Of a stretch of DNA of 64,000 nt, positions 1 through 64,000 are shown one piece after another (the stretch's first letter is position 1; each line of letters starts with the position of its first letter). The stretch is from Bradyrhizobium sp. 139. GTDB lineage: Bacteria; Pseudomonadota; Alphaproteobacteria; Rhizobiales; Xanthobacteraceae. A program made the position numbers and the translations under genes. The notes under the pieces were generated by a model. It worked only from the letters and a program-made list of their open reading frames with translations. It had not been told where the DNA came from and ran no database searches. The DNA is taken from assembly GCF_023074175.1 (NCBI RefSeq), contig NZ_JADPKS010000091.1:1-64000 (forward strand), given 5' to 3'.

Positions 1-83
1 ATCGCGTTGATCCCGTACAGAAGCAGGTTCCCGGCAAGCGGATGACGCAAAAAGGGATTGACTAACCAAGGCCCGTTACAGAA

Positions 84-155
84 GCCCGGATGGAGCGCAG
101 CGCAATCCGGGATCTCGATCGGTATCCCCGGATTGCGCTGCGCTCCATCCAGGCT
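84..155. repeat. Intergenic palindromic repeat, family D
   Basis: Two arms are inverted copies of each other: GCCCGGATGGAGCGCAGCGC on the left and its near-exact reverse complement ending near 155, separated by about 14 bases. The same family recurs at 40388-40473. It lies just downstream of the minus-strand protease gene (stop at 174) and may fold in its transcript. Bases 1-83 before it hold no gene I can identify. Confidence 0.8.
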
Positions 156-173
156 ACGCAGCCCACGCCGTTG

Positions 174-1418
174 CTACCGCTTCGCGTCGGCCTGCTCCGT
201 CCCGTTGCACGAGATCAGCATCGTATAGGGCCGTGCGTTGCCGGCGATGTCGGTGGTCTTGAGATCGCTCTTCGGCTCGGTGGTCAAGTACGGCACCACG
301 GAATTGTCGAGGAAGTCGCGCAGCGCGCCGGTCTTGATGGCGAAGTTGATGTTTTCGGGGATGTTGCCGGTCGCAGCGGCGATGCGCAATACGGGGATCT
401 TTGCGGTGACAACGCCCACGATCTGACCGGTGGTGTCGAACAGCGGGCCGCCGCTATTGCCGGGCTGCACCGGCGCGCTGATTTGGAGGAAACGCGAATC
501 GTTGCGCATGCCGCTGAGCGAGCTCACGATGCCGGTCGTCACGGTGAAGTCCGACGTGAGCAGCCCATGGAAGGGAAAGCCGATCGCGACGACGGAATCG
601 CCGGAGCGGATCGAACGGTCGCGAATCCGGGCAAAGTCCTTGAATGTCATGGTCGATGGCGCCTGCAAGAGCGCGAGATCGTTGTTCGCGTCGCTCGACA
701 CGACGCGCAGCACCATCGAGGCCTCGCCGGCGAGATTGCCTTTGATGTCGCCGACACAGCCGTCGATCACATGGTTGTTGGTGACGATGTGGCCGTTCGC
801 GCTGACCACAAAGCCGGTGCCGCTCTTGGCCCTGGTGGCTTTGCTGCCGGCCGGTGGCGCCTGCTTGTCCGGTGCGGGCTGCGGCTTGGCGGCGATCTTG
901 GTGAAGTCGCCGGCCTTGTCGAGCCCGTCGGCTTTCACCTTGGTCACGCAATTGGCCAATGCCGCGATCACGGGTCCGGTCGAGGTCAGGTCGAAGTTCA
1001 GGACCGCGCGGCCGGCCGTCGCCACCATCAGGCTCGCCTTCTGAAACGTACGCACGACATTGACCGGCATGATGGCCGTGAGCATGTTGGATTGATACGC
1101 CGTAGCGTACAGTCTGGCCTGCTCCCGCCCGTCAAAGGTCACGTCGATCGCGGCGTTCTCACCCTTGTTGAAGCGGTAGCTGGGACTGGCAAAGGCCAGC
1201 GACCATGTGCCGGCGGCATTTTGGCTTACGACGAGGATGACGCCGTTCGCGTAAGGAGTCGTGACCGCGCAATGCGAGAAGGCACCCGTGTCGTCATTGC
1301 TGAAGGCGCCACCGATCCAGTTGCCGACATTGACGCTGCCAAACGGTCCTTTCGCATACGCGATGCCGGCGACGCTCATCTGCAATAAAGACGCAACGAT
1401 TAATGACTTAAGCCACAT
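174..1418 (-). CDS. Secreted trypsin-like (HtrA/DegP-fold) serine protease, no PDZ domain
   Basis: Predicted 414-residue exported serine endopeptidase. The chosen ATG at 1418 follows a GGGGGGA ribosome site and opens directly on a signal peptide (residues 1-22, hydrophobic core, cleavage near AYA-KG). Residues 23-160 form an N-terminal domain I do not recognise; 175-198 is a Pro/Lys/Ala-rich linker. The protease domain spans about 198-375, with the triad visible as His216 (TNNHVID), Asp247 (NNDLAL) and Ser322 (PGNSGGP). There is no PDZ domain, so it is not a classical DegP; closer to the S1C trypsin_2 type. A longer frame reaches 1616 but would place the signal peptide inside the protein. The gene is alone on its strand, head-to-head with the next gene. 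Substrate unknown. Confidence 0.85.
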   Translation of the reverse strand: MWLKSLIVASLLQMSVAGIAYAKGPFGSVNVGNWIGGAFSNDDTGAFSHCAVTTPYANGVILVVSQNAAGTWSLAFASPSYRFNKGENAAIDVTFDGREQARLYATAYQSNMLTAIMPVNVVRTFQKASLMVATAGRAVLNFDLTSTGPVIAALANCVTKVKADGLDKAGDFTKIAAKPQPAPDKQAPPAGSKATRAKSGTGFVVSANGHIVTNNHVIDGCVGDIKGNLAGEASMVLRVVSSDANNDLALLQAPSTMTFKDFARIRDRSIRSGDSVVAIGFPFHGLLTSDFTVTTGIVSSLSGMRNDSRFLQISAPVQPGNSGGPLFDTTGQIVGVVTAKIPVLRIAAATGNIPENINFAIKTGALRDFLDNSVVPYLTTEPKSDLKTTDIAGNARPYTMLISCNGTEQADAKR

Positions 1419-1528
1419 ACTTCCCCCCAAGCGCTTCTGCGCGCATCTTATCTGCGGGACGAGGTGCCGCGCAACCGGCAGTTGTTCATTCGGGCCGGGT
1501 CTCTTCCGATCGACTTCGGGCTTGCCTT

Positions 1529-1564
1529 TACTTTGCGGGGCGATATACTTTGCGATACAAAGTG
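1529..1564. promoter_or_regulatory. Putative operator upstream of membrane protein/regulator pair
   Basis: ACTTTG (1547-1552) and CAAAGT (1558-1563) form a perfect 6-bp inverted repeat with a 5-bp spacer. An extra direct copy of TACTTTGC sits 17 bp upstream (1529-1536; second copy 1546-1553). The site lies about 30 bp before the ATG at 1595 of a gene whose downstream partner is a winged-helix regulator. Autoregulation by that regulator is inferred from position and symmetry only. Confidence 0.6.
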
Positions 1565-1594
1565 AATGGGTGGAGCGAGGGTTTGGCGTTGCCA

Positions 1595-2212
1595 ATGCGC
1601 GATCTCGACAAGGCACTGGCCGACATCGTGGCGATCCGCAGCCAGATTGCGGCGGGCACGGCGTTCCGCGGCTACGGTCCGGCGACGATGGCTGCGACGG
1701 GCGTCGTCGCGCTTCTCACCGCAATCCTGCAATTCTGGCTGCTCGGCGACCCCACCAGCGAGCCGCTCGGCTTTTTCTTCGGCTGGTTCATTGCCGCCGC
1801 GCTGTCCGGCCTGATCATCGGCATCGAGATGCGCGCGCGCTCGCGCCGCCATCATTCAGGCCTTGCCGATGCCATGATCCACCAGGCGGTCGAGCAGTTC
1901 CTGCCCGCAGGTGTTGCCGGGGTGCTGCTCGCGGTGGTGATGTGGAAGTTCGCCGCCGAGACGCTGTGGCTGCTGCCGGGCTTGTGGCAGATCCTGGTGT
2001 CGCTCGGCATTTTTGCGTCGGTCCGCTCGCTGCCGCGCACCGTCGCGCTCGCCGGCGCCTGGTATTTCATATCGGGCTTCGCGGTGCTGGCGCTGGCAAG
2101 CCAAACTCACACGCTATCGCCATGGACCATGGGATTGCCTTTCCTGATCGGGCAGTCGGTGATGGCAGGCATCCTGTATTTCGCGTCCGGAGACCATGAT
2201 GTCGAAGACTGA
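1595..2212 (+). CDS. Multi-pass membrane protein, unknown function
   Basis: A 205-residue integral membrane protein with about five or six hydrophobic segments (roughly residues 28-50, 57-77, 100-120, 125-143, 148-168, 175-195). I do not recognise a named family. ATG 1595 is preferred because the palindromic operator ends at 1563 and a GGAGCGAGG stretch lies between; an in-frame TTG at 1550 would start inside the operator, and TTG codons at 1583 or 1589 cannot be excluded. The 3' end overlaps the start of the winged-helix regulator gene by about 17 bases, so the two are translationally coupled. The pairing suggests the regulator controls, or is informed by, this membrane protein, as in many small regulator/membrane-protein modules. 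Function not assigned. Confidence 0.75.
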   Translation: MRDLDKALADIVAIRSQIAAGTAFRGYGPATMAATGVVALLTAILQFWLLGDPTSEPLGFFFGWFIAAALSGLIIGIEMRARSRRHHSGLADAMIHQAVEQFLPAGVAGVLLAVVMWKFAAETLWLLPGLWQILVSLGIFASVRSLPRTVALAGAWYFISGFAVLALASQTHTLSPWTMGLPFLIGQSVMAGILYFASGDHDVED

Positions 2213-2573
2213 CAGCGCGCCCTTCTCCTATGAAGGGCTCGACCGCGTCATTCACGAAAAGGCGAGGCTCGGGCTTCTGACCTCGCTGATGGCGTATCCG
2301 AAGGGCTTGGCGTTCGCCGATCTCAAGCAGCTCTGTGGCCTCACCGACGGTAATCTCAGCCGGCATATCGCCGTGCTCCAGGAGGCCGGCCTCGTCGAGG
2401 TGACGAAGGGCTATGAGGGCAACCGCCCGCACACCACTTGCCGCCTGACCAAGGCCGGCCGCCGCCGCTTCCTCGACTATCTCGCCGTGCTCGAGCGCCT
2501 GGTGCGCGACGCCGCCAGGGCCGCCGGCCGCGAGGCGCCGCCGCTTGCCCGTCTCGGTATCGTCTCGACCTGA
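2196..2573 (+). CDS. Winged-helix transcriptional regulator (HTH_34/MarR-like)
   Basis: A 125-residue DNA-binding protein. The winged helix covers about residues 15-95: a helical lead (KARLGLLTSLM), the recognition helix region (LTDGNLSRHIAVLQEAGLVE) and a wing (VTKGYEGNRPHTTCRLT), followed by TKAGRRRF typical of the HTH_34 winged-helix family. No sensor domain or metal site is seen. Two adjacent ATGs (2196 and 2199) are both possible. It overlaps the preceding membrane-protein gene, and the next gene (prenyltransferase) starts 28 bases after its stop, so the three may be one operon. The ACTTTG-N5-CAAAGT palindrome ahead of the operon is its most likely binding site. The family is clear; the effector is unknown. 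Confidence 0.85.
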   Translation: MMSKTDSAPFSYEGLDRVIHEKARLGLLTSLMAYPKGLAFADLKQLCGLTDGNLSRHIAVLQEAGLVEVTKGYEGNRPHTTCRLTKAGRRRFLDYLAVLERLVRDAARAAGREAPPLARLGIVST

Positions 2574-2601
2574 CCCCCCTTTTTTGACCGGAGACTTTGC
2601 A

Positions 2602-3342
2602 ATGCAAAGCGACATGACCTTTCGCAACGAGAAGCTGCACGTCGGCATCATCATGGACGGCAACGGTCGATGGGCGACGCGCCGCGGCCTGTCCCGCGTG
2701 CGCGGCCACGAGGCTGGCGTCGAAACGATTCGCCGCATCGTCGAGGCCGCGCCCAAGCAGGACATAGGGACGCTGACGCTCTACGCCTTCTCCACCGACA
2801 ATTGGCGAAGGCCGAAAGCCGAAGTCGCCGCGCTGATGACCTTGCTGCGCCTCTATCTCGCCAACGAGGTGCAGAGCCTCGTCAAGAACGGCGTGCGTCT
2901 CACCGTGATCGGCCGCCGCGACCGTCTGCCCGACGGCATCGCCAATGCGATCGCGCGCGCGGAAGGCGCCACTGCCCATGGCAGCACGCTTCACCTGCGC
3001 ATCGCCGTCGACTATTCGGCACGCGACGCCATCCTCAACGCCGCAGCGAAGGCGGCGGCCCTGACGAGCCTCACCCGCGAAGCCTTCTCGCAGCTCGTCA
3101 CCGGCGAGGCGGGACTTCGCGACGTCGATCTCATCATCCGCACCTCAGGTGAGAAGCGGCTGTCGGACTTCCTGCTCTGGGAAGGTGCCTATGCCGAGCT
3201 GCACTTCACCGAGCGGATGTGGCCTGAATTCGACGCGGGCGATCTCGCCGCGGCCCTGGCCTCCTTCCATGGCCGCGAGCGTCGCTTCGGCGGCCTCCAG
3301 TCGATCATGCCGGAGGAGGTGCCTTCACTCTCTCGGGCGTGA
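2602..3342 (+). CDS. cis-prenyltransferase, UppS family (polyprenyl diphosphate synthase)
   Basis: A 246-residue enzyme of the undecaprenyl diphosphate synthase family, which condenses isopentenyl diphosphate onto an allylic diphosphate with cis geometry. Family motifs are intact: GIIMDGNGRWATRRG with catalytic Asp19, FSTDNWRR at 63-70 (the usual form is FSxENWxR), and RTSGEKRLSDFLLW at 180-193. ATG 2602 follows GGAG with good spacing. The context is a regulator and a membrane protein, not the cell-envelope cluster (frr-uppS-cdsA-dxr) where the housekeeping uppS of proteobacteria normally sits. I therefore infer a second, specialised prenyltransferase, though the housekeeping copy is not in view. 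Chain length and acceptor are unknown. Confidence 0.88.
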   Translation: MQSDMTFRNEKLHVGIIMDGNGRWATRRGLSRVRGHEAGVETIRRIVEAAPKQDIGTLTLYAFSTDNWRRPKAEVAALMTLLRLYLANEVQSLVKNGVRLTVIGRRDRLPDGIANAIARAEGATAHGSTLHLRIAVDYSARDAILNAAAKAAALTSLTREAFSQLVTGEAGLRDVDLIIRTSGEKRLSDFLLWEGAYAELHFTERMWPEFDAGDLAAALASFHGRERRFGGLQSIMPEEVPSLSRA

Positions 3343-3530
3343 CGCCGAGGCGGGGCGGGAGTCCCCGTGGCAGTTATGTGCGATGACATCGGGTTCAGTC
3401 GGGGGATCGGGCTTCATTAAAGCAAGTGGGACGGACGGTCACGCCAACCAAAGCGGGAGCCAAAGTCCATGCGTGTTCTTGTCAACGTGCCCTGGGTGGT
3501 CGGGTTCGAGGAGGAGACTTGCGTCATGCC

Positions 3531-3716
3531 ATGCGCTGGTACACGCAGATGAGCCGCAGGGTCTGGCTGCGCGAGAGCCTCGAATTCTTGCGGGCGCGTC
3601 GGTTGAAATGGCGGCCCACGGTGCGGGAGCTCTGGGGTGCGCCGCAGGACGCCGAGGAGCAATCGATGACCGCGACAAGGCCGGAACGGCGCGTCGCAAC
3701 GCGCAAGGCCGCATGA
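3531..3716 (+). CDS. Possible small basic protein, unknown
   Basis: A 61-residue, Arg- and Trp-rich open frame starting MRWYTQMSRR, with high-GC third positions like its neighbours. A GGAGGAG stretch lies 14 bases before the ATG, rather far; a nearer ATG at 3526 reads only eight codons in another frame. No family recognised. It sits alone in a 512-base gap between the prenyltransferase and the broken acetyltransferase. It could be a real small gene or chance coding-like sequence; the rest of the gap shows nothing. Confidence 0.3.
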   Translation: MRWYTQMSRRVWLRESLEFLRARRLKWRPTVRELWGAPQDAEEQSMTATRPERRVATRKAA

Positions 3717-3854
3717 ACGCGGCCCGTCTGTGACCAACGGCAGAGGGCAACGGGCTGTTCGTTTCCGGCCGCATGATTGGCAGCAATGTCCAAGCGGCAA
3801 ATGAACGGCCTCGGCTAGGTGTGAAACTAACGCAACCTGCCGAGAGCCTCGCAC

Positions 3855-4048
3855 ATGTCACAATTATTGCTGGATGCCGTCGAGTCGGCCGAAGCAAACG
3901 GCACGGCCGTATCAGGCCCGCCAGCGCGTCCGATGTCGAGAGCCTCTCGATCTATTTCACGAGCCTTTCCGCGGCGTCGCGCAACAAGCGGTTCATGGGC
4001 GCGCGGGCGGACCTTGCCGCAGGGCTGGACCGGATCATCGAATTCTGA
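3855..4048 (+). pseudogene. GNAT acetyltransferase remnant (N-terminal, frameshifted)
   Basis: From ATG 3855 the frame reads MSQLLLDAVESAEANGTAV, then the recognisable sequence continues in another frame from about 3911: IRPASASDVESLSIYFTSLS and then a RFMGA segment. This is the standard N-terminal strand/helix of GNAT N-acetyltransferases ('IRPA..D...L..YF..LS..SR..RFMGA'). A stop follows at 4046-4048 after only about 45 residues, so the acetyl-CoA binding fold is missing. One frameshift near 3908 plus truncation make this a dead fragment. The next gene starts 32 bases later. Confidence 0.55.
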
Positions 4049-4080
4049 TGTCGTGGCGCTCCCTCATTCGGTGTGTCCGC

Positions 4081-4767
4081 ATGACGTCCTTCAAGACCAT
4101 TCGTGCCCGCGCCGAGAAACGCAAGGGCGGGCCCAAGGCGCTGGACGAGCTGATGCCTGAAAAGCCCGACCTGAAGGGCCTGGCCAAGCTCGGCGACGAT
4201 CGCATCCTCGCCGAGATGACCAGGCGGGTGTTCTGCGCGGGCTTTGCCTGGCGCGTGATCGATTCGAAATGGGACGGCTTTGAAGAGGCCTTCCTGGATT
4301 TCCAGCCGTCCAAGCTCACCTTCCAGCCCGAAGAGTATTGGGAAGGCCTCTTGCGTGACACGCGCATCGTGCGCAACGGCGCCAAGATCATGTCGGTGCG
4401 CGACAACGCCGCCTTCGTCCAGGAGATCGCGAAAGAGCACGGCAGCTTCGGCAAGTTTCTGGCGAAATGGCCGCCATCCAACGAGATCGGCCTGCTCGAT
4501 CTCCTGACCAGGCGCGGCAGCCGCCTTGGTGGCAACACCGGCCAGATGCTGCTGCGCTTCGTCGGCTGGGACGGTTTTGTGACTTCCAAGGACGTCGTGG
4601 TTTGCCTGCGCGAGGCCGGCCTCGACATCGCCGAAGAGGTCAAGTCCAAGGGCGATCTCGCCAAGGTGCAGGCGCAGTTCAACGCCTGGGCCGAGGAGAC
4701 CGGCCTGCCCTACACCTATCTGTCACGGATCTGCGCCCTGTCGGTCGGCGAGGTCAGGAGCGAGTAG
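4081..4767 (+). CDS. DNA-3-methyladenine glycosylase I-like protein
   Basis: A 228-residue protein of the Tag/adenine glycosylase superfamily, which excises 3-methyladenine in base excision repair. The segment RGSRLGGNTGQMLLRFVGWD and the earlier helices (MTRRVFCAGFAWRVIDSKWD) match the HhH-type glycosylase core. The classical N-terminal zinc-binding Cys/His residues of E. coli Tag are not visible, so this is the divergent alphaproteobacterial type. ATG 4081 is chosen because sequence upstream belongs to the decayed acetyltransferase in other frames. It is monocistronic, followed by a weak GC hairpin (about 4820-4835) with no T-tract. It adds to four other repair genes in the window (dinB, mmcB, ogt, mutS), but is not clustered with them. 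Confidence 0.8.
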   Translation: MTSFKTIRARAEKRKGGPKALDELMPEKPDLKGLAKLGDDRILAEMTRRVFCAGFAWRVIDSKWDGFEEAFLDFQPSKLTFQPEEYWEGLLRDTRIVRNGAKIMSVRDNAAFVQEIAKEHGSFGKFLAKWPPSNEIGLLDLLTRRGSRLGGNTGQMLLRFVGWDGFVTSKDVVVCLREAGLDIAEEVKSKGDLAKVQAQFNAWAEETGLPYTYLSRICALSVGEVRSE

Positions 4768-4984
4768 CCGTTCTGCTCGGCGCATCGCGGCCAATCATGT
4801 AGATCGTGTGGCGATCTCGTGCCGCGAGCGCGGCAGATGCAACGCGCGATCACGAAATACATTTTTTCGGAACGTTTGTGCGCGGCACCCGTTCGGAAGT
4901 TTGAGCCAGGCGGAACATCGGCGCAGGGAACGCCCGCTTTGGCTCACGCGAATGAAACCCGACGTGACAGAAACGGAGCAGCTC

Positions 4985-5278
4985 ATGAAGCTCACATCCG
5001 AACAGGTGAAGCAGACCGTCAACCAGCTCGGCGCTCAGGTGCTGCCCGACGAGCATCCCGCCATGCCGCAGCTCAACAGCATGTTCGGCGAGCACACCTT
5101 CTTCGTCGACGAGATGGGCCTCAAGGTCCTCGAGCCCACGGCGTCGCTTGCGGCCGACCGCCAGAGCGGCGAAGTCGTCAGCCTCGCCGATTGGGGCGAC
5201 TCGGAGCTGACGCGCCTGATGGCGCATGAGCCCGAGCCGACCGGCGTGATCGTTGTGTTCGAGCACGTGAGGCATTGA
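4985..5278 (+). CDS. Small conserved-looking protein, unknown function
   Basis: A 97-residue acidic soluble protein starting MKLTSEQVKQTVNQLGAQ. ATG 4985 follows AACGGAGCAG, a good ribosome site; an in-frame ATG at 4952 lacks one. No transmembrane segment, signal peptide or catalytic motif. The second half (SLADWGDSELTRLMAHEPEP) is well formed and codon use is normal, so it is probably a real gene. It is convergent with dinB and separated from it by a hairpin. Function not assigned. Confidence 0.7.
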   Translation: MKLTSEQVKQTVNQLGAQVLPDEHPAMPQLNSMFGEHTFFVDEMGLKVLEPTASLAADRQSGEVVSLADWGDSELTRLMAHEPEPTGVIVVFEHVRH

Positions 5279-5333
5279 TTGGCCGAGTGGATCGGTCTTC
5301 GGTGGCGAGTCTGAAAATCCCGCCACCGTCCCT

Positions 5334-5363
5334 CCGCACAGCGAGCGCGCTCTGTGCGGCTTT
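5334..5363. terminator. Hairpin between convergent genes
   Basis: CCGCACAG (5334-5341) pairs exactly with CTGTGCGG (5352-5359) around a 10-base loop and is followed by CTTT on the plus strand. It lies between the small plus-strand gene ending at 5278 and the dinB stop at 5393, the expected place for a shared terminator. The T-tract is short. Confidence 0.55.
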
Positions 5364-5392
5364 CTGCGTTCGCCGAGCCCCGTCAGTTTGCT

Positions 5393-6493
5393 TCAGATGC
5401 CGAAAGTCAGCTGCGGCTCCGCATCGTCTCCGGCCTGGAGGGACGACAGCGATACCCCCAGCAGCCTGATGCGCTTGCGGAGCGGCATCTCGACTTCGAG
5501 CAGGCCGCAAGCCAGCCGCTCCAGATCGTCCCGGCCAGCAACCGGCGAAGGGGCGGACCTGCTGCGCGTGATGATCTCGAAATCGGAAAATTTGATCTTC
5601 AAGGTGACGGTGCGGCCCCGGTTGCCGGTTGCCTCGCAATGGCGCCACACCTTATCGACCAGCGGCTTGAGCTCGGCGACCAGCGCGTCGAATTCGGCGA
5701 GATCGCTTGAGAACGTGGTCTCCGCTCCGATGGACTTGCGGACCCGGTTGGCTCGGACCGGCCGTTCGTCGACACCGCGCGAGATCCAATAGTAATGGGC
5801 GCCCGACTTGCCGAAATTTGCATTCATGAATTCCAGCGTCTGATGACGAATATCGAGTCCGGTGAACATCCCGAGCGCATTCATCTTCGCGCTCGTCGCC
5901 GGGCCTATTCCATGGAATTTTCCGACGGGCAGCGCCTCGACGAAGGTGGGTCCCATGTCCGGTGAGATCACGAACTGACCGTTGGGCTTGCGATGATCGG
6001 AGGCGAGCTTGGCCAGAAACTTGTTGTAGGAGATGCCCGCCGACGCGTTGAGGCCCGTCTCGGCCTTGATCCTCTCGCGGATCCGCAGCGCGATGTCTCG
6101 CGCCAGCGGGATGCCTTGCAGGTTTTCCGTCACGTCGAGATAGGCCTCGTCGAGCGACAGCGGCTCGATGATCGGAGTGTGCTCCGCGAAGATGTCGCGG
6201 ATCTGCCTGCTGATCGCCTTGTAAACCTCGAACCGCGGTTTGACGAAGATCAGATCGGGACATTGTCGCTTCGCAGTCACGGATGGCATGGCGGAGCGAA
6301 CGCCGAACTCGCGGGCCTCATAGCTGGCGGCCGCGACGACGCCACGTTCCGCGGAGCCGCCGACTGCGACCGGCTTTCCGCAGAGGTCCGGATTATCGCG
6401 TTGTTCCACGGACGCATAGAAGGCATCCATGTCGATATGGATGATCTTGCGGACGGGCGAGGCTTCGCCGGTCACCGTGTCGGATTCGCTCAT
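5393..6493 (-). CDS. dinB: DNA polymerase IV (Y-family, translesion)
   Basis: A 366-residue error-prone translesion polymerase. Catalytic motifs are complete: HIDMDAFYASVEQRDNP (Asp21) and PLSLDEAYLD (Asp115, Glu116). The thumb and little-finger regions follow, ending with a C-terminus (LTFGI) that lacks an obvious beta-clamp QLxLF peptide. ATG 6493 is used; an upstream TTG (6508) is possible. I looked for the alphaproteobacterial LexA box (GAAC-N7-GAAC) in the 100 bases upstream and did not see one, so SOS control is not evident here. Convergent with the 97-residue gene, divergent from the 69-residue gene. Confidence 0.95.
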   Translation of the reverse strand: MSESDTVTGEASPVRKIIHIDMDAFYASVEQRDNPDLCGKPVAVGGSAERGVVAAASYEAREFGVRSAMPSVTAKRQCPDLIFVKPRFEVYKAISRQIRDIFAEHTPIIEPLSLDEAYLDVTENLQGIPLARDIALRIRERIKAETGLNASAGISYNKFLAKLASDHRKPNGQFVISPDMGPTFVEALPVGKFHGIGPATSAKMNALGMFTGLDIRHQTLEFMNANFGKSGAHYYWISRGVDERPVRANRVRKSIGAETTFSSDLAEFDALVAELKPLVDKVWRHCEATGNRGRTVTLKIKFSDFEIITRSRSAPSPVAGRDDLERLACGLLEVEMPLRKRIRLLGVSLSSLQAGDDAEPQLTFGI

Positions 6494-6638
6494 GGACAGA
6501 TGATACAATTGAGCGATGGGAAGCGCGAGGTGACGTGTGATTCAGTTGTCGAGACAGGCTGGCCTCAAAGAGCAATCTCAGGCTTGTGAGTGGCAAGCAT
6601 GGGCATGCGCTCTAATATGAGCCTGCGGAGGACAGCCA

Positions 6639-6848
6639 ATGCAATACAGCTCCGAGCTCATTCAGACGATGCGTGAGGCGCTAGAGGCCGTGATGGCGAG
6701 CGTGCCGCCCGATCAGTCGGTCTTCGGCCTGAAAGCGGCCGTAGCCGAATGCATCCTGAAGGCGGCCGCACACGGTCAGACGTCGTACGATGGACTGGTC
6801 ACGTCGGCCTCCGACCAGATCCAGGCGATCATCTCGATGCTGACCTGA
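6639..6848 (+). CDS. Small protein, unknown function
   Basis: A 69-residue, mostly helical soluble protein (MQYSSELIQTMREALEAVM...). ATG 6639 is preceded by GGAGGACAGCCA, a strong ribosome site, and codon use matches the backbone. It has no motif I recognise. It is divergent from dinB with about 145 bases between starts. It looks like one of the short conserved rhizobial proteins but I cannot name it. Confidence 0.7.
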   Translation: MQYSSELIQTMREALEAVMASVPPDQSVFGLKAAVAECILKAAAHGQTSYDGLVTSASDQIQAIISMLT

Positions 6849-6939
6849 GCGTGTGCTCGGCTGAGCAGGCGATGCCTCCAGCGCGAGCCATAACAGGGAC
6901 AACTCGGGCGGGGGTGCCTCCAGCGCACTGGAAGAGACT

Positions 6940-6993
6940 GGCGCGCCACGGCCGATGAAGATGGGCGCTATTGCTTCGCCATGGCGCTATGAT
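6940..6993. repeat. 54-bp repeat, copy 1
   Basis: This 54-base stretch reappears at 7916-7969 in the same orientation with 47 of 54 positions identical by hand alignment. Some similarity continues on both sides. The two copies bracket the NAD(P)-binding protein gene. In one frame both encode an MKMG..xSPxRYD peptide, a pattern I associate with dispersed rhizobial repeats, from memory only. The rest of 6849-7119 shows no gene. Confidence 0.7.
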
Positions 6994-7119
6994 AACGCGC
7001 TGCGCAGCCCGGCGTAGCCGCCGAGACTACGCCGCCCTATCCGCGCGCAATCGCCGCATGACCTCGGGGGCGCGTTCAATGGCCAACAGTAGCACGGGAG
7101 CGCTTGAACCGGGGGCCCG

Positions 7120-7854
7120 ATGAGCGAGACTGCAAAGAGCCGCGTCCTGGTCATCGGCGGCACAAAGGGCGCCGGGCTCCTGATCGCGCGCCTGCTGCAT
7201 GAGCGGGGTTTCCATGTTCGGGTGCTGGCGCGCGATCCGGCGAGAGCCGCAGCCGAACTCGGCGCTTCCTTTGAGGTGATCGCCGGGGACCTCACCAGGG
7301 CGGACACGCTTGCCCCGGCGGTCGCACAGGTTGATCACATCATCTTCACGGCGGGCGCGCCAAGCGGGCGCTACGCGCCTGAAAGTCTGGTGAAGGCGAC
7401 CGATTATCAGGGCGTGGCGGACACGCTTGCCGCCGCGCGGCAAGCCGGGCTTGCGGGCCGCTTCGTTTATCTCAATTCGATTGGCGTCGCGACGCCCTCC
7501 CTGGCAGGCGCCCTGCTCAACCTCCTCAAGAGGAACACGCTCGTCTGGCGCCGGCGCGTCGAAGAAGACATTCGTGCCAGCGGCCTGGACTATACGATCA
7601 TACGCGTGGGCTTCCTGCTCGACCGCCCCGGCGGCGAGCACGCCGTCATTGCGGGGCAGGACGCCCTCGCGCTGGCGCCTCGCCACCGGATTGCCCGCGC
7701 CGATGTCGCGGAGGCGTTCGTCGAAGCGATGCAGCATCCCAGCGCGTCGCGGGTGACGTTCGAAATCGTGTGGGGCAAGGGCCCGCGGCGGAAGAGCTGG
7801 AGCGCTCTGTTCGAGAAGCTCAAACCCGACCAGAGATCGCCGGCTACGCGATAG
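7120..7854 (+). CDS. NAD(P)-binding Rossmann protein, atypical SDR (NmrA/SDR_a5-like)
   Basis: A 244-residue Rossmann-fold protein. The N-terminus reads VLVIGGTKGAGLLIARLL with the glycine-rich dinucleotide motif GGTKGAG (about residues 13-19), and RVLARDPARA supplies the basic residues expected for NADP. VYLNSIGV and the YTIIRVGFLLDRPGG segment match the atypical SDR pattern; the classical YxxxK pair is absent, so dehydrogenase activity is not assured and a regulatory or redox-sensing role is possible. GGGGG precedes the ATG. The gene is bracketed by direct 54-bp repeats (6940-6993, 7916-7969), suggesting it arrived or was duplicated as a unit. Confidence 0.82.
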   Translation: MSETAKSRVLVIGGTKGAGLLIARLLHERGFHVRVLARDPARAAAELGASFEVIAGDLTRADTLAPAVAQVDHIIFTAGAPSGRYAPESLVKATDYQGVADTLAAARQAGLAGRFVYLNSIGVATPSLAGALLNLLKRNTLVWRRRVEEDIRASGLDYTIIRVGFLLDRPGGEHAVIAGQDALALAPRHRIARADVAEAFVEAMQHPSASRVTFEIVWGKGPRRKSWSALFEKLKPDQRSPATR

Positions 7855-7915
7855 AAAGGATCGCCACATCGAGCGTGGAATCGGCGACCGCTGGCGTTCG
7901 CATTTCTGGAGAAAT

Positions 7916-7969
7916 GGCGCACGACGGCCGATGAAGATGGGCACTACTCGTTCGCCATGCCGCTATGAT
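7916..7969. repeat. 54-bp repeat, copy 2
   Basis: Second copy of the element at 6940-6993, same orientation. The remaining bases between 7855 and 8140 show no gene, promoter or hairpin I would defend. Confidence 0.7.
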
Positions 7970-8140
7970 GCCGCAACCCGGCACGAGCTACAGCCAGCAA
8001 GACTGCGATGCTCTACGGCCTTGCACTGCTCGTTGAGGGTTCCCCTAAATTGCAGAGGCAATCCAGTTAGGTTTCGAGAGCGGCCATGAGGGGACCTAAC
8101 GCGGCATGTGCGGGCTCGCGCGATACGAAAGGCACTAAGC

Positions 8141-9733
8141 TCATCTCTTCAGGTCAGCGATCAAATGGCAGCTTGCTCCATTGTACAGCGCCATGCCGGT
8201 TTCCTCCAAGGTGACGCAGGAGTGGCCGGGATCGCCCTGCGGCACGGGTACGCCCTCCTGAATTCGAAACATGACCAGGTGCGCGCCGTTTAAGCCGGCA
8301 GGGAATCGAATTTTCTTACGGACCAGGAATTCCCGCGAGCCGGTTCGGGTGATAGCACCTTCCTGTTCAAGCTGACTCAGGCCAGCCTCTTCGGGCAATA
8401 CCACGTATCGCTCGACCGGCGCGTTCGCCACGACGGTTCGAGGATCGATCTCCTGAACACCTTCCGGATGGAAACGAAGAAGCTCAGGAGATACAGCCGC
8501 ACCTGCAGTCTTCTGCTTTCGCGGCTTGATCAAGACGGGTTGCCGACCAGTCTCAAGCCGCACCGCTTCGGCTGCGGCGTCGGACTGCCGAACCGACGGG
8601 CCGGCAAGATCGCTTATGCAGCCCGGCTGCCCGAGGAAACCGATCCGTTCGGGGGGCACTCCGGTTGCACCGATCAGCGGGCGTTCTCCCCGCACGGACT
8701 GGTTGGGGCCGGTACTTTCGCCCGCGAGAACAACCCGCTCCACACGATCAATGGCGCCGAAGAATTGCCAAATGGCGGGGTTGTACGAAGCTACAACGAC
8801 GTATAGCGATCCGGCGCCGGGGTCGATGTCGATAACGCCGGTTTCGGTCGCAATCCATTGCGAGCCGATCGTAGCGCTCGAAAGCGCCTCGGCGTGGTGC
8901 TCGTTCAGGAGCAGAACGGTCGCACCGGGGGATGCCGGCGGTAGGGCGCAAGCCAGCTTCCGTCTCTCTTGCCGCTCGCGCTCGGCATTCTCCACTCGAG
9001 CGTGTGTCACGAATTCCCCTGCCGCATTCTGCGCGTCCGCTACCTGCCTGAGTTCTCTGACGAATACGTCAGTTTCAGCTTTCGACAACATCCCGTTTTT
9101 GTCGACGTCTATCGCCTGAAAAATGCGTCCTGCGACACGATCAACTTCGTCGACAGTCACGACGCCATCACCATTCTCATCGAATGACATGAGCGAGCGC
9201 CAATTTTCATCGTAAGTGGAATTGCTCAAGATCGGCGTTTTTTCGGCGAATGCCGCCATTTCGGTCGAATCGATGCGTCCGTCCCGATCCACGTCCGCGC
9301 GCATTCCGAAATCAGCCGCGCGATCAATGCGCTGAAGAATCGGAGACTCGTACCCGGCGAGCTTCGGGTCATTTTGTGCTTCGCTTCGGACCCGATTGGT
9401 TTCGGTCTGAATCACCTCTGCCCGCGTCACGACGCCGTCGCCGTCCAGGTCATAGCGCAGCAATTCGCGGATGGCGTGATCTCGCCCGGCGGCTGCGGCG
9501 TGTGCCCGATACTGCTCGAAATCCGCAACCGACACGACACCGTCCGAATTCAGGTCGGTCCTGCTGTGCAGGTCACGCATTCGTCGAAGGTGATCGTCAA
9601 GCCGCATGCCGATCGCAATTCCGTGGATGATGGCAAACCGCGGGTCAAGCTTCGACATCTCTTGGCACGTGGCCGAATACGGCAGCCACAGGGCGGTGAG
9701 CGTGAGCATGGCAACGATGAAAAAACAGCGCAT
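8141..9733 (-). CDS. Exported calcium-binding protein with five EF-hands
   Basis: A 530-residue protein with a signal peptide (MRCFFIVAMLTLTALWLPYS, cleavage near ATC-Q). Five canonical 12-residue EF-hand loops are visible at 60-71 (DLNSDG), 95-106 (DLDGDG), 147-158 (DVDRDG), 185-196 (DENGDG) and 209-220 (DVDKNG). Residues 260-530 form a second domain with no recognised fold; it contains three or more Cys (CALPPAS, QPGCISD, HSCVTL, ASCHL) that could form periplasmic disulfides. ATG 9733 with an upstream GGAG is chosen so the signal peptide is N-terminal. Predicted periplasmic or extracellular Ca2+ binding; partner unknown. It is monocistronic and lies inside the accessory segment next to tRNA-Arg. 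Confidence 0.8.
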   Translation of the reverse strand: MRCFFIVAMLTLTALWLPYSATCQEMSKLDPRFAIIHGIAIGMRLDDHLRRMRDLHSRTDLNSDGVVSVADFEQYRAHAAAAGRDHAIRELLRYDLDGDGVVTRAEVIQTETNRVRSEAQNDPKLAGYESPILQRIDRAADFGMRADVDRDGRIDSTEMAAFAEKTPILSNSTYDENWRSLMSFDENGDGVVTVDEVDRVAGRIFQAIDVDKNGMLSKAETDVFVRELRQVADAQNAAGEFVTHARVENAERERQERRKLACALPPASPGATVLLLNEHHAEALSSATIGSQWIATETGVIDIDPGAGSLYVVVASYNPAIWQFFGAIDRVERVVLAGESTGPNQSVRGERPLIGATGVPPERIGFLGQPGCISDLAGPSVRQSDAAAEAVRLETGRQPVLIKPRKQKTAGAAVSPELLRFHPEGVQEIDPRTVVANAPVERYVVLPEEAGLSQLEQEGAITRTGSREFLVRKKIRFPAGLNGAHLVMFRIQEGVPVPQGDPGHSCVTLEETGMALYNGASCHLIADLKR

Positions 9734-9857
9734 GCGGGTCGGCGCCTCCAAGGCATTCGTTCTATCTCAGGCGCATGACGCAAGCACCGTTAGCGGGCAA
9801 TAAATGGCGGCACGGTTACCGGAAGATTACGCTTCTTGCGGATCACTTCAGGGGGCT

Positions 9858-9874
9858 TGTACCCTCTCGGTACA
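9858..9874. promoter_or_regulatory. Small palindrome upstream of EF-hand gene
   Basis: TGTACC (9858-9863) and GGTACA (9869-9874) form a perfect inverted repeat with a 5-bp spacer, about 125 bases upstream of the EF-hand protein start. It may be an operator for that gene; no regulator is nearby. A chance palindrome is possible. Confidence 0.3.
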
Positions 9875-10121
9875 TTCTCGAAATTGCGTAGTTAGAATTA
9901 ACTTCGTGCGCTCGATTAGGACGGCAAGATAGAAGCGACGGTGTCGCTCCGGGCCGTCGGGGATCGTAAGTGTTTGTCTGCACATTGCTTTGGATGGCAC
10001 TGCAGCGGCACCCTATGAAGCGGCGTGGTGCCGCTTGAGCCAAGAAAGCATTCAAAATCAACGTTCCGAGCTTCATGGTTCGCAGCGTAGCGTCTTTTTG
10101 CGCGTGCTCGGCAGGATGTAC

Positions 10122-10259
10122 GGCCATGATCGCATGGGAGGCCGCTGCCGGACCAACGGTGCACCATCAAGGCTCGCGCTGTGCGGGACCGGCTCCGCCG
10201 GCTTGCGGCCTTGACCGTGCGCCGCTGGCCCGGCTTTTTGCTGCCATGCGATCATGGCT
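10122..10259. repeat. Large imperfect palindrome (138 bp)
   Basis: The two 69-70-base halves are reverse complements of each other around a centre at 10190/10191 with no spacer. By hand, 45 of 70 ungapped positions pair; the outer part is the best conserved, GCCATGATCGCATGG (10123-10137) against CCATGCGATCATGGC (10244-10258), 15 of 15. Symmetry stops abruptly beyond 10122 and 10259. Both strands can encode a similar peptide (AMIAW...AGP..H.QG). No gene is assigned in 9734-10367 apart from this element. Confidence 0.75.
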
Positions 10260-10367
10260 TGCTGCGAGCGGTTGCGCTCACGCTGCAAGGAAAACGCGAG
10301 GTCGGAGCACGGCAGCGTGATGTGGCGTGGACTTCGGCCATTCAGTGGATCGGCCAAGCTTGCCACA

Positions 10368-10610
10368 GTGGCGCCATGGCTCCCGCTCACAAAGCCGCGG
10401 CGGCGTGCGCCGACCGACACGCCATTCGACGATCTCTATGACTATGCGGCAGCGTCCGCGCGTCATGGCGGACGACGTGCGAAGCTCGATCGGATGACAT
10501 TGACGGTGACGGACGACTGGCCCAAGGACGTGCCGGTGACCGAGGCTGAGATCGCCGTCTTTGAAGCTTGGTTCGGCGAGTTGTTCGACGAGCTATTTGG
10601 AGACGGCTGA
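10368..10610 (+). CDS. Small acidic-tailed protein next to recombinase, uncertain
   Basis: An open frame whose C-terminal part (from ATG 10494) reads MTLTVTDDWPKDVPVTEAEI and then FEAWFGELFDELFG. This tail looks like a genuine conserved small protein; I associate similar short proteins with serine recombinases in rhizobial elements, from memory only. The start is unclear: GTG 10368 gives 80 residues, ATG 10494 gives 38, and neither has a good ribosome site. It stops 29 bases before the recombinase remnant begins. It may be a remnant itself, as the large palindrome ends about 110 bases upstream. Confidence 0.35.
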   Translation: MAPWLPLTKPRRRAPTDTPFDDLYDYAAASARHGGRRAKLDRMTLTVTDDWPKDVPVTEAEIAVFEAWFGELFDELFGDG

Positions 10611-10639
10611 GGGGACATCACCATGGCAGCGGGAGCAAC

Positions 10640-11697
10640 ATGATTCGCCAGATCATGGCGCTGTTCGACGAATACCAGTCCAAGGAAAACGCGAAGCACA
10701 CGTTGCGAGCGATGAAGGAGAATGCGCGCCAAGGCTTCTGGAATGGCGCGCTGCCGCCGATCGGCTACCGCATCGTGGAGGCCGCCGAGCAGCGCGGCCA
10801 CCGTACCAAGAAGACACTGGAGTCCGACCCGATTCAGACCGAAACTGTGCGGCTGATCTTTAGCCTCGCGCGCGAAGAAGAAGAAGACGGCTCCTCCGGA
10901 CTGATGGGCGTCAAATCAGATGCTGCTCAAGAGCCGGAGTCCGGCGCTCACCGCGCCGCGCGTCGTCAGAAGCCCGACGCTCCTTACCGGCATCTGCTTT
11001 TGCGCCGGATGCGGAGGCGCGAGGATGCTGAGGACCGGGAAGAGCGGGAGATACAGGTACTACACTTGCTGCACCTGGGCCCGGCAGGGTGAGACCGGCT
11101 GCGAGGGCCGCACCGTTCCCATGGAGAAGCTGGACACGCTCGTGGCCGAGCACGTCGAGCACCGCCTTTTGCAGCCCAAGCGCCTCGAGCAAATCCTATC
11201 GGCCGTCCTTCATCCCCGGAAGGAACGCGCCTAGCGCCGAACGATGCATATTGCCGATTGCGCAAGCGTGCGTGCGAAGCGGAACCAAACTCAAGCGGCT
11301 CTATGACGCGATCGAAAACGGAGTCGCTGACGTATCGGACCCGATGCTCAAGGAGCGCGCGACCGAGCTGAAGGCCATCCGCGATCAGGCCCGCGGCGAC
11401 GCGGAGCGGGTCGAGGGTGCGCTCGATCGGGCTGGGCCGAGCATCACACCGCAGGCGCTAAAAACGTTCGCCAGCCAGGCCCGCAGGCGGATGCGGAGCG
11501 AGTCGGGCGGATATCGTCGCGACCACCTGCGAGCACTGGCCCAACGCGTCGAAGTGGATGCGAGGGAAGTTCGCATTATGGGTTCGAAAAGCGTACTCCT
11601 GCGTGCGCTGGTCGCGGCTTCGAGCGCAAAAACGGCAGGTTTTGGAGTGCCCAGTTTTATACCGAAATGGCGCACCCGACACGATTCGAACGTGTGA
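10640..11697 (+). pseudogene. Large serine recombinase, decayed (no catalytic domain)
   Basis: Three consecutive frames together spell the C-terminal two thirds of a large serine recombinase. Frame one (10640-about 10917): MIRQIMALFDEYQSKENAKH and KENARQGFWNGALPPIGYR, the 'recombinase' domain. Frame two (about 10920-11234): CFCAGCGGARML...YYTC, the zinc-ribbon domain. Frame three (about 11270-11697): KLKRLYDAIEN, the coiled-coil and C-terminal tail. The N-terminal resolvase domain with the catalytic Ser is absent, part of the middle is deleted near 10917, a TAG lies at 11232-11234, and frameshifts fall between about 11255 and 11285. The frame runs on into the tRNA-Arg gene on the other strand, consistent with an element inserted at the tRNA 3' end. 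Not functional. Confidence 0.85.
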
Positions 11698-11744
11698 CCT
11701 TTGCCTTCGGAGGGCAACGCTCTATCCAGCTGAGCTACGGGTGC
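11671..11744 (-). tRNA. tRNA-Arg (anticodon CCG)
   Basis: On the minus strand the sequence begins GCACCCGTAGCTCAGCTGGA and folds as a full cloverleaf: acceptor GCACCCG/CGGGTGC, D-arm TAGCTCAGC, anticodon stem TTGCC/GGCAA with loop CTCCGAA (anticodon CCG, reading CGG), T-arm ACACG-TTCGAAT-CGTGT, discriminator G. CCA is encoded at 11668-11670. A sigma70-like promoter may lie upstream (TTGCCC at 11778-11783, CTACAC at 11756-11761 read on the minus strand). The 3' end faces the recombinase remnant. Confidence 0.95.
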
Positions 11745-11803
11745 AACGAGGCCTCGTGTAGCCGATTGGCGAGGGCCGGGCAACCGCTTCTCGCTGCGCC
11801 CGG

Positions 11804-12853
11804 CTAGGCCAGTTTGCGCCGGGGTGGCGTCGGAACCGGCTCCCGGCCGAGCTCGGCGAATTCGGCAAGCACGCGTTCGGCGCAGATGATGCGGTTGCGG
11901 CCGAGCCGTTTTGCCGCATAGAGCGCCTCGTCGGCTGCGCCCAACAGCCGGTCGGGGCTGCCGTCGGCTTCGCCGGGAATATGGCCGGCGACGCCGATGC
12001 TGAGGGTGACGTGGTCGCCGGCCCCGATGGCGCCATGGGCGATCCGCAAGGCCATGACGGCACAGCGGATCTGCTCGGCGACGGCGCAGGCGGCATCGCG
12101 ATCCATGTCGGGCAGGATCAGCGCGAATTCCTCCCCGCCATAGCGGCTGGCGAGGTCGAGCGGGCGCACGGCATGCCGGCTGACGACGGCGGCGACCGTG
12201 CGCAGGCATTCGTCGCCGCTCTGGTGGCCGTGCCGGTCGTTGAACAGCTTGAAATGATCGACGTCGACGAACAGCAGCGCCATCGGCTTCTGCGTCCGCT
12301 GGGCGCGGTCCCATTCCGCCATCAGCATCTGGTCGAAAGAGCGGCGGTTCGACAGGCCAGTCAGCCCGTCCTTGGTTGCGAGCTCCTTGAGCGCCGTCTC
12401 GGCGCGCTTCTGATCGGTGAGATCGCGCAGCGTCTCCACCACGGCGATCAGGTGGCCGGCCTCGTCATGGATGGGGCCGGCGTCGATCGCGAGATAGAGC
12501 TGGTTGCCGAGCTTGGGCATCACGCACCAGTTCTCTGCACTGAAGCCGAGCCCGTTGTGGCCGCGCGCGGCATATTCCGAATAAAACTCCGGCAGCTGCT
12601 CGGGACGGTCGAGCGCGACCAGGTCGGCGAGGCAGGGCCGCTTGGTCTCGTAGAAGGCCTGCCAGTGTTTCGTCGTGCCGATCACCTCCGAGGCGGCGAC
12701 GCCGGTCAGCCGCTCGCAGGCTCTGTTCCAGATCACGACGCGGCGCTTCGGGTCGATCACGAAGGTCGGCACCACCAGATGCTGCATCAGCCGCACGGCA
12801 TAGGAATCCGCGACGTCAACGATTTTCGCTGACGTTTTCTCCGGCCTCGCCAT
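11804..12853 (-). CDS. Diguanylate cyclase with PAS sensor domain
   Basis: A 349-residue cytoplasmic protein. Residues about 15-150 form a PAS domain ([19 protein letters not shown], then [12 protein letters not shown]). The GGDEF domain follows (about 155-325) with an intact active site GGEEF at 239-243 and an inhibitory I-site RPLD (Arg230, Asp233) five residues before it, so it should make cyclic-di-GMP with product inhibition. The ATG at 12853 lies one base past the stop of the upstream dual-domain gene (TGA-G-ATG), so the pair is translationally coupled. The frame could extend to 12883 but that would overlap the upstream gene. Confidence 0.92.
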
Positions 12854-12854
12854 C

Positions 12855-15800
12855 TCAGGCCACCGCCGCCACCGGCACGGCATTGTTCGGACCGAACAGC
12901 TTTCGCACCTCCGCGGCCGGCTTCGGTTTGCTGAAAAGATAACCCTGCATCTCCGTGCAGCCGAGCGCGCGCAGCATCTCGCGCTGCGCCTCGGTCTCGA
13001 CGCCCTCGGCGACCGTGGTCATGTTGCTCGCAGCGGCGATGTTCACCACCGCCTGCACGATCACGGGCGCGCCGCCGGTCTCCGCGATATCAGCGACGAA
13101 GCAACGATCGATCTTGATCTTGTCGAACGGGAAGCGCTTCAGGTAGCTTAGCGAGGAATAGCCGGTGCCGAAATCGTCGAGCGCGATGCGCACGCCGATG
13201 GAACGGAGCTGGTGCAGGATCGAGAGCGCGGCCTCGTCGTCGCGGATCAGCACGGCCTCGGTGATTTCGAGCTCGAGCCGGCGCGGGTCGAGCCCGGAGG
13301 CGGCGAGTGCGCCCGCAATCCGCAGCGCCAGCGTGTCGCATTTGAGCTGCACCGGCGAAACGTTGACCGCAATCCGCACGTGCGCAGGCCAGGTCGCGGC
13401 CTCGTTGCAGGCCGTGCGCAGCACCCAGTCACCAAGCTCGTTGATCAGGCCGGTATCCTCGGCGATCGGAATGAACTCCGCCGGCGACACCCAGCCGCGT
13501 TCGGGATGCCGCCAGCGCAGCAGCGCCTCGCAGCCCGACACGTCGTTGGTGCACAGGTCGACCAGCGGCTGGTAGTGAATCTCGAAGCCGCCGGTCACCA
13601 GCGCCTGGCGCAAATCCTGTTCCATGGACAGGCGCGCCTTGGCGCTCGCATCCATCTCCGGCTCGAAGAAACGATGGGTGCGGCGTCCTTCGGCCTTGGC
13701 GCCGTACATCGCAAGATCGGCGTGCTTGATGAGCTGGTCGAGGTCGGTGCCGTCCTGCGGCGCCAGCGCGATGCCGATGCTGGCGTCGGTGGAGAGCTGA
13801 TGGCCGAGGCAGTGATAGGGCTGACGGATCGCCTCATAGATCCGCGTCACGAATGACAGCACGTCCGCGGAGGACTGGATGCCGGTCTGGATCACCGCGA
13901 ATTCGTCGCCGCCGAGCCGTGCGATCAGGTCGCCCCGCTTCAGGCAGCCGCGGAGGCGGGTCGCGATCGCCTTCAACAAGTCGTCGCCGACGTGATGGCC
14001 GAGCGAATCGTTGATGCCCTTGAATTCGTCGACGTCGATGTAGAGCAGGGCGAACTGCTCGCCGCTGGCGACCTTCGCCAGCTCGCGTTCGATCTGTTCT
14101 CGGAACAGCGTCCGGTTCGGCAGGTCGGTCAGCGCATCGTAATGCGCCATATGCGCGATCTTCTCGTGAGCGCGTCGCCGCTCGGTCACATCCTCGACGA
14201 CATTGATGAGATAGCGTGGCTCGCCGGACTTGTCGCGAATGCCGATCCGGGTCGAGGTGATATAGCGCAGTCCCTTGGTCTGGCTCTGCCAGGGATGTTC
14301 GTCCTTGAACAACCCCTCGGCGGCCTGGAGCGCCGTGGTGTCCTCCTCGGTGACGAGCCTGGCTGCGTCATCCGGGTATATGTCGAAGGGGGTGCCGCCG
14401 ACGATGTCTTCGCTCGATTGGCCGAATTGCTCCTCGGCGGTCCGGTTGATCAGCAGGTATTGCCGCGTCCGGGCGTCCTTCACCGTGATCTGCGAGGGGA
14501 TGTGATCGATGATCTCGCGGAGGAAGGTGTAGTTGCGGTCGCGTTCCTGCTCCAGGTTGCGCCGCTCGGTGATCTCCTCGATCGTGGCGACCCATCCGCC
14601 CTGCACGAGCGGGGTGTTGATGACCTGGAAGGCGCGGCCGCCCGGCAACTGATGCGTTCTCGTGGAGACCGTGCCCTCGGCGACGATCCTCATGACGTCG
14701 GTGCAAAATGCCTCGACGTCGCCTTCGAACGCGCCGCGCTCCCTGCGATGATACATCGCCTCGCGGATGTGACAGCCGGGCTTGATGACGTCGTGAGAGA
14801 GGCCGAACATGTCGACGTAGCGACGGTTGCAGGTGACGATGTATCCGGCGGCATCGTACAGGATCAGCCCTTGCGACATGTTGTTCAGGGCGGTGTCGAG
14901 CCGCAGTCGCTCCGCTTCCAGACGTTGCTGGGCGTCGCGATTCTGCCGGTTGATCTGGCGGATGATCAGATAGAGGATCAGCGCGATCACGGCTGCCGAC
15001 AGTGTTGCGGTGGTCACCATGAAGCCGGTCTGCTGCCGCCAGTCGGCGAGCGCCGCCGCCGTGGTGTTGGTGGCGACGATGACCAGCGGGAAATGCGTCA
15101 GCGACGCAGCCGAGCCGAGCCGCTCCTCGCCGTCGATCGGGCTCTTGACCCGAAGCGTTTGCTGGCCGCCTTTGGTCAGCACCTTCTGCATCAGCGGCGC
15201 ATCCTTGAAGCTCCGTCCGATCAGTTCCTCGAGATGCGGATAGCGCGCCAGCATCTTGCCTTCGCGATCGAACAGCGAGATTGCCGTACCCTCGGCAAGC
15301 GCGACGGATGCGAAATACTGCTGATAGCTGTCCGGATCGATCCGCCGGACCATCGCGCCGAGGAAGGTGCCGTCCGCGCCGTTCAGGCGGCGCGCCACGA
15401 TCGTGGTCCATTTGTCGATGACGAAGCTGCGGACGGATTCCAGCAGCATCGGGTCGGCCCGCGGATCGGACTTGAATGTCTGAAAATAGGCGCGCGAGGA
15501 GATATTGATTTTGGGCAACGGCTGGGCCCGGGACCAGTTAACCAGTTCGCCGTCGGCGTCGTAGATCGCGATGTCGCCGAGATAGGACACCGAGCTGACC
15601 TTGCTGCGCAGCATCTGGTTCGTCGCAGGTCCGGACATGCGCTCGCGGAACACCGCGGCCGAACTGATCTCCGGCAGGTTCATCTGCCCGATCACATCGG
15701 CGGCGACCGCGTCGGAATCTTCAAACTGCTGATCGAAGTGCCGCGCGATCAGCTTCACCGTGTTTTCCAGCTCGCGCTCGCGGTTACCGAGGGTGCGTTC

Positions 15801-15965
15801 GCGAAATTCGCCAACGGCCATGGCGGTCACGGCAAAAATCCCCGCGACCAGCAACACGCCGCACAGAGTTAGCCACAGCACCGGACCGCGCCGAATGGCT
15901 GCCTCCCAGCCGTTCTTCGCGGCTTGGAAAATTCCAGCTGCAATTCCTGCAAAGACCTGGCGCAT
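12855..15965 (-). CDS. Membrane sensor with PAS-PAS-GGDEF-EAL domains
   Basis: A 1036-residue c-di-GMP signalling protein. TM1 is at 28-50, followed by a periplasmic dCache-like domain (about 60-310; VSYLGDIAIYDADGELVNWS) and TM2 (about 315-340). Two PAS domains (about 370-480 and 500-620) precede a GGDEF domain with an intact RLGGDEF and an EAL domain with EALLRW, ITEAVL, DDFGTGYSS and EGVET. The I-site position reads KRGD, lacking the usual Arg. Both synthesis and hydrolysis are therefore possible; net direction cannot be read. ATG 15965 follows GGAGGGGGA. It is transcribed with, and immediately before, the single-domain cyclase at 11804-12853. The ligand of the periplasmic domain is unknown. 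Confidence 0.92.
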   Translation of the reverse strand: MRQVFAGIAAGIFQAAKNGWEAAIRRGPVLWLTLCGVLLVAGIFAVTAMAVGEFRERTLGNRERELENTVKLIARHFDQQFEDSDAVAADVIGQMNLPEISSAAVFRERMSGPATNQMLRSKVSSVSYLGDIAIYDADGELVNWSRAQPLPKINISSRAYFQTFKSDPRADPMLLESVRSFVIDKWTTIVARRLNGADGTFLGAMVRRIDPDSYQQYFASVALAEGTAISLFDREGKMLARYPHLEELIGRSFKDAPLMQKVLTKGGQQTLRVKSPIDGEERLGSAASLTHFPLVIVATNTTAAALADWRQQTGFMVTTATLSAAVIALILYLIIRQINRQNRDAQQRLEAERLRLDTALNNMSQGLILYDAAGYIVTCNRRYVDMFGLSHDVIKPGCHIREAMYHRRERGAFEGDVEAFCTDVMRIVAEGTVSTRTHQLPGGRAFQVINTPLVQGGWVATIEEITERRNLEQERDRNYTFLREIIDHIPSQITVKDARTRQYLLINRTAEEQFGQSSEDIVGGTPFDIYPDDAARLVTEEDTTALQAAEGLFKDEHPWQSQTKGLRYITSTRIGIRDKSGEPRYLINVVEDVTERRRAHEKIAHMAHYDALTDLPNRTLFREQIERELAKVASGEQFALLYIDVDEFKGINDSLGHHVGDDLLKAIATRLRGCLKRGDLIARLGGDEFAVIQTGIQSSADVLSFVTRIYEAIRQPYHCLGHQLSTDASIGIALAPQDGTDLDQLIKHADLAMYGAKAEGRRTHRFFEPEMDASAKARLSMEQDLRQALVTGGFEIHYQPLVDLCTNDVSGCEALLRWRHPERGWVSPAEFIPIAEDTGLINELGDWVLRTACNEAATWPAHVRIAVNVSPVQLKCDTLALRIAGALAASGLDPRRLELEITEAVLIRDDEAALSILHQLRSIGVRIALDDFGTGYSSLSYLKRFPFDKIKIDRCFVADIAETGGAPVIVQAVVNIAAASNMTTVAEGVETEAQREMLRALGCTEMQGYLFSKPKPAAEVRKLFGPNNAVPVAAVA

Positions 15966-16101
15966 TCCCCCTCCCTGGAGGGACAGGAATACACCGCACA
16001 AATGGCGCAAACCTTAGGAAAACCAGTTACCTGAGCATTAATCTCGTTGCGCGATCATAGTCGTATCCAGCGAGCCGCTGCGCTGCATCATGAACCGCGA
16101 C

Positions 16102-17187
16102 TTAATGCGAAGCGCCCGCGCTCTTGTCGCTGCCGCCATTGCGCAGCCGTCCGACCACGCCGGTCGGAAAGAAGTAGACGCTGGCGATGAACAGCAGCCC
16201 GAGCCACAGCAGCCAGCGGTCGGGATGCAACAGCCCTGGCAGCAGCGGCAGCCCGGCTTCCGATGCTGCCTTGGAGGCGACGCCCATCAGCGATTGCAGA
16301 TAGTTCTGGGCGAGGATGAAAATTGTGGCGCCGATGATCGCGCCGTAGATCGTGCCCATGCCGCCGATCACGACCATCAGGAGAATGTCCAGCATGATCG
16401 AGAAGCTGAGCGAGGTGTCGGGGCCGGCATAGCGCAGCCACAGCGCGTTCAAAATGCCCGCGCTGGCCGCGACCAGGGCGGCGAGGCAGTTGGCGTAGGT
16501 CAGGTGGAAGACGGTGCGGAAGCCGAGCGCCTCGGCACGGAAGCGGTTTTCGCGGATCGCCTGCAGCACGCGTCCGAACGGCGAGTTCACGACCCGCAGC
16601 AAAGCGAGGATCATCAGGGCCGAGACGGCGAACACCAGGTAGAAGGTCAGGATGCGGCCGTTGATCTCGTAGCCGAACAGGTTTTTGGAGATCAGCACCG
16701 TGCCGGGCCGCAGCAGTTCGGGCAGCTGAAAGCTGCGCCCGTCTTCGCCGCCGGTCAGCCATGAGAGCTGCGAGGCCAGCACCTGGAAGGCGGAGGCGAC
16801 CGCGAGCGTGATCATGGCAAAGAAGATCGCGGCGACCCGCAGCGAGAACAGGCCGATCGCGAGCGCGAGCAGCGCCGCAAGCGGCAGGCCGACCACGATG
16901 CCGGTTGCGACCGCGGCCCAATTCGGCCCCATCCCATACAACGCGATCGCGATCGCGTAGCTGCCGATGCCGTAGAACATGGTATGGGCGAACGACACCG
17001 AGCCGGTATAGCCGAGCAGGAGGTCGTAGGAGGCGACCAGCGCGGCGAAGACGCAGATATTGGCCGCGACGTTCAGCGCCTTGGCGCCCGGGAACAGGAA
17101 TGGCGTCGCCGCCAGCGCCAGGATGATGAGGACGAGGACGAGGGTGAGGACGCGGCTACGCGGCGGATCGCCTGACAGGATCATCAT
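16102..17187 (-). CDS. livM: Branched-chain amino acid ABC transporter permease LivM
   Basis: A 361-residue inner-membrane permease of the LivM family with about nine to ten hydrophobic segments and the conserved cytoplasmic loop GRVLQAIRENRFRAEALGF followed by FRTVFHLTYANCLAALVAA. ATG 17187 overlaps the livH stop as ATGA. It is the last gene of the operon binding protein-livG-livF-livH-livM. The family transports hydrophobic and other amino acids, and related rhizobial systems also carry urea or aromatic compounds, so the substrate is not settled. Confidence 0.93.
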   Translation of the reverse strand: MMILSGDPPRSRVLTLVLVLIILALAATPFLFPGAKALNVAANICVFAALVASYDLLLGYTGSVSFAHTMFYGIGSYAIAIALYGMGPNWAAVATGIVVGLPLAALLALAIGLFSLRVAAIFFAMITLAVASAFQVLASQLSWLTGGEDGRSFQLPELLRPGTVLISKNLFGYEINGRILTFYLVFAVSALMILALLRVVNSPFGRVLQAIRENRFRAEALGFRTVFHLTYANCLAALVAASAGILNALWLRYAGPDTSLSFSIMLDILLMVVIGGMGTIYGAIIGATIFILAQNYLQSLMGVASKAASEAGLPLLPGLLHPDRWLLWLGLLFIASVYFFPTGVVGRLRNGGSDKSAGASH

Positions 17188-18194
17188 CGGCTGGTCACCG
17201 CATACAGACCGCGCGGCCGCCACATTAGAATGGCGACCATCAGCAGGATGTTGGAGACGAGGGCGAGCTTCGGCACCAGGAAGCCGCCGTAATTGGCAAC
17301 CATCGCCACCAGGATGGCGCCGATAAAGCAGCCGCCGATCGAGCCCAGCCCGCCGATGATCACGACGATGAAAATGAGAACAGTGAGGTCGTCGCTCATG
17401 GAGGCGTGGACCTGCTCGCGATAGAGCGCCCACATCACGCCGCCGAGGCCGGCGAGCGCCGAGCCCGTCATGAACACGCCGAGGAACAGGCGGCGGATGC
17501 GATAACCGAGCGCCTCGACCATCTCGCGGTTCTCGACGCCGGCGCGGATCAGCAGGCCGAGCTTGGTGCGGTTGAGCACGAGCTGGATCGCGATGAAGAC
17601 CGCAAGGCCGATCAGCATCGCCAGCACGCGGTACTTTGCAAGTGCGACGTCGCCGAGGATGAACGAACCGCGTAGCGAGGTCGGCAACGGTGTTGGGATG
17701 ATCTGCGGCCCCCACAGCGCATAGAGCGTCTGCTCCGCGACGATCAGGCCGCCCGTCGTCATCAGGATCTGCTTCAGGTGCTGGCCGTAGACGGGCAGGA
17801 TCAGCACGCGCTCGACGACCAGGCCGAGCGCGCCGGACACCGCCATCGAGAGCAGCGCCGCCGGCGCCAGCACCGCCAGATTCACCCACAGCGAATCCGC
17901 CTGCATCGAGGCCGCGAACGGCGCCAGCACCAGGGTTGCCACATAGGCGCCGACCGCGATGAAGGCGCCATGGCCGAAATTGAGCACGTCCATCAGGCCG
18001 AACACCAGCGTGAGCCCCGAGGCCATGATGAAGATCATCATGCCCATGGCAAGACTCGCGGCGGTCAGCGTCAGCCAGGTGCTGGGCGAACCGATCAGGG
18101 GAATCGTCACCAGCGCCAAGGCGATCGGCAGCAGGATCGGCGCGATGTCACGCTTCGGCTTCGGCAGCGGATCGGTTGCGGCAAGTTCGGTCAT
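17184..18194 (-). CDS. livH: Branched-chain amino acid ABC transporter permease LivH
   Basis: A 336-residue LivH-type permease. The family signature GLMDVLNFGHGAFIAVGAY is at about 66-84, and the EAA-like loop RAGVENREMVEALGYRIRR near 217-235. An unusually long N-terminal stretch (about 45 residues, one extra hydrophobic segment) precedes the first conserved helix. It overlaps livF (upstream) and livM (downstream) by 4 bp each, so stoichiometric translation by coupling is likely. Confidence 0.93.
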   Translation of the reverse strand: MTELAATDPLPKPKRDIAPILLPIALALVTIPLIGSPSTWLTLTAASLAMGMMIFIMASGLTLVFGLMDVLNFGHGAFIAVGAYVATLVLAPFAASMQADSLWVNLAVLAPAALLSMAVSGALGLVVERVLILPVYGQHLKQILMTTGGLIVAEQTLYALWGPQIIPTPLPTSLRGSFILGDVALAKYRVLAMLIGLAVFIAIQLVLNRTKLGLLIRAGVENREMVEALGYRIRRLFLGVFMTGSALAGLGGVMWALYREQVHASMSDDLTVLIFIVVIIGGLGSIGGCFIGAILVAMVANYGGFLVPKLALVSNILLMVAILMWRPRGLYAVTSR

Positions 18195-18913
18195 TGATGC
18201 GCCTCCAGGCTGAGGCCGAGCAGCCGCTCCTGCAGCGGCACGTCGGCGGCCAGCGCCACCATCTCGCCGCGATGAACGATGGTGCCGTTGTCCATGACCA
18301 GCACGTTGTCACCGAGTTCGCGGGCGGCAAAGAAGTTCTGTTCGACCAGCAGGATCGTCGCGCCCTTGCGCTTGATCTCTTTCAAGCACTCGATCAGCGC
18401 CATGACGATCGCGGGCGCCAGTCCCTTGGTGGGCTCGTCGATCAGCAGCAGCTTGCGCGGCTCGACGATGGCGCGTGCGATGGACAACATCTGCTTCTGG
18501 CCGCCCGAGAGGCTTCCGGCACGCGACAGCCAGAAGCGACGCAGCGCCGGGAAGAAGCCAAAGATCCAGTCGAGCTGGCTATCGTCGAGCGGCCCGTCGC
18601 GTGCAGCAAGGACGAGGTTTTCCTTCACCGTGAGGTCGGAAAACACCGCCATGCTCTCCGGCACGTAGCCGACGCCGAGCCGCGCGATATCCGGCGTGGC
18701 GCGGCTCTCGATCCGCTCGCCGGCGAGGCTGATCTCACCCTTGGAGGCTTGCCACAGACCCATGATGGTGCGCAGCGTCGTGGTCTTGCCGGCGCCATTG
18801 CGGCCGAGCAGCATCGTGGTCTGTCCCTGCGCGACCGTGAGATCGATGCCCTGGAGGATGTGGTAGCGGCCGATATGCGTGTGCACGCCGGAGAGTCTCA
18901 GCAGATCCATCAT
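18191..18913 (-). CDS. livF: Branched-chain amino acid ABC transporter ATPase LivF
   Basis: A 240-residue ATPase. Walker A GRNGAGKTT, the Q-loop region YVPESMAVFSDLTV, signature LSGGQKQM and Walker B LLLIDEPTKGLAP are intact; the switch His is in the final third. The size and the short arm after Walker A are typical of LivF. Its start overlaps the livG stop by 4 bp (two adjacent ATGs at 18913 and 18910; the first is used). Confidence 0.94.
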   Translation of the reverse strand: MMDLLRLSGVHTHIGRYHILQGIDLTVAQGQTTMLLGRNGAGKTTTLRTIMGLWQASKGEISLAGERIESRATPDIARLGVGYVPESMAVFSDLTVKENLVLAARDGPLDDSQLDWIFGFFPALRRFWLSRAGSLSGGQKQMLSIARAIVEPRKLLLIDEPTKGLAPAIVMALIECLKEIKRKGATILLVEQNFFAARELGDNVLVMDNGTIVHRGEMVALAADVPLQERLLGLSLEAHQ

Positions 18914-19689
18914 GCTGCACTCCCTGATGTCGCGTTCTTCGGGGCAATGCCGAGATAGGCTTCCTGCACGATCGGCGAGGCGATCACCTCGTTCGGCGGG
19001 CCGTCCGCAACCAGTTGCCCGTTATGCAGCACGATGATGCGATCGGCGAGCGAGCGCACCACGTCCATCTTGTGCTCGACCAGGAGAATGATCTTGCTCG
19101 TGTCCTGCTTGAGTTGCGCGATCAGCTTGATGACAACAGGCACCTCGTCGATGCTCATGCCCGCGGTCGGCTCGTCGAACATGAACACTTTTGGTTCGAG
19201 CGCGATCATCAGCGCAACCTCGAGCTTGCGCTGATCGCCGTGCGACAGCGCGGTCGCGGCGACGCCGCGGCGGGTACCGAGCGCGACCTGGTCGAGGATG
19301 GCGTCGGCGCGGGCGATCAGGTCGCGCCGCACCATCCAGGGCCGCAGCATGTCGTAATGGGTGCCATCAGCGGCCTGCACCGCGAGGCGGACGTTTTCTT
19401 CCACCGAGAGGTTCGGAAAGAGGTTGGTGAGCTGGAAGGCGCGTCCCAGACCCGCACGCGTTCGCATCGGTGCTGAGTGCTGGGTGATATCGATGCCGTC
19501 GAACAGGATGCTGCCGCTCGATGCGCGCAGCTGGCCCGAGATCAGGTTGAAATAGGTGGTCTTGCCGGCGCCGTTCGGTCCGACGATGGCGGTGAGCTCG
19601 CCCGGGCGAAAGCTGCAGGTGACGTTGTTGACCGCGACATGACCGCCGAAGCGGATGGTGAGATCGCGGGTTTCGAGGGTCAGCGTCAT
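18910..19689 (-). CDS. livG: Branched-chain amino acid ABC transporter ATPase LivG
   Basis: A 259-residue ATPase with Walker A GPNGAGKTTYFNLISG, the LivG-type insertion RAGLGRAFQLTNLFPNLSV, signature LSHGDQRKLE and Walker B VFMFDEPTAGMS. The C-terminal extension (GPPNEVIASPIVQEAYLG) is the family hallmark. A weak GGAAGC lies before the ATG. The gap to the binding-protein gene is occupied by a palindromic repeat (19741-19846). Confidence 0.94.
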   Translation of the reverse strand: MTLTLETRDLTIRFGGHVAVNNVTCSFRPGELTAIVGPNGAGKTTYFNLISGQLRASSGSILFDGIDITQHSAPMRTRAGLGRAFQLTNLFPNLSVEENVRLAVQAADGTHYDMLRPWMVRRDLIARADAILDQVALGTRRGVAATALSHGDQRKLEVALMIALEPKVFMFDEPTAGMSIDEVPVVIKLIAQLKQDTSKIILLVEHKMDVVRSLADRIIVLHNGQLVADGPPNEVIASPIVQEAYLGIAPKNATSGSAA

Positions 19690-19740
19690 TTAGCTTCCGG
19701 TGAAGAGTGAGACGAAGATGTATCCACAATCACACTGCGC

Positions 19741-19846
19741 TCCCTCCCCCGCTTGCGGGGGAGGGCCGGGGAGAGGGTGTCTCAGCGATCAAGGCTGCCC
19801 AAGAGGACAGAGCCCTCTCCCGGCCTCCCCCGCAAGCGGGGGAGGT
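19741..19846. repeat. Palindromic repeat, family E, inside the liv operon
   Basis: Left arm CCTCCCCCGCTTGCGGGGGA (plus GGGCCGGGGAGAGGG) and right arm are near-perfect reverse complements, and each arm is itself a hairpin. It lies between the binding-protein gene and livG, where a stable RNA structure would favour high expression of the binding protein over the ATPases. A relative is at 54132-54265. Confidence 0.85.
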
Positions 19847-19859
19847 GAAGCAAGAAAAC

Positions 19860-21044
19860 TCAGCGCTTGTTCTTAACCGGAACGTCCATGTCCTCGATCT
19901 TCAGCTCGCGCACCGGCTCGAGTACGGCCCAGGCGACGTTCGGATCGACCTTGACCTTGAAGTGATACATGCTCTGGAGCGCCTGATGGTCCTCTTTGCG
20001 GAACGTCATCTTGCCCTTCGGCGTGTCGAACTCCAGGCCTTCCATGGCCGTGATCAGCTTCTCGGTGTCGGTCGACTTCGCCTTGGTGACGGCGGCGACG
20101 ACGGACATCGCGGCGGCAAAGCCGCCCGCGGTGAAGAAGTCCGGCGGCGCGTTGAAGCGCTTCTGGTGCTCGGCGACCAGCCAGTCGTTCACCGGGTTCT
20201 TCGGGATCGCATAGAAATAGTAGGTCGCGCCCTCCATGCCGGGCAGGCCCTTATAGGCAGCGAGCGCCGGCAGGATGTTGCCGCCGGTGGACAGCTCGAT
20301 GCCGTAGCGCTTCGGATCCATGTCCTGAAGCTTTGCCAGCGGATTGCCGGCGCCGGCCCAGATCACCCAGATCACCTTGCGGCCCGGCTTGTCCTTCAGC
20401 GCGTCGAACAGGCGCTGGCCGACCGCGGTGAAGTCGGTGGTGGAGGTCGGGGCATATTCTTCAGCGGCGAGCGTCGCGCCGGTCTTGGCGAGCGCCTCCT
20501 TGAACGCGGCGACGCCGTCGCGGCCGAAGGCGTAGTCCTGCGCCAGCGTCGCCACGGTGACGCCCTGCTTGCCGATCGCGACCGCGTTCGAGATCGCGTC
20601 CTGCGACGAATTGCGCGCCGTGCGGAAGATGTAGCGATTCCACTTCTCGCCGGTAATCTGGTCCGCTACCGCGGGCTCGACGATCAGGATCTTCTTGTTC
20701 TCCTCGGCGACGGGGAGAATGGCGAGCGCCGCGGCCGACGAGGTCGTACCGATCGCGATGTCCACCTTGTCGTCCTGATAGGCTTCCGCGAGCGCAGCCT
20801 TCGAAAGGTCGGGCTTGCCCTGATCGTCCTTGGTGATGACGACGATCTTGCGGCCGTCGAGCGTCATGGTGCCCTTGGTGGCGTATTCGAAGCCCATTTG
20901 CAGGCCGGTCTCGGTCTGCTTGGCGTAGGCCTCGAGCGGGCCGGTCTTGCCGTAGATCAGCGCGACCTTGAGGTCGTCGGCTCGCGCGGAGCTGCTCGCG
21001 GCCAGGCTGAGCATGGCGGCTGTTATGATGACTGATCGACGCAC
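19860..21044 (-). CDS. Periplasmic branched-chain amino acid-type binding protein
   Basis: A 394-residue LivK/peripla_BP_6-type binding protein. GTG 21044 is chosen because AGGAGGGATCACA precedes it and a clean signal peptide follows (MRRSVIITAAMLSLAASSSA, cleavage after ARA). The mature protein begins DDLKVALIYGKTGPLEAYAK and shows the two-lobed type I fold (YGRD-like QDYAFGRDGVAAFKEAL; GGFAAAMSVVAA). First gene of the operon with livG, F, H and M, so it defines the transporter's specificity. The closest reading is an amino acid or aromatic-compound binder; substrate not fixed. Confidence 0.9.
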   Translation of the reverse strand: MRRSVIITAAMLSLAASSSARADDLKVALIYGKTGPLEAYAKQTETGLQMGFEYATKGTMTLDGRKIVVITKDDQGKPDLSKAALAEAYQDDKVDIAIGTTSSAAALAILPVAEENKKILIVEPAVADQITGEKWNRYIFRTARNSSQDAISNAVAIGKQGVTVATLAQDYAFGRDGVAAFKEALAKTGATLAAEEYAPTSTTDFTAVGQRLFDALKDKPGRKVIWVIWAGAGNPLAKLQDMDPKRYGIELSTGGNILPALAAYKGLPGMEGATYYFYAIPKNPVNDWLVAEHQKRFNAPPDFFTAGGFAAAMSVVAAVTKAKSTDTEKLITAMEGLEFDTPKGKMTFRKEDHQALQSMYHFKVKVDPNVAWAVLEPVRELKIEDMDVPVKNKR

Positions 21045-21281
21045 TGTGATCCCTCCTGATTCAAATTTTCTCTGCAACAGCGATTTGCATAACGGTGCGA
21101 ACATTGCAATTGAACCTTCCGGTCGAGCGGCCGGCAGGCCTATGTGACACTGTCTTGACGTGACCGCAGCGGACGGCAGTTGCGGAAGAAATCGGCAGCA
21201 CGACGCTGACGCGTTGATGCCACCCTCCGATCGGGTTGCCCCCGGCTTTGCAAAGTAAGGGTGTGGAAGGCGGGAGCGTCT

Positions 21282-23030
21282 CTACCGCCGATATCCGTTT
21301 GCCCGCGAATAGGCCGGCCGGTTCTGCTGCGTCGGGCGGCTGTTTGCCACGCTGGCGCGTGCCTCGCTGGAGGTGGGTGTCGCGAGCTTGAGCTCCTCCA
21401 GGAAGATCGGCCGGGCGAAATAGTAGCCCTGCGCGTAACGAATCTTGGTCGCGGCCTGGAGATAGGCCAGCTCCTCGTAGGATTCGATGCCTTCGGCGAT
21501 CACGGTCATCCCGAGCGCTTCGCTCAAGGATTCGATCGCACGCAAGATGCCCTGGCTGCGCGGGCGCTTATGGATGTCGGTGATGAAGGAGCGGTCGATC
21601 TTGATTTCGTCGGCGGTGATATCGGCGAGCGCCGAGAGCGAGGAATACCCGGTGCCGAAATCGTCGATCGAGATGCCGACGCCGAGCTTGCGGAACATCG
21701 GCAGGATCTCGGCCTGGAAATGATTCTTGGCGACGAAGGCGTCCTCGGTCACCTCGATCATGAAACGCTGGGGAAAACCGGTCTCGTCCAGCGCCTGAGC
21801 AAACGTACGCATGAATTCCGGGTTGCCGGCCTGCTTGGCCGCGACGTTGATGCTGATGGTCGCTTCCGCGCCGAAGGTCTCGTTGATGAGGTCGATCGAC
21901 TTGACGATCTCGGCAAGCACGAGATGTGTGAGCTCGTCGATCAGCCCCAATTCGCCGGCAAGGTTGATGAACGAGCCTGGTGCCTGGATGACGCCTTCGT
22001 CGTCGCGCAGCCGCACCAGGGCCTCGATGCCCTGCACGGCCTGCGTCCTGATGTCGACCTTGGACTGGAAAGCGCAGCAGAAGCGCTTTTCGAGGATGGC
22101 GAGCCGCAGCGACTGCTCGATCTTCATCCGCGCCAGCGCCTCGCGCTCCATGCCGGTGTCGAAGAAGGCCGCCGATCCCTTGCCGTTGTTCTTGACGCGG
22201 TACATCGCGATGTCGGCGTTCTGGCGCAGCGTCTCGAAGCTGCTTCCGTGGTCGGGATAGAGGCTGACGCCGACGGAGGTGGATGCGAAGACCTCCGAAT
22301 TGTCGATGAAGAACGGTGCGGTCAGCCGCTCCAGCGTCGATTGCATGAATTCGGCGACTTCCTCCTGGCTCTGGATCGGGGAGAGCAGCAGCAGGAATTC
22401 GTCGCCGGAGATGCGCGACAGCATGTCGGAATCGCGCAGGTCGCGCCCGAGCCGCTTCGACAGCTCGGCCAGCAGCGCATCGCCGACGACGTGGCCGTAA
22501 TAGTCGTTGATGTGCTTGAAATTGTCGACGTCGAGAAACGCGAGCGCGAAACGCTCGCCGGCGCGGCCGTGCGCGAGCAGGCTGTCGGCGCGATGCTCGA
22601 TCACGCGCCGCGAGGGCAGCCCGGTCAGCTCGTCGAAATAGGCCGAGCGGAACAGCTGGTCCTCGAAATTCTTCTGCTCGGTGATGTCTGCGGAGGCCGA
22701 GATCAGGAGCTCGCGTCCGGCGAGTTGGACCGGACGGTGGGTGGTCAGCAGCACCTGGCGTGCAGCTCCGTCGTGGAGCGCTTCCTCGGAGATGACCGCC
22801 TCGCCGGACCTCAGGGCCCGCTGGCAGGCTTCCCGGCGCGGCGTCGGGTCGGGCGACGGACGGCTGCCGTCCATGCCGAGCTGGGCGGCCGCGGCATCGT
22901 TGACCAGCAGAAGCTCGCCTTGAGCATCCTGCACGGTCAGGCCGGCAGGCAGCATTCTAACGATTTCCTTGAGAAACCCGAGCTCGGCTTCACTCGCGCC
23001 GGAATATCTGTTGTCGTTCATAGAAGTCAT
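21282..23030 (-). CDS. PAS-GGDEF-EAL protein with variant SGDEF site
   Basis: A 582-residue cytoplasmic protein: PAS (about 15-125), GGDEF-type domain (about 130-300), EAL domain (about 305-560). The cyclase site reads RISGDEF, with Ser for the first Gly, while the I-site RDSD (five residues upstream) is kept. The EAL domain retains EALVRL, INVAAKQ, IDDFGTGYSS, EIKIDRSF and EGIES, so it is probably an active phosphodiesterase with the GGDEF-like part acting as a regulatory or c-di-GMP/GTP-binding module. Starts at 23030 and 23021 are both possible; neither has a strong ribosome site. Its C-terminal 35 residues are Ser/Arg-rich and unstructured. Monocistronic between the liv operon and an HWE kinase. 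Confidence 0.9.
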   Translation of the reverse strand: MTSMNDNRYSGASEAELGFLKEIVRMLPAGLTVQDAQGELLLVNDAAAAQLGMDGSRPSPDPTPRREACQRALRSGEAVISEEALHDGAARQVLLTTHRPVQLAGRELLISASADITEQKNFEDQLFRSAYFDELTGLPSRRVIEHRADSLLAHGRAGERFALAFLDVDNFKHINDYYGHVVGDALLAELSKRLGRDLRDSDMLSRISGDEFLLLLSPIQSQEEVAEFMQSTLERLTAPFFIDNSEVFASTSVGVSLYPDHGSSFETLRQNADIAMYRVKNNGKGSAAFFDTGMEREALARMKIEQSLRLAILEKRFCCAFQSKVDIRTQAVQGIEALVRLRDDEGVIQAPGSFINLAGELGLIDELTHLVLAEIVKSIDLINETFGAEATISINVAAKQAGNPEFMRTFAQALDETGFPQRFMIEVTEDAFVAKNHFQAEILPMFRKLGVGISIDDFGTGYSSLSALADITADEIKIDRSFITDIHKRPRSQGILRAIESLSEALGMTVIAEGIESYEELAYLQAATKIRYAQGYYFARPIFLEELKLATPTSSEARASVANSRPTQQNRPAYSRANGYRR

Positions 23031-23086
23031 GAATCTTGTTGTTTCAGCGCGCTTTTGCAATGGCCGTGATCTTGCGCGGTTCCCTC

Positions 23087-23100
23087 TTAAGTTAGGTTAA
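23087..23100. promoter_or_regulatory. Near-match to CtrA site
   Basis: TTAA-GTTAGG-TTAA lies about 57 bases upstream of the GGDEF-EAL gene start. The Caulobacter CtrA consensus is TTAA-N7-TTAA; here the spacer is six, so it is only a near match. The remaining 23101-23324 shows a short hairpin CTCCCC-GCT-GGGGAG at 23275-23289 without a T-tract. Confidence 0.25.
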
Positions 23101-23324
23101 GGGGTCCGGAGAAATACGGTGGTGTTTTGCGGCGATGCGACGCGTGCGACCCATCGTCATTAACAGAGCGTCAACGCCGCTTGCTAACCTGCGAGCGAGC
23201 GCGCGTCTGTTTCGCTTGTGCCGCATTGCGCCGCCTGATGGTTGATAAACCGCTGCGAGCCGTAGTCGACACCTCTCCCCGCTGGGGAGTGGTGATCCGT
23301 GGCCGGAGCTGATTTTTATCACCG

Positions 23325-24290
23325 CTAACCGTTTTGCGGGATGCGGCATTGCATGATGCAATGCAGGCCAGTCTTGAGATACGAGACCTCGGCCTTGCCG
23401 TCGAAAGCCGACAGCGCCGACTTCAGCAGCTTTGTGCCGAAGCCGGGCTCCGAGACCTTTTCGATGCTCGGCCCCTCGGTTTCATCCCAGGTGACGGTCA
23501 GACGGTCGCCGCTGACGGTCCATGACACCTGCAACAATCCGCGCGGCGCGGAGAACGCACCATATTTGCCGGCGTTGGTGGCGAGCTCGTGAAACATCAG
23601 CGACAGCGTGACCGCGAGCTTCGGCGCCAGGAACAGCCGGTCGCCGTTGAGCGTGAAGCGGACGTGGCCGTAAGGTCCGAGCTCCGAGATCAGGAGATCG
23701 CGGATGTCGCAGCCGGCCTTGTCGATGCGCGAGATCAAATCGTCGGTCGCGGCCAGCGACCGCAGCCGCGGATCGATCCGGGCCCAGATCTGCGGCTGGT
23801 CCTGGAGCACCTGATGCAGCACGGCATGCACCGTCGACAGCTTGTTCTTCAATCGGTGCTGGAGTTCGTCGACCAGCAGCTTGCGATAGTCTTCTTCCTC
23901 GATCAGGCGTTTGGAAATCCGGCGCTGCTCCGTCAGCATCGTGCGATAATGCTCGACGCCCCAGATGGTGAGCGCGGAGACGCCCCAATAAAGGGTCAGC
24001 AAGGCGAACCGGGCGCGATCGGCAAAAGCGTCGCCGAAATTCAGGGTGACGCCCAGCACGCCGCCGACCAGCGCCGTGATGATGCCGATCCGCAAGCCGC
24101 CGAATGCGGTGGCAAAGAACACGGCCGGGAAGTACGGCGTGAAGTAGACGTCGGGCCGCACATGCGCGAGACCCCAGCGCGCCAGCGTCGCAACCAGCAG
24201 GCAGGCGACCGCGAAGGCGAGGCTCAGAGCGAGCGATGGCGGTGCCATGCCGTGCCAGCCTTTGCGAAATTCGTCGATCAGTTTCCCCAT
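23325..24290 (-). CDS. Membrane sensor histidine kinase, HWE/HisKA_2 type with DUF4118
   Basis: A 321-residue sensor kinase. Residues 18-115 hold a KdpD-like DUF4118 membrane module with four hydrophobic segments (VYFTPYFPAVFFATAFGGLR is typical). The phosphoacceptor box is DELQHRLKNKLSTVHAV (His145), followed by an HWE-type ATPase with HELATNAGKYGAF (His234, Glu235, Asn239) and a glycine-rich GFGTKLL. Such kinases usually feed PhyR or single-domain regulators of the general stress response, but no response regulator gene is adjacent, so it is an orphan. ATG 24290 has GGCGGCGC upstream rather than a clear ribosome site. Confidence 0.9.
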   Translation of the reverse strand: MGKLIDEFRKGWHGMAPPSLALSLAFAVACLLVATLARWGLAHVRPDVYFTPYFPAVFFATAFGGLRIGIITALVGGVLGVTLNFGDAFADRARFALLTLYWGVSALTIWGVEHYRTMLTEQRRISKRLIEEEDYRKLLVDELQHRLKNKLSTVHAVLHQVLQDQPQIWARIDPRLRSLAATDDLISRIDKAGCDIRDLLISELGPYGHVRFTLNGDRLFLAPKLAVTLSLMFHELATNAGKYGAFSAPRGLLQVSWTVSGDRLTVTWDETEGPSIEKVSEPGFGTKLLKSALSAFDGKAEVSYLKTGLHCIMQCRIPQNG

Positions 24291-24463
24291 GCGCCGCCCG
24301 GTTGCGATCTGCGTTCCAAAATCGAGCTGTAGGCGAGAATGTTAAGCATGTCGCCCGCGCAAGCATAGCTTGCCTTGTCCCGAGCCGGCAGAGATAGTGA
24401 GCTCCGCGGCACCGGCGGGTGCTGGCCGTTTGGCATCAACTGGTTCGGAAACAGGAACATTCC

Positions 24464-25306
24464 ATGGGCAGGCTGGACGGCAAGGTGGCGGTGATTACGG
24501 GCGCGACGAGCGGGATCGGCTTGCGTACCGCGGAAGTCTTCGTGTCCGAAGGTGCCAAAATTGTGATCGCGGGGCGGCGCATACCGGAAGGCGAGGCGCT
24601 GGCGAAGCAGCTCGGGGCCAATTGCATCTTCCGCCAGACCGACGTGACGGTCGAACCGCAGATGCAGGCGCTGATTGCGCTAGCAGTCGAAAAATTCGGC
24701 CGGATCGACTGCCTGTTCAACAATGCCGGCGGCCCGGCGCAGACCGGGGGCATCGAGGGCCTCGAGGTCGAGCGCTTCGACGCCGCAATGGCGACCCTGG
24801 TGCGCAGCGTCATGCTCGGCATGAAGCACGCAGCGCCCACCATGAAGAAGCAGGGGTCCGGCAGCATCGTCAACAATGGCAGCATCGCCGGCCGGCTCGC
24901 CGGTTTCTCCTCCTCGATGGTCTATGGTGCGGCCAAGGCCGCGGTGATCCATCTCACCAAATGCGCGGCGATGGAGCTTGGCGAGTCCAATGTGCGCGTC
25001 AACTCGATCTCGCCCGGCGCGATCGCCACCGGCATTTTCGGCAAGGCGCTCGGCCTGTCGACAGAGGCCGCCGAGAAGACGCCGGCGGTGATGCGCGAGG
25101 TCTACAAGACCGCGCAGCCGATCCCGCGCGCCGGTCTTCCCGACGACATCGCCCATGCCGCGGTATTCCTGGCGAGCGACGAATCCAGCTTCATCAACGG
25201 TCACGACCTCGTCATCGACGGCGCCATCACCGGCGGCCGCAACTGGAGCCAGCAGCAGCAGGGCTATGTGGCCTTGCGCAAGGCGTTCGATCAGGGGACC
25301 GGGTAG
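24464..25306 (+). CDS. Classical short-chain dehydrogenase/reductase
   Basis: A 280-residue NAD(P)-dependent oxidoreductase. Cofactor motif TGATSGIG near 12-19, FNNAGG near 90, catalytic Ser in NNGSIAG, catalytic YGAAK, and the C-terminal FINGHDLVIDGAITGG. ATG 24464 follows AGGAACATT. The Gln-rich GGRNWSQQQQGY tail before the C-terminus is found in glucose/ribitol- and steroid-dehydrogenase-like SDRs, but the substrate cannot be read. It is convergent with the P450 gene across a palindromic repeat. Confidence 0.9.
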   Translation: MGRLDGKVAVITGATSGIGLRTAEVFVSEGAKIVIAGRRIPEGEALAKQLGANCIFRQTDVTVEPQMQALIALAVEKFGRIDCLFNNAGGPAQTGGIEGLEVERFDAAMATLVRSVMLGMKHAAPTMKKQGSGSIVNNGSIAGRLAGFSSSMVYGAAKAAVIHLTKCAAMELGESNVRVNSISPGAIATGIFGKALGLSTEAAEKTPAVMREVYKTAQPIPRAGLPDDIAHAAVFLASDESSFINGHDLVIDGAITGGRNWSQQQQGYVALRKAFDQGTG

Positions 25307-25308
25307 GT

Positions 25309-25435
25309 CTCGTGCCCCGGACGCGGCGCAGCGCTACTTCAGCGGTGCGCCGCAGAGCCGGGGCCCATCTCTCACACTAAACGCATCTCACGATTCTGGG
25401 TCCCGGCTCGCGCTTCGCGCGTCCGGGATACGAGA
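25309..25435. repeat. Palindromic repeat between convergent SDR and P450 genes
   Basis: Two hairpins in tandem: CCCCGGACGCGGCGCAGCG pairs with GCGCCGCAGAGCCGGGG, and TCCCGGCTCGCGC pairs with GCGCGTCCGGGA. The placement between convergent stops suggests a terminator-like role. Confidence 0.75.
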
Positions 25436-25443
25436 GTGGAGCG

Positions 25444-26820
25444 CTACACCGCCTTCACCGTCACCCGCAAGCCATCCCGCGGCTTCGGAATCGGCCACAT
25501 CTGCCAGTCCAGCTTGTAGCCCGGCTCCAGCGACACCTCGATGTTCTGCAAGAAGTGCCGCGCGAAGCACTTTGCCTGCATGTAGGCAAAGTGCAGGCCG
25601 AGGCACATATGCGCGCCGCCGCCGAACGGCACCCAGGCGAAACGATGCCTGTTGCGCTGGGCGTCCTCGGTGAAGCGCAAGGGATCGAAGCGATCCGGCT
25701 CCGGCCAGATGTCCTTCATGTGGTGCGTATAGAGCGGATTGACGCCGACCGCGGTGCCGGCGGGAATCGTAAATCCCTTGAAGGTGAAATCGCGCATCGC
25801 ACGTCGCGGCATCGACGGCACCGGCGGCTTGATCCGCAACGCTTCCTTGAACGCCATCTCCGACAGCGGCATCTTCTCGAGATCGTCGAAGCTGCTCGGC
25901 GCATCCGGAGCGAGCCCGAGCGCCAGAACCTCGGCGCGCAGCCTGCTCTGCCAATCCGGATTTGCGGCGAGCTCGCCGACGAAGGACGTCAGCGACGAGG
26001 TCAGCGTGTCGTGCGCCGCCATCATCAAAAAGCTCATGTGGTCGATGATGTCCTGTTCGGAAAGCAGGGCGCCATCTTCATGTGTGGCGCGGCAGAGCTG
26101 GGAGAACAGATCATCGCCGCCGTGATTGCCGCGTCGCAGCGGAATCTGCTCGCGGAAATAGGCGACGATGCGCTTGCGCCCGCTGACGCCGGCCGCCATC
26201 TGCGTGCCCGGCAGCGGTCGGCGGATCGGAGCGACGGCAGCCGCGACCATATCGACGAAAGCGCGGTTGATCTCGTCGACCTCCGGCCCGATATCGGCAC
26301 CGAGGAAGGACACGGCGGCAAGGTCGAGCGTGAGCTGCTTCATTGCCGGATAAAGCTGCATCTCGCCGGGCCTGGCCTTCCACTGCGCGACGCGCGCGGC
26401 GATGCCGCTGTCGAGATCGCTGAGATAGGATTTCATCGGTCCTGACTTGAACGCGACCGACAGCGCCTTGCGATGCAGGCGGTGCTCGTCGAAATCGAGC
26501 AGCATCAATCCGCGCGGAAACAGCAGGCCGAGCACCTTGTTCCAGCCGTGCGTCGAGGAGAACAGTTTTTGCTGGTCGAACATCACGAGTTCGTTGGCCT
26601 CGGGGCCGAGCAGCACGACGTTGGTCTCGCCGAAAACATGGGTGCGGTAGACCGGGCCGTATTTGGCGCCATTCGCCTCGATATGACCCTTGGGGTCGGC
26701 GAGCACCTGAAACGTCTTGCCGATGATCGGCCAGCCCTCGTCGCCGGGGATGTGCGTCAGCTCGTTGCGCTTGGGCGCGGTGAAACCGAGCGCAGGGGCG
26801 GCGACATTCTGCATCGACAT
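25444..26820 (-). CDS. Cytochrome P450
   Basis: A 458-residue soluble P450. Heme-binding loop FGGGAHMCLG with Cys406 as thiolate ligand, ExxR motif EALR (Glu326, Arg329), I-helix oxygen-activation motif AAHDT (268-272), and the PERF-like DRFDPLRF. The N-terminus (GDEGWPIIGKTFQVLADP) and overall form resemble the CYP120/CYP26-like bacterial group, which hydroxylate isoprenoid or retinoid-like lipids; that substrate is an inference. GGAGCAATCGTC precedes the ATG. No ferredoxin or reductase gene is adjacent, so it must borrow electron partners. A palindromic repeat lies upstream. Confidence 0.93.
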   Translation of the reverse strand: MSMQNVAAPALGFTAPKRNELTHIPGDEGWPIIGKTFQVLADPKGHIEANGAKYGPVYRTHVFGETNVVLLGPEANELVMFDQQKLFSSTHGWNKVLGLLFPRGLMLLDFDEHRLHRKALSVAFKSGPMKSYLSDLDSGIAARVAQWKARPGEMQLYPAMKQLTLDLAAVSFLGADIGPEVDEINRAFVDMVAAAVAPIRRPLPGTQMAAGVSGRKRIVAYFREQIPLRRGNHGGDDLFSQLCRATHEDGALLSEQDIIDHMSFLMMAAHDTLTSSLTSFVGELAANPDWQSRLRAEVLALGLAPDAPSSFDDLEKMPLSEMAFKEALRIKPPVPSMPRRAMRDFTFKGFTIPAGTAVGVNPLYTHHMKDIWPEPDRFDPLRFTEDAQRNRHRFAWVPFGGGAHMCLGLHFAYMQAKCFARHFLQNIEVSLEPGYKLDWQMWPIPKPRDGLRVTVKAV

Positions 26821-26892
26821 GACGATTGCTCCGGTTGGCTAATCCAACATAACACAATCCGGGTCCGCTGGCGCGGCGGTGCTTCGCTGCGG

Positions 26893-27026
26893 CCATCCTT
26901 CGAGACGCCCGCCTTTGGCAGGCCCTCAGGATGAGGATGAGGTTTGCGGCAGCAGTTTCAACAGACACCGAAGCCGCCTAGCCTCATCCTGAGGAGACCG
27001 CGCAGCGGTCGTCTCGAAGGACGAGG
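26893..27026. repeat. Palindromic repeat, family B
   Basis: Left arm CCATCCTTCGAGACGCCCGCC...CTCAGGATGAGG and right arm CCTCATCCTGAGGAGACCGC...GTCTCGAAGGACGAGG are inverted relatives separated by about 40 bases. A relative is at 47924-48050. It lies between the P450 promoter region and the stop of the LLM oxidoreductase gene. Confidence 0.8.
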
Positions 27027-27051
27027 CGTTCACTGAGGTCGGGCCCTGAGC

Positions 27052-28287
27052 CTACCGCTTCGCCGCTTCCTTCTGCAAATCCGGGGCATTGACGGCGGGA
27101 ATGGCGACGCGGCCGACGCCGGTCACCTTGAGCGCCTCGGCAGCCTTCTCGTTCTCCATGATCTTGGCCATCACGGCCTGACCGGCGCGATCGAAGATCG
27201 CACGGTTCTCGATCACGAATTTTTGCGACTTGCGCAGGCCGTCGATGTAGCCGTTGATCTCCGGCACGACGTAGCGCGCGACCAGATCCCAGCTCCGGCG
27301 CGTGTTCTCCGGATTGGCCCAGTCGTGCACGAAGCCGATGACGGCGCCGACGCCGCCGGACACCTGCATCACGTTCTTGATCATTTTGACCAGATCGTCC
27401 GGGGTGCCGATGACAGACGCGGCGCCGTCGACGAAGGCGGTCTTGTCCACGGCCTCATCAGGCGAGGCGAACGCGGTCAGGCCCGGCCGCTGCAGCGTGC
27501 CGACATTATATTCGTTGTGCCAGCGCATCAGGCCGGCGCCGGCTTCGCGGCGCGCCTGCTCGCGGGTCTCGGCGAGGTGCCAGGTCAGCAGCACGCGCCA
27601 GTTCGCCCGATCCACTTTTGTGCCGTGCTTCTTGGCGGCATCCTCGGCGAACTGCCATTGCTGTTGCAGCGACATCAATCCCTGCGTCGTCATCGAGCCC
27701 AGCGAGATGATGCCGATGCCGTATTTGCCGGCGAGCGTCATGCCGGAGGGCGAGATCTGCGACGCCACCACGAACGGCATCTCCTCCTGCAACGGCAGGA
27801 TCTGGAGCGCGGCGTCGTTCATCGTGAACCAGTCGCTCCTGGCGGTGATGCGCTCGCCATTGAAGAGACGGCGGATCACGCCGATGGCCTCGTCCTGGCG
27901 GTCGCGCTGAGTCATCGGGTCGATGCCGAGCGTGTGCGCGTCCGACGCAAGCGCGCCGGGACCGGACCCGAAAATGGCGCGGCCGCCGGTCATGTGATCG
28001 AGCTGCACCATGCGCTGCGCGACGTTGTAGGGATGATGATAGGGCAGCGACACCACGCCGGTGCCGAGCTTGATGCGCTTGGTGCGTTCGCCGGCCGCCG
28101 CCAGAAACATCTCGGGCGAGGCGATCATCTCCCAGCCGGAGGAATGGTGCTCGCCGCACCAGAACTCGTCATAGCCGAGCGCGTCGAGCTGCTCGACGAG
28201 GTCGAGATCGCGCCGGAACTGGAGCATCGGATGCTCCCCGATCGGATGATGCGGGGCAAGGAAGGCTCCGAATTTCAGGCGCGCCAT
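27052..28287 (-). CDS. LLM-class flavin-dependent monooxygenase
   Basis: A 411-residue luciferase-like TIM-barrel protein. It begins MARLKFGAFLAPHHPIGEHP, continues YDEFWCGEHHSSGWEMIASP and shows LGTGVVSLPYHHPYNVAQRM and GPGALASDAHTLGIDP, the flavin/phosphate-binding segments of bacterial LLM oxidases such as alkanal and limonene-type monooxygenases. GGAGTGAACGCC precedes the ATG, which fixes the start; a longer frame to 28395 lacks support. It needs FMNH2 from a separate reductase not seen here. It is divergent from the MFS exporter with about 240 bases between starts, so shared regulation is possible. Confidence 0.9.
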   Translation of the reverse strand: MARLKFGAFLAPHHPIGEHPMLQFRRDLDLVEQLDALGYDEFWCGEHHSSGWEMIASPEMFLAAAGERTKRIKLGTGVVSLPYHHPYNVAQRMVQLDHMTGGRAIFGSGPGALASDAHTLGIDPMTQRDRQDEAIGVIRRLFNGERITARSDWFTMNDAALQILPLQEEMPFVVASQISPSGMTLAGKYGIGIISLGSMTTQGLMSLQQQWQFAEDAAKKHGTKVDRANWRVLLTWHLAETREQARREAGAGLMRWHNEYNVGTLQRPGLTAFASPDEAVDKTAFVDGAASVIGTPDDLVKMIKNVMQVSGGVGAVIGFVHDWANPENTRRSWDLVARYVVPEINGYIDGLRKSQKFVIENRAIFDRAGQAVMAKIMENEKAAEALKVTGVGRVAIPAVNAPDLQKEAAKR

Positions 28288-28525
28288 GGCGTTCACTCCG
28301 GCTCGATTTCTTGTTTGTTGAGGCTGCGAAGCTACGTGCTGGGAAGAGCGAACGCAATCGCACGATGTCCCGTGCGGCGGAATGCAGGCATGCAATGAGG
28401 CGCCTCTTCTCCCTCGCTCCGTTCTTGGCGGAGAGGCAAAGAGCGCGAGTCCTACCTCTGAGGTAATCGCGGCACCGCCTAGGGTTTGCGACTATCGGCG
28501 GCGAAATTCGAAGGCTCGCGCGCCG

Positions 28526-29938
28526 ATGCATCAAACCGTCACAAAGCAAATCGATGCGTCCCGGCGCTGGTGGGTGCTAGGGATCGTCGTTGCCGCCCAG
28601 TTCATGTTCGGCGTCGACGCCTTCGTCGTGAATGTCGCCATCCCCACCATCGCCGTCGATCTGCACGCGTCGTCGGCGCAGATCGAATCCGTCATCGCGA
28701 TCTATTTGATCGGCTATGCCACGCTGGTCGTCACCGGCGGCCGCCTTGGCGACATCCATGGCACCAGGAATGTGTTCCTGGCCGGCGTGCTCGGCTTCAC
28801 CCTGGCGTCGCTGTGGTGCGGCCTCGCGCAATCCGGCGCGGAGCTGATCATCGCGCGGCTGGCGCAGGGCGCGACCGCGGCGCTGATGGTGCCGCAGGTG
28901 CTGGCGACGCTGCATCTGCTGTTCACCGACGACTCGCGCAGCCGCGCTTTCGCCATCTACGGCATTGTGCTCGGGCTTGCGGGGGCCGCGGGCTTCCTGC
29001 TCGGTGGTCTCCTGGTCACGGTCGACCTCGGCGGCACCGGCTGGCGTTCGGTGTTCTTCGTCAACGTGCCATGCGGGCTCGTTATTGCGGCAGCCGCCTG
29101 GCGCATCATGCCGTCGGTGCCGCGCCGGGCCGGAACGCGGCTCGACATCAGGGGCAGCATGGTCCTGTTCGCCGGACTGCTTTGCCTGATCGGGCCGCTG
29201 CTGTTCGGTCACGATGTCGGCTGGGCGCCTTGGCTGTGGGCGGTGATGGCGATCGGCTGTGTGGTCCTTGTTGCGTTTTTGAAGCTCGAGCATGCGGTGG
29301 CGCGCGGCGGCGGCATGCCGCTGATCGATCTGACGCTGCTGTCCGACGCAGCCTTCCTGCGCGGGCTCGGCGCGGCGTTCTTCTTCTTCGCCGCCAACCT
29401 CTCGTTCTATCTGGTCATGACGCTATTCATGCAGCGGGCCCTGAAGATCCCACCGCTCTTGGCCGGCATCGCCTTTATTCCGCTTGCGCTCGCCTTTGTC
29501 GTCGCCTCGCGCCACAGCGGCGCGCGGGCGAGGCATCGCGGCAACAAGGTGTTGATCGAAGGCTGCGCGCTCCAGATCGCCGGTCTTGTCGCGCTCGCGT
29601 TTGTTGCGGGCTGGATCGATACGCCGACGCCGATTGAGCTCGCGCTCACCATGATCATCTTCGGCTACGGCCAGGGGCTGGTGATGGCGCCGCTCTCCGG
29701 TGCCGTGCTTTCGACGGTGAAGCCGGTTGCCGCAGGCTCAGCCTCCGGCATGTACGGCACCACTGCGCAGATCGGAAATGCGGCCGGAGTGGCCGCAATC
29801 GGCGCGGCGTTCTTCATCATTGAGGCGTTGCAATCAGCGCGCGCAGGATTCGTCGCCTCGCTCGCCATGTTTGCGACGTTGATCATGATCTGCGCCGCAT
29901 TTCTGGCGTGGATGCGCCGCGCATCTGCACGAAGTTGA
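28526..29938 (+). CDS. MFS transporter, DHA2 (EmrB/QacA-like, 14-TM) family
   Basis: A 470-residue membrane exporter. The N-terminus QFMFGVDAFVVNVAIPTIAV carries the D1-type motif of DHA2 drug:proton antiporters, followed by GGRLGDIHGTRNVFLAG (motif A) and GIVLGLAGAAGFLLGG (motif C). Fourteen hydrophobic segments can be counted. No membrane-fusion (EmrA/HlyD) gene is adjacent, so it is probably an inner-membrane pump acting alone. Start ATG 28526 lacks a strong ribosome site; the longer frame to 28382 is non-membrane sequence. Substrate unknown. Confidence 0.9.
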   Translation: MHQTVTKQIDASRRWWVLGIVVAAQFMFGVDAFVVNVAIPTIAVDLHASSAQIESVIAIYLIGYATLVVTGGRLGDIHGTRNVFLAGVLGFTLASLWCGLAQSGAELIIARLAQGATAALMVPQVLATLHLLFTDDSRSRAFAIYGIVLGLAGAAGFLLGGLLVTVDLGGTGWRSVFFVNVPCGLVIAAAAWRIMPSVPRRAGTRLDIRGSMVLFAGLLCLIGPLLFGHDVGWAPWLWAVMAIGCVVLVAFLKLEHAVARGGGMPLIDLTLLSDAAFLRGLGAAFFFFAANLSFYLVMTLFMQRALKIPPLLAGIAFIPLALAFVVASRHSGARARHRGNKVLIEGCALQIAGLVALAFVAGWIDTPTPIELALTMIIFGYGQGLVMAPLSGAVLSTVKPVAAGSASGMYGTTAQIGNAAGVAAIGAAFFIIEALQSARAGFVASLAMFATLIMICAAFLAWMRRASARS

Positions 29939-30079
29939 AGCATTGCGGTGAATACATGCGGATTCCTGCGGTTTTCCCGTGTTTCCGCGCGGATCGACAG
30001 CACACGGCCTTTTTATTTTGCACCGCAGCAACTATTTGGTTTGGGTGGACGTTGGAAGTTTCCCCCAGCAGGAGTTGCC

Positions 30080-31258
30080 GTGTCGCTTGCCAGAAATGTC
30101 GAACTTTTGAGACGTCTGCCAAGGCTGGGCGGTCTGCGCTTTGCCGAGTTGGGCCAGAGCGCCGATTCATCCAGCCCGTTGGAAGAAGTGACGAGCTTCG
30201 GCAGCAATCCCGGCAATCTGCGCATGTTCGCATTCGTGCCGGCGCAACTCCAGAATCCGCGCGCGCTCGTCGTCGTGCTGCATGGCTGCGGCCAGACCGC
30301 AGCTGCTTACGATCTCGGCGCGGGATGGTCGACGCTCGCGAGGCATTACGGATTCGCGCTGGTGATGCCCGAGCAGCAGCGCATCAACAACAGCAACACC
30401 TGCTTCAACTGGTTCAATCCGGAAGACACTGCGCGGGACAGCGGCGAGGCGCAGTCGATCCGCGAAATGATCGCGCATATGGCCGAGGCGCACCGGATTG
30501 ATCCCAGGCGCATCTTCATCACCGGTCTTTCCGCCGGCGGCGGCATGACGTCGGTGATGCTCGCGACCTATCCCGAAGTCTTCGCGGCCGGCGCGGTGAT
30601 CGCCGGATTGCCCTATGGCATCGCCTCGAACCTGCGCGAAGCCCTGGACGGCATGTTCCATTCGCCGGCGCGGCCGGAGCGCGAGCTCGGCGATTTCGTG
30701 CGGCGCGCCTCGAATCATCGCGGGCCGTGGCCGAAGATGTCGGTGTGGCATGGCAGCGCCGATCGCACCGTCAATCCCGGCAATGCCAACGAGATCGTCA
30801 AGCAGTGGCTCGATTTGCACGATCTGCCGGCCGCGCCGATGGCGGAGACCAATGTCGATGGCTATCCGCGCCAGGCCTGGTGGAACAAGGACGGCGAAAC
30901 CCTGGTCGAGTCCTATGCCATCACCGACATGGCGCATGGCATGCCGCTCGGCCTCGCCGACAGCGATCAGCGCTACGGCATGGAAGGCACGTTCCTAATC
31001 GAGGCCGGCATCTCCTCGTCGTATCATATCGCGAAGTTCTTCGGCCTCACCGGCTGGATTCCCGACGCGGCCGGGAAGAAGGTCGAGGCCAAGCCTGCGA
31101 CGACGAAGCCGGCGCTTTCACCCGCGCCGCATCTCGCCCGCTCGATCCGCGCGGCCGTCGCCGAGCAGCCGGCCGGGCCGAAGCGCGAGGAGGCTCGCGG
31201 CTTCGATCTCGGCCAGATCATCACGCGCGCGCTGACCGCCGCGGGATTGATGAAGTAG
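30080..31258 (+). CDS. PHB depolymerase-family esterase (extracellular-type catalytic domain)
   Basis: A 392-residue alpha/beta-hydrolase of the esterase/PHB depolymerase family. GTG 30080 follows AGGAG at good spacing and is preferred over an upstream frame start. Catalytic residues: nucleophile Ser151 in GLSAGGGM, Asp228 in HGSADRTVNPG, His286 in DMAHGMP; the oxyanion segment is VVLHGCGQTA (residues 65-74). An Ala/Pro/Lys-rich stretch (about 325-360) precedes a short C-terminal helix (ARGFDLGQIITRALTAAGLM). No signal peptide is visible despite homology to extracellular enzymes, so a cytoplasmic or phasin-linked role is possible. Nearby PhaZ (41.4 kb) is the other PHA-related gene. Confidence 0.88.
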   Translation: MSLARNVELLRRLPRLGGLRFAELGQSADSSSPLEEVTSFGSNPGNLRMFAFVPAQLQNPRALVVVLHGCGQTAAAYDLGAGWSTLARHYGFALVMPEQQRINNSNTCFNWFNPEDTARDSGEAQSIREMIAHMAEAHRIDPRRIFITGLSAGGGMTSVMLATYPEVFAAGAVIAGLPYGIASNLREALDGMFHSPARPERELGDFVRRASNHRGPWPKMSVWHGSADRTVNPGNANEIVKQWLDLHDLPAAPMAETNVDGYPRQAWWNKDGETLVESYAITDMAHGMPLGLADSDQRYGMEGTFLIEAGISSSYHIAKFFGLTGWIPDAAGKKVEAKPATTKPALSPAPHLARSIRAAVAEQPAGPKREEARGFDLGQIITRALTAAGLMK

Positions 31259-31259
31259 T

Positions 31260-31414
31260 GTCGTCCCGGGCAAGCGCGCCCCAAGCGCGCGCCGATCCGG
31301 GACCCATACTCCCAGGACAAAGTTAGGCGCGAAAGCTCAACGCCGAATCTCCGCAACCACGACTTCCTGTGGTTATGGATCCCGGATCCGCGCTTGCGCT
31401 TGTCCGGGACGACA
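31260..31414. repeat. Palindromic repeat, family A
   Basis: Begins GTCGTCCCGGGCAAGCGC and ends TTGTCCGGGACGAC, the reverse complement, with GATCCGGGACCCAT and ATGGATCCCGGATC as inner inverted arms. Between the convergent esterase and ABM-domain genes. Confidence 0.85.
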
Positions 31415-31453
31415 GCTGAGTTTGTGGCGGCGCTGTCGCCCCGGCCCTCAAAG

Positions 31454-31756
31454 CTACGTGGTCTGATCGACCCACTCGATCGGGGTCGCCGTCACCTCGC
31501 CGCCGGCGACCTTCCGCGTCACCTCCTGATAGGCCTTGAAGAAGTCGCGCGATTGCAGCGCTTTTTGCGCGGCATCATCGGCGACGCTGGCAAGGTGGAA
31601 ATAGCTGCCGTCGTCGCGGTTCTTCAGGACACGGTAGCCGATCCGCCCCTTCAGCTCCGGATCGCCGTCGATCGCCTTGACGAAGCGGCCGATCTCCTGG
31701 TGCCAGGCTTCCGTCGTACCGTTCCTGAATTCGTATCTGATCATGAAGTGCTTCAT
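31454..31756 (-). CDS. Small ferredoxin-fold protein (ABM-like monooxygenase/DUF family)
   Basis: A 100-residue protein (MKHFMIRYEFRNGTTEAWHQ...). The pattern of strand-helix-strand and the TEAWHQEIGRF / DDGSYFHLASVADD segments suggests a dimeric alpha+beta barrel like antibiotic-biosynthesis monooxygenases. CAGGGAGCG precedes the ATG. It is divergent from an HxlR regulator with about 130 bases between starts, a classic target/regulator layout; HxlR-family proteins often control small oxidoreductases or reactive-carbonyl responses. Enzymatic function not proven. Confidence 0.75.
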   Translation of the reverse strand: MKHFMIRYEFRNGTTEAWHQEIGRFVKAIDGDPELKGRIGYRVLKNRDDGSYFHLASVADDAAQKALQSRDFFKAYQEVTRKVAGGEVTATPIEWVDQTT

Positions 31757-31813
31757 GTGACGCTCCCTGTTCATCATGTGCGTCATCATCTGCGGCTTGC
31801 GCGCGATCCTGCA

Positions 31814-31840
31814 AGTATGGACAAAATTGATAGTATGGAC
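31814..31840. promoter_or_regulatory. Direct-repeat operator candidate for the HxlR regulator
   Basis: AGTATGGAC occurs twice in the same orientation, at 31814-31822 and 31832-31840, start-to-start distance 18. It lies in the intergenic region between the divergent ABM-like gene and the HxlR-family gene. Bacillus HxlR is reported to act at tandem direct repeats, which fits; binding here is inferred. Confidence 0.5.
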
Positions 31841-31887
31841 TTTTTCGCCGCCGCTCCTATCATCTTCTCCAACGTGGAGGAGACGAC

Positions 31888-32268
31888 ATGGCCAAGGAAA
31901 GGGCAAAGGCAACCGCAGCTCGCACCTGCCCGGTCGCGGCTTTTCAAAAAATGATCAGCGGCAAGTACAAGCTCCGCATCGTCTGGGACCTCAAGGACGG
32001 TCCGCGCCGCTACGGCGAGATCCGCAGCGGCCTGCTGCGCGGCACGGAGGGCAGCGCCGAGATCACCCCGCGCGTGCTCAGCCGCGAATTGAAGGCGCTG
32101 ACGCAGAGCGGCCTGATCGACCGCAAGGATTTCGGCGAGGTGCCGCCCAAGGTCGAATATCGTCTGACCCGCAAGGGCAAGAGCTTTGTGCCGGTCGTCG
32201 CCGCGATCCGTGAATGGGGCGACCGTCATCTCGGTGAGGCGCCGCCGCTGGCGGACGCCGCCGAGTAA
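31888..32268 (+). CDS. HxlR-family winged-helix transcriptional regulator
   Basis: A 126-residue regulator with the HxlR signature: a single N-terminal Cys (RTCPVAAFQKMISGKYKLRI), the winged helix (RRYGEIRSGL, ITPRVLSRELKALTQSGLI, RKDFGEVPPKVEYRLTRKGK) and a dimerisation helix. Cys14 is the expected redox- or electrophile-sensing residue of the HypR/QorR type; this is from family knowledge. GTGGAGGAGACG precedes the ATG. It is divergent from the ABM-like gene and stops 3 bases from the convergent MBL-fold gene. Confidence 0.9.
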   Translation: MAKERAKATAARTCPVAAFQKMISGKYKLRIVWDLKDGPRRYGEIRSGLLRGTEGSAEITPRVLSRELKALTQSGLIDRKDFGEVPPKVEYRLTRKGKSFVPVVAAIREWGDRHLGEAPPLADAAE

Positions 32269-32271
32269 AGC

Positions 32272-32952
32272 TCACATCTCGCCGGTGATGAACGGATTGG
32301 TCATCCGCTCCTGGCCGATGCTCGAGCCGGCACCATGGCCGCAGATGAAGCCGACATCGTCCCCGAGCGGCAGCAGCTTGGTCTTGATCGAGTTGATCAG
32401 CGTCGCGTGACTGCCGCCGGGCAAATCGGTGCGGCCGACCGAGCCCGCGAACAGGACGTCGCCGACATGGGCGAAACGCAAGTCTTTGTTGAAGAAGACC
32501 ACGCTGCCGGGCGAGTGGCCGGGGCAGTGGAAAATGTCGAACTGCAAGCCGCCGATCGACACGGCATCGCCTTCGTCGAGCCAGCGGTCCGGCGCGAAAT
32601 TGCGCCCGCCGGTCATGCCGAAGCGCGCGCCGCTCTCGACCACGTTGTCGAGCAGGAACTTGTCGGCGAGATGCGGGCCCTCGATCGGCACCTTCAGCGC
32701 ATCGCGCAATTCGGCCGCGCCGCCGACATGGTCGATATGGCCGTGCGTCAGCCAGATCTTCTCCACGGTGACGCCGGTCTGCTTGATCGCGTCCAGAATC
32801 TTCGGCACGTCGCCGCCGGGGTCGATCACCACAGCCTTCTTAGAAGGTTCATCCCAGATGATGGTGCAGTTCTGCTCGAACAGCGTCACGGGAACGATGA
32901 TCGCGCCGGCCTTGGCTTGTTCGGACGGGTGGGTGTCGTTTTGCTCGGTCAT
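32272..32952 (-). CDS. MBL-fold metallo-hydrolase (glyoxalase II-like)
   Basis: A 226-residue metallo-beta-lactamase fold hydrolase. The metal-binding motif LTHGHIDHVGG (His70, His72, Asp74, His75) is complete, with further ligands in FHCPGHSPGS and HVGDVLFAGSVGR. Size and the GRTDLPGGS segment place it with YcbL-type hydroxyacylglutathione hydrolase-like proteins, which cleave thioesters such as S-D-lactoylglutathione. ATG 32952 is preceded by GTGAGGCC; an upstream frame to 33126 is not supported. It is divergent from the GH13 gene at 33125. Confidence 0.9.
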   Translation of the reverse strand: MTEQNDTHPSEQAKAGAIIVPVTLFEQNCTIIWDEPSKKAVVIDPGGDVPKILDAIKQTGVTVEKIWLTHGHIDHVGGAAELRDALKVPIEGPHLADKFLLDNVVESGARFGMTGGRNFAPDRWLDEGDAVSIGGLQFDIFHCPGHSPGSVVFFNKDLRFAHVGDVLFAGSVGRTDLPGGSHATLINSIKTKLLPLGDDVGFICGHGAGSSIGQERMTNPFITGEM

Positions 32953-33124
32953 GGCCTCACAATGCTGATTTTTGCCATGCCGCCAAGCAAAAGATTCGTG
33001 GGCCAGCCCGGGAACAGCCGCACCGATCGGCACACGGCCGTCCCAATTGGCCTGCTGATTTGAACCGGGACGTTGCTCCCGCGTTCTCTCGCGCGAGAAG
33101 CAGATTTCTGGATGGGGTTTCCGC

Positions 33125-34723
33125 ATGGCTCAGAGCGGCGACAATTGGTGGCGCGACGGCATCTTCTATCAGATCTACCCGCGTTCCTTTCAGGACGCGG
33201 ATGGCGACGGCGTTGGCGATCTCGCCGGCATTTTGCGGCGGCTGCCTTACGTGAAATCGCTTGGCGTCGACGCCATCTGGCTGTCGCCGATCTTTCCCTC
33301 GCCGATGGCCGATTTCGGCTACGACATTTCCGACTACACCGGCATCGAGCCGCTGTTCGGCACGATGGCGGATTTCGATGCGCTGCTCGCGGCCGCCCAT
33401 GACAACGGCCTGAAGCTGATCCTCGATCTCGTGCCCAACCACACCTCCGACCAGCATCCCTGGTTCGTCGAGAGCCGATCCTCGCGCGACAATCCCAAAC
33501 GCGACTGGTACATCTGGCGCGATCCGGCGCCCGATGGCGGCGTGCCGAACAACTGGCTGTCCGAGTTCGGCGGCAGCGCGTGGCAGTTCGACGAGACGAC
33601 GGGTCAATATTACTACCACGCCTTCCTCGCCCAGCAGCCGGACCTCAACTGGCGCAATCCGCAAGTTCGCGCCGCGATCTACGACGTGATGCGGTTCTGG
33701 CTGGAGAAAGGCGTCGACGGCTTTCGCGTCGACGTGATCTGGCATCTGATCAAGGACGACGAATTCCGCGACAATCCGCCAAACCCGCATTATGTCGAAG
33801 GCCGGCCGCCGAACGAGAAGATCCTGACGCAATATTCCACCGACCAGGCGGAGGTGCACGACGTCATCGCCGAGATGCGGCGCGTCACGGATGCGTATCG
33901 CGCCCGCGTGCTGATCGGCGAAATCTATCTGCCGCTGCACCGGCTCATGGCCTATTATGGCAACGATCTCACCGGCGCGCAGATGCCGTTCAACTTCGCG
34001 CTGCTCTCGACCTTCTGGAGCGCGCGCTCGATCGAGAAGATCGTCGAGGATTACGAGAAGGCGCTGCCGAAAGGCGCCTGGCCGAACTGGGTGCTTAGCA
34101 ATCACGATCGCCCGCGCGTCGCAAGCCGCGTCGGGCCGGAGCAGGCCCGCGTCGCCGCCATGCTGCTGCTGACGCTGCGCGGCACACCGACGCTCTATTA
34201 CGGCGACGAGATCGGCATGCACCAGGTCGCGATTGCGCCCGAGGACGTGCGCGATCCCTTCGAGAAGAACGTGCCCGGCATCGGTGTCGGCCGCGACGGC
34301 TGTCGCACGCCGATGCAATGGGATTCATCCGGCTTCGCGGGCTTCTCGGACGTCAGGCCGTGGCTGCCGCTGCCCGAGGATCATATCCATGAGAACGTGG
34401 TCAATCTGGAAGCCGATTCGCGTTCGATCCTCAGCTTGTACAAGCGCCTGATCGCGCTGCGGAAGGCCTCTCCGGCGCTGGTCGCAGGCGACTATCATCC
34501 GATCGCCGCGCAAGGCGATCTGCTGGTCTATCGCCGCGAGGCCGAGGGCAGGGCGGTGATCGTCGTGCTCAATCTCGGATCCGGCCCGGTCGCCGTGACT
34601 ACCAGCGAGCTCCGTTTCGGCAGCGAGATCTTGCTGTCGACGTTTCTGGATCGCGAGGGTGAGCGGCTGGAAGGCGTGCTGGATCTGCGCGGCAATGAGG
34701 GTGTGGTGGTAATGCCGTCCTAG
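33125..34723 (+). CDS. GH13 alpha-glucosidase
   Basis: A 532-residue alpha-amylase-family glycoside hydrolase. The four family regions are visible: DLVPNHTS (101-108), GFRVDVIWH (199-207, nucleophile Asp203), IGEIYLP (264-270, acid/base Glu266), SNHDRPR (325-331, Asp328). The opening WWRDGIFYQIYPRSFQDADG is typical of oligo-1,6-glucosidase/alpha-glucosidase (AglA) enzymes that split short alpha-glucosides or trehalose/sucrose analogues. No signal peptide, hence cytoplasmic. The C-terminal beta domain is complete. Followed by a palindromic repeat and then a convergent second GH13 gene. No sugar ABC transporter is adjacent. Confidence 0.93.
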   Translation: MAQSGDNWWRDGIFYQIYPRSFQDADGDGVGDLAGILRRLPYVKSLGVDAIWLSPIFPSPMADFGYDISDYTGIEPLFGTMADFDALLAAAHDNGLKLILDLVPNHTSDQHPWFVESRSSRDNPKRDWYIWRDPAPDGGVPNNWLSEFGGSAWQFDETTGQYYYHAFLAQQPDLNWRNPQVRAAIYDVMRFWLEKGVDGFRVDVIWHLIKDDEFRDNPPNPHYVEGRPPNEKILTQYSTDQAEVHDVIAEMRRVTDAYRARVLIGEIYLPLHRLMAYYGNDLTGAQMPFNFALLSTFWSARSIEKIVEDYEKALPKGAWPNWVLSNHDRPRVASRVGPEQARVAAMLLLTLRGTPTLYYGDEIGMHQVAIAPEDVRDPFEKNVPGIGVGRDGCRTPMQWDSSGFAGFSDVRPWLPLPEDHIHENVVNLEADSRSILSLYKRLIALRKASPALVAGDYHPIAAQGDLLVYRREAEGRAVIVVLNLGSGPVAVTTSELRFGSEILLSTFLDREGERLEGVLDLRGNEGVVVMPS

Positions 34724-34725
34724 CC

Positions 34726-34772
34726 GTCGTCCCGGATCTACGCGCGTTTGAGGCGCGCTTGTCCGGGACGAC
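34726..34772. repeat. Short palindromic repeat, family A
   Basis: GTCGTCCCGGA (34726-34736) pairs with TCCGGGACGAC (ending 34772) with a nested CGCGC/GCGCG stem. It stands between the stops of two convergent GH13 genes, so probably serves both as a terminator-like hairpin. Confidence 0.85.
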
Positions 34773-34792
34773 AGCGGAGTGTGGGGATGCAG

Positions 34793-36493
34793 CTAACCCG
34801 GATGCGCGTTGCCCCGCACCGTTTTCTCGTCGATGTCACTTCGCTTCAACAGATAATCCAGCCCGCCGACGCGGTACCAGCGATACCCATAGGGCTCCAG
34901 CACGATGCGATGCTGGCCGCGCTTGTTGGCGTGGCTATGATCTTCCGCGAGCAGGTTGATCAGGTGCTTGCCGGCGTCGCCAGGCTGCCCCGCCGAGAAC
35001 GCGATCTCGCGCGGCTTCTCATTCAGATTGTGCACGAACAGCACGGAATTGTTGCGCCAGTCGTAACGCATGATGAACACCGCGGGATCGGGCGTCGGAA
35101 TGATCGCGAAATCGCCCCAGCCGATCTCCGGCACCTCCTTGCGCATGCGGACGATACGCTCGGTCCAGTTCAGCATGGAGTTGGGATCGCGCCGCTGTGT
35201 CGCGACGTTAACGTGCTCGAAGCCGTAAGGCCCCTTGTCGATGACCGGGCACGCCGGCTTGCCGCTCTTGGTGAAGCCGCCATGCGGCTCGGTCGACCAT
35301 TGCATCGGCGTGCGCGCGCAATTGCGCTCCGGCAGCGAGAGATCGTCGCCCATCGCGATCTCGTCGCCGTAGCGGATGACGGGCGTGCCCGGCAGCGTGC
35401 ACATCAAACTGTAGGCGAGCTCGAGCCGACGGCGATCGCCGCCCAGCATCGGCGCGAGGCGGCGGCGGATGCCGCGGTCGTACAGCTGCATGTCCTTGTC
35501 GGGGCCGAAGCACTTGAAGACGAGGTCGCGCTGCGTCTTGGTCAGGCGGCCGAGATCGAGTTCGTCGTGATTGCGCAGGAACAGGCCCCATTGCGCGGTG
35601 GCCGGCCGCGGCTTGGTCGCCTTCAGTGCCTTCGCCAGCGGCCGCGAGTCGCCGGAAGCCAGCGCATAGAACAGATGCTGGTTCACCTGAAAGTTGAACA
35701 TCATGTGCATGCGGTCGGCGTCGCGGCCGAAATATTCCATGTCCGTCTTCGGCAGCACGTTGGCTTCGGCGAGGATGATGGCGTCGCCCTGACGCCATTG
35801 CATGAATTCGCGGAACATACGCAGCATGTCGTACTGCTCGACCGGCTTTTTGACTTTGGCGCCCTTGGTCGCGATCACGAACGGCACGGCATCCATGCGG
35901 AAGCCGGAGACCCCGAGCTGGATCCAGAAACCGATGATCTTCAGGATCTCGGCCTGCACGTGCGGGTTCGAGGTGTTGAGATCGGGCTGGAAATCGTAGA
36001 AGCGGTGGAAGTACCAGGCGCCCGCTTCCTCGTCGCGCGTCCAGGTCGACTTCTGAACGCCCGGAAACACCATGCCCTGGTTGGCGTTGGCGGGCTTCTT
36101 GTCGGACCACACATACCAATCGCGATAAGGCGAATCCTTCGAGCGCCGCGCCTCCTTGAACCAGTGATGCTGGTCGGAGGTGTGGTTGACGACGAGGTCG
36201 ATGATGACGCGGATGCCGCGCTGCTTGCAGCCCTGGGTGAACTCGACGAAATCGCCGAGCGTGCCGTAGCGGGCATCGACGCTGTAATAGTCCGCGACGT
36301 CGTAGCCGTCGTCGCGGCCCGGCGAGGTCTGGAACGGCATCAGCCAGATCGCCGTGATGCCGAGGCCATGCAGGTAGTCGAGCCGGCGCAGCAACCCGTT
36401 GAAATCGCCGATGCCGTCGCTGTTGGCGTCCATATAGCTGCCGACCGACAGGCAGTAGATCACGCCGTTCTTGTACCAGAGATCGTCGATCAT
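34793..36493 (-). CDS. GH13 enzyme, trehalose synthase-like
   Basis: A 566-residue GH13 protein starting MIDDLWYKNGVIYCLSVGSY, the usual opening of the trehalose synthase-like subgroup. Catalytic regions: DLVVNHTS (99-106), GFRMDAVPF (197-205, Asp201), LAEANVLPK (241-249, Glu243), RNHDEL (307-312, Asp310). The family interconverts maltose and trehalose or hydrolyses alpha-glucosides; the maltokinase fusion of some TreS proteins is absent. It is not in a glg/tre operon here. Start ATG 36493 is preferred from homology of the opening; a longer frame reaches 36787 through the palindromic repeat. Confidence 0.88.
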   Translation of the reverse strand: MIDDLWYKNGVIYCLSVGSYMDANSDGIGDFNGLLRRLDYLHGLGITAIWLMPFQTSPGRDDGYDVADYYSVDARYGTLGDFVEFTQGCKQRGIRVIIDLVVNHTSDQHHWFKEARRSKDSPYRDWYVWSDKKPANANQGMVFPGVQKSTWTRDEEAGAWYFHRFYDFQPDLNTSNPHVQAEILKIIGFWIQLGVSGFRMDAVPFVIATKGAKVKKPVEQYDMLRMFREFMQWRQGDAIILAEANVLPKTDMEYFGRDADRMHMMFNFQVNQHLFYALASGDSRPLAKALKATKPRPATAQWGLFLRNHDELDLGRLTKTQRDLVFKCFGPDKDMQLYDRGIRRRLAPMLGGDRRRLELAYSLMCTLPGTPVIRYGDEIAMGDDLSLPERNCARTPMQWSTEPHGGFTKSGKPACPVIDKGPYGFEHVNVATQRRDPNSMLNWTERIVRMRKEVPEIGWGDFAIIPTPDPAVFIMRYDWRNNSVLFVHNLNEKPREIAFSAGQPGDAGKHLINLLAEDHSHANKRGQHRIVLEPYGYRWYRVGGLDYLLKRSDIDEKTVRGNAHPG

Positions 36494-36572
36494 GCGCCGC
36501 AGCCTCGATGCTCCGCCGAGGTGCGGCGGCTGCGTGATAAGTGTCGGGGGGAGGGGAGGTTCCCGCACCGAT

Positions 36573-36755
36573 GTCGTCCCGGACAAGCGCAGCTCATCGC
36601 AATGCGTAGCGTTGCCCCGAGCGGAGCGCAGATCCGGGACCCATACCGCGGAATCGATCGGTTGCGGTATGTAGGAGTACCGAACGACGGGTCTTTGCCA
36701 AACTCCGTCCTGTGGTGATGGGTCCCGGATCTGCGCTGACGCTTGTCCGGGACGA
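36573..36755. repeat. Palindromic repeat, family A (long copy)
   Basis: GTCGTCCCGGACAAGCGCAG at the left, CTTGTCCGGGACGAC at the right, with inner GATCCGGGACCCAT and ATGGGTCCCGGATC arms. It fills most of the 336-base gap between the divergent GH13 and mmcB genes; promoters for both must lie within or around it. Otherwise nothing identified in 36494-36829. Confidence 0.85.
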
Positions 36756-36829
36756 CAGCGGAAAATGAGGCCGCAGCTTGCCTCCATCAGACGGTGTCCG
36801 CACCCAACGGAATCGGCTAACCTGCCATC

Positions 36830-37321
36830 ATGGACAGCACCGCCCGCAACATCGCCCTCGTGCCGCCGCCGGACCGCCGTCAGTCCGAGACGGCGCTGGC
36901 GATCGCGCGCGGCACGGCGCGGCTGCTGCGCTCGCTCGGCTTCTGCTGCATCAGCGAATTGCCGCTGCCGTCGGGCCGGCGCGCCGATCTGGTGGCGCTG
37001 AATGAGCGCGGCGAGATCTGGATCGTCGAGATCAAGTCATCGGTCGAGGATCTGCGCGCCGACCAGAAATGGCACGAATACCGCGCCCATTGCGACCGGC
37101 TGTTTTTCGCCTTCACGCAGGATCTGCCGTGCGAGATCTTTCCTGAAGACACCGGCCTGATCATCGCGGATGCCTATGGCGCGCATCTGCACTGCGAGGC
37201 GCCCGAGCACAAGCTCCCCGCGCCGACGCGCAAGCAGATGACGGTGCGGTTCGCGATGGCGGCGGCTTTGCGGATCAACCGTCTGGTCGATCCGCAGGGC
37301 CACGCGGATTTTTGGGAGTAG
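36830..37321 (+). CDS. mmcB: MmcB-family DNA repair protein
   Basis: A 163-residue protein of the MmcB (PF06319) family, characterised in Caulobacter as a DNA-damage repair factor in the mismatch/ImuBC context and predicted to have a nuclease-like fold. The conserved core is GRRADLVALNERGEIWIVEI followed by KSSVEDLRADQKWHEYRAHC; the Asp...Glu-x-Lys arrangement (DLV...EIKSS) is the PD-(D/E)XK signature. Its C-terminus (RFAMAAALRINRLVDPQGHA) is also conserved. No signal peptide. It is convergent with regR across a palindromic repeat. Confidence 0.88.
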   Translation: MDSTARNIALVPPPDRRQSETALAIARGTARLLRSLGFCCISELPLPSGRRADLVALNERGEIWIVEIKSSVEDLRADQKWHEYRAHCDRLFFAFTQDLPCEIFPEDTGLIIADAYGAHLHCEAPEHKLPAPTRKQMTVRFAMAAALRINRLVDPQGHADFWE

Positions 37322-37342
37322 CGGCTCGGCGAGCGCAGACGC

Positions 37343-37440
37343 CGTAGGGTGGGCAAAGCGAAGCGTGCCCACCGTTCAAGCCGTTCAAGATTGAAACCGA
37401 AATGGTGGGCACGGCGCTTTGCGCCTTTGCCCACCCTACG
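37343..37440. repeat. Palindromic repeat, family C
   Basis: CGTAGGGTGGGCAAAGCGAA at the left and CGCCTTTGCCCACCCTACG at the right are near-exact inverted copies. Another member is at 57543-57639. Located between convergent mmcB and regR. Confidence 0.9.
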
Positions 37441-37450
37441 AGGGGCGCGA

Positions 37451-38005
37451 TTACCTCGGCGCGCGCTTGGCCAGAATGCGCTGCAAGGTCCGCCGGTGCA
37501 TGTTGAGCCTGCGCGCCGTCTCCGAGACGTTGCGGTTGCACATCTCGTAGATGCGCTGGATGTGCTCCCAACGCACGCGGTCGGCGGACATCGGGTTGGT
37601 CGGCAGATCGGATTTGTCCGAGCTGGTCGAGAGCAGAGCAGCAACGACGTCGTCGGCATCCGCGGGCTTCGACAGATAATCGATCGCACCCATCTTCACT
37701 GCGGTCACGGCGGTGGCGATGTTGCCATAGCCGGTCAGCACGATCGCGCGGGCTTCGGGGCGCTTCTTCTTCAGCGCTGAGACGACGTCGAGACCATTGC
37801 CGTCGCCGAGCCGCAGATCCACCACGGCGAACGCAGGCGCCGCCTTGCCGATCTGTGCGAGACCATCCGAAACGGTGTCACACGATGTCACCGCGAAGCC
37901 GCGGGTTTCCATTGCACGCGACAGCCGCTCCAGAAACGGCTTGTCGTCCTCCACGATGAGAAGCGAGCGGTCGGACTGTTCGTTCAGTTCGGCGATGGCG
38001 TTCAA
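37451..38005 (-). CDS. regR: Redox response regulator RegR (ActR/RegA/PrrA family)
   Basis: A 184-residue response regulator. Receiver domain: acidic pocket VEDD (18-21), phosphoacceptor Asp63 (VVDLRLGDGNG), conserved Thr (VLTGYG) and Lys (YLSKPAD). The C-terminal Fis-type helix-turn-helix is CNRNVSETARRLNMHRRTLQ, nearly invariant in ActR/RegA/RegR. I choose TTG 38005 because GGAGAGAGGAC lies just upstream and it puts the phosphoacceptor at position 63, as known for Bradyrhizobium RegR; longer ATG starts (38029, 38035) lack a site. In Bradyrhizobium, RegR activates fixR-nifA and other microoxic genes. Cotranscribed with regS; a candidate binding motif is in the gap. Confidence 0.93.
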   Translation of the reverse strand: MNAIAELNEQSDRSLLIVEDDKPFLERLSRAMETRGFAVTSCDTVSDGLAQIGKAAPAFAVVDLRLGDGNGLDVVSALKKKRPEARAIVLTGYGNIATAVTAVKMGAIDYLSKPADADDVVAALLSTSSDKSDLPTNPMSADRVRWEHIQRIYEMCNRNVSETARRLNMHRRTLQRILAKRAPR

Positions 38006-38090
38006 GGTTTCGTCCTCTCTCCAGCGCATCCACATATGGCGTCGCAATCGGGCGGTGCCAAGGCCACCGATAGTCGGTCGGCCCTGCTAT

Positions 38091-38105
38091 GCGACGCAAG
38101 GTCGC
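38091..38105. promoter_or_regulatory. Candidate RegR-type binding site between regS and regR
   Basis: GCGACGCAAGGTCGC is a perfect 5-bp inverted repeat with a 5-bp spacer and fits GCGNC-N5-GNCGC, the general half-site pattern described for the RegA/PrrA/ActR/RegR family. It begins 86 bases upstream of the regR start and ends just beyond the regS stop region (regS stops at 38108). Binding is inferred. Confidence 0.45.
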
Positions 38106-38107
38106 GC

Positions 38108-39427
38108 CTATCCTATTGTTTCTTCGAGCGTCTCGATAGCCTCAAAACGCTCTCTCGGCCAGGTGATCTGGACCACGGCACCGTGGTCCGGAAAGGTCCG
38201 ATTGGTAAACGAGACCTTGGCGCCGGTGCGTTCCAGCAAAGTGCGCGCGATGAACACGCCGAGCCCGTGGCCGCCGCCTTCGTCCTGGCTGCGCCGTCGC
38301 GACAGGTAGGGCTCGCCGATCCGGTTCAAGAGGTCGGGCGGAATGCCGGGCCCATCGTCGGAGATCACAAGCTCGATGGTGTCATTGTTCCACCAGGCGT
38401 TCACCTCGACAGTGGTGCGCGCGAAATCGACCGCGTTCTCGATGATGTTGCCGACGCCATAGAGGATCGCCGGATTGCGCGAGCCGACCGGCTCGGCGAA
38501 GGCGGCCACCGCGATCCGCACCTTGATATCGACGCCGAAATCGCGGTGCGGCTCCACCACCTCCTCGATCAACTCTGACAGCTTCATGCGATCAAACGGC
38601 GCGCCGGTTGAGGAGAGCTGGGTGATCTTGCTCAATATGTCGCGGCAGCGCTGCGTCTGCTCGCGCAAGGTTTTCAGGTCGGCAGCAAAGACCGGCTCCT
38701 TCACCGTCTTTTCCAGCTCGCGCGAGATCAGGAAGATGGTCGCGAGCGGCGTGCCGAGCTCGTGCGCTGCGGCGGCGGCCAATCCGTCAAGCTGGGTCAG
38801 ATGCTGCTCGCGCGTCAGCACCAGTTCGGTCGCGGCCAGCGCGTCCGCAAGCTTGCGCGCCTCTTCGGTCACCTGAAAGGAGTAGAGGCTGGTGACGCCG
38901 ATCGCCAGCACGATCGAGAGCCAGATGCCGACGAGATAGATCGGCGGCAGCACCAGCGGATCGTCGGAATCCCAGGGCAGCGGCAGATGGAAGAAGAACA
39001 GGATCGAGGCGCAGGCCACGGCCAGCAGGCCGAGGCCGAAGGTGACGCGCGCGGGCAGCGCGGTCGCCGAGATCAGCACGGGTGCGAGGAACAGGAACGA
39101 GAACGGGTTTTGCAGTCCGCCGGTGAAGAACAAGAGCCCGGCCAGTTCCACGATGTTCAGCGCAAGCAGTCCCGCCGCCTGGATCGGCTCGAGCCGCTGC
39201 ATCGGATTGGCCGCGGTTTGCAGAGCCAGATTGAGCGCCGCCGACACGGCGATGATGCTGACACAGGGGACGATCTCGACATCGAACTCGAGCCCCTGCG
39301 CCACGATGAAGATCGCGGCGAGCTGGCCCAGCACCGCGAGCCAGCGCAACCGCAGGATCGTGTCGAGGCGGATATGTCGCTGCGCGTGGTGAAAGTCGGT
39401 ATCGGCGGTCTCGGTCATTTCGGTCAA
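38108..39427 (-). CDS. regS: Redox-sensing histidine kinase RegS (RegB/PrrB/ActS family)
   Basis: A 439-residue membrane sensor kinase. Six hydrophobic segments fill residues 25-185. The quinone-binding signature GGLQNPF is at 103-109. The H-box AAAAHELGTPLATI has phosphoacceptor His222, and the redox-active Cys of the RegB dimerisation interface is conserved (Cys261 in QTQRCRDIL). ATPase boxes: NIIENAVDFA, DDGPGIP, GGGHGLGVFIA. It therefore has both known RegB redox inputs. It sits 102 bases upstream of regR on the same strand and is divergent from an ABC exporter. Confidence 0.95.
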   Translation of the reverse strand: MTEMTETADTDFHHAQRHIRLDTILRLRWLAVLGQLAAIFIVAQGLEFDVEIVPCVSIIAVSAALNLALQTAANPMQRLEPIQAAGLLALNIVELAGLLFFTGGLQNPFSFLFLAPVLISATALPARVTFGLGLLAVACASILFFFHLPLPWDSDDPLVLPPIYLVGIWLSIVLAIGVTSLYSFQVTEEARKLADALAATELVLTREQHLTQLDGLAAAAAHELGTPLATIFLISRELEKTVKEPVFAADLKTLREQTQRCRDILSKITQLSSTGAPFDRMKLSELIEEVVEPHRDFGVDIKVRIAVAAFAEPVGSRNPAILYGVGNIIENAVDFARTTVEVNAWWNNDTIELVISDDGPGIPPDLLNRIGEPYLSRRRSQDEGGGHGLGVFIARTLLERTGAKVSFTNRTFPDHGAVVQITWPRERFEAIETLEETIG

Positions 39428-39556
39428 TCTAGCGATGCGCGGGTCCGGTCACAAACACGCTGGTTCACACTTTCAGTCTGGCTACAAGCCTCTTACATCA
39501 AGTCTTTGCATCAAGCCTTGCGCTTCACCGTGCAATGGCGGAAGAACGCCTCCAGC

Positions 39557-40360
39557 ATGACCGGGAATGCCAATGCTTCAAGTCGGCCGACTGTCGCGGA
39601 TGCCATTTCGTCCGCGGCGATCGAGGTCGACCGCCTCGTCAAGGTCTACAAGCAGACCCGGGCGGTTGACGACATCTCCTTTTCACTGCCGCGCGGCAGC
39701 ATCACCGGGCTTCTGGGCGGCAACGGCGCCGGCAAGACCACGACGATCGCGATGATCATGGGCCTGGTGCTGCCGACCTCCGGCCGGGTCAGGGTCCTCG
39801 GACATCGGATGCCCGAGGAGAGCGCGGCGGTGCTGGGGCGGATGAATTTCGAGAGCCCCTATGTCGACATGCCGATGCGGCTCACGGTGCGGCAGAATCT
39901 CACCGTGTTCGGCAAGCTCTATGCGGTGAAGCATCTCTCCGGCCGCATCGCAGAGCTGGCCGACGATCTCGATCTCACTGATTTCATCGACCGCGCCAAC
40001 GGCAAGCTCTCCGCCGGGCAGAAGACCCGCGTCGCGCTGGCCAAAGCGCTGATCAACCGGCCCGAGCTGCTCCTGCTGGACGAGCCGACCGCATCGCTCG
40101 ACCCTGATACGGCCGACTGGGTGCGGGCGCATCTGGAGCGCTATCGCCGGGACAACAACGCTACCATCCTTTTGGCCTCGCACAACATGCTCGAGGTCGA
40201 GCGGCTGTGCGACCGCGTCATCATCATGAAGCGCGGCCGCATCGAGGACGACGACACGCCGGGCGCCATCATGGCCCGCTACAACCGCACCACGCTGGAG
40301 GAAGTATTCCTGGACGTCGCGCGCGGCCGGGTGAACGGTGCGCGGGAGGTGGCGCGATGA
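39557..40360 (+). CDS. ABC exporter ATP-binding protein (ABC-2 type)
   Basis: A 267-residue ATPase. Walker A GGNGAGKT (54-61), signature LSAGQKTR, Walker B LLLLDEPTASLDPDT, switch ASHN (His replaced context 'LASHNMLEVE'). The form is of NodI/CcmA-like ABC-2 exporters. ATG 39557 chosen; CCTCC-rich sequence upstream gives no clear ribosome site, and an in-frame GTG lies about 27 bases before. Its stop TGA (40358-40360) overlaps an ATG at 40357 that opens a 49-codon repeat-derived frame leading to the permease gene. Exported substrate unknown. Confidence 0.92.
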   Translation: MTGNANASSRPTVADAISSAAIEVDRLVKVYKQTRAVDDISFSLPRGSITGLLGGNGAGKTTTIAMIMGLVLPTSGRVRVLGHRMPEESAAVLGRMNFESPYVDMPMRLTVRQNLTVFGKLYAVKHLSGRIAELADDLDLTDFIDRANGKLSAGQKTRVALAKALINRPELLLLDEPTASLDPDTADWVRAHLERYRRDNNATILLASHNMLEVERLCDRVIIMKRGRIEDDDTPGAIMARYNRTTLEEVFLDVARGRVNGAREVAR

Positions 40361-40506
40361 GCGAGCCCTCATGTTTCGGCCGTAGCCGTAGCCTGGATGG
40401 AGCGAAGCGTAATCCGGGGTTCTCGCGTCTGGATAGACTGGTCCCGGATTGCGCTACGCTCCATCCGGGCTACTGGTTGCGGCCGGGCTACGCGGTGCCA
40501 CAATGA
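40357..40506 (+). CDS. Repeat-derived 49-codon frame linking ATPase and permease genes
   Basis: Starting MSEPSCFGRSRSLDGAKRNP and ending GYAVPQ, this frame is almost entirely encoded by the palindromic repeat 40388-40473. Its ATG overlaps the ATPase stop (ATGA) and its TGA (40504-40506) overlaps the permease ATG (ATGA again). It probably has no protein function; it may relay ribosomes from the ATPase cistron to the permease cistron, which has no ribosome site of its own (GCGGTGCCACA). Confidence 0.4.
   Translation: MSEPSCFGRSRSLDGAKRNPGFSRLDRLVPDCATLHPGYWLRPGYAVPQ
40388..40473. repeat. Palindromic repeat, family D, inserted between ABC genes
   Basis: GTAGCCTGGATGGAGCGAAG at left and GCTACGCTCCATCCGGGCTAC at right are inverted copies. 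Flanking bases ATGAGCGAG (40357) and ATGAGCGGG (40503) look like a duplicated start-codon region. Relative of 84-155. Confidence 0.88.
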
Positions 40507-41321
40507 GCGGGCTTTCTCTCCACCGCGGCCTATCCATGCAGCGCATCGGCGCGATGATCCTGCGCTATTGGTACCTGCTGCAATCGTCCTGGCCGCGGCT
40601 GCTCGAGCTGCTGTATTGGCCGGCGCTGCAAGTCATCACCTGGGGCTTTCTTCAGCTTTATATCGCGCAGAATGCAAACTTCTTTGCGCGCGCCGGCGGC
40701 ACCCTGATCGGCGCCGTCATCCTCTGGGACATCCTGTTCCGCGGCCAGCTCGGCTTCTCCATCTCGTTTCTGGAGGAGATGTGGGCGCGCAACATCGGCA
40801 ATCTGATGATGAGCCCGTTGAAGCCGATCGAGTTTCTGCTGTCGCTGATGATCATGAGCCTGATCCGGCTCGCGATCGGCGTGATCCCGATGACGCTGCT
40901 CGCGCTGTTCCTGTTTCACTTCAACGTCTACGGCCTCGGCCTGCCGCTGATCGCATTCTTCTGCAATCTGATCTTCACGAGCTGGGCTGTCGGCATCTTC
41001 GTCTCGGGGCTGGTGCTGCGGAACGGACTTGGCGCCGAGAGCATCGTCTGGACCTTGATGTTCGCGATCATGCCGCTCGCCTGCGTCTACTATCCCGTCA
41101 GCGTACTGCCGATCTGGCTGCAATATGTCGCCTGGGTGCTGCCGCCGACTTACGTGTTCGAGGGGATGCGGGCGTTGCTGATCGAGAACAGCTTCCGCAT
41201 TGACCTGATGCTGGATGCGCTGGCCATCAATGCGGTGCTGCTGGTTGCATCTTTTGGGGCATTCCTTGCCCTTTTGCGCAGCGCCAAAAAGAACGGCTCG
41301 CTGCTCTCGGGCGGCGAATAA
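40503..41321 (+). CDS. ABC-2 type exporter permease
   Basis: A 272-residue membrane protein with six hydrophobic segments (the first about 37-60). The region FSISFLEEMWARNIGNLMMSPLKP is the ABC-2 permease signature, and the last helices (YPVSVLPIWLQYVAWVLPPTYVFEGMRALL) match NodJ/YadH-type exporters. Works with the ATPase at 39557-40360. ATG 40503 overlaps the stop of the repeat-derived frame; an upstream in-frame ATG at 40449 would begin inside the repeat. Confidence 0.9.
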   Translation: MSGLSLHRGLSMQRIGAMILRYWYLLQSSWPRLLELLYWPALQVITWGFLQLYIAQNANFFARAGGTLIGAVILWDILFRGQLGFSISFLEEMWARNIGNLMMSPLKPIEFLLSLMIMSLIRLAIGVIPMTLLALFLFHFNVYGLGLPLIAFFCNLIFTSWAVGIFVSGLVLRNGLGAESIVWTLMFAIMPLACVYYPVSVLPIWLQYVAWVLPPTYVFEGMRALLIENSFRIDLMLDALAINAVLLVASFGAFLALLRSAKKNGSLLSGGE

Positions 41322-41387
41322 CGTCACTTTCCCGTGGATTCAGGCTGTTTTTACCGTTCAGGCCACGTAGATGTACGGAACCATGCA

Positions 41388-41416
41388 TTGACGCAATATT
41401 ACGCATTCGTCAGTAT
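41388..41416 (+). promoter_or_regulatory. Possible sigma70-type promoter for phaZ
   Basis: TTGACG (41388-41393), 17-base spacer, CAGTAT (41411-41416), with the phaZ ATG 27 bases further on. The -35 is good, the -10 weak. Confidence 0.3.
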
Positions 41417-41442
41417 GCTGCGATGCGAAGAGGAATATAGCG

Positions 41443-42771
41443 ATGCCTATTGGTGAGTTTGGCGGCGCGCCGCCCCTGGCGGCTGAAGGCAGTCCGGTCC
41501 TGACGACGCCGATGTATTGGATGTACGAGATGGCGCAGGCCTCTCTCAATCCGGCGCGCGCCGTCACCGACGCGACCAAGCTCCTGTTTCAGAATCCCCT
41601 CAATCCCTGGGCGCGCACCGATGTCGGCAAGTCGGTTGCCGCGGCCTGCGAATTGTTCGAGCGCACCACGCGCCGCTACGGCAAGCCGGAATGGGGCCTC
41701 AACGACACCGAGGTCAACGGCATCCGCGTCCCCGTCGAGGTCCGCTCGGTCTGGGAAAAGCCGTTCTGCAGGCTGCTCTACTTCGATCGCAAGTTCGCGC
41801 GTCCCTTGCGCAGCCCGCAGCCGCGCGTGCTGATCGTCGCGCCGATGTCCGGCCACTACGCGACGCTGCTCCGCGGCACCGTCGAGGCTTTCCTGCCGGC
41901 GCATGAGGTCTACATCACCGACTGGGCCGATGCCCGCATGGTCCCGCTCAGCGACGGCCGCTTCGATCTCGACGACTACATCGACTACGTCATCGAGATG
42001 CTGCACGTCCTCGGCGGCAACACGCATGTGCTGGCGGTGTGCCAGCCCTCCGTGCCCGTCGTCGCTGCCGTCTCGATCATGGAAGCGCAGCGCGATCCCT
42101 TCGTGCCGACCTCGATGACGCTGATGGGTGGTCCGATCGACACCCGCCGCAATCCGACCGGGGTGAACGACCTTGCGCAGGAGCGCGGCATCGACTGGTT
42201 CCGCAACCATGTCATCACCAAGGTGCCGTTCCCGCATCCGGGCATGATGCGCGACGTCTACCCGGGATTCCTGCAGCTCAACGGCTTCATCAGCATGAAT
42301 CTCGACCGGCACATGGACGCCCACAAGCAGCTATTCGCCAATCTGGTGAAGGGTGACGGCGATCTCGTCGACAAACATCGCGACTTTTATGACGAATATC
42401 TCGCGGTGATGGACCTTTCCGCCGAGTATTACCTTCAAACCGTCGACACCGTATTCGTGAAGCACTCGCTGCCCAAGGGCGAGATGACGCATCGTGGAAC
42501 ACGCGTCGATCCTTCCAAGGTCACACGCGTCGCACTGATGACGGTCGAAGGAGAGAACGACGACATCTCCGGCCTCGGTCAGACCGAAGCAACGCACACA
42601 TTGTGCAATTCGATCCCCGATCATCGCCGCGTTCATTACGTCCAGAAGGGCGTCGGACATTACGGCGTGTTCAACGGCTCGCGCTTCAAGTCGGAAATCG
42701 TGCCGCGCATCCATGACTTCATGGTCTCGGCTGCGAATCCGAGCTCGTTGCAGGCTCTCGCGGCCGAATAG
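41443..42771 (+). CDS. phaZ: Intracellular poly(3-hydroxybutyrate) depolymerase PhaZ
   Basis: A 442-residue PHA depolymerase of the intracellular, amorphous-granule type. It starts MPIGEFGG, with YWMYEMAQASLNPARAVTDA near the N-terminus. The catalytic nucleophile is Cys200 in VLAVCQPSVPVV (Cys, not Ser, as in Ralstonia PhaZ1), with the acid in TVEGENDDISG and His in KGVGHYGVFNG. It mobilises carbon from PHB granules in the cytoplasm. GAAGAGGAATATAGCG precedes the ATG. Monocistronic; the only other PHA-related gene here is the esterase at 30080. Confidence 0.95.
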   Translation: MPIGEFGGAPPLAAEGSPVLTTPMYWMYEMAQASLNPARAVTDATKLLFQNPLNPWARTDVGKSVAAACELFERTTRRYGKPEWGLNDTEVNGIRVPVEVRSVWEKPFCRLLYFDRKFARPLRSPQPRVLIVAPMSGHYATLLRGTVEAFLPAHEVYITDWADARMVPLSDGRFDLDDYIDYVIEMLHVLGGNTHVLAVCQPSVPVVAAVSIMEAQRDPFVPTSMTLMGGPIDTRRNPTGVNDLAQERGIDWFRNHVITKVPFPHPGMMRDVYPGFLQLNGFISMNLDRHMDAHKQLFANLVKGDGDLVDKHRDFYDEYLAVMDLSAEYYLQTVDTVFVKHSLPKGEMTHRGTRVDPSKVTRVALMTVEGENDDISGLGQTEATHTLCNSIPDHRRVHYVQKGVGHYGVFNGSRFKSEIVPRIHDFMVSAANPSSLQALAAE

Positions 42772-43071
42772 ACGCGTTTTTCGGCTTTCCCGTTGAAAAT
42801 CGATGCCCTGCGGAGGTTCCGGCGGGGGTGAGTTCCCTCCAGATTCGCGGTATTTAGGTAGTTTTATAGGAGTGAATCTTAATTCCTTCCTTGGGAGTGC
42901 CGCATGCGTCAAGCGGAGGCGAAAAAATCGGGTTCCAACCCCAGTCTGTAGGGTCTCCCGGACGCCAGACCCCTGTATATTGGGCAAATGATTTGTTTTT
43001 GCGCCGAGCGCTTTCCCTGGCGGCGGTTATGGCAGAATCCGGGCGCCCTCCTGCCCCCCGGACTGACAGAC
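42772..43071 (+). other. 300-base gap with short leader-like frame and hairpin
   Basis: Between phaZ and the metalloprotease. GGGAG plus ATG 42904 opens a 15-codon frame (MRQAEAKKSGSNPSL, stop TAG 42949-42951). A hairpin GGGTCT (42951-42956)/AGACCC (42967-42972) starts at the stop codon, followed about 20 bases later by TTTGTTTTT. The layout resembles a leader peptide/attenuator, but the peptide is not enriched in any one amino acid. Confidence 0.3.
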
Positions 43072-43827
43072 ATGGCCACTCGCGCGCTCCTCTATCGTCG
43101 GCCCCACGAACCAAAGACCCTCGTGATCACCCATGGATCGCAATTCTTTGCGATCCGGCTGCGCCGGCACAGACGCGCGCGCCGCTACACGCTCAGAATT
43201 CATCCGAGCGATCGCGAAGCCATCCTCACCATCCCACCGCGCGGAACGCTCGCCGAAGCCAAGGATTTCGCACAGCGTCACGGTGCGTGGATCGCGGCAC
43301 GTCTCGGCCGTTTGCCGAAGGCTGCGCCGTTCCAGCCTGGCACATTGATACCGCTTCGCGGCGTTCCCCATCGCATCGTTCATCGCGCCGGCACGCGTGG
43401 CACGGTGTGGACCGAGGTGCGGGACTCCGGTGAACGCATTCTCTGCGTCGCCGGCGGGCTCGAGCATGTCGACCGGCGCGTCAGCGATTTCCTCAAGCGT
43501 GCGGCGCGCGGCGATCTCCAGCGCTCGGCGGAGGCCTATGCCGCCGAGCTCGGCGTCAAGGTCAAGCGGCTCTCGATCCGCGATCAGTCCAGCCGCTGGG
43601 GCTCATGCACCTCGGCCGGCTCGCTGTCATTCTCCTGGCGCCTGATCCTCGCGCCGCCCTACGTGCTCGACTACCTCGCCGCGCACGAGGTCGCCCATCT
43701 CGTCGAGATGAACCACTCGGCGCGGTTCTGGCGGGTGTGCGGAAAAGCCTGCCCGTCGATGGAGCGCGCCAAGAAGTGGCTCGACACGTACGGGAACGAT
43801 CTGCACCGGTACGGGGTCGAGGATTGA
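43072..43827 (+). CDS. SprT-like zinc metallopeptidase (YgjP/DUF45 family)
   Basis: A 251-residue protein of the YgjP/M48-like WLM family. The zinc site is AAHEVAHLVEMNHS: His205, Glu206, His209 and downstream His215; the family-conserved RWGSCTSAGSLSFSWRL lies at 175-191. Residues 1-100 form a positively charged N-terminal part. No signal peptide. The family is of unknown substrate; several members are tied to protein quality control or anti-restriction contexts, but nothing here supports either. ATG 43072 is used; an ATG at 42988 in the same frame would add 28 residues of low plausibility. Confidence 0.85.
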   Translation: MATRALLYRRPHEPKTLVITHGSQFFAIRLRRHRRARRYTLRIHPSDREAILTIPPRGTLAEAKDFAQRHGAWIAARLGRLPKAAPFQPGTLIPLRGVPHRIVHRAGTRGTVWTEVRDSGERILCVAGGLEHVDRRVSDFLKRAARGDLQRSAEAYAAELGVKVKRLSIRDQSSRWGSCTSAGSLSFSWRLILAPPYVLDYLAAHEVAHLVEMNHSARFWRVCGKACPSMERAKKWLDTYGNDLHRYGVED

Positions 43828-43869
43828 TCCTCGTTGCGGATTAGGCGTTGCTGCCAGCCCAACACTCAC

Positions 43870-43976
43870 TGTCGTCGTCCGGCTTGACCGGGCGACCCAG
43901 TATTCCAGAGCCAGTCATTGTTAAGCCGAGGCGCCGCCGCGTACTGGATTCCCCGCCTTCGCGGGGAATGACAGCG
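43870..43976. repeat. Palindromic repeat between convergent genes
   Basis: Hairpin GTCGTCCGGCTTGACCGGGCGAC (arms of nine) followed by a second hairpin GGATTCCCCGCCTTCGCGGGG region; TATTCCAG and TACTGGATT are inner inverted arms. Lies between stops at 43827 and 44014. Confidence 0.7.
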
Positions 43977-44013
43977 GAGAATGGGGCGGCATCGAACCTC
44001 GATAGCGCGCTGC

Positions 44014-44685
44014 TCACGCGTTGAAATCCGCGCTTGTCCCCGGCTGCGTGCGCGAGGCGAGATAGGACGATTGCCGCTGCGCCGCCGCCTTCTGGCTCTC
44101 GGCCAGCATCGCCTGGAAGGCCGCGTCGAGTTGATCGCGGCTATAGGTCTCGGAACTGCTTTGATGCGGTGTCCATTGCGATTGCGTGATCGCGGTGGAA
44201 GCTTTTTCAACGGTGCCACCAAGCAGCTTCGCGTATCTGTCGGCCCGCCACTGCGCCAGATCCGGTCCGCCTAGACCTGGAGGATCCTCCAGCTTGCCGA
44301 TCTTTGCGGCCGCCTCGTTGGTCATCGTCGAGGACCCGCCATTGTACAGAGTGGCGACCACCTTGCCGCCAACCTTCACCTGAGCATAGGTATTCTCTGG
44401 TGCATCGTCCGAGACGGCCGGTTGACTAGCGCTCGCGCCGTGGGTCGTCAGCCAGTTCGTTGCCATGAGGTCGCGCAGGACGGGATTGTCCGCCGTCGAT
44501 ATCGGCTTGGCACCTTGCAGCGCCTTGGCACCTTGCAGCGGCTTGAGTTGGGAGACTTTAATCCCGGAGCTGCCGGTCGCGGCGTCGGTCGCAGCCGGCA
44601 CTTCCGATAAGACGCTGGATGTCGCGGCGGACGTCGATGCCGGGCGCAGATAGGTCGATGCCGCGCTGGATAGGCTCGAAATCAT
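44014..44685 (-). CDS. Hypothetical Ser/Thr/Ala-rich protein with tandem repeat
   Basis: A 223-residue protein, start ATG 44685 with strong GGAAGGAGC. Residues 1-45 are Ser/Ala/Thr-rich and disordered. A tandem duplication of 18 bp (44506-44523 and 44524-44541) encodes LQGAKALQGAK. The rest (VKVGGKVVATLYNGGSSTMT, then helices with Gln/Ser) has no family I know; the first 20 residues resemble the amphipathic, low-Cys N-termini of flagellum- or type III-exported proteins, only an impression. No transmembrane segment. Monocistronic, with a GAGTC-TTCG-GACTC hairpin (44710-44723) in its 5' leader. Confidence 0.65.
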   Translation of the reverse strand: MISSLSSAASTYLRPASTSAATSSVLSEVPAATDAATGSSGIKVSQLKPLQGAKALQGAKPISTADNPVLRDLMATNWLTTHGASASQPAVSDDAPENTYAQVKVGGKVVATLYNGGSSTMTNEAAAKIGKLEDPPGLGGPDLAQWRADRYAKLLGGTVEKASTAITQSQWTPHQSSSETYSRDQLDAAFQAMLAESQKAAAQRQSSYLASRTQPGTSADFNA

Positions 44686-45086
44686 GGAGCGCTCCTTCCC
44701 ATCAAACCCGAGTCTTCGGACTCAATCTAAGGGGCAAATCCCGGGCCGATTGCGGAAGCTTGAAGAGATTGGTGTTTTGGCGCTCAGCGGCTCCTTGGCA
44801 TCGGTAAATCTTGCCGCTGTGGGCAGGACTTGCCCTTTGGAACCGCGGATTGCACGCTTGCGGCATCGCGCGAAACGTTCCGAGCGCGTGCATTGCAGCC
44901 GCATTCATTGCGCTGAATCGTCAAAGGCGATGCTGTCGGCGCGCCCCCGCGCGACGGCGACCGAATGATCCGACACGTCAATGAGTTCGCACAATCCGCC
45001 GCGCATCGCGCCGGATGCCACCGGCTACTGTGCATGGGGTTGTTTTCGCGTTTTTGTTTTGAGGTCACCAGGACCTCCGGTCGACC
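44686..45086. other. 401-base gap, mostly featureless
   Basis: Apart from the hairpin GAGTC-TTCG-GACTC at 44710-44723 and a GGGCA/TGCCC hairpin near 44821-44835, I see no gene, operator or repeat. It holds the promoter of the minus-strand gene ending at 44014 and the 3' flank of the PBP gene. Confidence 0.5.
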
Positions 45087-47294
45087 CTAGCGATTTCCGC
45101 CAAACAGCCGGTCCATCAGCCAGCCATCGAGCCCCGCCGCCGCTTCCGGCCGCGCATTGGCGCGCGCCGGGGACGGGCGATTGCCGCCATTGCTTGCTGG
45201 AGCTGAGGGCGGCGCTGTCGGCGGCGACACTTGCGATGCGGCCTGCGCGAGGTTCGATAGACCCCAGCCACCTGGTGCGCTCGGCAGGGCCGCCACCGGC
45301 ACGCCCTCGTGCGCCGTGCGCATGAAGCGCGACCAGACTTCGACGGGCAGGCCGCCGCCGGTCGCCTTCCTGGTCGGCGAGTTGTCGTCATTGCCGAGCC
45401 AGACGCCGGTGACGAGGTTGGCGGTGTAGCCGATGAACCAGGCGTCGCGGTAATCCTGGCTGGTGCCGGTCTTGCCCGCCGCCGGCCAGCCGGGAATCTC
45501 CGCTTTCTTGGCGGTGCCGTTGATCAGCGTTTCCCGCATCATGGTGTTCATCATGCCGACATAGCGCGGATCGATGACCTGGTTGTGCTCGTCCGCCTGG
45601 CGCATGTAGAGCAGCTTGCCATCGAGCGTCTTGATCCGTCGCACCACATGCGGCGCCACCGCGAAGCCGCCATTGGCGAACGGCGCATAGGCGCCGACCA
45701 GCTCGACGACCGAGACCTCCGATGTGCCGAGCGCGATCGAGGCGTTGGGCTCGAGTTTCGAGGAGATGCCGAGCCGGTGCGCGGTGCGCACCACGTTCTT
45801 CGGCCCGACCTCAAGACCGAGGCGGATTGCGACCGTATTGAGCGACATCGCCAGCGCCTGCGTCAGCGTCACGGCGCCGAAATATTCATGGGTGTAGTTC
45901 TCGGGCTTCCAGCCCTTGACCTCGATCGGCGCGTCCTGGCGGACCGTGTCCGGCGTCAGTCCCTGCTCGAGCGCGGTCAGATAGACGAACGGCTTGAACG
46001 AGGAGCCCGGCTGGCGCTTGGCGGTGACCGCACGGTTGTACTGGCTCTCGGCATAATTGCGCCCGCCGACCATGGCGCGCACCGCGCCGTCAGGCGTCAT
46101 CGCCACCAGCGCGCCCTGGCTGACGTTGAACTTAACGCTCTTGGCCGCGAGCTCGTCGATGATGGCGGCCTCCGCCACGCTCTGCAGCTTCGGATCGATC
46201 GTGGTCTCGACCGTGATGCTCTGGTCGATCTGGCCGACGAGATCGTCGAGGACCTCGCCGATCCAGTCGGCGACGTAGTTCACGGTGCCGGCGCCGACCG
46301 GCTTCACGTTGTAGGAGGGATGGCCGATCGAGGCCTGCGCCTGCGCTTCGGTGATGAACTTTGCATCGGCCATCGCCGTGAGCACGATCTTTGCGCGCTG
46401 CTCGGCGCCTTCCGGGTTGCGGTTCGGCGCCAGCCGCGAGGGCGATTTGACGAGGCCGGCGAGCATCGCAGCTTCGGCAACATTGACGTTCTTCGCCGAC
46501 TTGCCGAAATAACGCTGTGCCGCGGCTTCGACGCCATAGGCGCCCGAGCCGAAATAGACGCGGTTGAGATAGAGCTCCAAAATCTCGTTCTTGGAATGCT
46601 TGCGCTCCAGCCAGATCGCGAGCTCCGCTTCCTGGAGCTTGCGCTGCATGGTGCGTTCCTGGGTCAGGAACAGGTTTTTCGCGAGCTGCTGCGTCAGCGT
46701 CGAGCCGCCCTGCGACACGCCGCGATGGAGCACGTTGGTGACGAGGGCGCGCAGGATGCCGATCGGGTCAATGCCGAAATGCGAATAGAAGCGGCGGTCC
46801 TCGATGGCTATGAACGCCTTTGGCAAGTAAGGCGGCAGGTCCTTCAGCGCGACGTTGGCGCCGGCCATCTCGCCGCGCTGGACCAGCATGCTGCCGTCGA
46901 TGCCGACGATCTGGATCGTCGGTGGACGCTTTGGGATTTCGAGCGACTGGATCGGCGGCAGATGGGCGCCGACATAGATCACGACGCCGATCACGGCGAT
47001 CGCGCCCCACAGGCTCAGCACCGCGCCCCAATACACCAGGCGGCCGAGGCTGAAGCCGCCGCGCGACTTCGAATGGCGCTTGGCGCCGCTGCGGCCGCCT
47101 TGCGCCTTGCGCTCGCGCGGTGGCTCGTCGCCGGCATCATTGCTTCGACATTTGGCCGATGACTTCGCTGACTTCCTGGGCTTATCGTCGGCGTTGGGGA
47201 TGCGGTCCGCTGCCGTCAGGCGCAGATCGGCGAGCGCTGCGGGCAAGCCGAACAGCGGCTCCTTCCGCCCACCCTTTTTCTTTCCCAACCCCAT
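45087..47294 (-). CDS. Penicillin-binding protein 1A (transglycosylase/transpeptidase)
   Basis: A 735-residue bifunctional peptidoglycan synthase. A basic cytoplasmic tail (1-80) leads to one transmembrane segment (87-110). GT51 domain: catalytic Glu165 in AFIAIEDRRFYSHFGID, with QGGSTLTQQLAKNLFL and RKHSKNEILELYLNRVYFG. Transpeptidase domain: S431-x-x-K434 (SSFK), S484-L-N486, K608-T-G610. The C-terminus is Pro/Ala/Asn-rich. ATG 47294 is used (TTG 47300 possible). It is an inner-membrane enzyme of cell-wall growth, classed as PBP1A by architecture. The unusually long basic tail may anchor cytoplasmic partners. Confidence 0.93.
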   Translation of the reverse strand: MGLGKKKGGRKEPLFGLPAALADLRLTAADRIPNADDKPRKSAKSSAKCRSNDAGDEPPRERKAQGGRSGAKRHSKSRGGFSLGRLVYWGAVLSLWGAIAVIGVVIYVGAHLPPIQSLEIPKRPPTIQIVGIDGSMLVQRGEMAGANVALKDLPPYLPKAFIAIEDRRFYSHFGIDPIGILRALVTNVLHRGVSQGGSTLTQQLAKNLFLTQERTMQRKLQEAELAIWLERKHSKNEILELYLNRVYFGSGAYGVEAAAQRYFGKSAKNVNVAEAAMLAGLVKSPSRLAPNRNPEGAEQRAKIVLTAMADAKFITEAQAQASIGHPSYNVKPVGAGTVNYVADWIGEVLDDLVGQIDQSITVETTIDPKLQSVAEAAIIDELAAKSVKFNVSQGALVAMTPDGAVRAMVGGRNYAESQYNRAVTAKRQPGSSFKPFVYLTALEQGLTPDTVRQDAPIEVKGWKPENYTHEYFGAVTLTQALAMSLNTVAIRLGLEVGPKNVVRTAHRLGISSKLEPNASIALGTSEVSVVELVGAYAPFANGGFAVAPHVVRRIKTLDGKLLYMRQADEHNQVIDPRYVGMMNTMMRETLINGTAKKAEIPGWPAAGKTGTSQDYRDAWFIGYTANLVTGVWLGNDDNSPTRKATGGGLPVEVWSRFMRTAHEGVPVAALPSAPGGWGLSNLAQAASQVSPPTAPPSAPASNGGNRPSPARANARPEAAAGLDGWLMDRLFGGNR

Positions 47295-47474
47295 ACGCAA
47301 AACGCCCGGTCAGCCCGCCCCGCCGCACGCTAGCGGTCGCTGTTTAAGGCCCGGTTACCCCGACGTTAACGCGCGATTAGGAGGTGCGGCATTCGCCTGC
47401 CGCAGTTCCGCTCGCCGGACGGCAGAGCTAGGATCGCCCGCATCAAACAAGAGGCGACCCGCATAGGAGGACTT

Positions 47475-47900
47475 ATGGGCCATATCGATCCGACCAAGGA
47501 GATTTTTGCGCAGTTCCGGGACAACGACCGCCCCGGCCCGGTCCACATGCTCAATCTGGTGCGGTTGCGGAAAGAAGCGGCCTATCCCGACGGCCGCAAG
47601 GCGAGCGGCGCGGAAGCCTATGCGGCCTATGGCCGCGAGAGCGGCCCGGTGTTCGAGCGGCTCGGCGGCCGCATCGTCTGGCAGGGCAAATTCGAGCTGA
47701 TGCTGATCGGCCCGCAGGACGAGCGCTGGGACCATTGCTTCATCGCCGAATATCCAGGCGTAGCCGCTTTCGTCGAGATGATCCGCGATCCCGTCTATCG
47801 CGAAGCGGTGAAGCACCGGCAAGCGGCGGTGGAGGATTCACGGCTGATCCGGCACGCGGTGCTGCCGGTGGGGAAGAATTTCGGGGAGGTGCCGAAGTAG
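47475..47900 (+). CDS. DUF1330 domain protein
   Basis: A 141-residue protein of the DUF1330 family (ferredoxin-like dimer). Signature segments: RPGPVHMLNLVRLRKEAAYP, ASGAEAYAAYGRESGPVF and FIAEYPGVAAFVEMIRDPVY. AGGAGGACTT precedes the ATG. Divergent from the PBP gene with about 180 bases between starts. No catalytic residue can be assigned; the family is widespread and uncharacterised. Confidence 0.88.
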   Translation: MGHIDPTKEIFAQFRDNDRPGPVHMLNLVRLRKEAAYPDGRKASGAEAYAAYGRESGPVFERLGGRIVWQGKFELMLIGPQDERWDHCFIAEYPGVAAFVEMIRDPVYREAVKHRQAAVEDSRLIRHAVLPVGKNFGEVPK

Positions 47901-47923
47901 ACGCCAGCAATCGGGATCTCTCT

Positions 47924-48050
47924 CCGTCATCCTGAGGTGCGAGCTCTTGCGAGCCTCGAAGGATGCCCGGCCCCGATGCCTCTGCACGGCTACCAGCCGG
48001 GCCGCCGCCCTTCGAGGGCCGCTGAAGAAGCGGCCACCTCAGGGTGACGG
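47924..48050. repeat. Palindromic repeat, family B
   Basis: CCGTCATCCTGAGGTGCGAG at left and CACCTCAGGGTGACGG at right; inner CTCGAAGG and CCTTCGAG arms. Relative of 26893-27026. Lies between convergent genes (47900 and 48143). Confidence 0.8.
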
Positions 48051-48089
48051 TGATGGATTGGCCTCTCGGCTAATTTGCGCAGCGAAGCT

Positions 48090-48119
48090 AAAAAAATCGG
48101 CGGCCGCAAAGCCGCCGAT
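48090..48119 (-). terminator. Rho-independent terminator of the binding-protein gene
   Basis: On the minus strand ATCGGCGGC (48119-48111) pairs with GCCGCCGAT (48104-48096) across a six-base loop and is followed by a run of T (complement of the A-tract 48090-48096). It lies 23 bases past the stop of the minus-strand gene ending at 48143. The best textbook terminator in the window. Confidence 0.85.
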
Positions 48120-48142
48120 CGCATTTCAGAATTCGATAACCG

Positions 48143-49369
48143 CTAACCCGCCGGACCTGCATCCTCCAGGATCGGTCCGAACAGCTCCCAACGCTCGCCG
48201 TTGAACTTCATCATCTGCATCTGCTTGTTGACGCGGTAGTCGGTCGGCCCGGTGTTGATCTTGATGCCGGGCAGCGCCAGGCTCGGCGTATAGCCCTTGA
48301 TGCTGGCGACCTGCTTCATGACGTTCTCGCGCGTGAGGTCGTCGCCGCATTGCTTCAACACCTGCGTCAGCAGCTCGGCAACGGAATAGGCATAGGTATT
48401 GACGGTGTTGAGCTTGTCGCCTTCGGGGAAATATTTGTCCATGAAGGCGAAGAAAGCCTTCACGCCCGCATCGTCCTTCCACTGCGGATCGCCTGGATCC
48501 TTGCCATAGTTAGTCGAGATAATCCCTTTGGAGATGTCGAGACCGGCCGGCTTCAGTGTCGCCGACACCGGGCTCGCATTGATGTCGAGGATGTGCACCG
48601 GCGTCCAGCCGAGATCGGCCAGCTTCTTGATGGCCTGCGCCGCGAATTTCGGCGTCGAGGCGTCATAGAACAGATCGACTCCCATCGACTTCAGCTTGAC
48701 CACCTGCGAATCCACCGTCGGATCGGTGACCTCGTAGGAGACTTCGCCGACGATCATGCTGGCGGCCTTGTCGCCGAGGCCGCTCTTGAGGCCGGCGAGA
48801 TAGTCGCGGCCCATGTCGTCGTTCTGGTAGAGCACGCCGATCTTGGCGCTGGGGTGATTGGCGAGAATGTACTTGGCGTAGATCCGTCCCTCGGACACGT
48901 AGTTGGGATTGTAGGCAATGGTCCAGGGATAGTTCTGCGGATCATTGAAGCGCGCCGCGCCGGTCGAGGCCAGCAACTGCGGCACCTTCTTGCCGTTGAG
49001 ATATTTTTGCACGGCGGCATTGGCCGCGGTGCCGATGAGCTGGAAGGTGAACAGCACCTCGTCGCCTTCGACGAGCTTGCGCACCTGCTCAACCGTCTTC
49101 GGCGGCGAATAGGCGTCGTCATACTGGATCAGATTGATCTTGCGGCCGTTGATGCCGCCCTGATCGTTGATCATCTTGAAATAGGCGGCCTGGGTCTTGC
49201 CGATATTGGCGTAGACGGAGTAGGCGCCGGAGAACGGCACGGTCTGGCCGATCTTGATCTCGGTGTCGCTCGCACCGGTGTCGTATTTCTTCTGGGCGAG
49301 GGCTTGGCTGGCGGAGAACGCGAAGGCGAGCGCTGCCGTGGCAGCTATGAAGGCTCTGCGATTGCTCAT
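48143..49369 (-). CDS. Periplasmic branched-chain amino acid-type binding protein (solitary)
   Basis: A 408-residue peripla_BP_6 protein. AGGAGGAACAACCC precedes ATG 49369; the signal peptide is MSNRRAFIAATAALAFAFSA with cleavage after ALA. Mature N-terminus QKKYDTGASDTEIKIGQTVP, then FSGAYSVYANIGKTQAAYF, typical of LivK-like proteins for amides, urea or aromatic acids. Unlike the 16-21 kb operon, no permease or ATPase accompanies it; it ends in a strong terminator. It probably uses permeases encoded elsewhere. Confidence 0.9.
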   Translation of the reverse strand: MSNRRAFIAATAALAFAFSASQALAQKKYDTGASDTEIKIGQTVPFSGAYSVYANIGKTQAAYFKMINDQGGINGRKINLIQYDDAYSPPKTVEQVRKLVEGDEVLFTFQLIGTAANAAVQKYLNGKKVPQLLASTGAARFNDPQNYPWTIAYNPNYVSEGRIYAKYILANHPSAKIGVLYQNDDMGRDYLAGLKSGLGDKAASMIVGEVSYEVTDPTVDSQVVKLKSMGVDLFYDASTPKFAAQAIKKLADLGWTPVHILDINASPVSATLKPAGLDISKGIISTNYGKDPGDPQWKDDAGVKAFFAFMDKYFPEGDKLNTVNTYAYSVAELLTQVLKQCGDDLTRENVMKQVASIKGYTPSLALPGIKINTGPTDYRVNKQMQMMKFNGERWELFGPILEDAGPAG

Positions 49370-49627
49370 ATTGGGTTGTTCCTCCTGACGGAATTTTCGG
49401 TCGATGGTCTTTTTCCGTTGATTGCAACGGCCGCCATCGCTGCCGAAGATTGTGCAGGAAGGGCGGGCGCGGCGCAAGGATCGCGACGCTGCGCCTTAGA
49501 GCCTCAGGTCAGGAACAATGCGATCAGGATCAAAGTTGAGCTCCCCCAAAAGCGTCAGCTTTCGGGTGGACGTTAGCACGGCCGGCATGGCAAGTGCGAT
49601 GGCGTGTTTCGATGCAATGGTGTTGCA

Positions 49628-50158
49628 ATGGCCGCTCGATCAACCAACCCGTCTGTAAGCTTCGGTCTCGATCGCCTGATGACGCCGATCGGGATTGCCT
49701 TGCTTGTCACCGACGCCGGGGGTGCCTTGCGCGGGCTCGACTGGGAGGACTACGAGCACCGTATGCGTGAGCTGTTGCGCCTGCATTACGGCGCGGTGGA
49801 CCTGAGCGGCCAGCCTGCGCCGACGGAGATGCGAACTGCGCTGTCGCGTTATTTCAAAGGCGATCTCGGCCAGCTCTCGGCCATCGCGTGGCGCATCGCC
49901 GGCACGCCGTTCCAGCAGAAGGTCTGGACCGCGCTTGCCAAGATCCCTGCCGGCACCACGATGAGCTACGGCGCGCTGGCCGCAAGGATCGATCGGCCCA
50001 AGGCCATCCGCGCCGTCGGCCATGCCAACGGCTCCAACCCGATCAGCGTGGTGCTGCCGTGCCACCGCCTGATCGGCGCCGATGGCTCGCTGGTGAAGTA
50101 TGGCGGCGGCCTCGAGCGCAAGCGCTGGCTGCTGCGGCACGAGGGGGTGGAGATTTGA
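49628..50158 (+). CDS. ogt: Methylated-DNA--protein-cysteine methyltransferase
   Basis: A 176-residue suicide alkyltransferase that removes methyl groups from O6-methylguanine. Active site PCHR with Cys145, followed by LIGADGSLVKYGGGLERKRW; the helix-turn-helix YGALAARIDRPKAIRAVGHA binds DNA. ATG 49628 chosen; GTG 49604 is possible, neither with a good ribosome site. Ends 15 bases from the convergent glnD stop with no terminator between. No Ada-type N-terminal zinc domain, so Ogt-like. Confidence 0.92.
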   Translation: MAARSTNPSVSFGLDRLMTPIGIALLVTDAGGALRGLDWEDYEHRMRELLRLHYGAVDLSGQPAPTEMRTALSRYFKGDLGQLSAIAWRIAGTPFQQKVWTALAKIPAGTTMSYGALAARIDRPKAIRAVGHANGSNPISVVLPCHRLIGADGSLVKYGGGLERKRWLLRHEGVEI

Positions 50159-50173
50159 GGGGCCGCGCCGCCC

Positions 50174-52963
50174 TCACGCCGCCGGCTGCACCGCCTTGTC
50201 GCCGGCCATCACGTGGGTCAGTGCGCTTTTGATTGCGGACTGGCGCGTCGGCGCGTTGATTTGCGCGCCCAGGAGGTCGGTGACGTAGAAGACGTCGCGG
50301 GCGCGCTCGCCGAAGGTCGCGACATGGGCCGAGGCGATGTTGAGATTGAGCTTCGAGATCGCGGTGGTCAGCTCGTAGAGCAGGCCGGGGCGGTCGAGGC
50401 CGGAGACCTCGATCACGGTGTAGCGGTCGGACCATTGGTTGTTGATGGTCACTTCCGGCTCGATCACGAACGGCCGCGCCTTGCTGCGCACGGTGCGCCG
50501 CGCCACCACTTCCGGAAGGCGCAGCTTGCCTTCCAGCACGTCCTCGATCATCTCGCCGATGCGGGTGGCGCGCCTTCCCTCGTCCTCGTCGCGGTCGTAT
50601 TCCCTGGAGATCGAGATCGTGTCGAGCGCGCGGCCGTCGGTCGTGGTGTAGATCTGTGCGTCGACGATGTTGGCGCCGGCCGAGGCGCAGGCGCCCGCGA
50701 TGATCGAGAGCAGCCAGGGATGGTCGGCAGCGAAGATCGTGAGCTCGGTGACGCCGCGCACCTCGTCGAAGCCGACATTGATCGCGAGCTTGTGGCCGGC
50801 CTGCTCGCTAGAGCGGACGAAGCGGGCATGGCGGATCTTTCGCGGCAACTCGACCTTGAGCCAATAGGCGGGATAGTGCCGGCCGACATAGGCATCGAGC
50901 TCGTCCGCCGGCCACTCGGCGAAGGCCATGCGGAACTCGGCGTAGGCCGCCGTCAGGCGCTTGCCGCGGTCGACCTCCGAGAAGCCGCCGGTCAGCACCG
51001 GTTCGGTCTCATAATAGAGAGAGCGCAGGAGCTGCGCCTTCCAGCCGTTCCACACGCCGGGACCGACGCCGCGGATGTCGGCGGTGGTCAGGATCGTCAA
51101 GAGCTTCATCTGCTCGACCGACTGCACCACGGCGGCGAAATTCTCGATGGTCTTGCGGTCGGAGAGATCGCGCGACTGCGCGACCGTGGACATCGTCAGA
51201 TGCTCCTCGATCAGCCAGGCCACGAGCTCGGTGTCGGCCGGACTGAAGCCGAGCCGTGGGCAGAGCCGTCGCGCCACCTTGGCGCCGGCGATCGAATGAT
51301 CCTCGGGTCGGCCCTTGGCGACGTCGTGCAGCAGCGTCGCGATGTAGATCACCGACCGATGCTCGGGCCGGCTCTTGCGCATGAGGTCGCTGGCCAGCGT
51401 GAACTCCTCGATGCCGCCACGCTCGATGTCTTGAAGGAAGCCGATGCAGCGGATCAAATGCTCGTCGACGGTGTAGTGATGATACATGTTGAACTGCATC
51501 ATCGAGACGATCTTGCCGAACGCGCGGATGAAATGGCCGAGCACGCCGGTCTCGTTCATCCGCCGCAGCACGATCTCCGCGTTGTCGGAGGTCAGGATCT
51601 CCATGAACAGCCGGTTCGCCTCGGGATTTTCGCGAAGCTGCGCGTTGATCAGGCCGAGCGAGCGCGTCACGCCACGCATCGCATCCGGATGGAAGGCGAG
51701 GTTGTTCTTCTGCGCCAGGCGGAAGATGCGGATCAGATTGACCGGATCGTGCTTGAATACGTCGGGCGCGGCGACGTTGATGCGGTTGTTGTCGACGATG
51801 AAATCGTCGCTATCAGGGACGCGCCGCTTCACGGGGGTGGGGCGCAGCCGCGCCATCATCCGGCTCAGCACCGGCGCGGGCTTGGCCTGCTGGTCCTCGA
51901 GCTTGGCGCAGAGGATGGCGGTGAGGTTGCCCACTTCCTTGGCGACCAGGAAGTAGTGCTTCATGAAGCGCTCGACGTCCTGCATGCCGGGATGCGAGGT
52001 GTAGCCGAGCCGGACCGCGATCTCGCGCTGGAGATCGAAGGAGAGGCGCTCCTCCGCGCGGCCGGAGTAGAAGTGCAGATTGCAGCGCACCGACCAGAGG
52101 AAGTCGGCGCAGCGGCGAAAGGTGCGGTATTCCTGCGCGTCGAACACGCCGCGCTCGACCAATTCGTCGGTGTCGCGGACGCGGTAGACGTATTTGGCGA
52201 TCCAGAACAGCGTGTGCAGGTCGCGCAAGGCGCCCTTGCCGTCCTTGACGTTGGGCTCGACCAGGTAGCGCGACTGGCCGCCGCGGCGGTGGCGCTCTTC
52301 GCGCTCGGCGAGCTTTGCGGTGACGAATTCGGACGCCGTGCCCTGCACCACGTCCTTATCGAAGCGCGCGACCAGCTCGTCATAGAGCGGCTGGTCGCCG
52401 GTGAGGAAGCGCGTTTCCAGGATCGCGGTGCGGATGGTCATGTCGCCGCGCGCCTGCCGGATCGATTCATCGACCGAGCGTGTGGCGTGCCCGACCTTCA
52501 GCCCCATGTCCCAGAGGCAGTAGAGAATGGCCTCGGCGACCTGCTCGCCCCAGGCGGTCTGCTTGTAGGGCAGGATGAACAGGAGATCGATGTCGGATTC
52601 CGGTGCCATCAGGCCGCGGCCATAGCCGCCGGTCGCGACCACCGCCATGCGCTCCGCTCCGCTCGGGATCGGCGAGCGGTAGAGATGTCGGGTCGCCGCC
52701 GAATACAGGATACGGATGATCTCGTCCTGCACGTGGCACAGCCGCTCGGCGCAGCGGCGGCCGTGACGGTCCTTCAGCAGGATCGCCTGTGCCACGGCGC
52801 GCGCTGCGATCAGCTCGGCCTTGAGCAATTGCGCCACGGCCGTGCGGAACGTGTCTTCACGTCCCTGATGCTTCTCGGCAAGCGCATCGACCGCGACCGT
52901 GATCCGCGCGGTGTCGAAGCGATCGTCCACCTCGGCCTTGTGCTCAGTTGCGACGCTGTCCAT
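50174..52963 (-). CDS. glnD: PII uridylyltransferase/uridylyl-removing enzyme
   Basis: A 929-residue bifunctional nitrogen sensor that uridylylates PII proteins at low glutamine and deuridylylates them at high glutamine. Nucleotidyltransferase motif GGYGRGLMAPESDIDLLF (Asp124 and Asp126 the metal ligands), central HD phosphohydrolase LLHDVAKGRPEDHS, and two C-terminal ACT domains (about 730-800, ELTIFAADHPWLLSIIAGAC; and 840-920, VIEVSGLDRPGLLYELTTAI) that bind glutamine. Length is typical of rhizobial GlnD. No PII gene is nearby. The nearby mutS-glnD neighbourhood is familiar in rhizobia, from memory. Confidence 0.97.
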   Translation of the reverse strand: MDSVATEHKAEVDDRFDTARITVAVDALAEKHQGREDTFRTAVAQLLKAELIAARAVAQAILLKDRHGRRCAERLCHVQDEIIRILYSAATRHLYRSPIPSGAERMAVVATGGYGRGLMAPESDIDLLFILPYKQTAWGEQVAEAILYCLWDMGLKVGHATRSVDESIRQARGDMTIRTAILETRFLTGDQPLYDELVARFDKDVVQGTASEFVTAKLAEREERHRRGGQSRYLVEPNVKDGKGALRDLHTLFWIAKYVYRVRDTDELVERGVFDAQEYRTFRRCADFLWSVRCNLHFYSGRAEERLSFDLQREIAVRLGYTSHPGMQDVERFMKHYFLVAKEVGNLTAILCAKLEDQQAKPAPVLSRMMARLRPTPVKRRVPDSDDFIVDNNRINVAAPDVFKHDPVNLIRIFRLAQKNNLAFHPDAMRGVTRSLGLINAQLRENPEANRLFMEILTSDNAEIVLRRMNETGVLGHFIRAFGKIVSMMQFNMYHHYTVDEHLIRCIGFLQDIERGGIEEFTLASDLMRKSRPEHRSVIYIATLLHDVAKGRPEDHSIAGAKVARRLCPRLGFSPADTELVAWLIEEHLTMSTVAQSRDLSDRKTIENFAAVVQSVEQMKLLTILTTADIRGVGPGVWNGWKAQLLRSLYYETEPVLTGGFSEVDRGKRLTAAYAEFRMAFAEWPADELDAYVGRHYPAYWLKVELPRKIRHARFVRSSEQAGHKLAINVGFDEVRGVTELTIFAADHPWLLSIIAGACASAGANIVDAQIYTTTDGRALDTISISREYDRDEDEGRRATRIGEMIEDVLEGKLRLPEVVARRTVRSKARPFVIEPEVTINNQWSDRYTVIEVSGLDRPGLLYELTTAISKLNLNIASAHVATFGERARDVFYVTDLLGAQINAPTRQSAIKSALTHVMAGDKAVQPAA

Positions 52964-53150
52964 GTCTCACCGGATATAAGAGGTGACAGGCGCTGTCACC
53001 CGCCATTCTCTGGCAATAGTCGTTCCATGCTGGAAAGATGCGGCTTTGGGAAAACTTGTCCTCGGCTGGCGCGCTTTCAAGGGGCGGATTTTCTCGTTGA
53101 CCTCTGGATATAACTCATTGAAAAACAATGAAGTTTTGAGGAGGCTGGGC

Positions 53151-54122
53151 ATGACTGGGATTACACGACGCATACTGTTGGCCGGAGCGGTGGCTCTTGC
53201 TGTGAGCCCCGCGGCGCGGGCGGCGGATCCGCTCAAGGAAATCCGTATCGACTGGGCGACCTATAATCCCGTGTCGATGGTCCTGAAGCAGAAGGGCCTT
53301 CTGGAGAAGGAGTTCGCCAAGGACGGCATCACCGTCACCTGGGTGCAGTCGGCGGGCTCGAACAAGGCGCTCGAATTCCTCAATGCCGGCTCGATCGATT
53401 TCGGCTCGACCGCCGGCTCGGCGGCGCTGGTCGCCCGCATCAACGGCAACCCGATCAAATCGATCTACGTCTATTCGCGTCCCGAATGGACCGCGCTGGT
53501 GACATCAAAGGATTCCAAGATCGCAACCGTTGCGGACCTCAAGGGCAAACGTGTCGCGGTGACGCGCGGTACCGATCCGCACATCTTCCTGGTGCGCGCG
53601 CTGCTTGGCGCAGGCCTCACCGAAAAAGACATCACGCCGGTGCTGCTCCAGCATGCTGACGGCAAGACCGCGCTGATCCGCGGCGACGTCGATGCGTGGG
53701 CCGGGCTCGATCCGATGATGGCGCAGGCCGAGGTCGAGGAGGGCGCAAAACTGTTCTACCGCAACGCCGACGCCAATACCTGGGGCATCCTCAATGTGCG
53801 CGAGCAGTTCTTGAAGGACTATCCGGATGCCGCCCGCCGCGTGCTCGCGGTGTACGAAGAGGCGCGCAAATATTCGCTGGCCAATTACGACGAGCTGAAG
53901 AAGACCTTCATCGCAGTGACCAAGCTGCCGGAGCCTGTCGTCGACAAGCAGCTCAAGGAGCGCACCGAGCTCACCCACAGCCGCATCGGCGCGCCGCAGC
54001 GCGAGTCGATCCTCGCCGCGGGCCTCGCCCTGCAACAGGCCGGCGTCGTCGACTCCAAGGTCGACGTGAAGGCGACGCTGGACGCGCTGATCGACGACCA
54101 GGTCCCGCTGCCGACGAATTGA
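53151..54122 (+). CDS. Sulfonate/nitrate/taurine-type ABC substrate-binding protein (SsuA-like)
   Basis: A 323-residue periplasmic binding protein of the SsuA/TauA/NMT1 family. GAGGAGGCTGGGC precedes ATG 53151. The N-terminus MTGITRRILLAGAVALAVSP is a signal peptide with a twin-Arg, so Tat export is possible. LKQKGLLEKEFAKDGITVTW, EFLNAGSIDFGSTAGSAAL and KGKRVAVTRGTDPHIFLVRA are family segments. It opens a cluster with a permease (54331) and ATPase (55192); a palindromic repeat lies between the first two genes. Substrate most likely an aliphatic sulfonate, not proven. Confidence 0.88.
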   Translation: MTGITRRILLAGAVALAVSPAARAADPLKEIRIDWATYNPVSMVLKQKGLLEKEFAKDGITVTWVQSAGSNKALEFLNAGSIDFGSTAGSAALVARINGNPIKSIYVYSRPEWTALVTSKDSKIATVADLKGKRVAVTRGTDPHIFLVRALLGAGLTEKDITPVLLQHADGKTALIRGDVDAWAGLDPMMAQAEVEEGAKLFYRNADANTWGILNVREQFLKDYPDAARRVLAVYEEARKYSLANYDELKKTFIAVTKLPEPVVDKQLKERTELTHSRIGAPQRESILAAGLALQQAGVVDSKVDVKATLDALIDDQVPLPTN

Positions 54123-54131
54123 GATGCTCTT

Positions 54132-54265
54132 TCCCTCCCCCTTGTGGGGGAGGGTACCTCGCGAAGCGAGGCGGGTGAGGGTATCTTTCCTCACGATCAG
54201 TATTGCGAGCGGAAAGAACCGCTCGTCCGGCACTTCGCGCCACCTTCTCCCGCAAGGGAGAAGGG
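54132..54265. repeat. Palindromic repeat, family E
   Basis: CCCTCCCCCTTGTGGGGGAG hairpin, then CCTCGCGAAGCGAGG, and CCTTCTCCCGCAAGGGAGAAGG near the right end. Relative of 19741-19846 and, like it, placed just after or before a periplasmic binding-protein gene of an ABC operon. Confidence 0.75.
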
Positions 54266-54330
54266 AAAAGCAGCGGAGGGCGCGGCAATAGTAGTGTTGC
54301 TTTCCCCAACCAGACGCGCTTCCTACGGCC

Positions 54331-55176
54331 ATGATCTCCGACGCGCCAGCCCTGCAACAAACCTCGGAACCGGCCGAGAGCGCCGCCGCGCCGTCGCGCA
54401 TCGTGCGTTATGCACGGCCGATGCTGGGTGTGTTGTTGCCGCTGATCCTCGCGCTCGGCTGGGAACTTGTGGTCTGGCTTGGCTGGTCCAACGGCCGGCT
54501 GGTGCCGCCCCCCTCGCGCGTCTTTGCCACCATCACTGATCTCGCCCGCTCCGGCGAACTGGTCCGCCACATTGCCGCGACGCTGTGGCGCGTCGGGCTC
54601 GGCTTCGCCTTCGGCGTGGTCGCGGGCACGCTGCTGGGGGCCATCTCCGGCTACTGGTCGCTGGCGCGCCGGCTGCTCGATCCGACCGTGCAGGCGCTGC
54701 GCGCGATACCGTCGCTCGCCTGGGTGCCGCTGTTCATCCTCTGGCTCGGCATTTTCGAAACGTCGAAGATCGCGCTGATCGCGGTCGGCGTGTTCTTCCC
54801 GGTCTATCTCGGCGTGATGGGCGCGATCCTCATCGTCGATCGCAAGATCGTCGAGGTCGGCCGCACCTTCCGCCTCGCCGGTCCGGCGATGATCCGCCGC
54901 ATCCTGCTGCCCGCAGTGCTGCCGGCTTACGTCGTGTCCTTGCGTGTCGGTCTCGGCCTGGGCTGGATGTTCGTGGTGGCGGCCGAGTTGATCGGCGCCT
55001 CCGAAGGGCTCGGCTATCTCCTGCTCGACGGCCAGCAACTCGGCAAGCCCGCGCAGATCCTCGCAGCCATCGTGATCTTCGCGATTCTCGGCAAGCTTAC
55101 CGACTGGCTGATCGAAATTGCGGCCGCGCCGTTCCTGCGCTGGCAGGACGCCTTCGGGCGCGCCACGGAAACTTGA
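54331..55176 (+). CDS. ABC transporter permease, SsuC-like
   Basis: A 281-residue permease with six hydrophobic segments. The BPD_transp_1 EAA loop is visible as KIVEVGRTFRLAGPAMIRRI and LPAVLPAYVVSLRVGLGLGW, and ALRAIPSLAWVPLFILWLGI earlier is diagnostic of SsuC/TauC. N-terminal 25 residues are soluble. The ATPase gene follows after 15 bases. Confidence 0.92.
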   Translation: MISDAPALQQTSEPAESAAAPSRIVRYARPMLGVLLPLILALGWELVVWLGWSNGRLVPPPSRVFATITDLARSGELVRHIAATLWRVGLGFAFGVVAGTLLGAISGYWSLARRLLDPTVQALRAIPSLAWVPLFILWLGIFETSKIALIAVGVFFPVYLGVMGAILIVDRKIVEVGRTFRLAGPAMIRRILLPAVLPAYVVSLRVGLGLGWMFVVAAELIGASEGLGYLLLDGQQLGKPAQILAAIVIFAILGKLTDWLIEIAAAPFLRWQDAFGRATET

Positions 55177-55191
55177 AGGGAGCGTAACGCG

Positions 55192-55977
55192 ATGCTGGCG
55201 CTCGACCGGGTCAGCAAGACCTATCCCAACGGCGTGCAGGCGCTGGCGCGCTTTTCCGCCGAGATCAAACAGGGCGAGATCGTCGCCGTCATCGGCGGCT
55301 CCGGCTGCGGCAAGTCCACGCTGCTGCGCGCCATCGCCGGCCTCGATCGCGCCAGCTCCGGCACCGTCACGCTCGACAATGAGGCGATCGCTTCGCCGCA
55401 TGCCAAGATCGGCATCATCTTCCAGGAGCCGCGGCTGCTGCCCTGGCTCAGCGTCGCCGACAATATCGGCTTTGGTCTTGCCGATTTACCCGCCGCTGAT
55501 CGGCGCGAGAAGGTCGCGCGCGCGCTCGAACGCGTCGGGCTTGTGGACAAGGCGCAGGCCTGGCCGCGCGAGCTTTCGGGCGGGCAGGCGCAGCGCGTCG
55601 CGATCGCCCGCGCGTTGGTGCCGCAGCCCGAGGTGCTCCTGCTCGACGAACCGTTCTCCGCGCTCGACGCCTTCACGCGCCGCGATCTCCAGGATCATCT
55701 GCTCGACCTCTGGGCCGACACGCGGCCGACGCTGATCCTCGTCACACATGACGTCGACGAAGCCGTGGTGCTGGCCGATCGCGTGCTGGTGATGCGGCCG
55801 CGGCCGGGTCGGCTGTTCGACCGGATCGAGGTCAATCTGGGCCGCCCACGCGACCGCAATTCGCCGCTGTTCGAGAATTTCAAGCGCAGCGTGCTGACGT
55901 CACTCGATCGTTCGCTCGACCGCCGCGTGTCCGACCGTGACGCAACCCAGGGTCCCGGTCAGGCTATGTGGTGGTGA
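55192..55977 (+). CDS. ABC transporter ATPase, SsuB-like
   Basis: A 261-residue ATPase with Walker A GGSGCGKST (35-43), QEPRLLPWLSVADNI (the Q-loop and PWL motif of SsuB/TauB), signature LSGGQAQRV, Walker B VLLLDEPFSALD and switch THD. GGGAG precedes ATG 55192. Completes the transporter. The OsmC-family gene begins 55 bases later on the same strand. Confidence 0.93.
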   Translation: MLALDRVSKTYPNGVQALARFSAEIKQGEIVAVIGGSGCGKSTLLRAIAGLDRASSGTVTLDNEAIASPHAKIGIIFQEPRLLPWLSVADNIGFGLADLPAADRREKVARALERVGLVDKAQAWPRELSGGQAQRVAIARALVPQPEVLLLDEPFSALDAFTRRDLQDHLLDLWADTRPTLILVTHDVDEAVVLADRVLVMRPRPGRLFDRIEVNLGRPRDRNSPLFENFKRSVLTSLDRSLDRRVSDRDATQGPGQAMWW

Positions 55978-56032
55978 CAATCTCGTCTCAAGCCGGTACA
56001 TCGGCAGGCGAACTTTTCCGGGAGAGAACAAG

Positions 56033-56542
56033 ATGGACGCCGCAGAACTGCGCCAGATGCAGGCCCCGATCAAGGAGCGCTACAAGACCGATCCCAAGAC
56101 CGCGATGATCACGCTGAAAGCCAAGGGTTCGACCGACAGCGAAGGCATCGCCTGCAAGGTCGAGACCGGCCGCGCCATCGCCATGGCGGGCCTGCATCCG
56201 GCCACCGGCGGCTCCGGCCTCGAGCTCTGTTCCGGCGACATGCTGCTCGAGGCACTCGTCGCCTGCGCCGGCGTCACGCTGAAATCGGTCGCGACCGCGA
56301 TCGAGGTGCCGCTCAAGACCGGGAATGTCTATGCCGAGGGTGATCTCGATTTTCGCGGCACGCTCGGCGTCGATAAGGAGACCCCGGTCGGCTTCGCCGA
56401 GATCCGCCTGCGCTTCGAGGTCGACACCGATGCGCCGCAGGACAAGCTCGATCTGCTGCTGAAACTCACCGAGCGCTATTGCGTGGTCTATCAGACCATC
56501 AAGAACGGTCCGAAAGTTTCGGTGTCGATGCAGCGGATGTAG
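56033..56542 (+). CDS. OsmC/Ohr-family protein
   Basis: A 169-residue OsmC-fold protein. Two Cys positions expected for peroxide/hydroperoxide chemistry are present, Cys78 in LVACAGVTLK and Cys150 in ERYCVVYQTI; Cys66 (ELCSGDMLLEALVAC) is additional. The spacing differs from Ohr, so a general OsmC-like thiol peroxidase or acyl-thiol role is possible. GGGAGAGAACAAG precedes ATG 56033. It may be cotranscribed with the SsuABC-like genes, which would tie thiol chemistry to sulfur uptake; that is inference. Confidence 0.85.
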   Translation: MDAAELRQMQAPIKERYKTDPKTAMITLKAKGSTDSEGIACKVETGRAIAMAGLHPATGGSGLELCSGDMLLEALVACAGVTLKSVATAIEVPLKTGNVYAEGDLDFRGTLGVDKETPVGFAEIRLRFEVDTDAPQDKLDLLLKLTERYCVVYQTIKNGPKVSVSMQRM

Positions 56543-56565
56543 CCCGAGGTGGCAATCCAATCATC

Positions 56566-56735
56566 GGTGTCGTCCTGGCGAAACCCAGGACCCCCGCGCG
56601 AGCACTTGCTCGTCGCGATTACCCCCGACGCCGATTGTTTTGGGAAGCTGGTAATCACCGCCGTCTAACGCAGCGAAGCCTGTGGTTATGGGTCCCGGAT
56701 CTGCGCTCCGCTTCGCTGCGCTTGTCCGGGACGAC
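56566..56735. repeat. Palindromic repeat, family A
   Basis: GTCGTCCTGGCGAAACCCAG and CTTGTCCGGGACGAC ends, with GGGTCCCGGATCTGCGC inner arm like the copy at 36573-36755. Fills the gap before the membrane-protein gene; no promoter could be picked out within it. Confidence 0.75.
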
Positions 56736-56743
56736 AGATAAGA

Positions 56744-57547
56744 ATGTCCCCCGAGTTCCAAATCATCCTCTTCCTCCTCCTGCGCATGGCGATCGCGGCG
56801 GCGTTCGTCGTGACGGCCTCGATCATCACTGAACGCGCAGGGCCGGTGATCGGCGCGCTGGTCGCGACCCTGCCGGTGTCCGCCGGTCCGTCCTATGTCT
56901 TCCTCGCGCTTGACCATGACGCTGCCTTCATTGCGCAGGGCGCGCTGGCAAGCCTGCCGGTCAACGCGGCGACGATTTTCATGTGCGTCATTTATGTCGT
57001 GCTGGCGCAGCGACGGAGCCTTCTGGTGAGTTGCGGAAGCGCGGTCGCGGTCTGGGTCGTGCTTGCGTCGATCATTCGCCAGTTTGACTGGTCGCTCACC
57101 GCCGGGCTCGCCGCCAATTTGATCGCATTCGGGATCTGCATTCCGCTCCTGGCGGGCTATCGCCATGTGAAAATGCCGCTGGTGACACGCCGCTGGTATG
57201 ACGTGCCCATGCGGGCTTTGCTGGTCGCAACCCTTGTCGCGATCGTGGTCTCGACATCGGGCTGGGTCGGTCCAAGGATCAGCGGCATCATTGCGCTGTA
57301 CCCGATCGTGTTCACCAGCATCATGGTGATCCTGCATCCGCGCATCGGCGGTCCGCCGACTGCCGCCGTGCTCGCCAATTCAGCCTGGGGCCTGCTCGGA
57401 TTCGGCATGGCGATCGCCGTGCTGCATGTCGGCGCCGCCAATTTCGGCTCGGCAATCGGCCTCGGCGTGGGGCTCGCCACCTGCATCGCCTGGAATTTGA
57501 CGCTGTGGTGGAACGGGCGAAGGAAGCGGCTGGCGCAGGTGCCGTAG
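56744..57547 (+). CDS. Conserved membrane protein, unknown function
   Basis: A 267-residue integral membrane protein with about eight hydrophobic segments in two apparent halves (ITERAGPVIGALVATLPVSA near the N-terminus, WVGPRISGIIALYPIVFTSI in the second half), each with a GP-x(n)-G-A/I-L-x(2-4)-P motif, suggesting an internal duplication as in GlpM- or SMR-like small transporters. No ligand site visible. Monocistronic, convergent with mutS over a palindromic repeat. Confidence 0.75.
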   Translation: MSPEFQIILFLLLRMAIAAAFVVTASIITERAGPVIGALVATLPVSAGPSYVFLALDHDAAFIAQGALASLPVNAATIFMCVIYVVLAQRRSLLVSCGSAVAVWVVLASIIRQFDWSLTAGLAANLIAFGICIPLLAGYRHVKMPLVTRRWYDVPMRALLVATLVAIVVSTSGWVGPRISGIIALYPIVFTSIMVILHPRIGGPPTAAVLANSAWGLLGFGMAIAVLHVGAANFGSAIGLGVGLATCIAWNLTLWWNGRRKRLAQVP

Positions 57548-57639
57548 GGTGGAAGGCGCGCGCTTCGCGCGCCGTGCCCACCATCTCTCTGCGATCACCT
57601 TGTTGCGTGGTGGGCACGCTCCGCTTTGCCCACCCTACA
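57543..57639. repeat. Palindromic repeat, family C
   Basis: CGTAGGGTGGAAGGCGCG at left and CTCCGCTTTGCCCACCCTAC at right; inner CGTGCCCACCAT and TGGTGGGCACG arms. It overlaps the last bases of the membrane-protein gene and stops just before the mutS stop at 57646, a likely shared 3' structure. Confidence 0.88.
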
Positions 57640-57645
57640 GCACCG

Positions 57646-60384
57646 TCACTGCCTCGGCAGCTTGGCCTTCAACGCATAGAGCGCATCCAGCGCCTCGCGC
57701 GGGGACATCTCGTCGGGATGCAGCGCCTTCACGGCGTCAATCAGCAGTTCGGCCTCGCTCGGCGGTGCGGCTTCGGCCGCGGCGCGCGAGGGCACCGCGA
57801 ACAGCGGCAGATCGTCGGCCAAGGCGCGGGCGGTCTGGCCGCGGTCCTGAGCCTCTAACTTCGCCAGTACGGATTTTGCGCGCGTGATCACGGCGGGCGG
57901 CAGGCCGGCGAGCTTGGCCACCTGGATGCCGTAGGAGCGGTCGGCCGAGCCCGGCAGCACCTCGTGCAGGAACACGACATTGCCCTGCCACTCCTTCACC
58001 CGCACCGTGGCGTTGAACATCCGCGGCAGTTTTGCCGAGAGCGCGGTCAGCTCGTGATAATGCGTGGCGAACAGCGTGCGGCAGCGGTTGCTCTCATGCA
58101 GATGCTCGATCGCGGCCCAGGCAATCGAGAGTCCGTCGAAGGTCGCGGTGCCGCGGCCGATCTCGTCGAGGATCACGAGCGAGCGCTCGCCGGCCTGGTT
58201 CAGGATCGCCGCAGTCTCGACCATCTCCACCATGAAGGTGGAGCGGCCGCGCGCGAGATCGTCGGCGGCGCCGACGCGCGAGAACAGGCGGTCGATGATG
58301 CCGATCCGCGCACGCGTGGCCGGCACGAAGCTGCCGATCTGCGCCATCAGCGCGATCAGTGCGTTCTGGCGCAGGAAGGTCGATTTACCGGCCATGTTCG
58401 GGCCGGTCAGCAGCCAGAGCTGGCCGGACTTTTGCGCGGGTCCGGGCGACAGATCGCAGGCATTCGCGATGAACGGCTCGCCGTTGCGTTTGAGCGCCTG
58501 CTCGACCACGGGATGGCGGCCGGCCTCGATCGCAAAGCCGAGGGAGCCATCAACCTCGGGCCGCACGTAGTTCTCGTCGATCGCCAGCTTTGCCAGGGAC
58601 GTCGCGACGTCGAGCAGAGCGAAGGCATGGGCGGCGGACCGCAAATCCTCGCTGATATGGAGCGCCTTGGCGCAGAGCCGTTCGAAAATCTCGAGCTCGA
58701 GCCCGAGCGCACGGTCGCCGGCATTGGCGATCTTGGCCTCGATCTCCCCCAATTCCGAGGTGGTGAAGCGCACCTGTCCGGCCAGCGTCTGGCGATGGAT
58801 GAAGGTCGCATTCAGCGGCGCCGACATCAGCTTGTCGCCGTGCTGCGCGGTCACCTCGACGAAATAGCCGAGCACGTTGTTGTGGCGGATCTTCAGGCCC
58901 TTCACGCCCGTGTTGTCGGCGTAGCGCGCCTGCATCGAGGCCACCACGAGGCGCGAGGCGTCGCGCAGGCTTCGCGTTTCGTCGAGCGCGGGCTCGTAAC
59001 CGTGGCGCACGAAGCCGCCATCGCGCTTGATCAGCGGCAATTGCTCGTCGAGCGCACGGGCAAATTCTGCTGCGAGCTCCCGCGACGGACGCTGCAAGGC
59101 CGCCATCACCACAGCGATCTCCTGCGGCGGCTGGTTGATCTCGCCGAGGCGCGTCAGCACCTGGTCGGCGGCGATGATGCCGTCACGGATGCCGGCGAGG
59201 TCGCGCGGGCCGCCGCGGCCGACCGAGAGGCGGGCCAGCGCCCGCGACATGTCGGGCGCGCCGCGCAGGATGCTGCGGATATCCTCGCGCGCAGCCGAGT
59301 CCGCAACAAAGGTGCTGACGGCATCGAGCCGCCGCGCGATTGCCGGTGCATCGGTCAGGGGCGCTGCCAGCCGCTGTGCCAGCAGGCGCGAGCCGGCCGA
59401 GGTCACCGTGCAGTCGATGGCATCGAGCAGCGAGCCGCGGCGTTCGCCGGCTAGCGTTCGCGTCAGTTCGAGATTGGCGCGTGTCGCCGGATCGATCGCC
59501 ATGGTCGCGCCGGATGCCTCGCGCGCAGGCGGCGACAATGGCGGATGCTTGCCGACCTGGGTGCGGTCGACATAGGTGACGGCCGCGGCCGCGGCGGTCG
59601 CCTCCAGACGTGTGAGCTGCGCCAGCCCGTCCATGGTCGCAACCGCGAAATAATCGCACAGGCGCTTTTCGGCGGTGGCGCCGTCGAAGACGTCGCGGGT
59701 CAGCGGCGTCACCGCCGGCAGCTCGCGCAAAGTCTGTCCGAGCTCGCTGTCGTTGTAGAGCGCGTCGGTGACGATTGCTTCGTTCGGGTTGATGCGTGCC
59801 AGCGTTGCGGCGAGCTCACCGCTGGAACATTCCATCACTGTGAACTCGGCGGTCGAGATGTCGATCCAGGCGAGTCCAAAGCGATCGCCGCCGCCGGAGG
59901 CGCGGGCGCGCGCGATCGCCAGCAAATAATTGTTGGCGCGTGCGTCGAGCAGCGTATCCTCGGTCAGCGTCCCCGGGGTGACCAGCCGCACCACGCCGCG
60001 GCGCACCACGCTCTTGTTGCCGCGCGCTTTCGCCGCCGCGGGATCCTCGGTCTGTTCGCACACCGCAACCCGGTGGCCGGCGCTGATCAGGCGATGCAGA
60101 TAATCCTCGGAACGCTCGACCGGCACGCCGCACATCGGAATATCCGCGCCCTGATGCTTGCCGCGCTTGGTCAGCACGATGCCGAGCGTTCTGGAGGCGA
60201 TCTCCGCGTCCTCGAAGAACAGCTCGTAGAAATCGCCCATCCGGTAGAACAGCAGCAGGCCCGGATGGGCCGCCTTGATTTCAAGGTATTGTTCCATCAT
60301 CGGCGTGACGCGCGCGGCAGCTTCCGCCGGCGGTGCGGACGTGTCGTCGGGGGGCGGCACAGGGATCGGTTGTTGTACTGTCAT
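57646..60384 (-). CDS. mutS: DNA mismatch repair protein MutS
   Basis: A 912-residue mismatch sensor. Mismatch-binding motif Phe52-Tyr-Glu54 in [11 protein letters not shown], connector and lever domains, then the ABC-type ATPase with Walker [10 protein letters not shown] (661-669), Walker [16 protein letters not shown] and the ATHYHEL His. The C-terminal dimer helix-turn-helix region ends [20 protein letters not shown]. The Pro-rich N-terminal 20 residues are a common alphaproteobacterial extension. Monocistronic. Confidence 0.98.
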
Positions 60385-60490
60385 GGGCGGCGCAACCTAC
60401 AAAATTTCGCCTGAGCATCCTATCGGTTTGGTCCGCAGGAGCGGGTTTTCCACGCTGTCCGCATCGGGCGAAGAGCTGCCACATTCTCAT

Positions 60491-60590
60491 CGTCATTCCG
60501 GGATGCGGCGATAGGCGCAGGCCCGGAATCCATAATCCCGATCGGTGGCTATGGATTCCGGGCTCGCCCTCCGGACGCCCCGGAATGACG
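60491..60590. repeat. Palindromic repeat, family F
   Basis: CGTCATTCCGGGATGCGGCG at left and CGCCCCGGAATGACG at right; inner GGAATCCATA and TATGGATTCC arms. Within the 344-base gap between divergent mutS and the thiolase gene; nothing else identified there. Confidence 0.85.
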
Positions 60591-60728
60591 GCGGAGGTTT
60601 CATGGCTAGCATGCGCCAAGCCACGCGGTTCGCGAGAAACCGTCAATTGACCTGCCGCGGGCGCCCTCCTAAAACTCCGCCGACATTGAAGAATTTTGGC
60701 CGGACCGCGGCATTCAGGGAGAACAGCG

Positions 60729-61937
<1,209 letters not shown>

Positions 61938-61979
61938 AGCGCTCTGTCTTCGAGAGCAGGGAGCCCTGCCACAATCTCG

Positions 61980-62006
61980 TCATGGCCGGGACAAGCCCGG
62001 CCATGA
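61980..62006. terminator. GC-rich hairpin after pcaF
   Basis: TCATGGCCGGG (61980-61990) pairs with CCCGGCCATGA (61996-62006) around ACAAG. No T-tract follows, so it may be a terminator or one arm of a genus repeat. Separates pcaF from the pcaHG promoter region. Confidence 0.5.
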
Positions 62007-62066
62007 TGGACACCGAAAGACCCGAGTCAGAGCCGAAGGAACCGCTTCCCCAAATTAGTTATGTCC

Positions 62067-62072
62067 TATAAT
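62067..62072 (+). promoter_or_regulatory. Consensus -10 hexamer ahead of pcaHG
   Basis: TATAAT lies 55 bases before the pcaH ATG, in an A/T-richer stretch unusual for the region. The -35 (about 62044-62050, CTTCCC) is poor, suggesting an activator such as a PcaQ/PcaR-type regulator, which is not encoded nearby. Confidence 0.35.
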
Positions 62073-62126
62073 GATTTGCGGAAGCGTTGACCGGCGGAAA
62101 CAAAATGGCCGGGGAGGAGTTCGCCA

Positions 62127-62828
62127 ATGACATTCATCTATCCCGTCGACAGCAACAAGGCGCATCCGCTGCCGCTGTCGCCCGAATACAAGAGCTCGAT
62201 CAAGCGCGCGCCGAACAAGCCGTTGATCCCGATGCGGCACACGCTGTCGGAATTGACCGGTCCGGTCTATAGTCACGAGACCGTGCGCGAGGGCGACAAC
62301 GATCTCACCCGCCAGCACAGTGCCGAGCCGCTCGGCGAGCGCATCATCGTGCATGGCCATGTCCGCGACGAAGATGGCCGCGGCGTGCCGAACTCACTGG
62401 TCGAGATCTGGCAGGCCAATGCCTGCGGCCGCTACGTCCATGTCCGCGACCAGCATCCCGCGCCGCTCGACCCGAATTTTACCGGCGCCGGCCGCACGCA
62501 GAGCGATGCCGCGGGTTACTACCGCTTCGTCACCATCAAGCCGGGTGCTTATCCCTGGGGCAATCACCACAACGCCTGGCGTCCCGCGCATATCCATCTG
62601 TCGGTGTTCGGCCATTCCTTCGTCACGCGCCTCGTGACGCAGATGTACTTCCCGAATGATCCCTTGTTTCCGTTCGACCCGATCTTCAACTCGGTACCGG
62701 ACGAGAAAGCGCGGGCGCGGATGGTCTCGTCGTTCGATCTTGAGAACACCCAGCCCGAATGGGCGCTGTGCTACCGCTTTGACATCGTGCTGCGCGGCAA
62801 GAACGCCACGCCTATGGAGAATCAGTAA
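62127..62828 (+). CDS. pcaH: Protocatechuate 3,4-dioxygenase beta subunit
   Basis: A 233-residue intradiol dioxygenase subunit carrying the non-heme Fe(III) site. Ligands visible: Tyr103 (CGRYVHV), Tyr142 (GAYPWGNH), His155 and His157 (RPAHIHLSV). PNSLVEIWQANACGRY is the family signature. With PcaG it cleaves protocatechuate to 3-carboxy-cis,cis-muconate in the beta-ketoadipate pathway. Ribosome site GGGGAGGAG lies 10 bases before the ATG. PcaG follows without a gap. Confidence 0.95.
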   Translation: MTFIYPVDSNKAHPLPLSPEYKSSIKRAPNKPLIPMRHTLSELTGPVYSHETVREGDNDLTRQHSAEPLGERIIVHGHVRDEDGRGVPNSLVEIWQANACGRYVHVRDQHPAPLDPNFTGAGRTQSDAAGYYRFVTIKPGAYPWGNHHNAWRPAHIHLSVFGHSFVTRLVTQMYFPNDPLFPFDPIFNSVPDEKARARMVSSFDLENTQPEWALCYRFDIVLRGKNATPMENQ

Positions 62829-63431
62829 GTGCAGGACAACGAGAAGGACAACGGTATCACGCCATCGCAGACCGTCGGTCCGTTCTTCAAATACGGCCTG
62901 ACGCCGAACGGCGAATACGCCTGGAATGACGCGTTCACCAGCTCGACGCTCACGCCCGACGTCACCGGCGACCGCATCCGCATCGAGGGCCGGGTGTTCG
63001 ACGGCGACGGCATCGCCGTGCCTGACGTCATGCTGGAAATCTGGCAGGCGGACGCACAAGGGCGCTTTGCCGACCCGCAGGACAAGCGCGCGCTGCCGAA
63101 TGCCAGTTTCCGCGGCTTCGCCCGCTGCGGCACCGACAAGGACGGCAAGTATTCCTTCGACACCATCAAGCCGGGTCCGGTGCCCGATCCCGACGGCAAG
63201 CTGCAGGCGCCGCACATCGTTCTTGCGGTGTTCGGCCGCGGCATGCTGCGGCATCTCTACACCCGCGTCTATTTCAGCGACGAGGCCGGCAACGTCGCCG
63301 ATCCCGTGTTGGCGCTGGTGCCTGCCGACCGCCGCGCGACCCTGATCGCTGTGCGCGAAGCCGGCAAGCCGGTCTATCGCCTCGACCTGCGGCTCCAGGG
63401 CGGCGACGAGACGGTGTTCTTCGACGTCTGA
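62829..63431 (+). CDS. pcaG: Protocatechuate 3,4-dioxygenase alpha subunit
   Basis: A 200-residue alpha subunit. It starts at a GTG placed immediately after the pcaH TAA, so translation is coupled. GITPSQTVGPFFKYGLTP and VPDVMLEIWQADAQGRFADP match the family; as expected for alpha, the Fe ligands are not conserved (PHIVLAVF in place of HIH). Forms the (alpha-beta-Fe) dioxygenase with PcaH. Confidence 0.95.
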   Translation: MQDNEKDNGITPSQTVGPFFKYGLTPNGEYAWNDAFTSSTLTPDVTGDRIRIEGRVFDGDGIAVPDVMLEIWQADAQGRFADPQDKRALPNASFRGFARCGTDKDGKYSFDTIKPGPVPDPDGKLQAPHIVLAVFGRGMLRHLYTRVYFSDEAGNVADPVLALVPADRRATLIAVREAGKPVYRLDLRLQGGDETVFFDV

Positions 63432-63652
63432 GGCAACGCGGGCCGGCAATATCGAGTCGCCGGCACGCGGTTGTCTGCGCGTGCAATGTTTTTAGGTTTG
63501 TGTGTCAGCTTCGCTGCCCCAAAAACGATAGTTCAGCGTCCTCTCCGTATTTCTGCGTAGTTTTCCTCGCCGCGACTTTTCGCCGGTGCAATTCCGTATT
63601 TACCATGTTGATCTAGGATCGACGCGAATTTTAAGCATGGCCAGGATTTTTC

Positions 63653-64000
63653 ATGAAAATTCGCCTGTCGCTTTCTTCTGCGATCATTGCATTCGGGATC
63701 GTTCTCGCCATTGGCTTTACCGCGGTCGTCTCGACCAGCCTTTACGCCCTACGCGAGCTCAAGGTCGGCGGTCCCCTCTATTCCGACATCAAGCTGGGCA
63801 ACGACCTCATCGCCGACATCCTGCCGCCGCCGGAATACGTGATCGAGGCCTATCTCGAAGCCACCCTTGCCATGCGCGAGCCGGACCAGCTCGCGGCCCA
63901 TGGCGAGCGCCTGGTCCAGCTCCGCAAGGATTATGACGAGCGCAAGGCGTACTGGACCACCTCCAGCCTCTCGGCCGATCTGAAGTCCGCACTGGTGTCG
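63653..64000 (+). CDS. Methyl-accepting chemotaxis protein, N-terminal part (cut by window end)
   Basis: 116 residues are visible, open at the end. TM1 is MKIRLSLSSAIIAFGIVLAI and onward to about residue 33; the periplasmic part follows with GGPLYSDIKLGNDLIADILP and PPEYVIEAYL, the usual opening of alphaproteobacterial chemoreceptors with a four-helix or dCache-like sensor. HAMP and signalling domains must lie beyond the window. TTTTTC precedes ATG 63653, no good ribosome site. A histidine kinase with the same sensor cannot be fully excluded. Between 63432 and 63652 I see no other feature. Confidence 0.75.
   Translation, partial: MKIRLSLSSAIIAFGIVLAIGFTAVVSTSLYALRELKVGGPLYSDIKLGNDLIADILPPPEYVIEAYLEATLAMREPDQLAAHGERLVQLRKDYDERKAYWTTSSLSADLKSALVS

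Follow-up and report, generated by a model that had tools for sequence, protein, structure and literature searches.

The window, that is, the entire stretch of 64,000 nucleotides of Bradyrhizobium sp. 139 DNA that we analyzed, contains two co-directional genes that encode the ATPase and the permease of a predicted ABC transporter and are separated by a palindromic repeat. The repeat is embedded in a small open reading frame, denoted here the relay frame, which overlaps the stop of the first gene with its start codon and the start of the second gene with its stop codon. The features of the junction are the following:

39557..40360, plus strand: ABC transporter ATPase, first gene; a 267-aa reading with an ATG start of our choice, ending on TGA
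40344..40349, plus strand: GGGAGG in the tail of the ATPase gene, probably serving as ribosome site of the relay start or, in relatives with a bare junction, of the permease; duplex -14.8
40357..40360, plus strand: relay start ATGA overlapping the ATPase stop (TGA at 40358-40360)
40357..40506, plus strand: relay frame of 49 codons, opening at the ATG at 40357 and closing at the TGA at 40504-40506
40387..40475, plus strand: GTAG-type palindromic repeat pair, with the arms 40387-40419 and 40442-40475 arranged head to head
40494..40497, plus strand: GGTG, a weak ribosome-site match ahead of the permease; duplex -5.3
40503..40506, plus strand: permease start ATGA overlapping the relay stop
40503..41321, plus strand: ABC-2 type permease, second gene, 272 aa (Pfam ABC2_membrane, 6.1e-9)

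The ATPase matches the Pfam family ABC_tran (1.6e-29), and its best NCBIfam match is drrA, with a score of 198 bits that is below the model cut-off of 312. The 49-codon frame with ATGA at both ends, to which the preliminary description of this DNA had drawn attention, is present as claimed; its ends read ATGAGCGAG and ATGAGCGGG, and the overlap of -4 nt at each of them is the stop/start arrangement of a coupled gene pair. Searches of both Pfam and NCBIfam with the 49-residue peptide yielded no match, and a consensus scan of positions 40200-40650 detected neither a promoter nor a terminator in the insert. The predicted fold of the segment 40340-40540 is much stronger than those of shuffled sequences (z -9.3). 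The single match in an Rfam scan of 39400-41400, to MIR1437 at 40367-40495, scored 40 bits, below the curated cut-off of 168, and was dismissed as a chance hairpin match.

The repeat pair has the organization of a GTAG-tagged REP dimer, with GTAGCCTGG... at the left arm and ...CCGGGCTAC at the right arm, and the two arms pair in the predicted fold; the family name is given here by the GTAG/CTAC tags, after the accessible part of PMC3733652, rather than by a profile. The accessible part of the same survey reports both the GTAG and the CGTC super-families of REPs for Bradyrhizobium (GTAG-3, GTAG-14, CGTC-1 and CGTC-3). A near-identical copy of the pair is located at 79-158, so that two copies were counted in the window, along with 29 REP regions, all families together, in 400 kb of a relative. 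The window also contains a second repeat family (CGCTTGTCCGGGACGACAG), in both orientations, at 31259-31435, 34729-34794, 36568-36778 and 56679-56757, and a further palindromic family (GGTGGGCACGC...) at 37341-37373 and 57609-57641 that resembles the insert found in one of the related loci (L111).

A match to the permease was identified in all 265 Bradyrhizobium genomes searched, a few of the matches being weak or partial. We took the 130 closest loci (30 + 100), of which 129 contain both genes; the remaining locus, L084, was excluded from the counts because the ATPase is absent from its contig, and at least 20 of the listed permease matches, namely those with lower identity, at contig ends or representing extra copies, fall outside this sample. 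With the addition of 60 hand-picked divergent genomes, the comparison covers 130 + 60 of the 265 genomes. One contig in the sample (G060:C16, locus L012) carries two permease copies with equal scores, about 490 kb apart. The preliminary description had recommended a search for relatives with an uninterrupted ATGA overlap, and such relatives are common: 36 of the 129 ATPase-permease junctions are bare 4-base ATGA overlaps, and the other 93 contain inserts of 31-496 nt. Among the 60 divergent genomes, 58 have the start codon within a 4-nt overlap, two are arranged otherwise, and none contains an insert. The 4-nt overlap between the two genes is therefore probably ancestral, as judged from this distribution in the sequenced genomes.

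The start that overlaps the ATPase stop is ATGA or GTGA in 92 of the 93 inserts (50 and 42, respectively). In the exception, L098, the usual ATPase stop is lost and a GTAG repeat supplies the TAG that now closes the ATPase gene; the old relay ATG is retained in this locus and begins a 305-nt open frame that extends up to the permease. According to our motif patterns, the inserts represent at least five repeat types, including two GTAG-like, two CGTC-like and others. In three loci (L047, L065 and L118), the permease start codon itself (ATGACG) is provided by the end of a CGTC-type repeat (GCAATGACG).

In 78 of the 93 inserts, as counted once four permease starts and L098 had been corrected, the frame that begins at the start codon on the ATPase stop is open throughout and ends precisely on the permease ATGA; L098 or the loci with corrected starts (L047, L065, L118 and L128) are omitted from some of the counts below, as indicated by n. 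These exact relays span 12-167 codons and come in 38 distinct lengths. Among the 15 non-exact cases, seven stop 8-33 nt before the permease (in L078, L097, L110 and L086, the relay stop is 22-33 nt upstream), five stop at +5, and three continue into the permease as an in-frame fusion. None of the 93 relay frames is interrupted further upstream than these stops near the permease start. The other reading frames of the same DNA present a different picture: across 92 orthologous inserts (15,451 nt), the relay frame contains seven stops, the ATPase frame 77 and the third frame 223, and among inserts longer than 60 nt (L098 omitted), the first stop lies more than 45 nt upstream of the permease in 0 of 89 relay frames, compared to 33 and 74 of 89 in the other two frames.

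The ribosome site ahead of the relay start is conserved: 90 of the 92 inserts counted and 26 of the 36 bare junctions share GGAGG, with a mean duplex of -12.4 in the inserts. The preliminary description held that the permease lacks a ribosome site, which has to be amended, given the modest Shine-Dalgarno-like GGTG at 40494-40497; the duplex at the permease starts behind the 93 inserts averages -6.2, against -2.2 for background ATGs. With such a modest site, some direct initiation is likely, and judging by these matches, the permease is likely translated by reinitiation that is aided by this site. The further suggestion that the two ends of the window insert are a duplicated ancestral junction did not hold up: the 5 nt that follow the left NTGA match the permease start of the same genome no better (0.357) than those of other genomes (0.361). 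The idea was rejected as lacking general support; the 12 nt before the permease do resemble the bare junction (0.47, against 0.30 for 12-mers within inserts), which the ribosome site alone may explain.

If openness alone were decisive, the three possible phases of the insert would be expected in about equal numbers. Phase 1, which brings the relay stop onto the permease ATGA, accounts for 81 of the 93 inserts; three of these 81 stop earlier. The 93 inserts are not all independent because some have common left flanks; at least 22 changes between the bare and the insert states are required on the tree of the two genes, from which the insert columns were excluded. In path-disjoint pairs of one bare and one insert locus, phase 1 was observed in 19 of 22 (p 4e-7), and in path-disjoint pairs of two inserts of unlike length, the difference is a multiple of three in 31 of 43 (p 2e-7), including 24 of the 32 pairs with differing repeat families. 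These pair tests are built on a quick two-gene tree (the first version had 34 open forks, and L096, a long branch, was omitted from the second), and any exchange of junction alleles between strains would inflate their independence.

We further searched the 36 genomes with a bare ABC junction for places at which a ribosome site is followed by NTGA and then by a REP tag. The combination with GTAG produced one match among the 36 genomes, probably by chance, and that with CGTC produced matches in 34 of the 36; from the CGTC matches that lacked a locus, 40 were retrieved, about one per apparent locus. A second junction thus came to light, between the permease and ATPase genes of an importer of the peptide/nickel type (Opp/Dpp/Nik family, with family matches below the model cut-offs). 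Among 60 hand-picked genomes, nine of which were chosen already with an SD-NTGA-CGTC match at this junction, 28 are short-spaced (24 with 14 nt, four with TGATG) and 32 contain REP inserts; in the genome from which the window derives, this junction (L271) is of the TGATG type. The relay frames of the 31 NTGA inserts end at positions from -43 to +1 relative to the ATPase start, ten of them precisely at +1. Given that the phase is not significantly enriched here (15/32, p 0.08) and that the third frame is mostly open as well, with far stops in 5 of 31, the second junction is the weaker case and would also suit an anti-polarity role of the frame.

Altogether, 69 SD-NTGA-REP sites were examined (the CGTC matches and the GTAG match), of which 19 are located between co-directional genes, some at the second junction. 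Four of these 19 are exact relays (L222, L236 and L397 at the second junction, and L229), ten stop ahead of a possible start by no more than 50 nt, and in five the frame breaks off over 60 nt upstream of any possible start, so that the relay rule is not universal. With starts of our choice, some of them uncertain (the frame of L410 stops 57 nt before the start, and that of L234 overruns the thiC start), far stops were found in 2 of 14 relays, against nine and five in the other two frames. In L229, from position 1511, a 43-codon frame made of a CGTC repeat joins a gene for an SDR-type oxidoreductase (TGATG) to a DapA-like gene (ATGA). At the junction of thiE and thiC, CGTC repeats are located within 32 nt of the first stop (L218, L225, L227, L231, L234, L394 and L408), and thiC retains a strong GGAGG of its own; in L231, the thiamine phosphate synthase is above the cut-off and ThiC is the best match on the part searched. 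A relay as the rule for all REPs was tried and rejected: 400 kb of the genome G103, with genes called by our own simple gene finder, contain 29 REP regions, 12 of them between co-directional genes, with no clear exact relay (the region at 364662 is ambiguous because the start of the next gene is uncertain).

Taken together, these observations suggest, with a probability that we put at roughly 0.8, that the repeat inserts between the ATPase and permease genes constitute a termination-reinitiation relay maintained by selection. The ancestral ATPase and permease genes would have overlapped as ATGA, such that ribosomes ending the ATPase restarted on the permease, and mobile REPs would have entered this junction many times. 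Survival of an insert would require that the start codon on the ATPase stop, which is preceded by a strong ribosome site, begin a frame that traverses the repeat and closes at the permease start or within a few bases of it. Such an insert would then act as a relay on which the ribosome terminates, restarts, synthesizes a throwaway peptide, terminates and restarts again. From the comparative pattern, we infer the translation of the relay, the restart at the permease and selection for coupling as the cause of the pattern. The proposal of the preliminary description that the insertion preserved coupling by means of an open frame is strongly supported by the comparison as far as the frame is concerned (78 of 93 exact, in several families and lengths, with no far-upstream stop); coupling as such is what these patterns lead us to propose. 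According to the accessible part of PMC10666635, coupling is efficient at overlaps or very short distances and is almost abolished at about 20 nt; these limits fit the 78 exact relays and most of the other stops, and poorly fit L078, L097, L110 and L086.

The main competing explanation would be that the insert need only be translated, which would prevent Rho from ending transcription on naked RNA, and that the permease is translated from its own ribosome site, the position of the relay stop being irrelevant. The modest but detectable ribosome sites of the permease genes, the frames that stay open for up to 167 codons and the open frames without strict phase at the second junction are all in line with such protection from polarity. 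However, any open phase would then suffice, yet phase 1 dominates both among the inserts (81 of 93) and among the separate pairs (19 of 22); moreover, the phase-0 inserts reach the permease only with a stop at +5 (5 of 5, compared to 13 of 120 other junctions, p 4e-5). Accordingly, we regard this explanation as unlikely. Far less probable still is regulation by a hairpin, in which the repeat would hide the permease start until translation of the relay melts it, in the manner of attenuation. The predicted hairpin is indeed very stable, but the predicted openness of the permease start is nearly the same with and without upstream melting (0.38 vs 0.40, n=88; 0.54 vs 0.50 in L001) and at bare junctions (0.36, n=36), and the repeat families vary between genomes.

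Chance has to be considered as well, given that REPs are often open by composition: for the 20 REP regions of at least 80 nt that a search with these inserts located in the 400 kb of G103, 50 of the 120 strand-frame readings are open, and the common left flanks of some inserts are compatible with descent from one lucky insertion. The same figure implies that the repeats are not inherently open, and the relay frame is open in all 89 of the longer inserts, whereas the other frames of the same DNA are often closed; the 22 or more changes on the tree and the 38 lengths of exact relays also speak against luck or common descent, an explanation that these data already largely refute and that we deem slightly less probable even than the hairpin. 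Finally, an open frame would be maintained if the 49-residue peptide were a functional small protein, but the frames of different genomes cross unrelated repeat families and the window peptide has no recognizable domain in Pfam or NCBIfam, which makes this the least credible of the explanations, to the point of being nearly negligible.

Mycobacterial interspersed repetitive units (MIRUs) are non-palindromic direct repeats that prefer DTGA as the insertion site. These elements are a published precedent for the Bradyrhizobium relay, to the extent that the accessible part of a review (PMC12548453, on the MIRUs of Supply et al. 1997) describes them: a mobile intergenic repeat at a start codon, with a frame of its own that is coupled at -4 nt to the gene that follows, which leaves the insertion largely harmless. 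The likeness is that the repeat occupies a start/stop overlap and contributes a frame overlapping both neighbors, exactly so at both ends in the 78 inserts. In contrast to MIRUs, the Bradyrhizobium repeats are palindromic REPs of the GTAG/CGTC type, belong to several families and reside in an alphaproteobacterium; one family replaces another at the same junction without loss of the frame, and the repeat frame that is read depends on the landing site. We do not classify them as MIRUs because they are palindromic, a feature that sets them apart from the MIRU description. Rickettsia palindromic elements (RPEs), as presented in the accessible part of PMC3733652, are likewise palindromic repeats that are inserted in frame and tolerated because the frame stays open; unlike the separate, small frame between two genes in Bradyrhizobium, RPEs lie inside a single protein. 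Termination-reinitiation at ATGA overlaps is familiar, in the accessible parts of PMC6728339 and PMC10666635, from the 4-nt start/stop overlap between genes of one complex, whereas the Bradyrhizobium junction comprises two such overlaps, one after the other, joined by a frame that the repeat provides. The REP survey in PMC3733652, in its accessible part, makes no mention of coupling and omitted REPs within hypothetical proteins under 120 aa, so that relay frames of this kind would be missed. The literature that we searched, with subscription papers mostly outside reach, contains no report of such relay frames for REPs; as far as this search extends, the points that appear to be new are palindromic REPs as putative relays in Bradyrhizobium, the succession of different families at a single junction where the frame persists, and the demonstration of the phase by statistics.

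It is conceivable, although we lean slightly against so broad a reading, that start/stop overlaps are general landing sites for REPs in Bradyrhizobium, which are tolerable through the ribosome relay; families would replace one another while the frame persists, and the surviving phases would amount to a natural experiment that reveals selection on termination-reinitiation coupling beyond shared transcription, over relays that reach 167 codons. Another possible role of the relay is to determine the ratio of ATPase to permease. Because relays are present in some sister strains and absent from others, their effect is directly testable. If the relay reading is correct, it would explain a class of seemingly meaningless small frames, of the kind that the length limit given in the accessible part of PMC3733652 excludes, and would show how parasitic repeats can settle within an operon without breaking it. 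The inserts at this junction would then provide many-fold replicated evolutionary evidence that the hand-over of ribosomes at ATGA overlaps is worth keeping.
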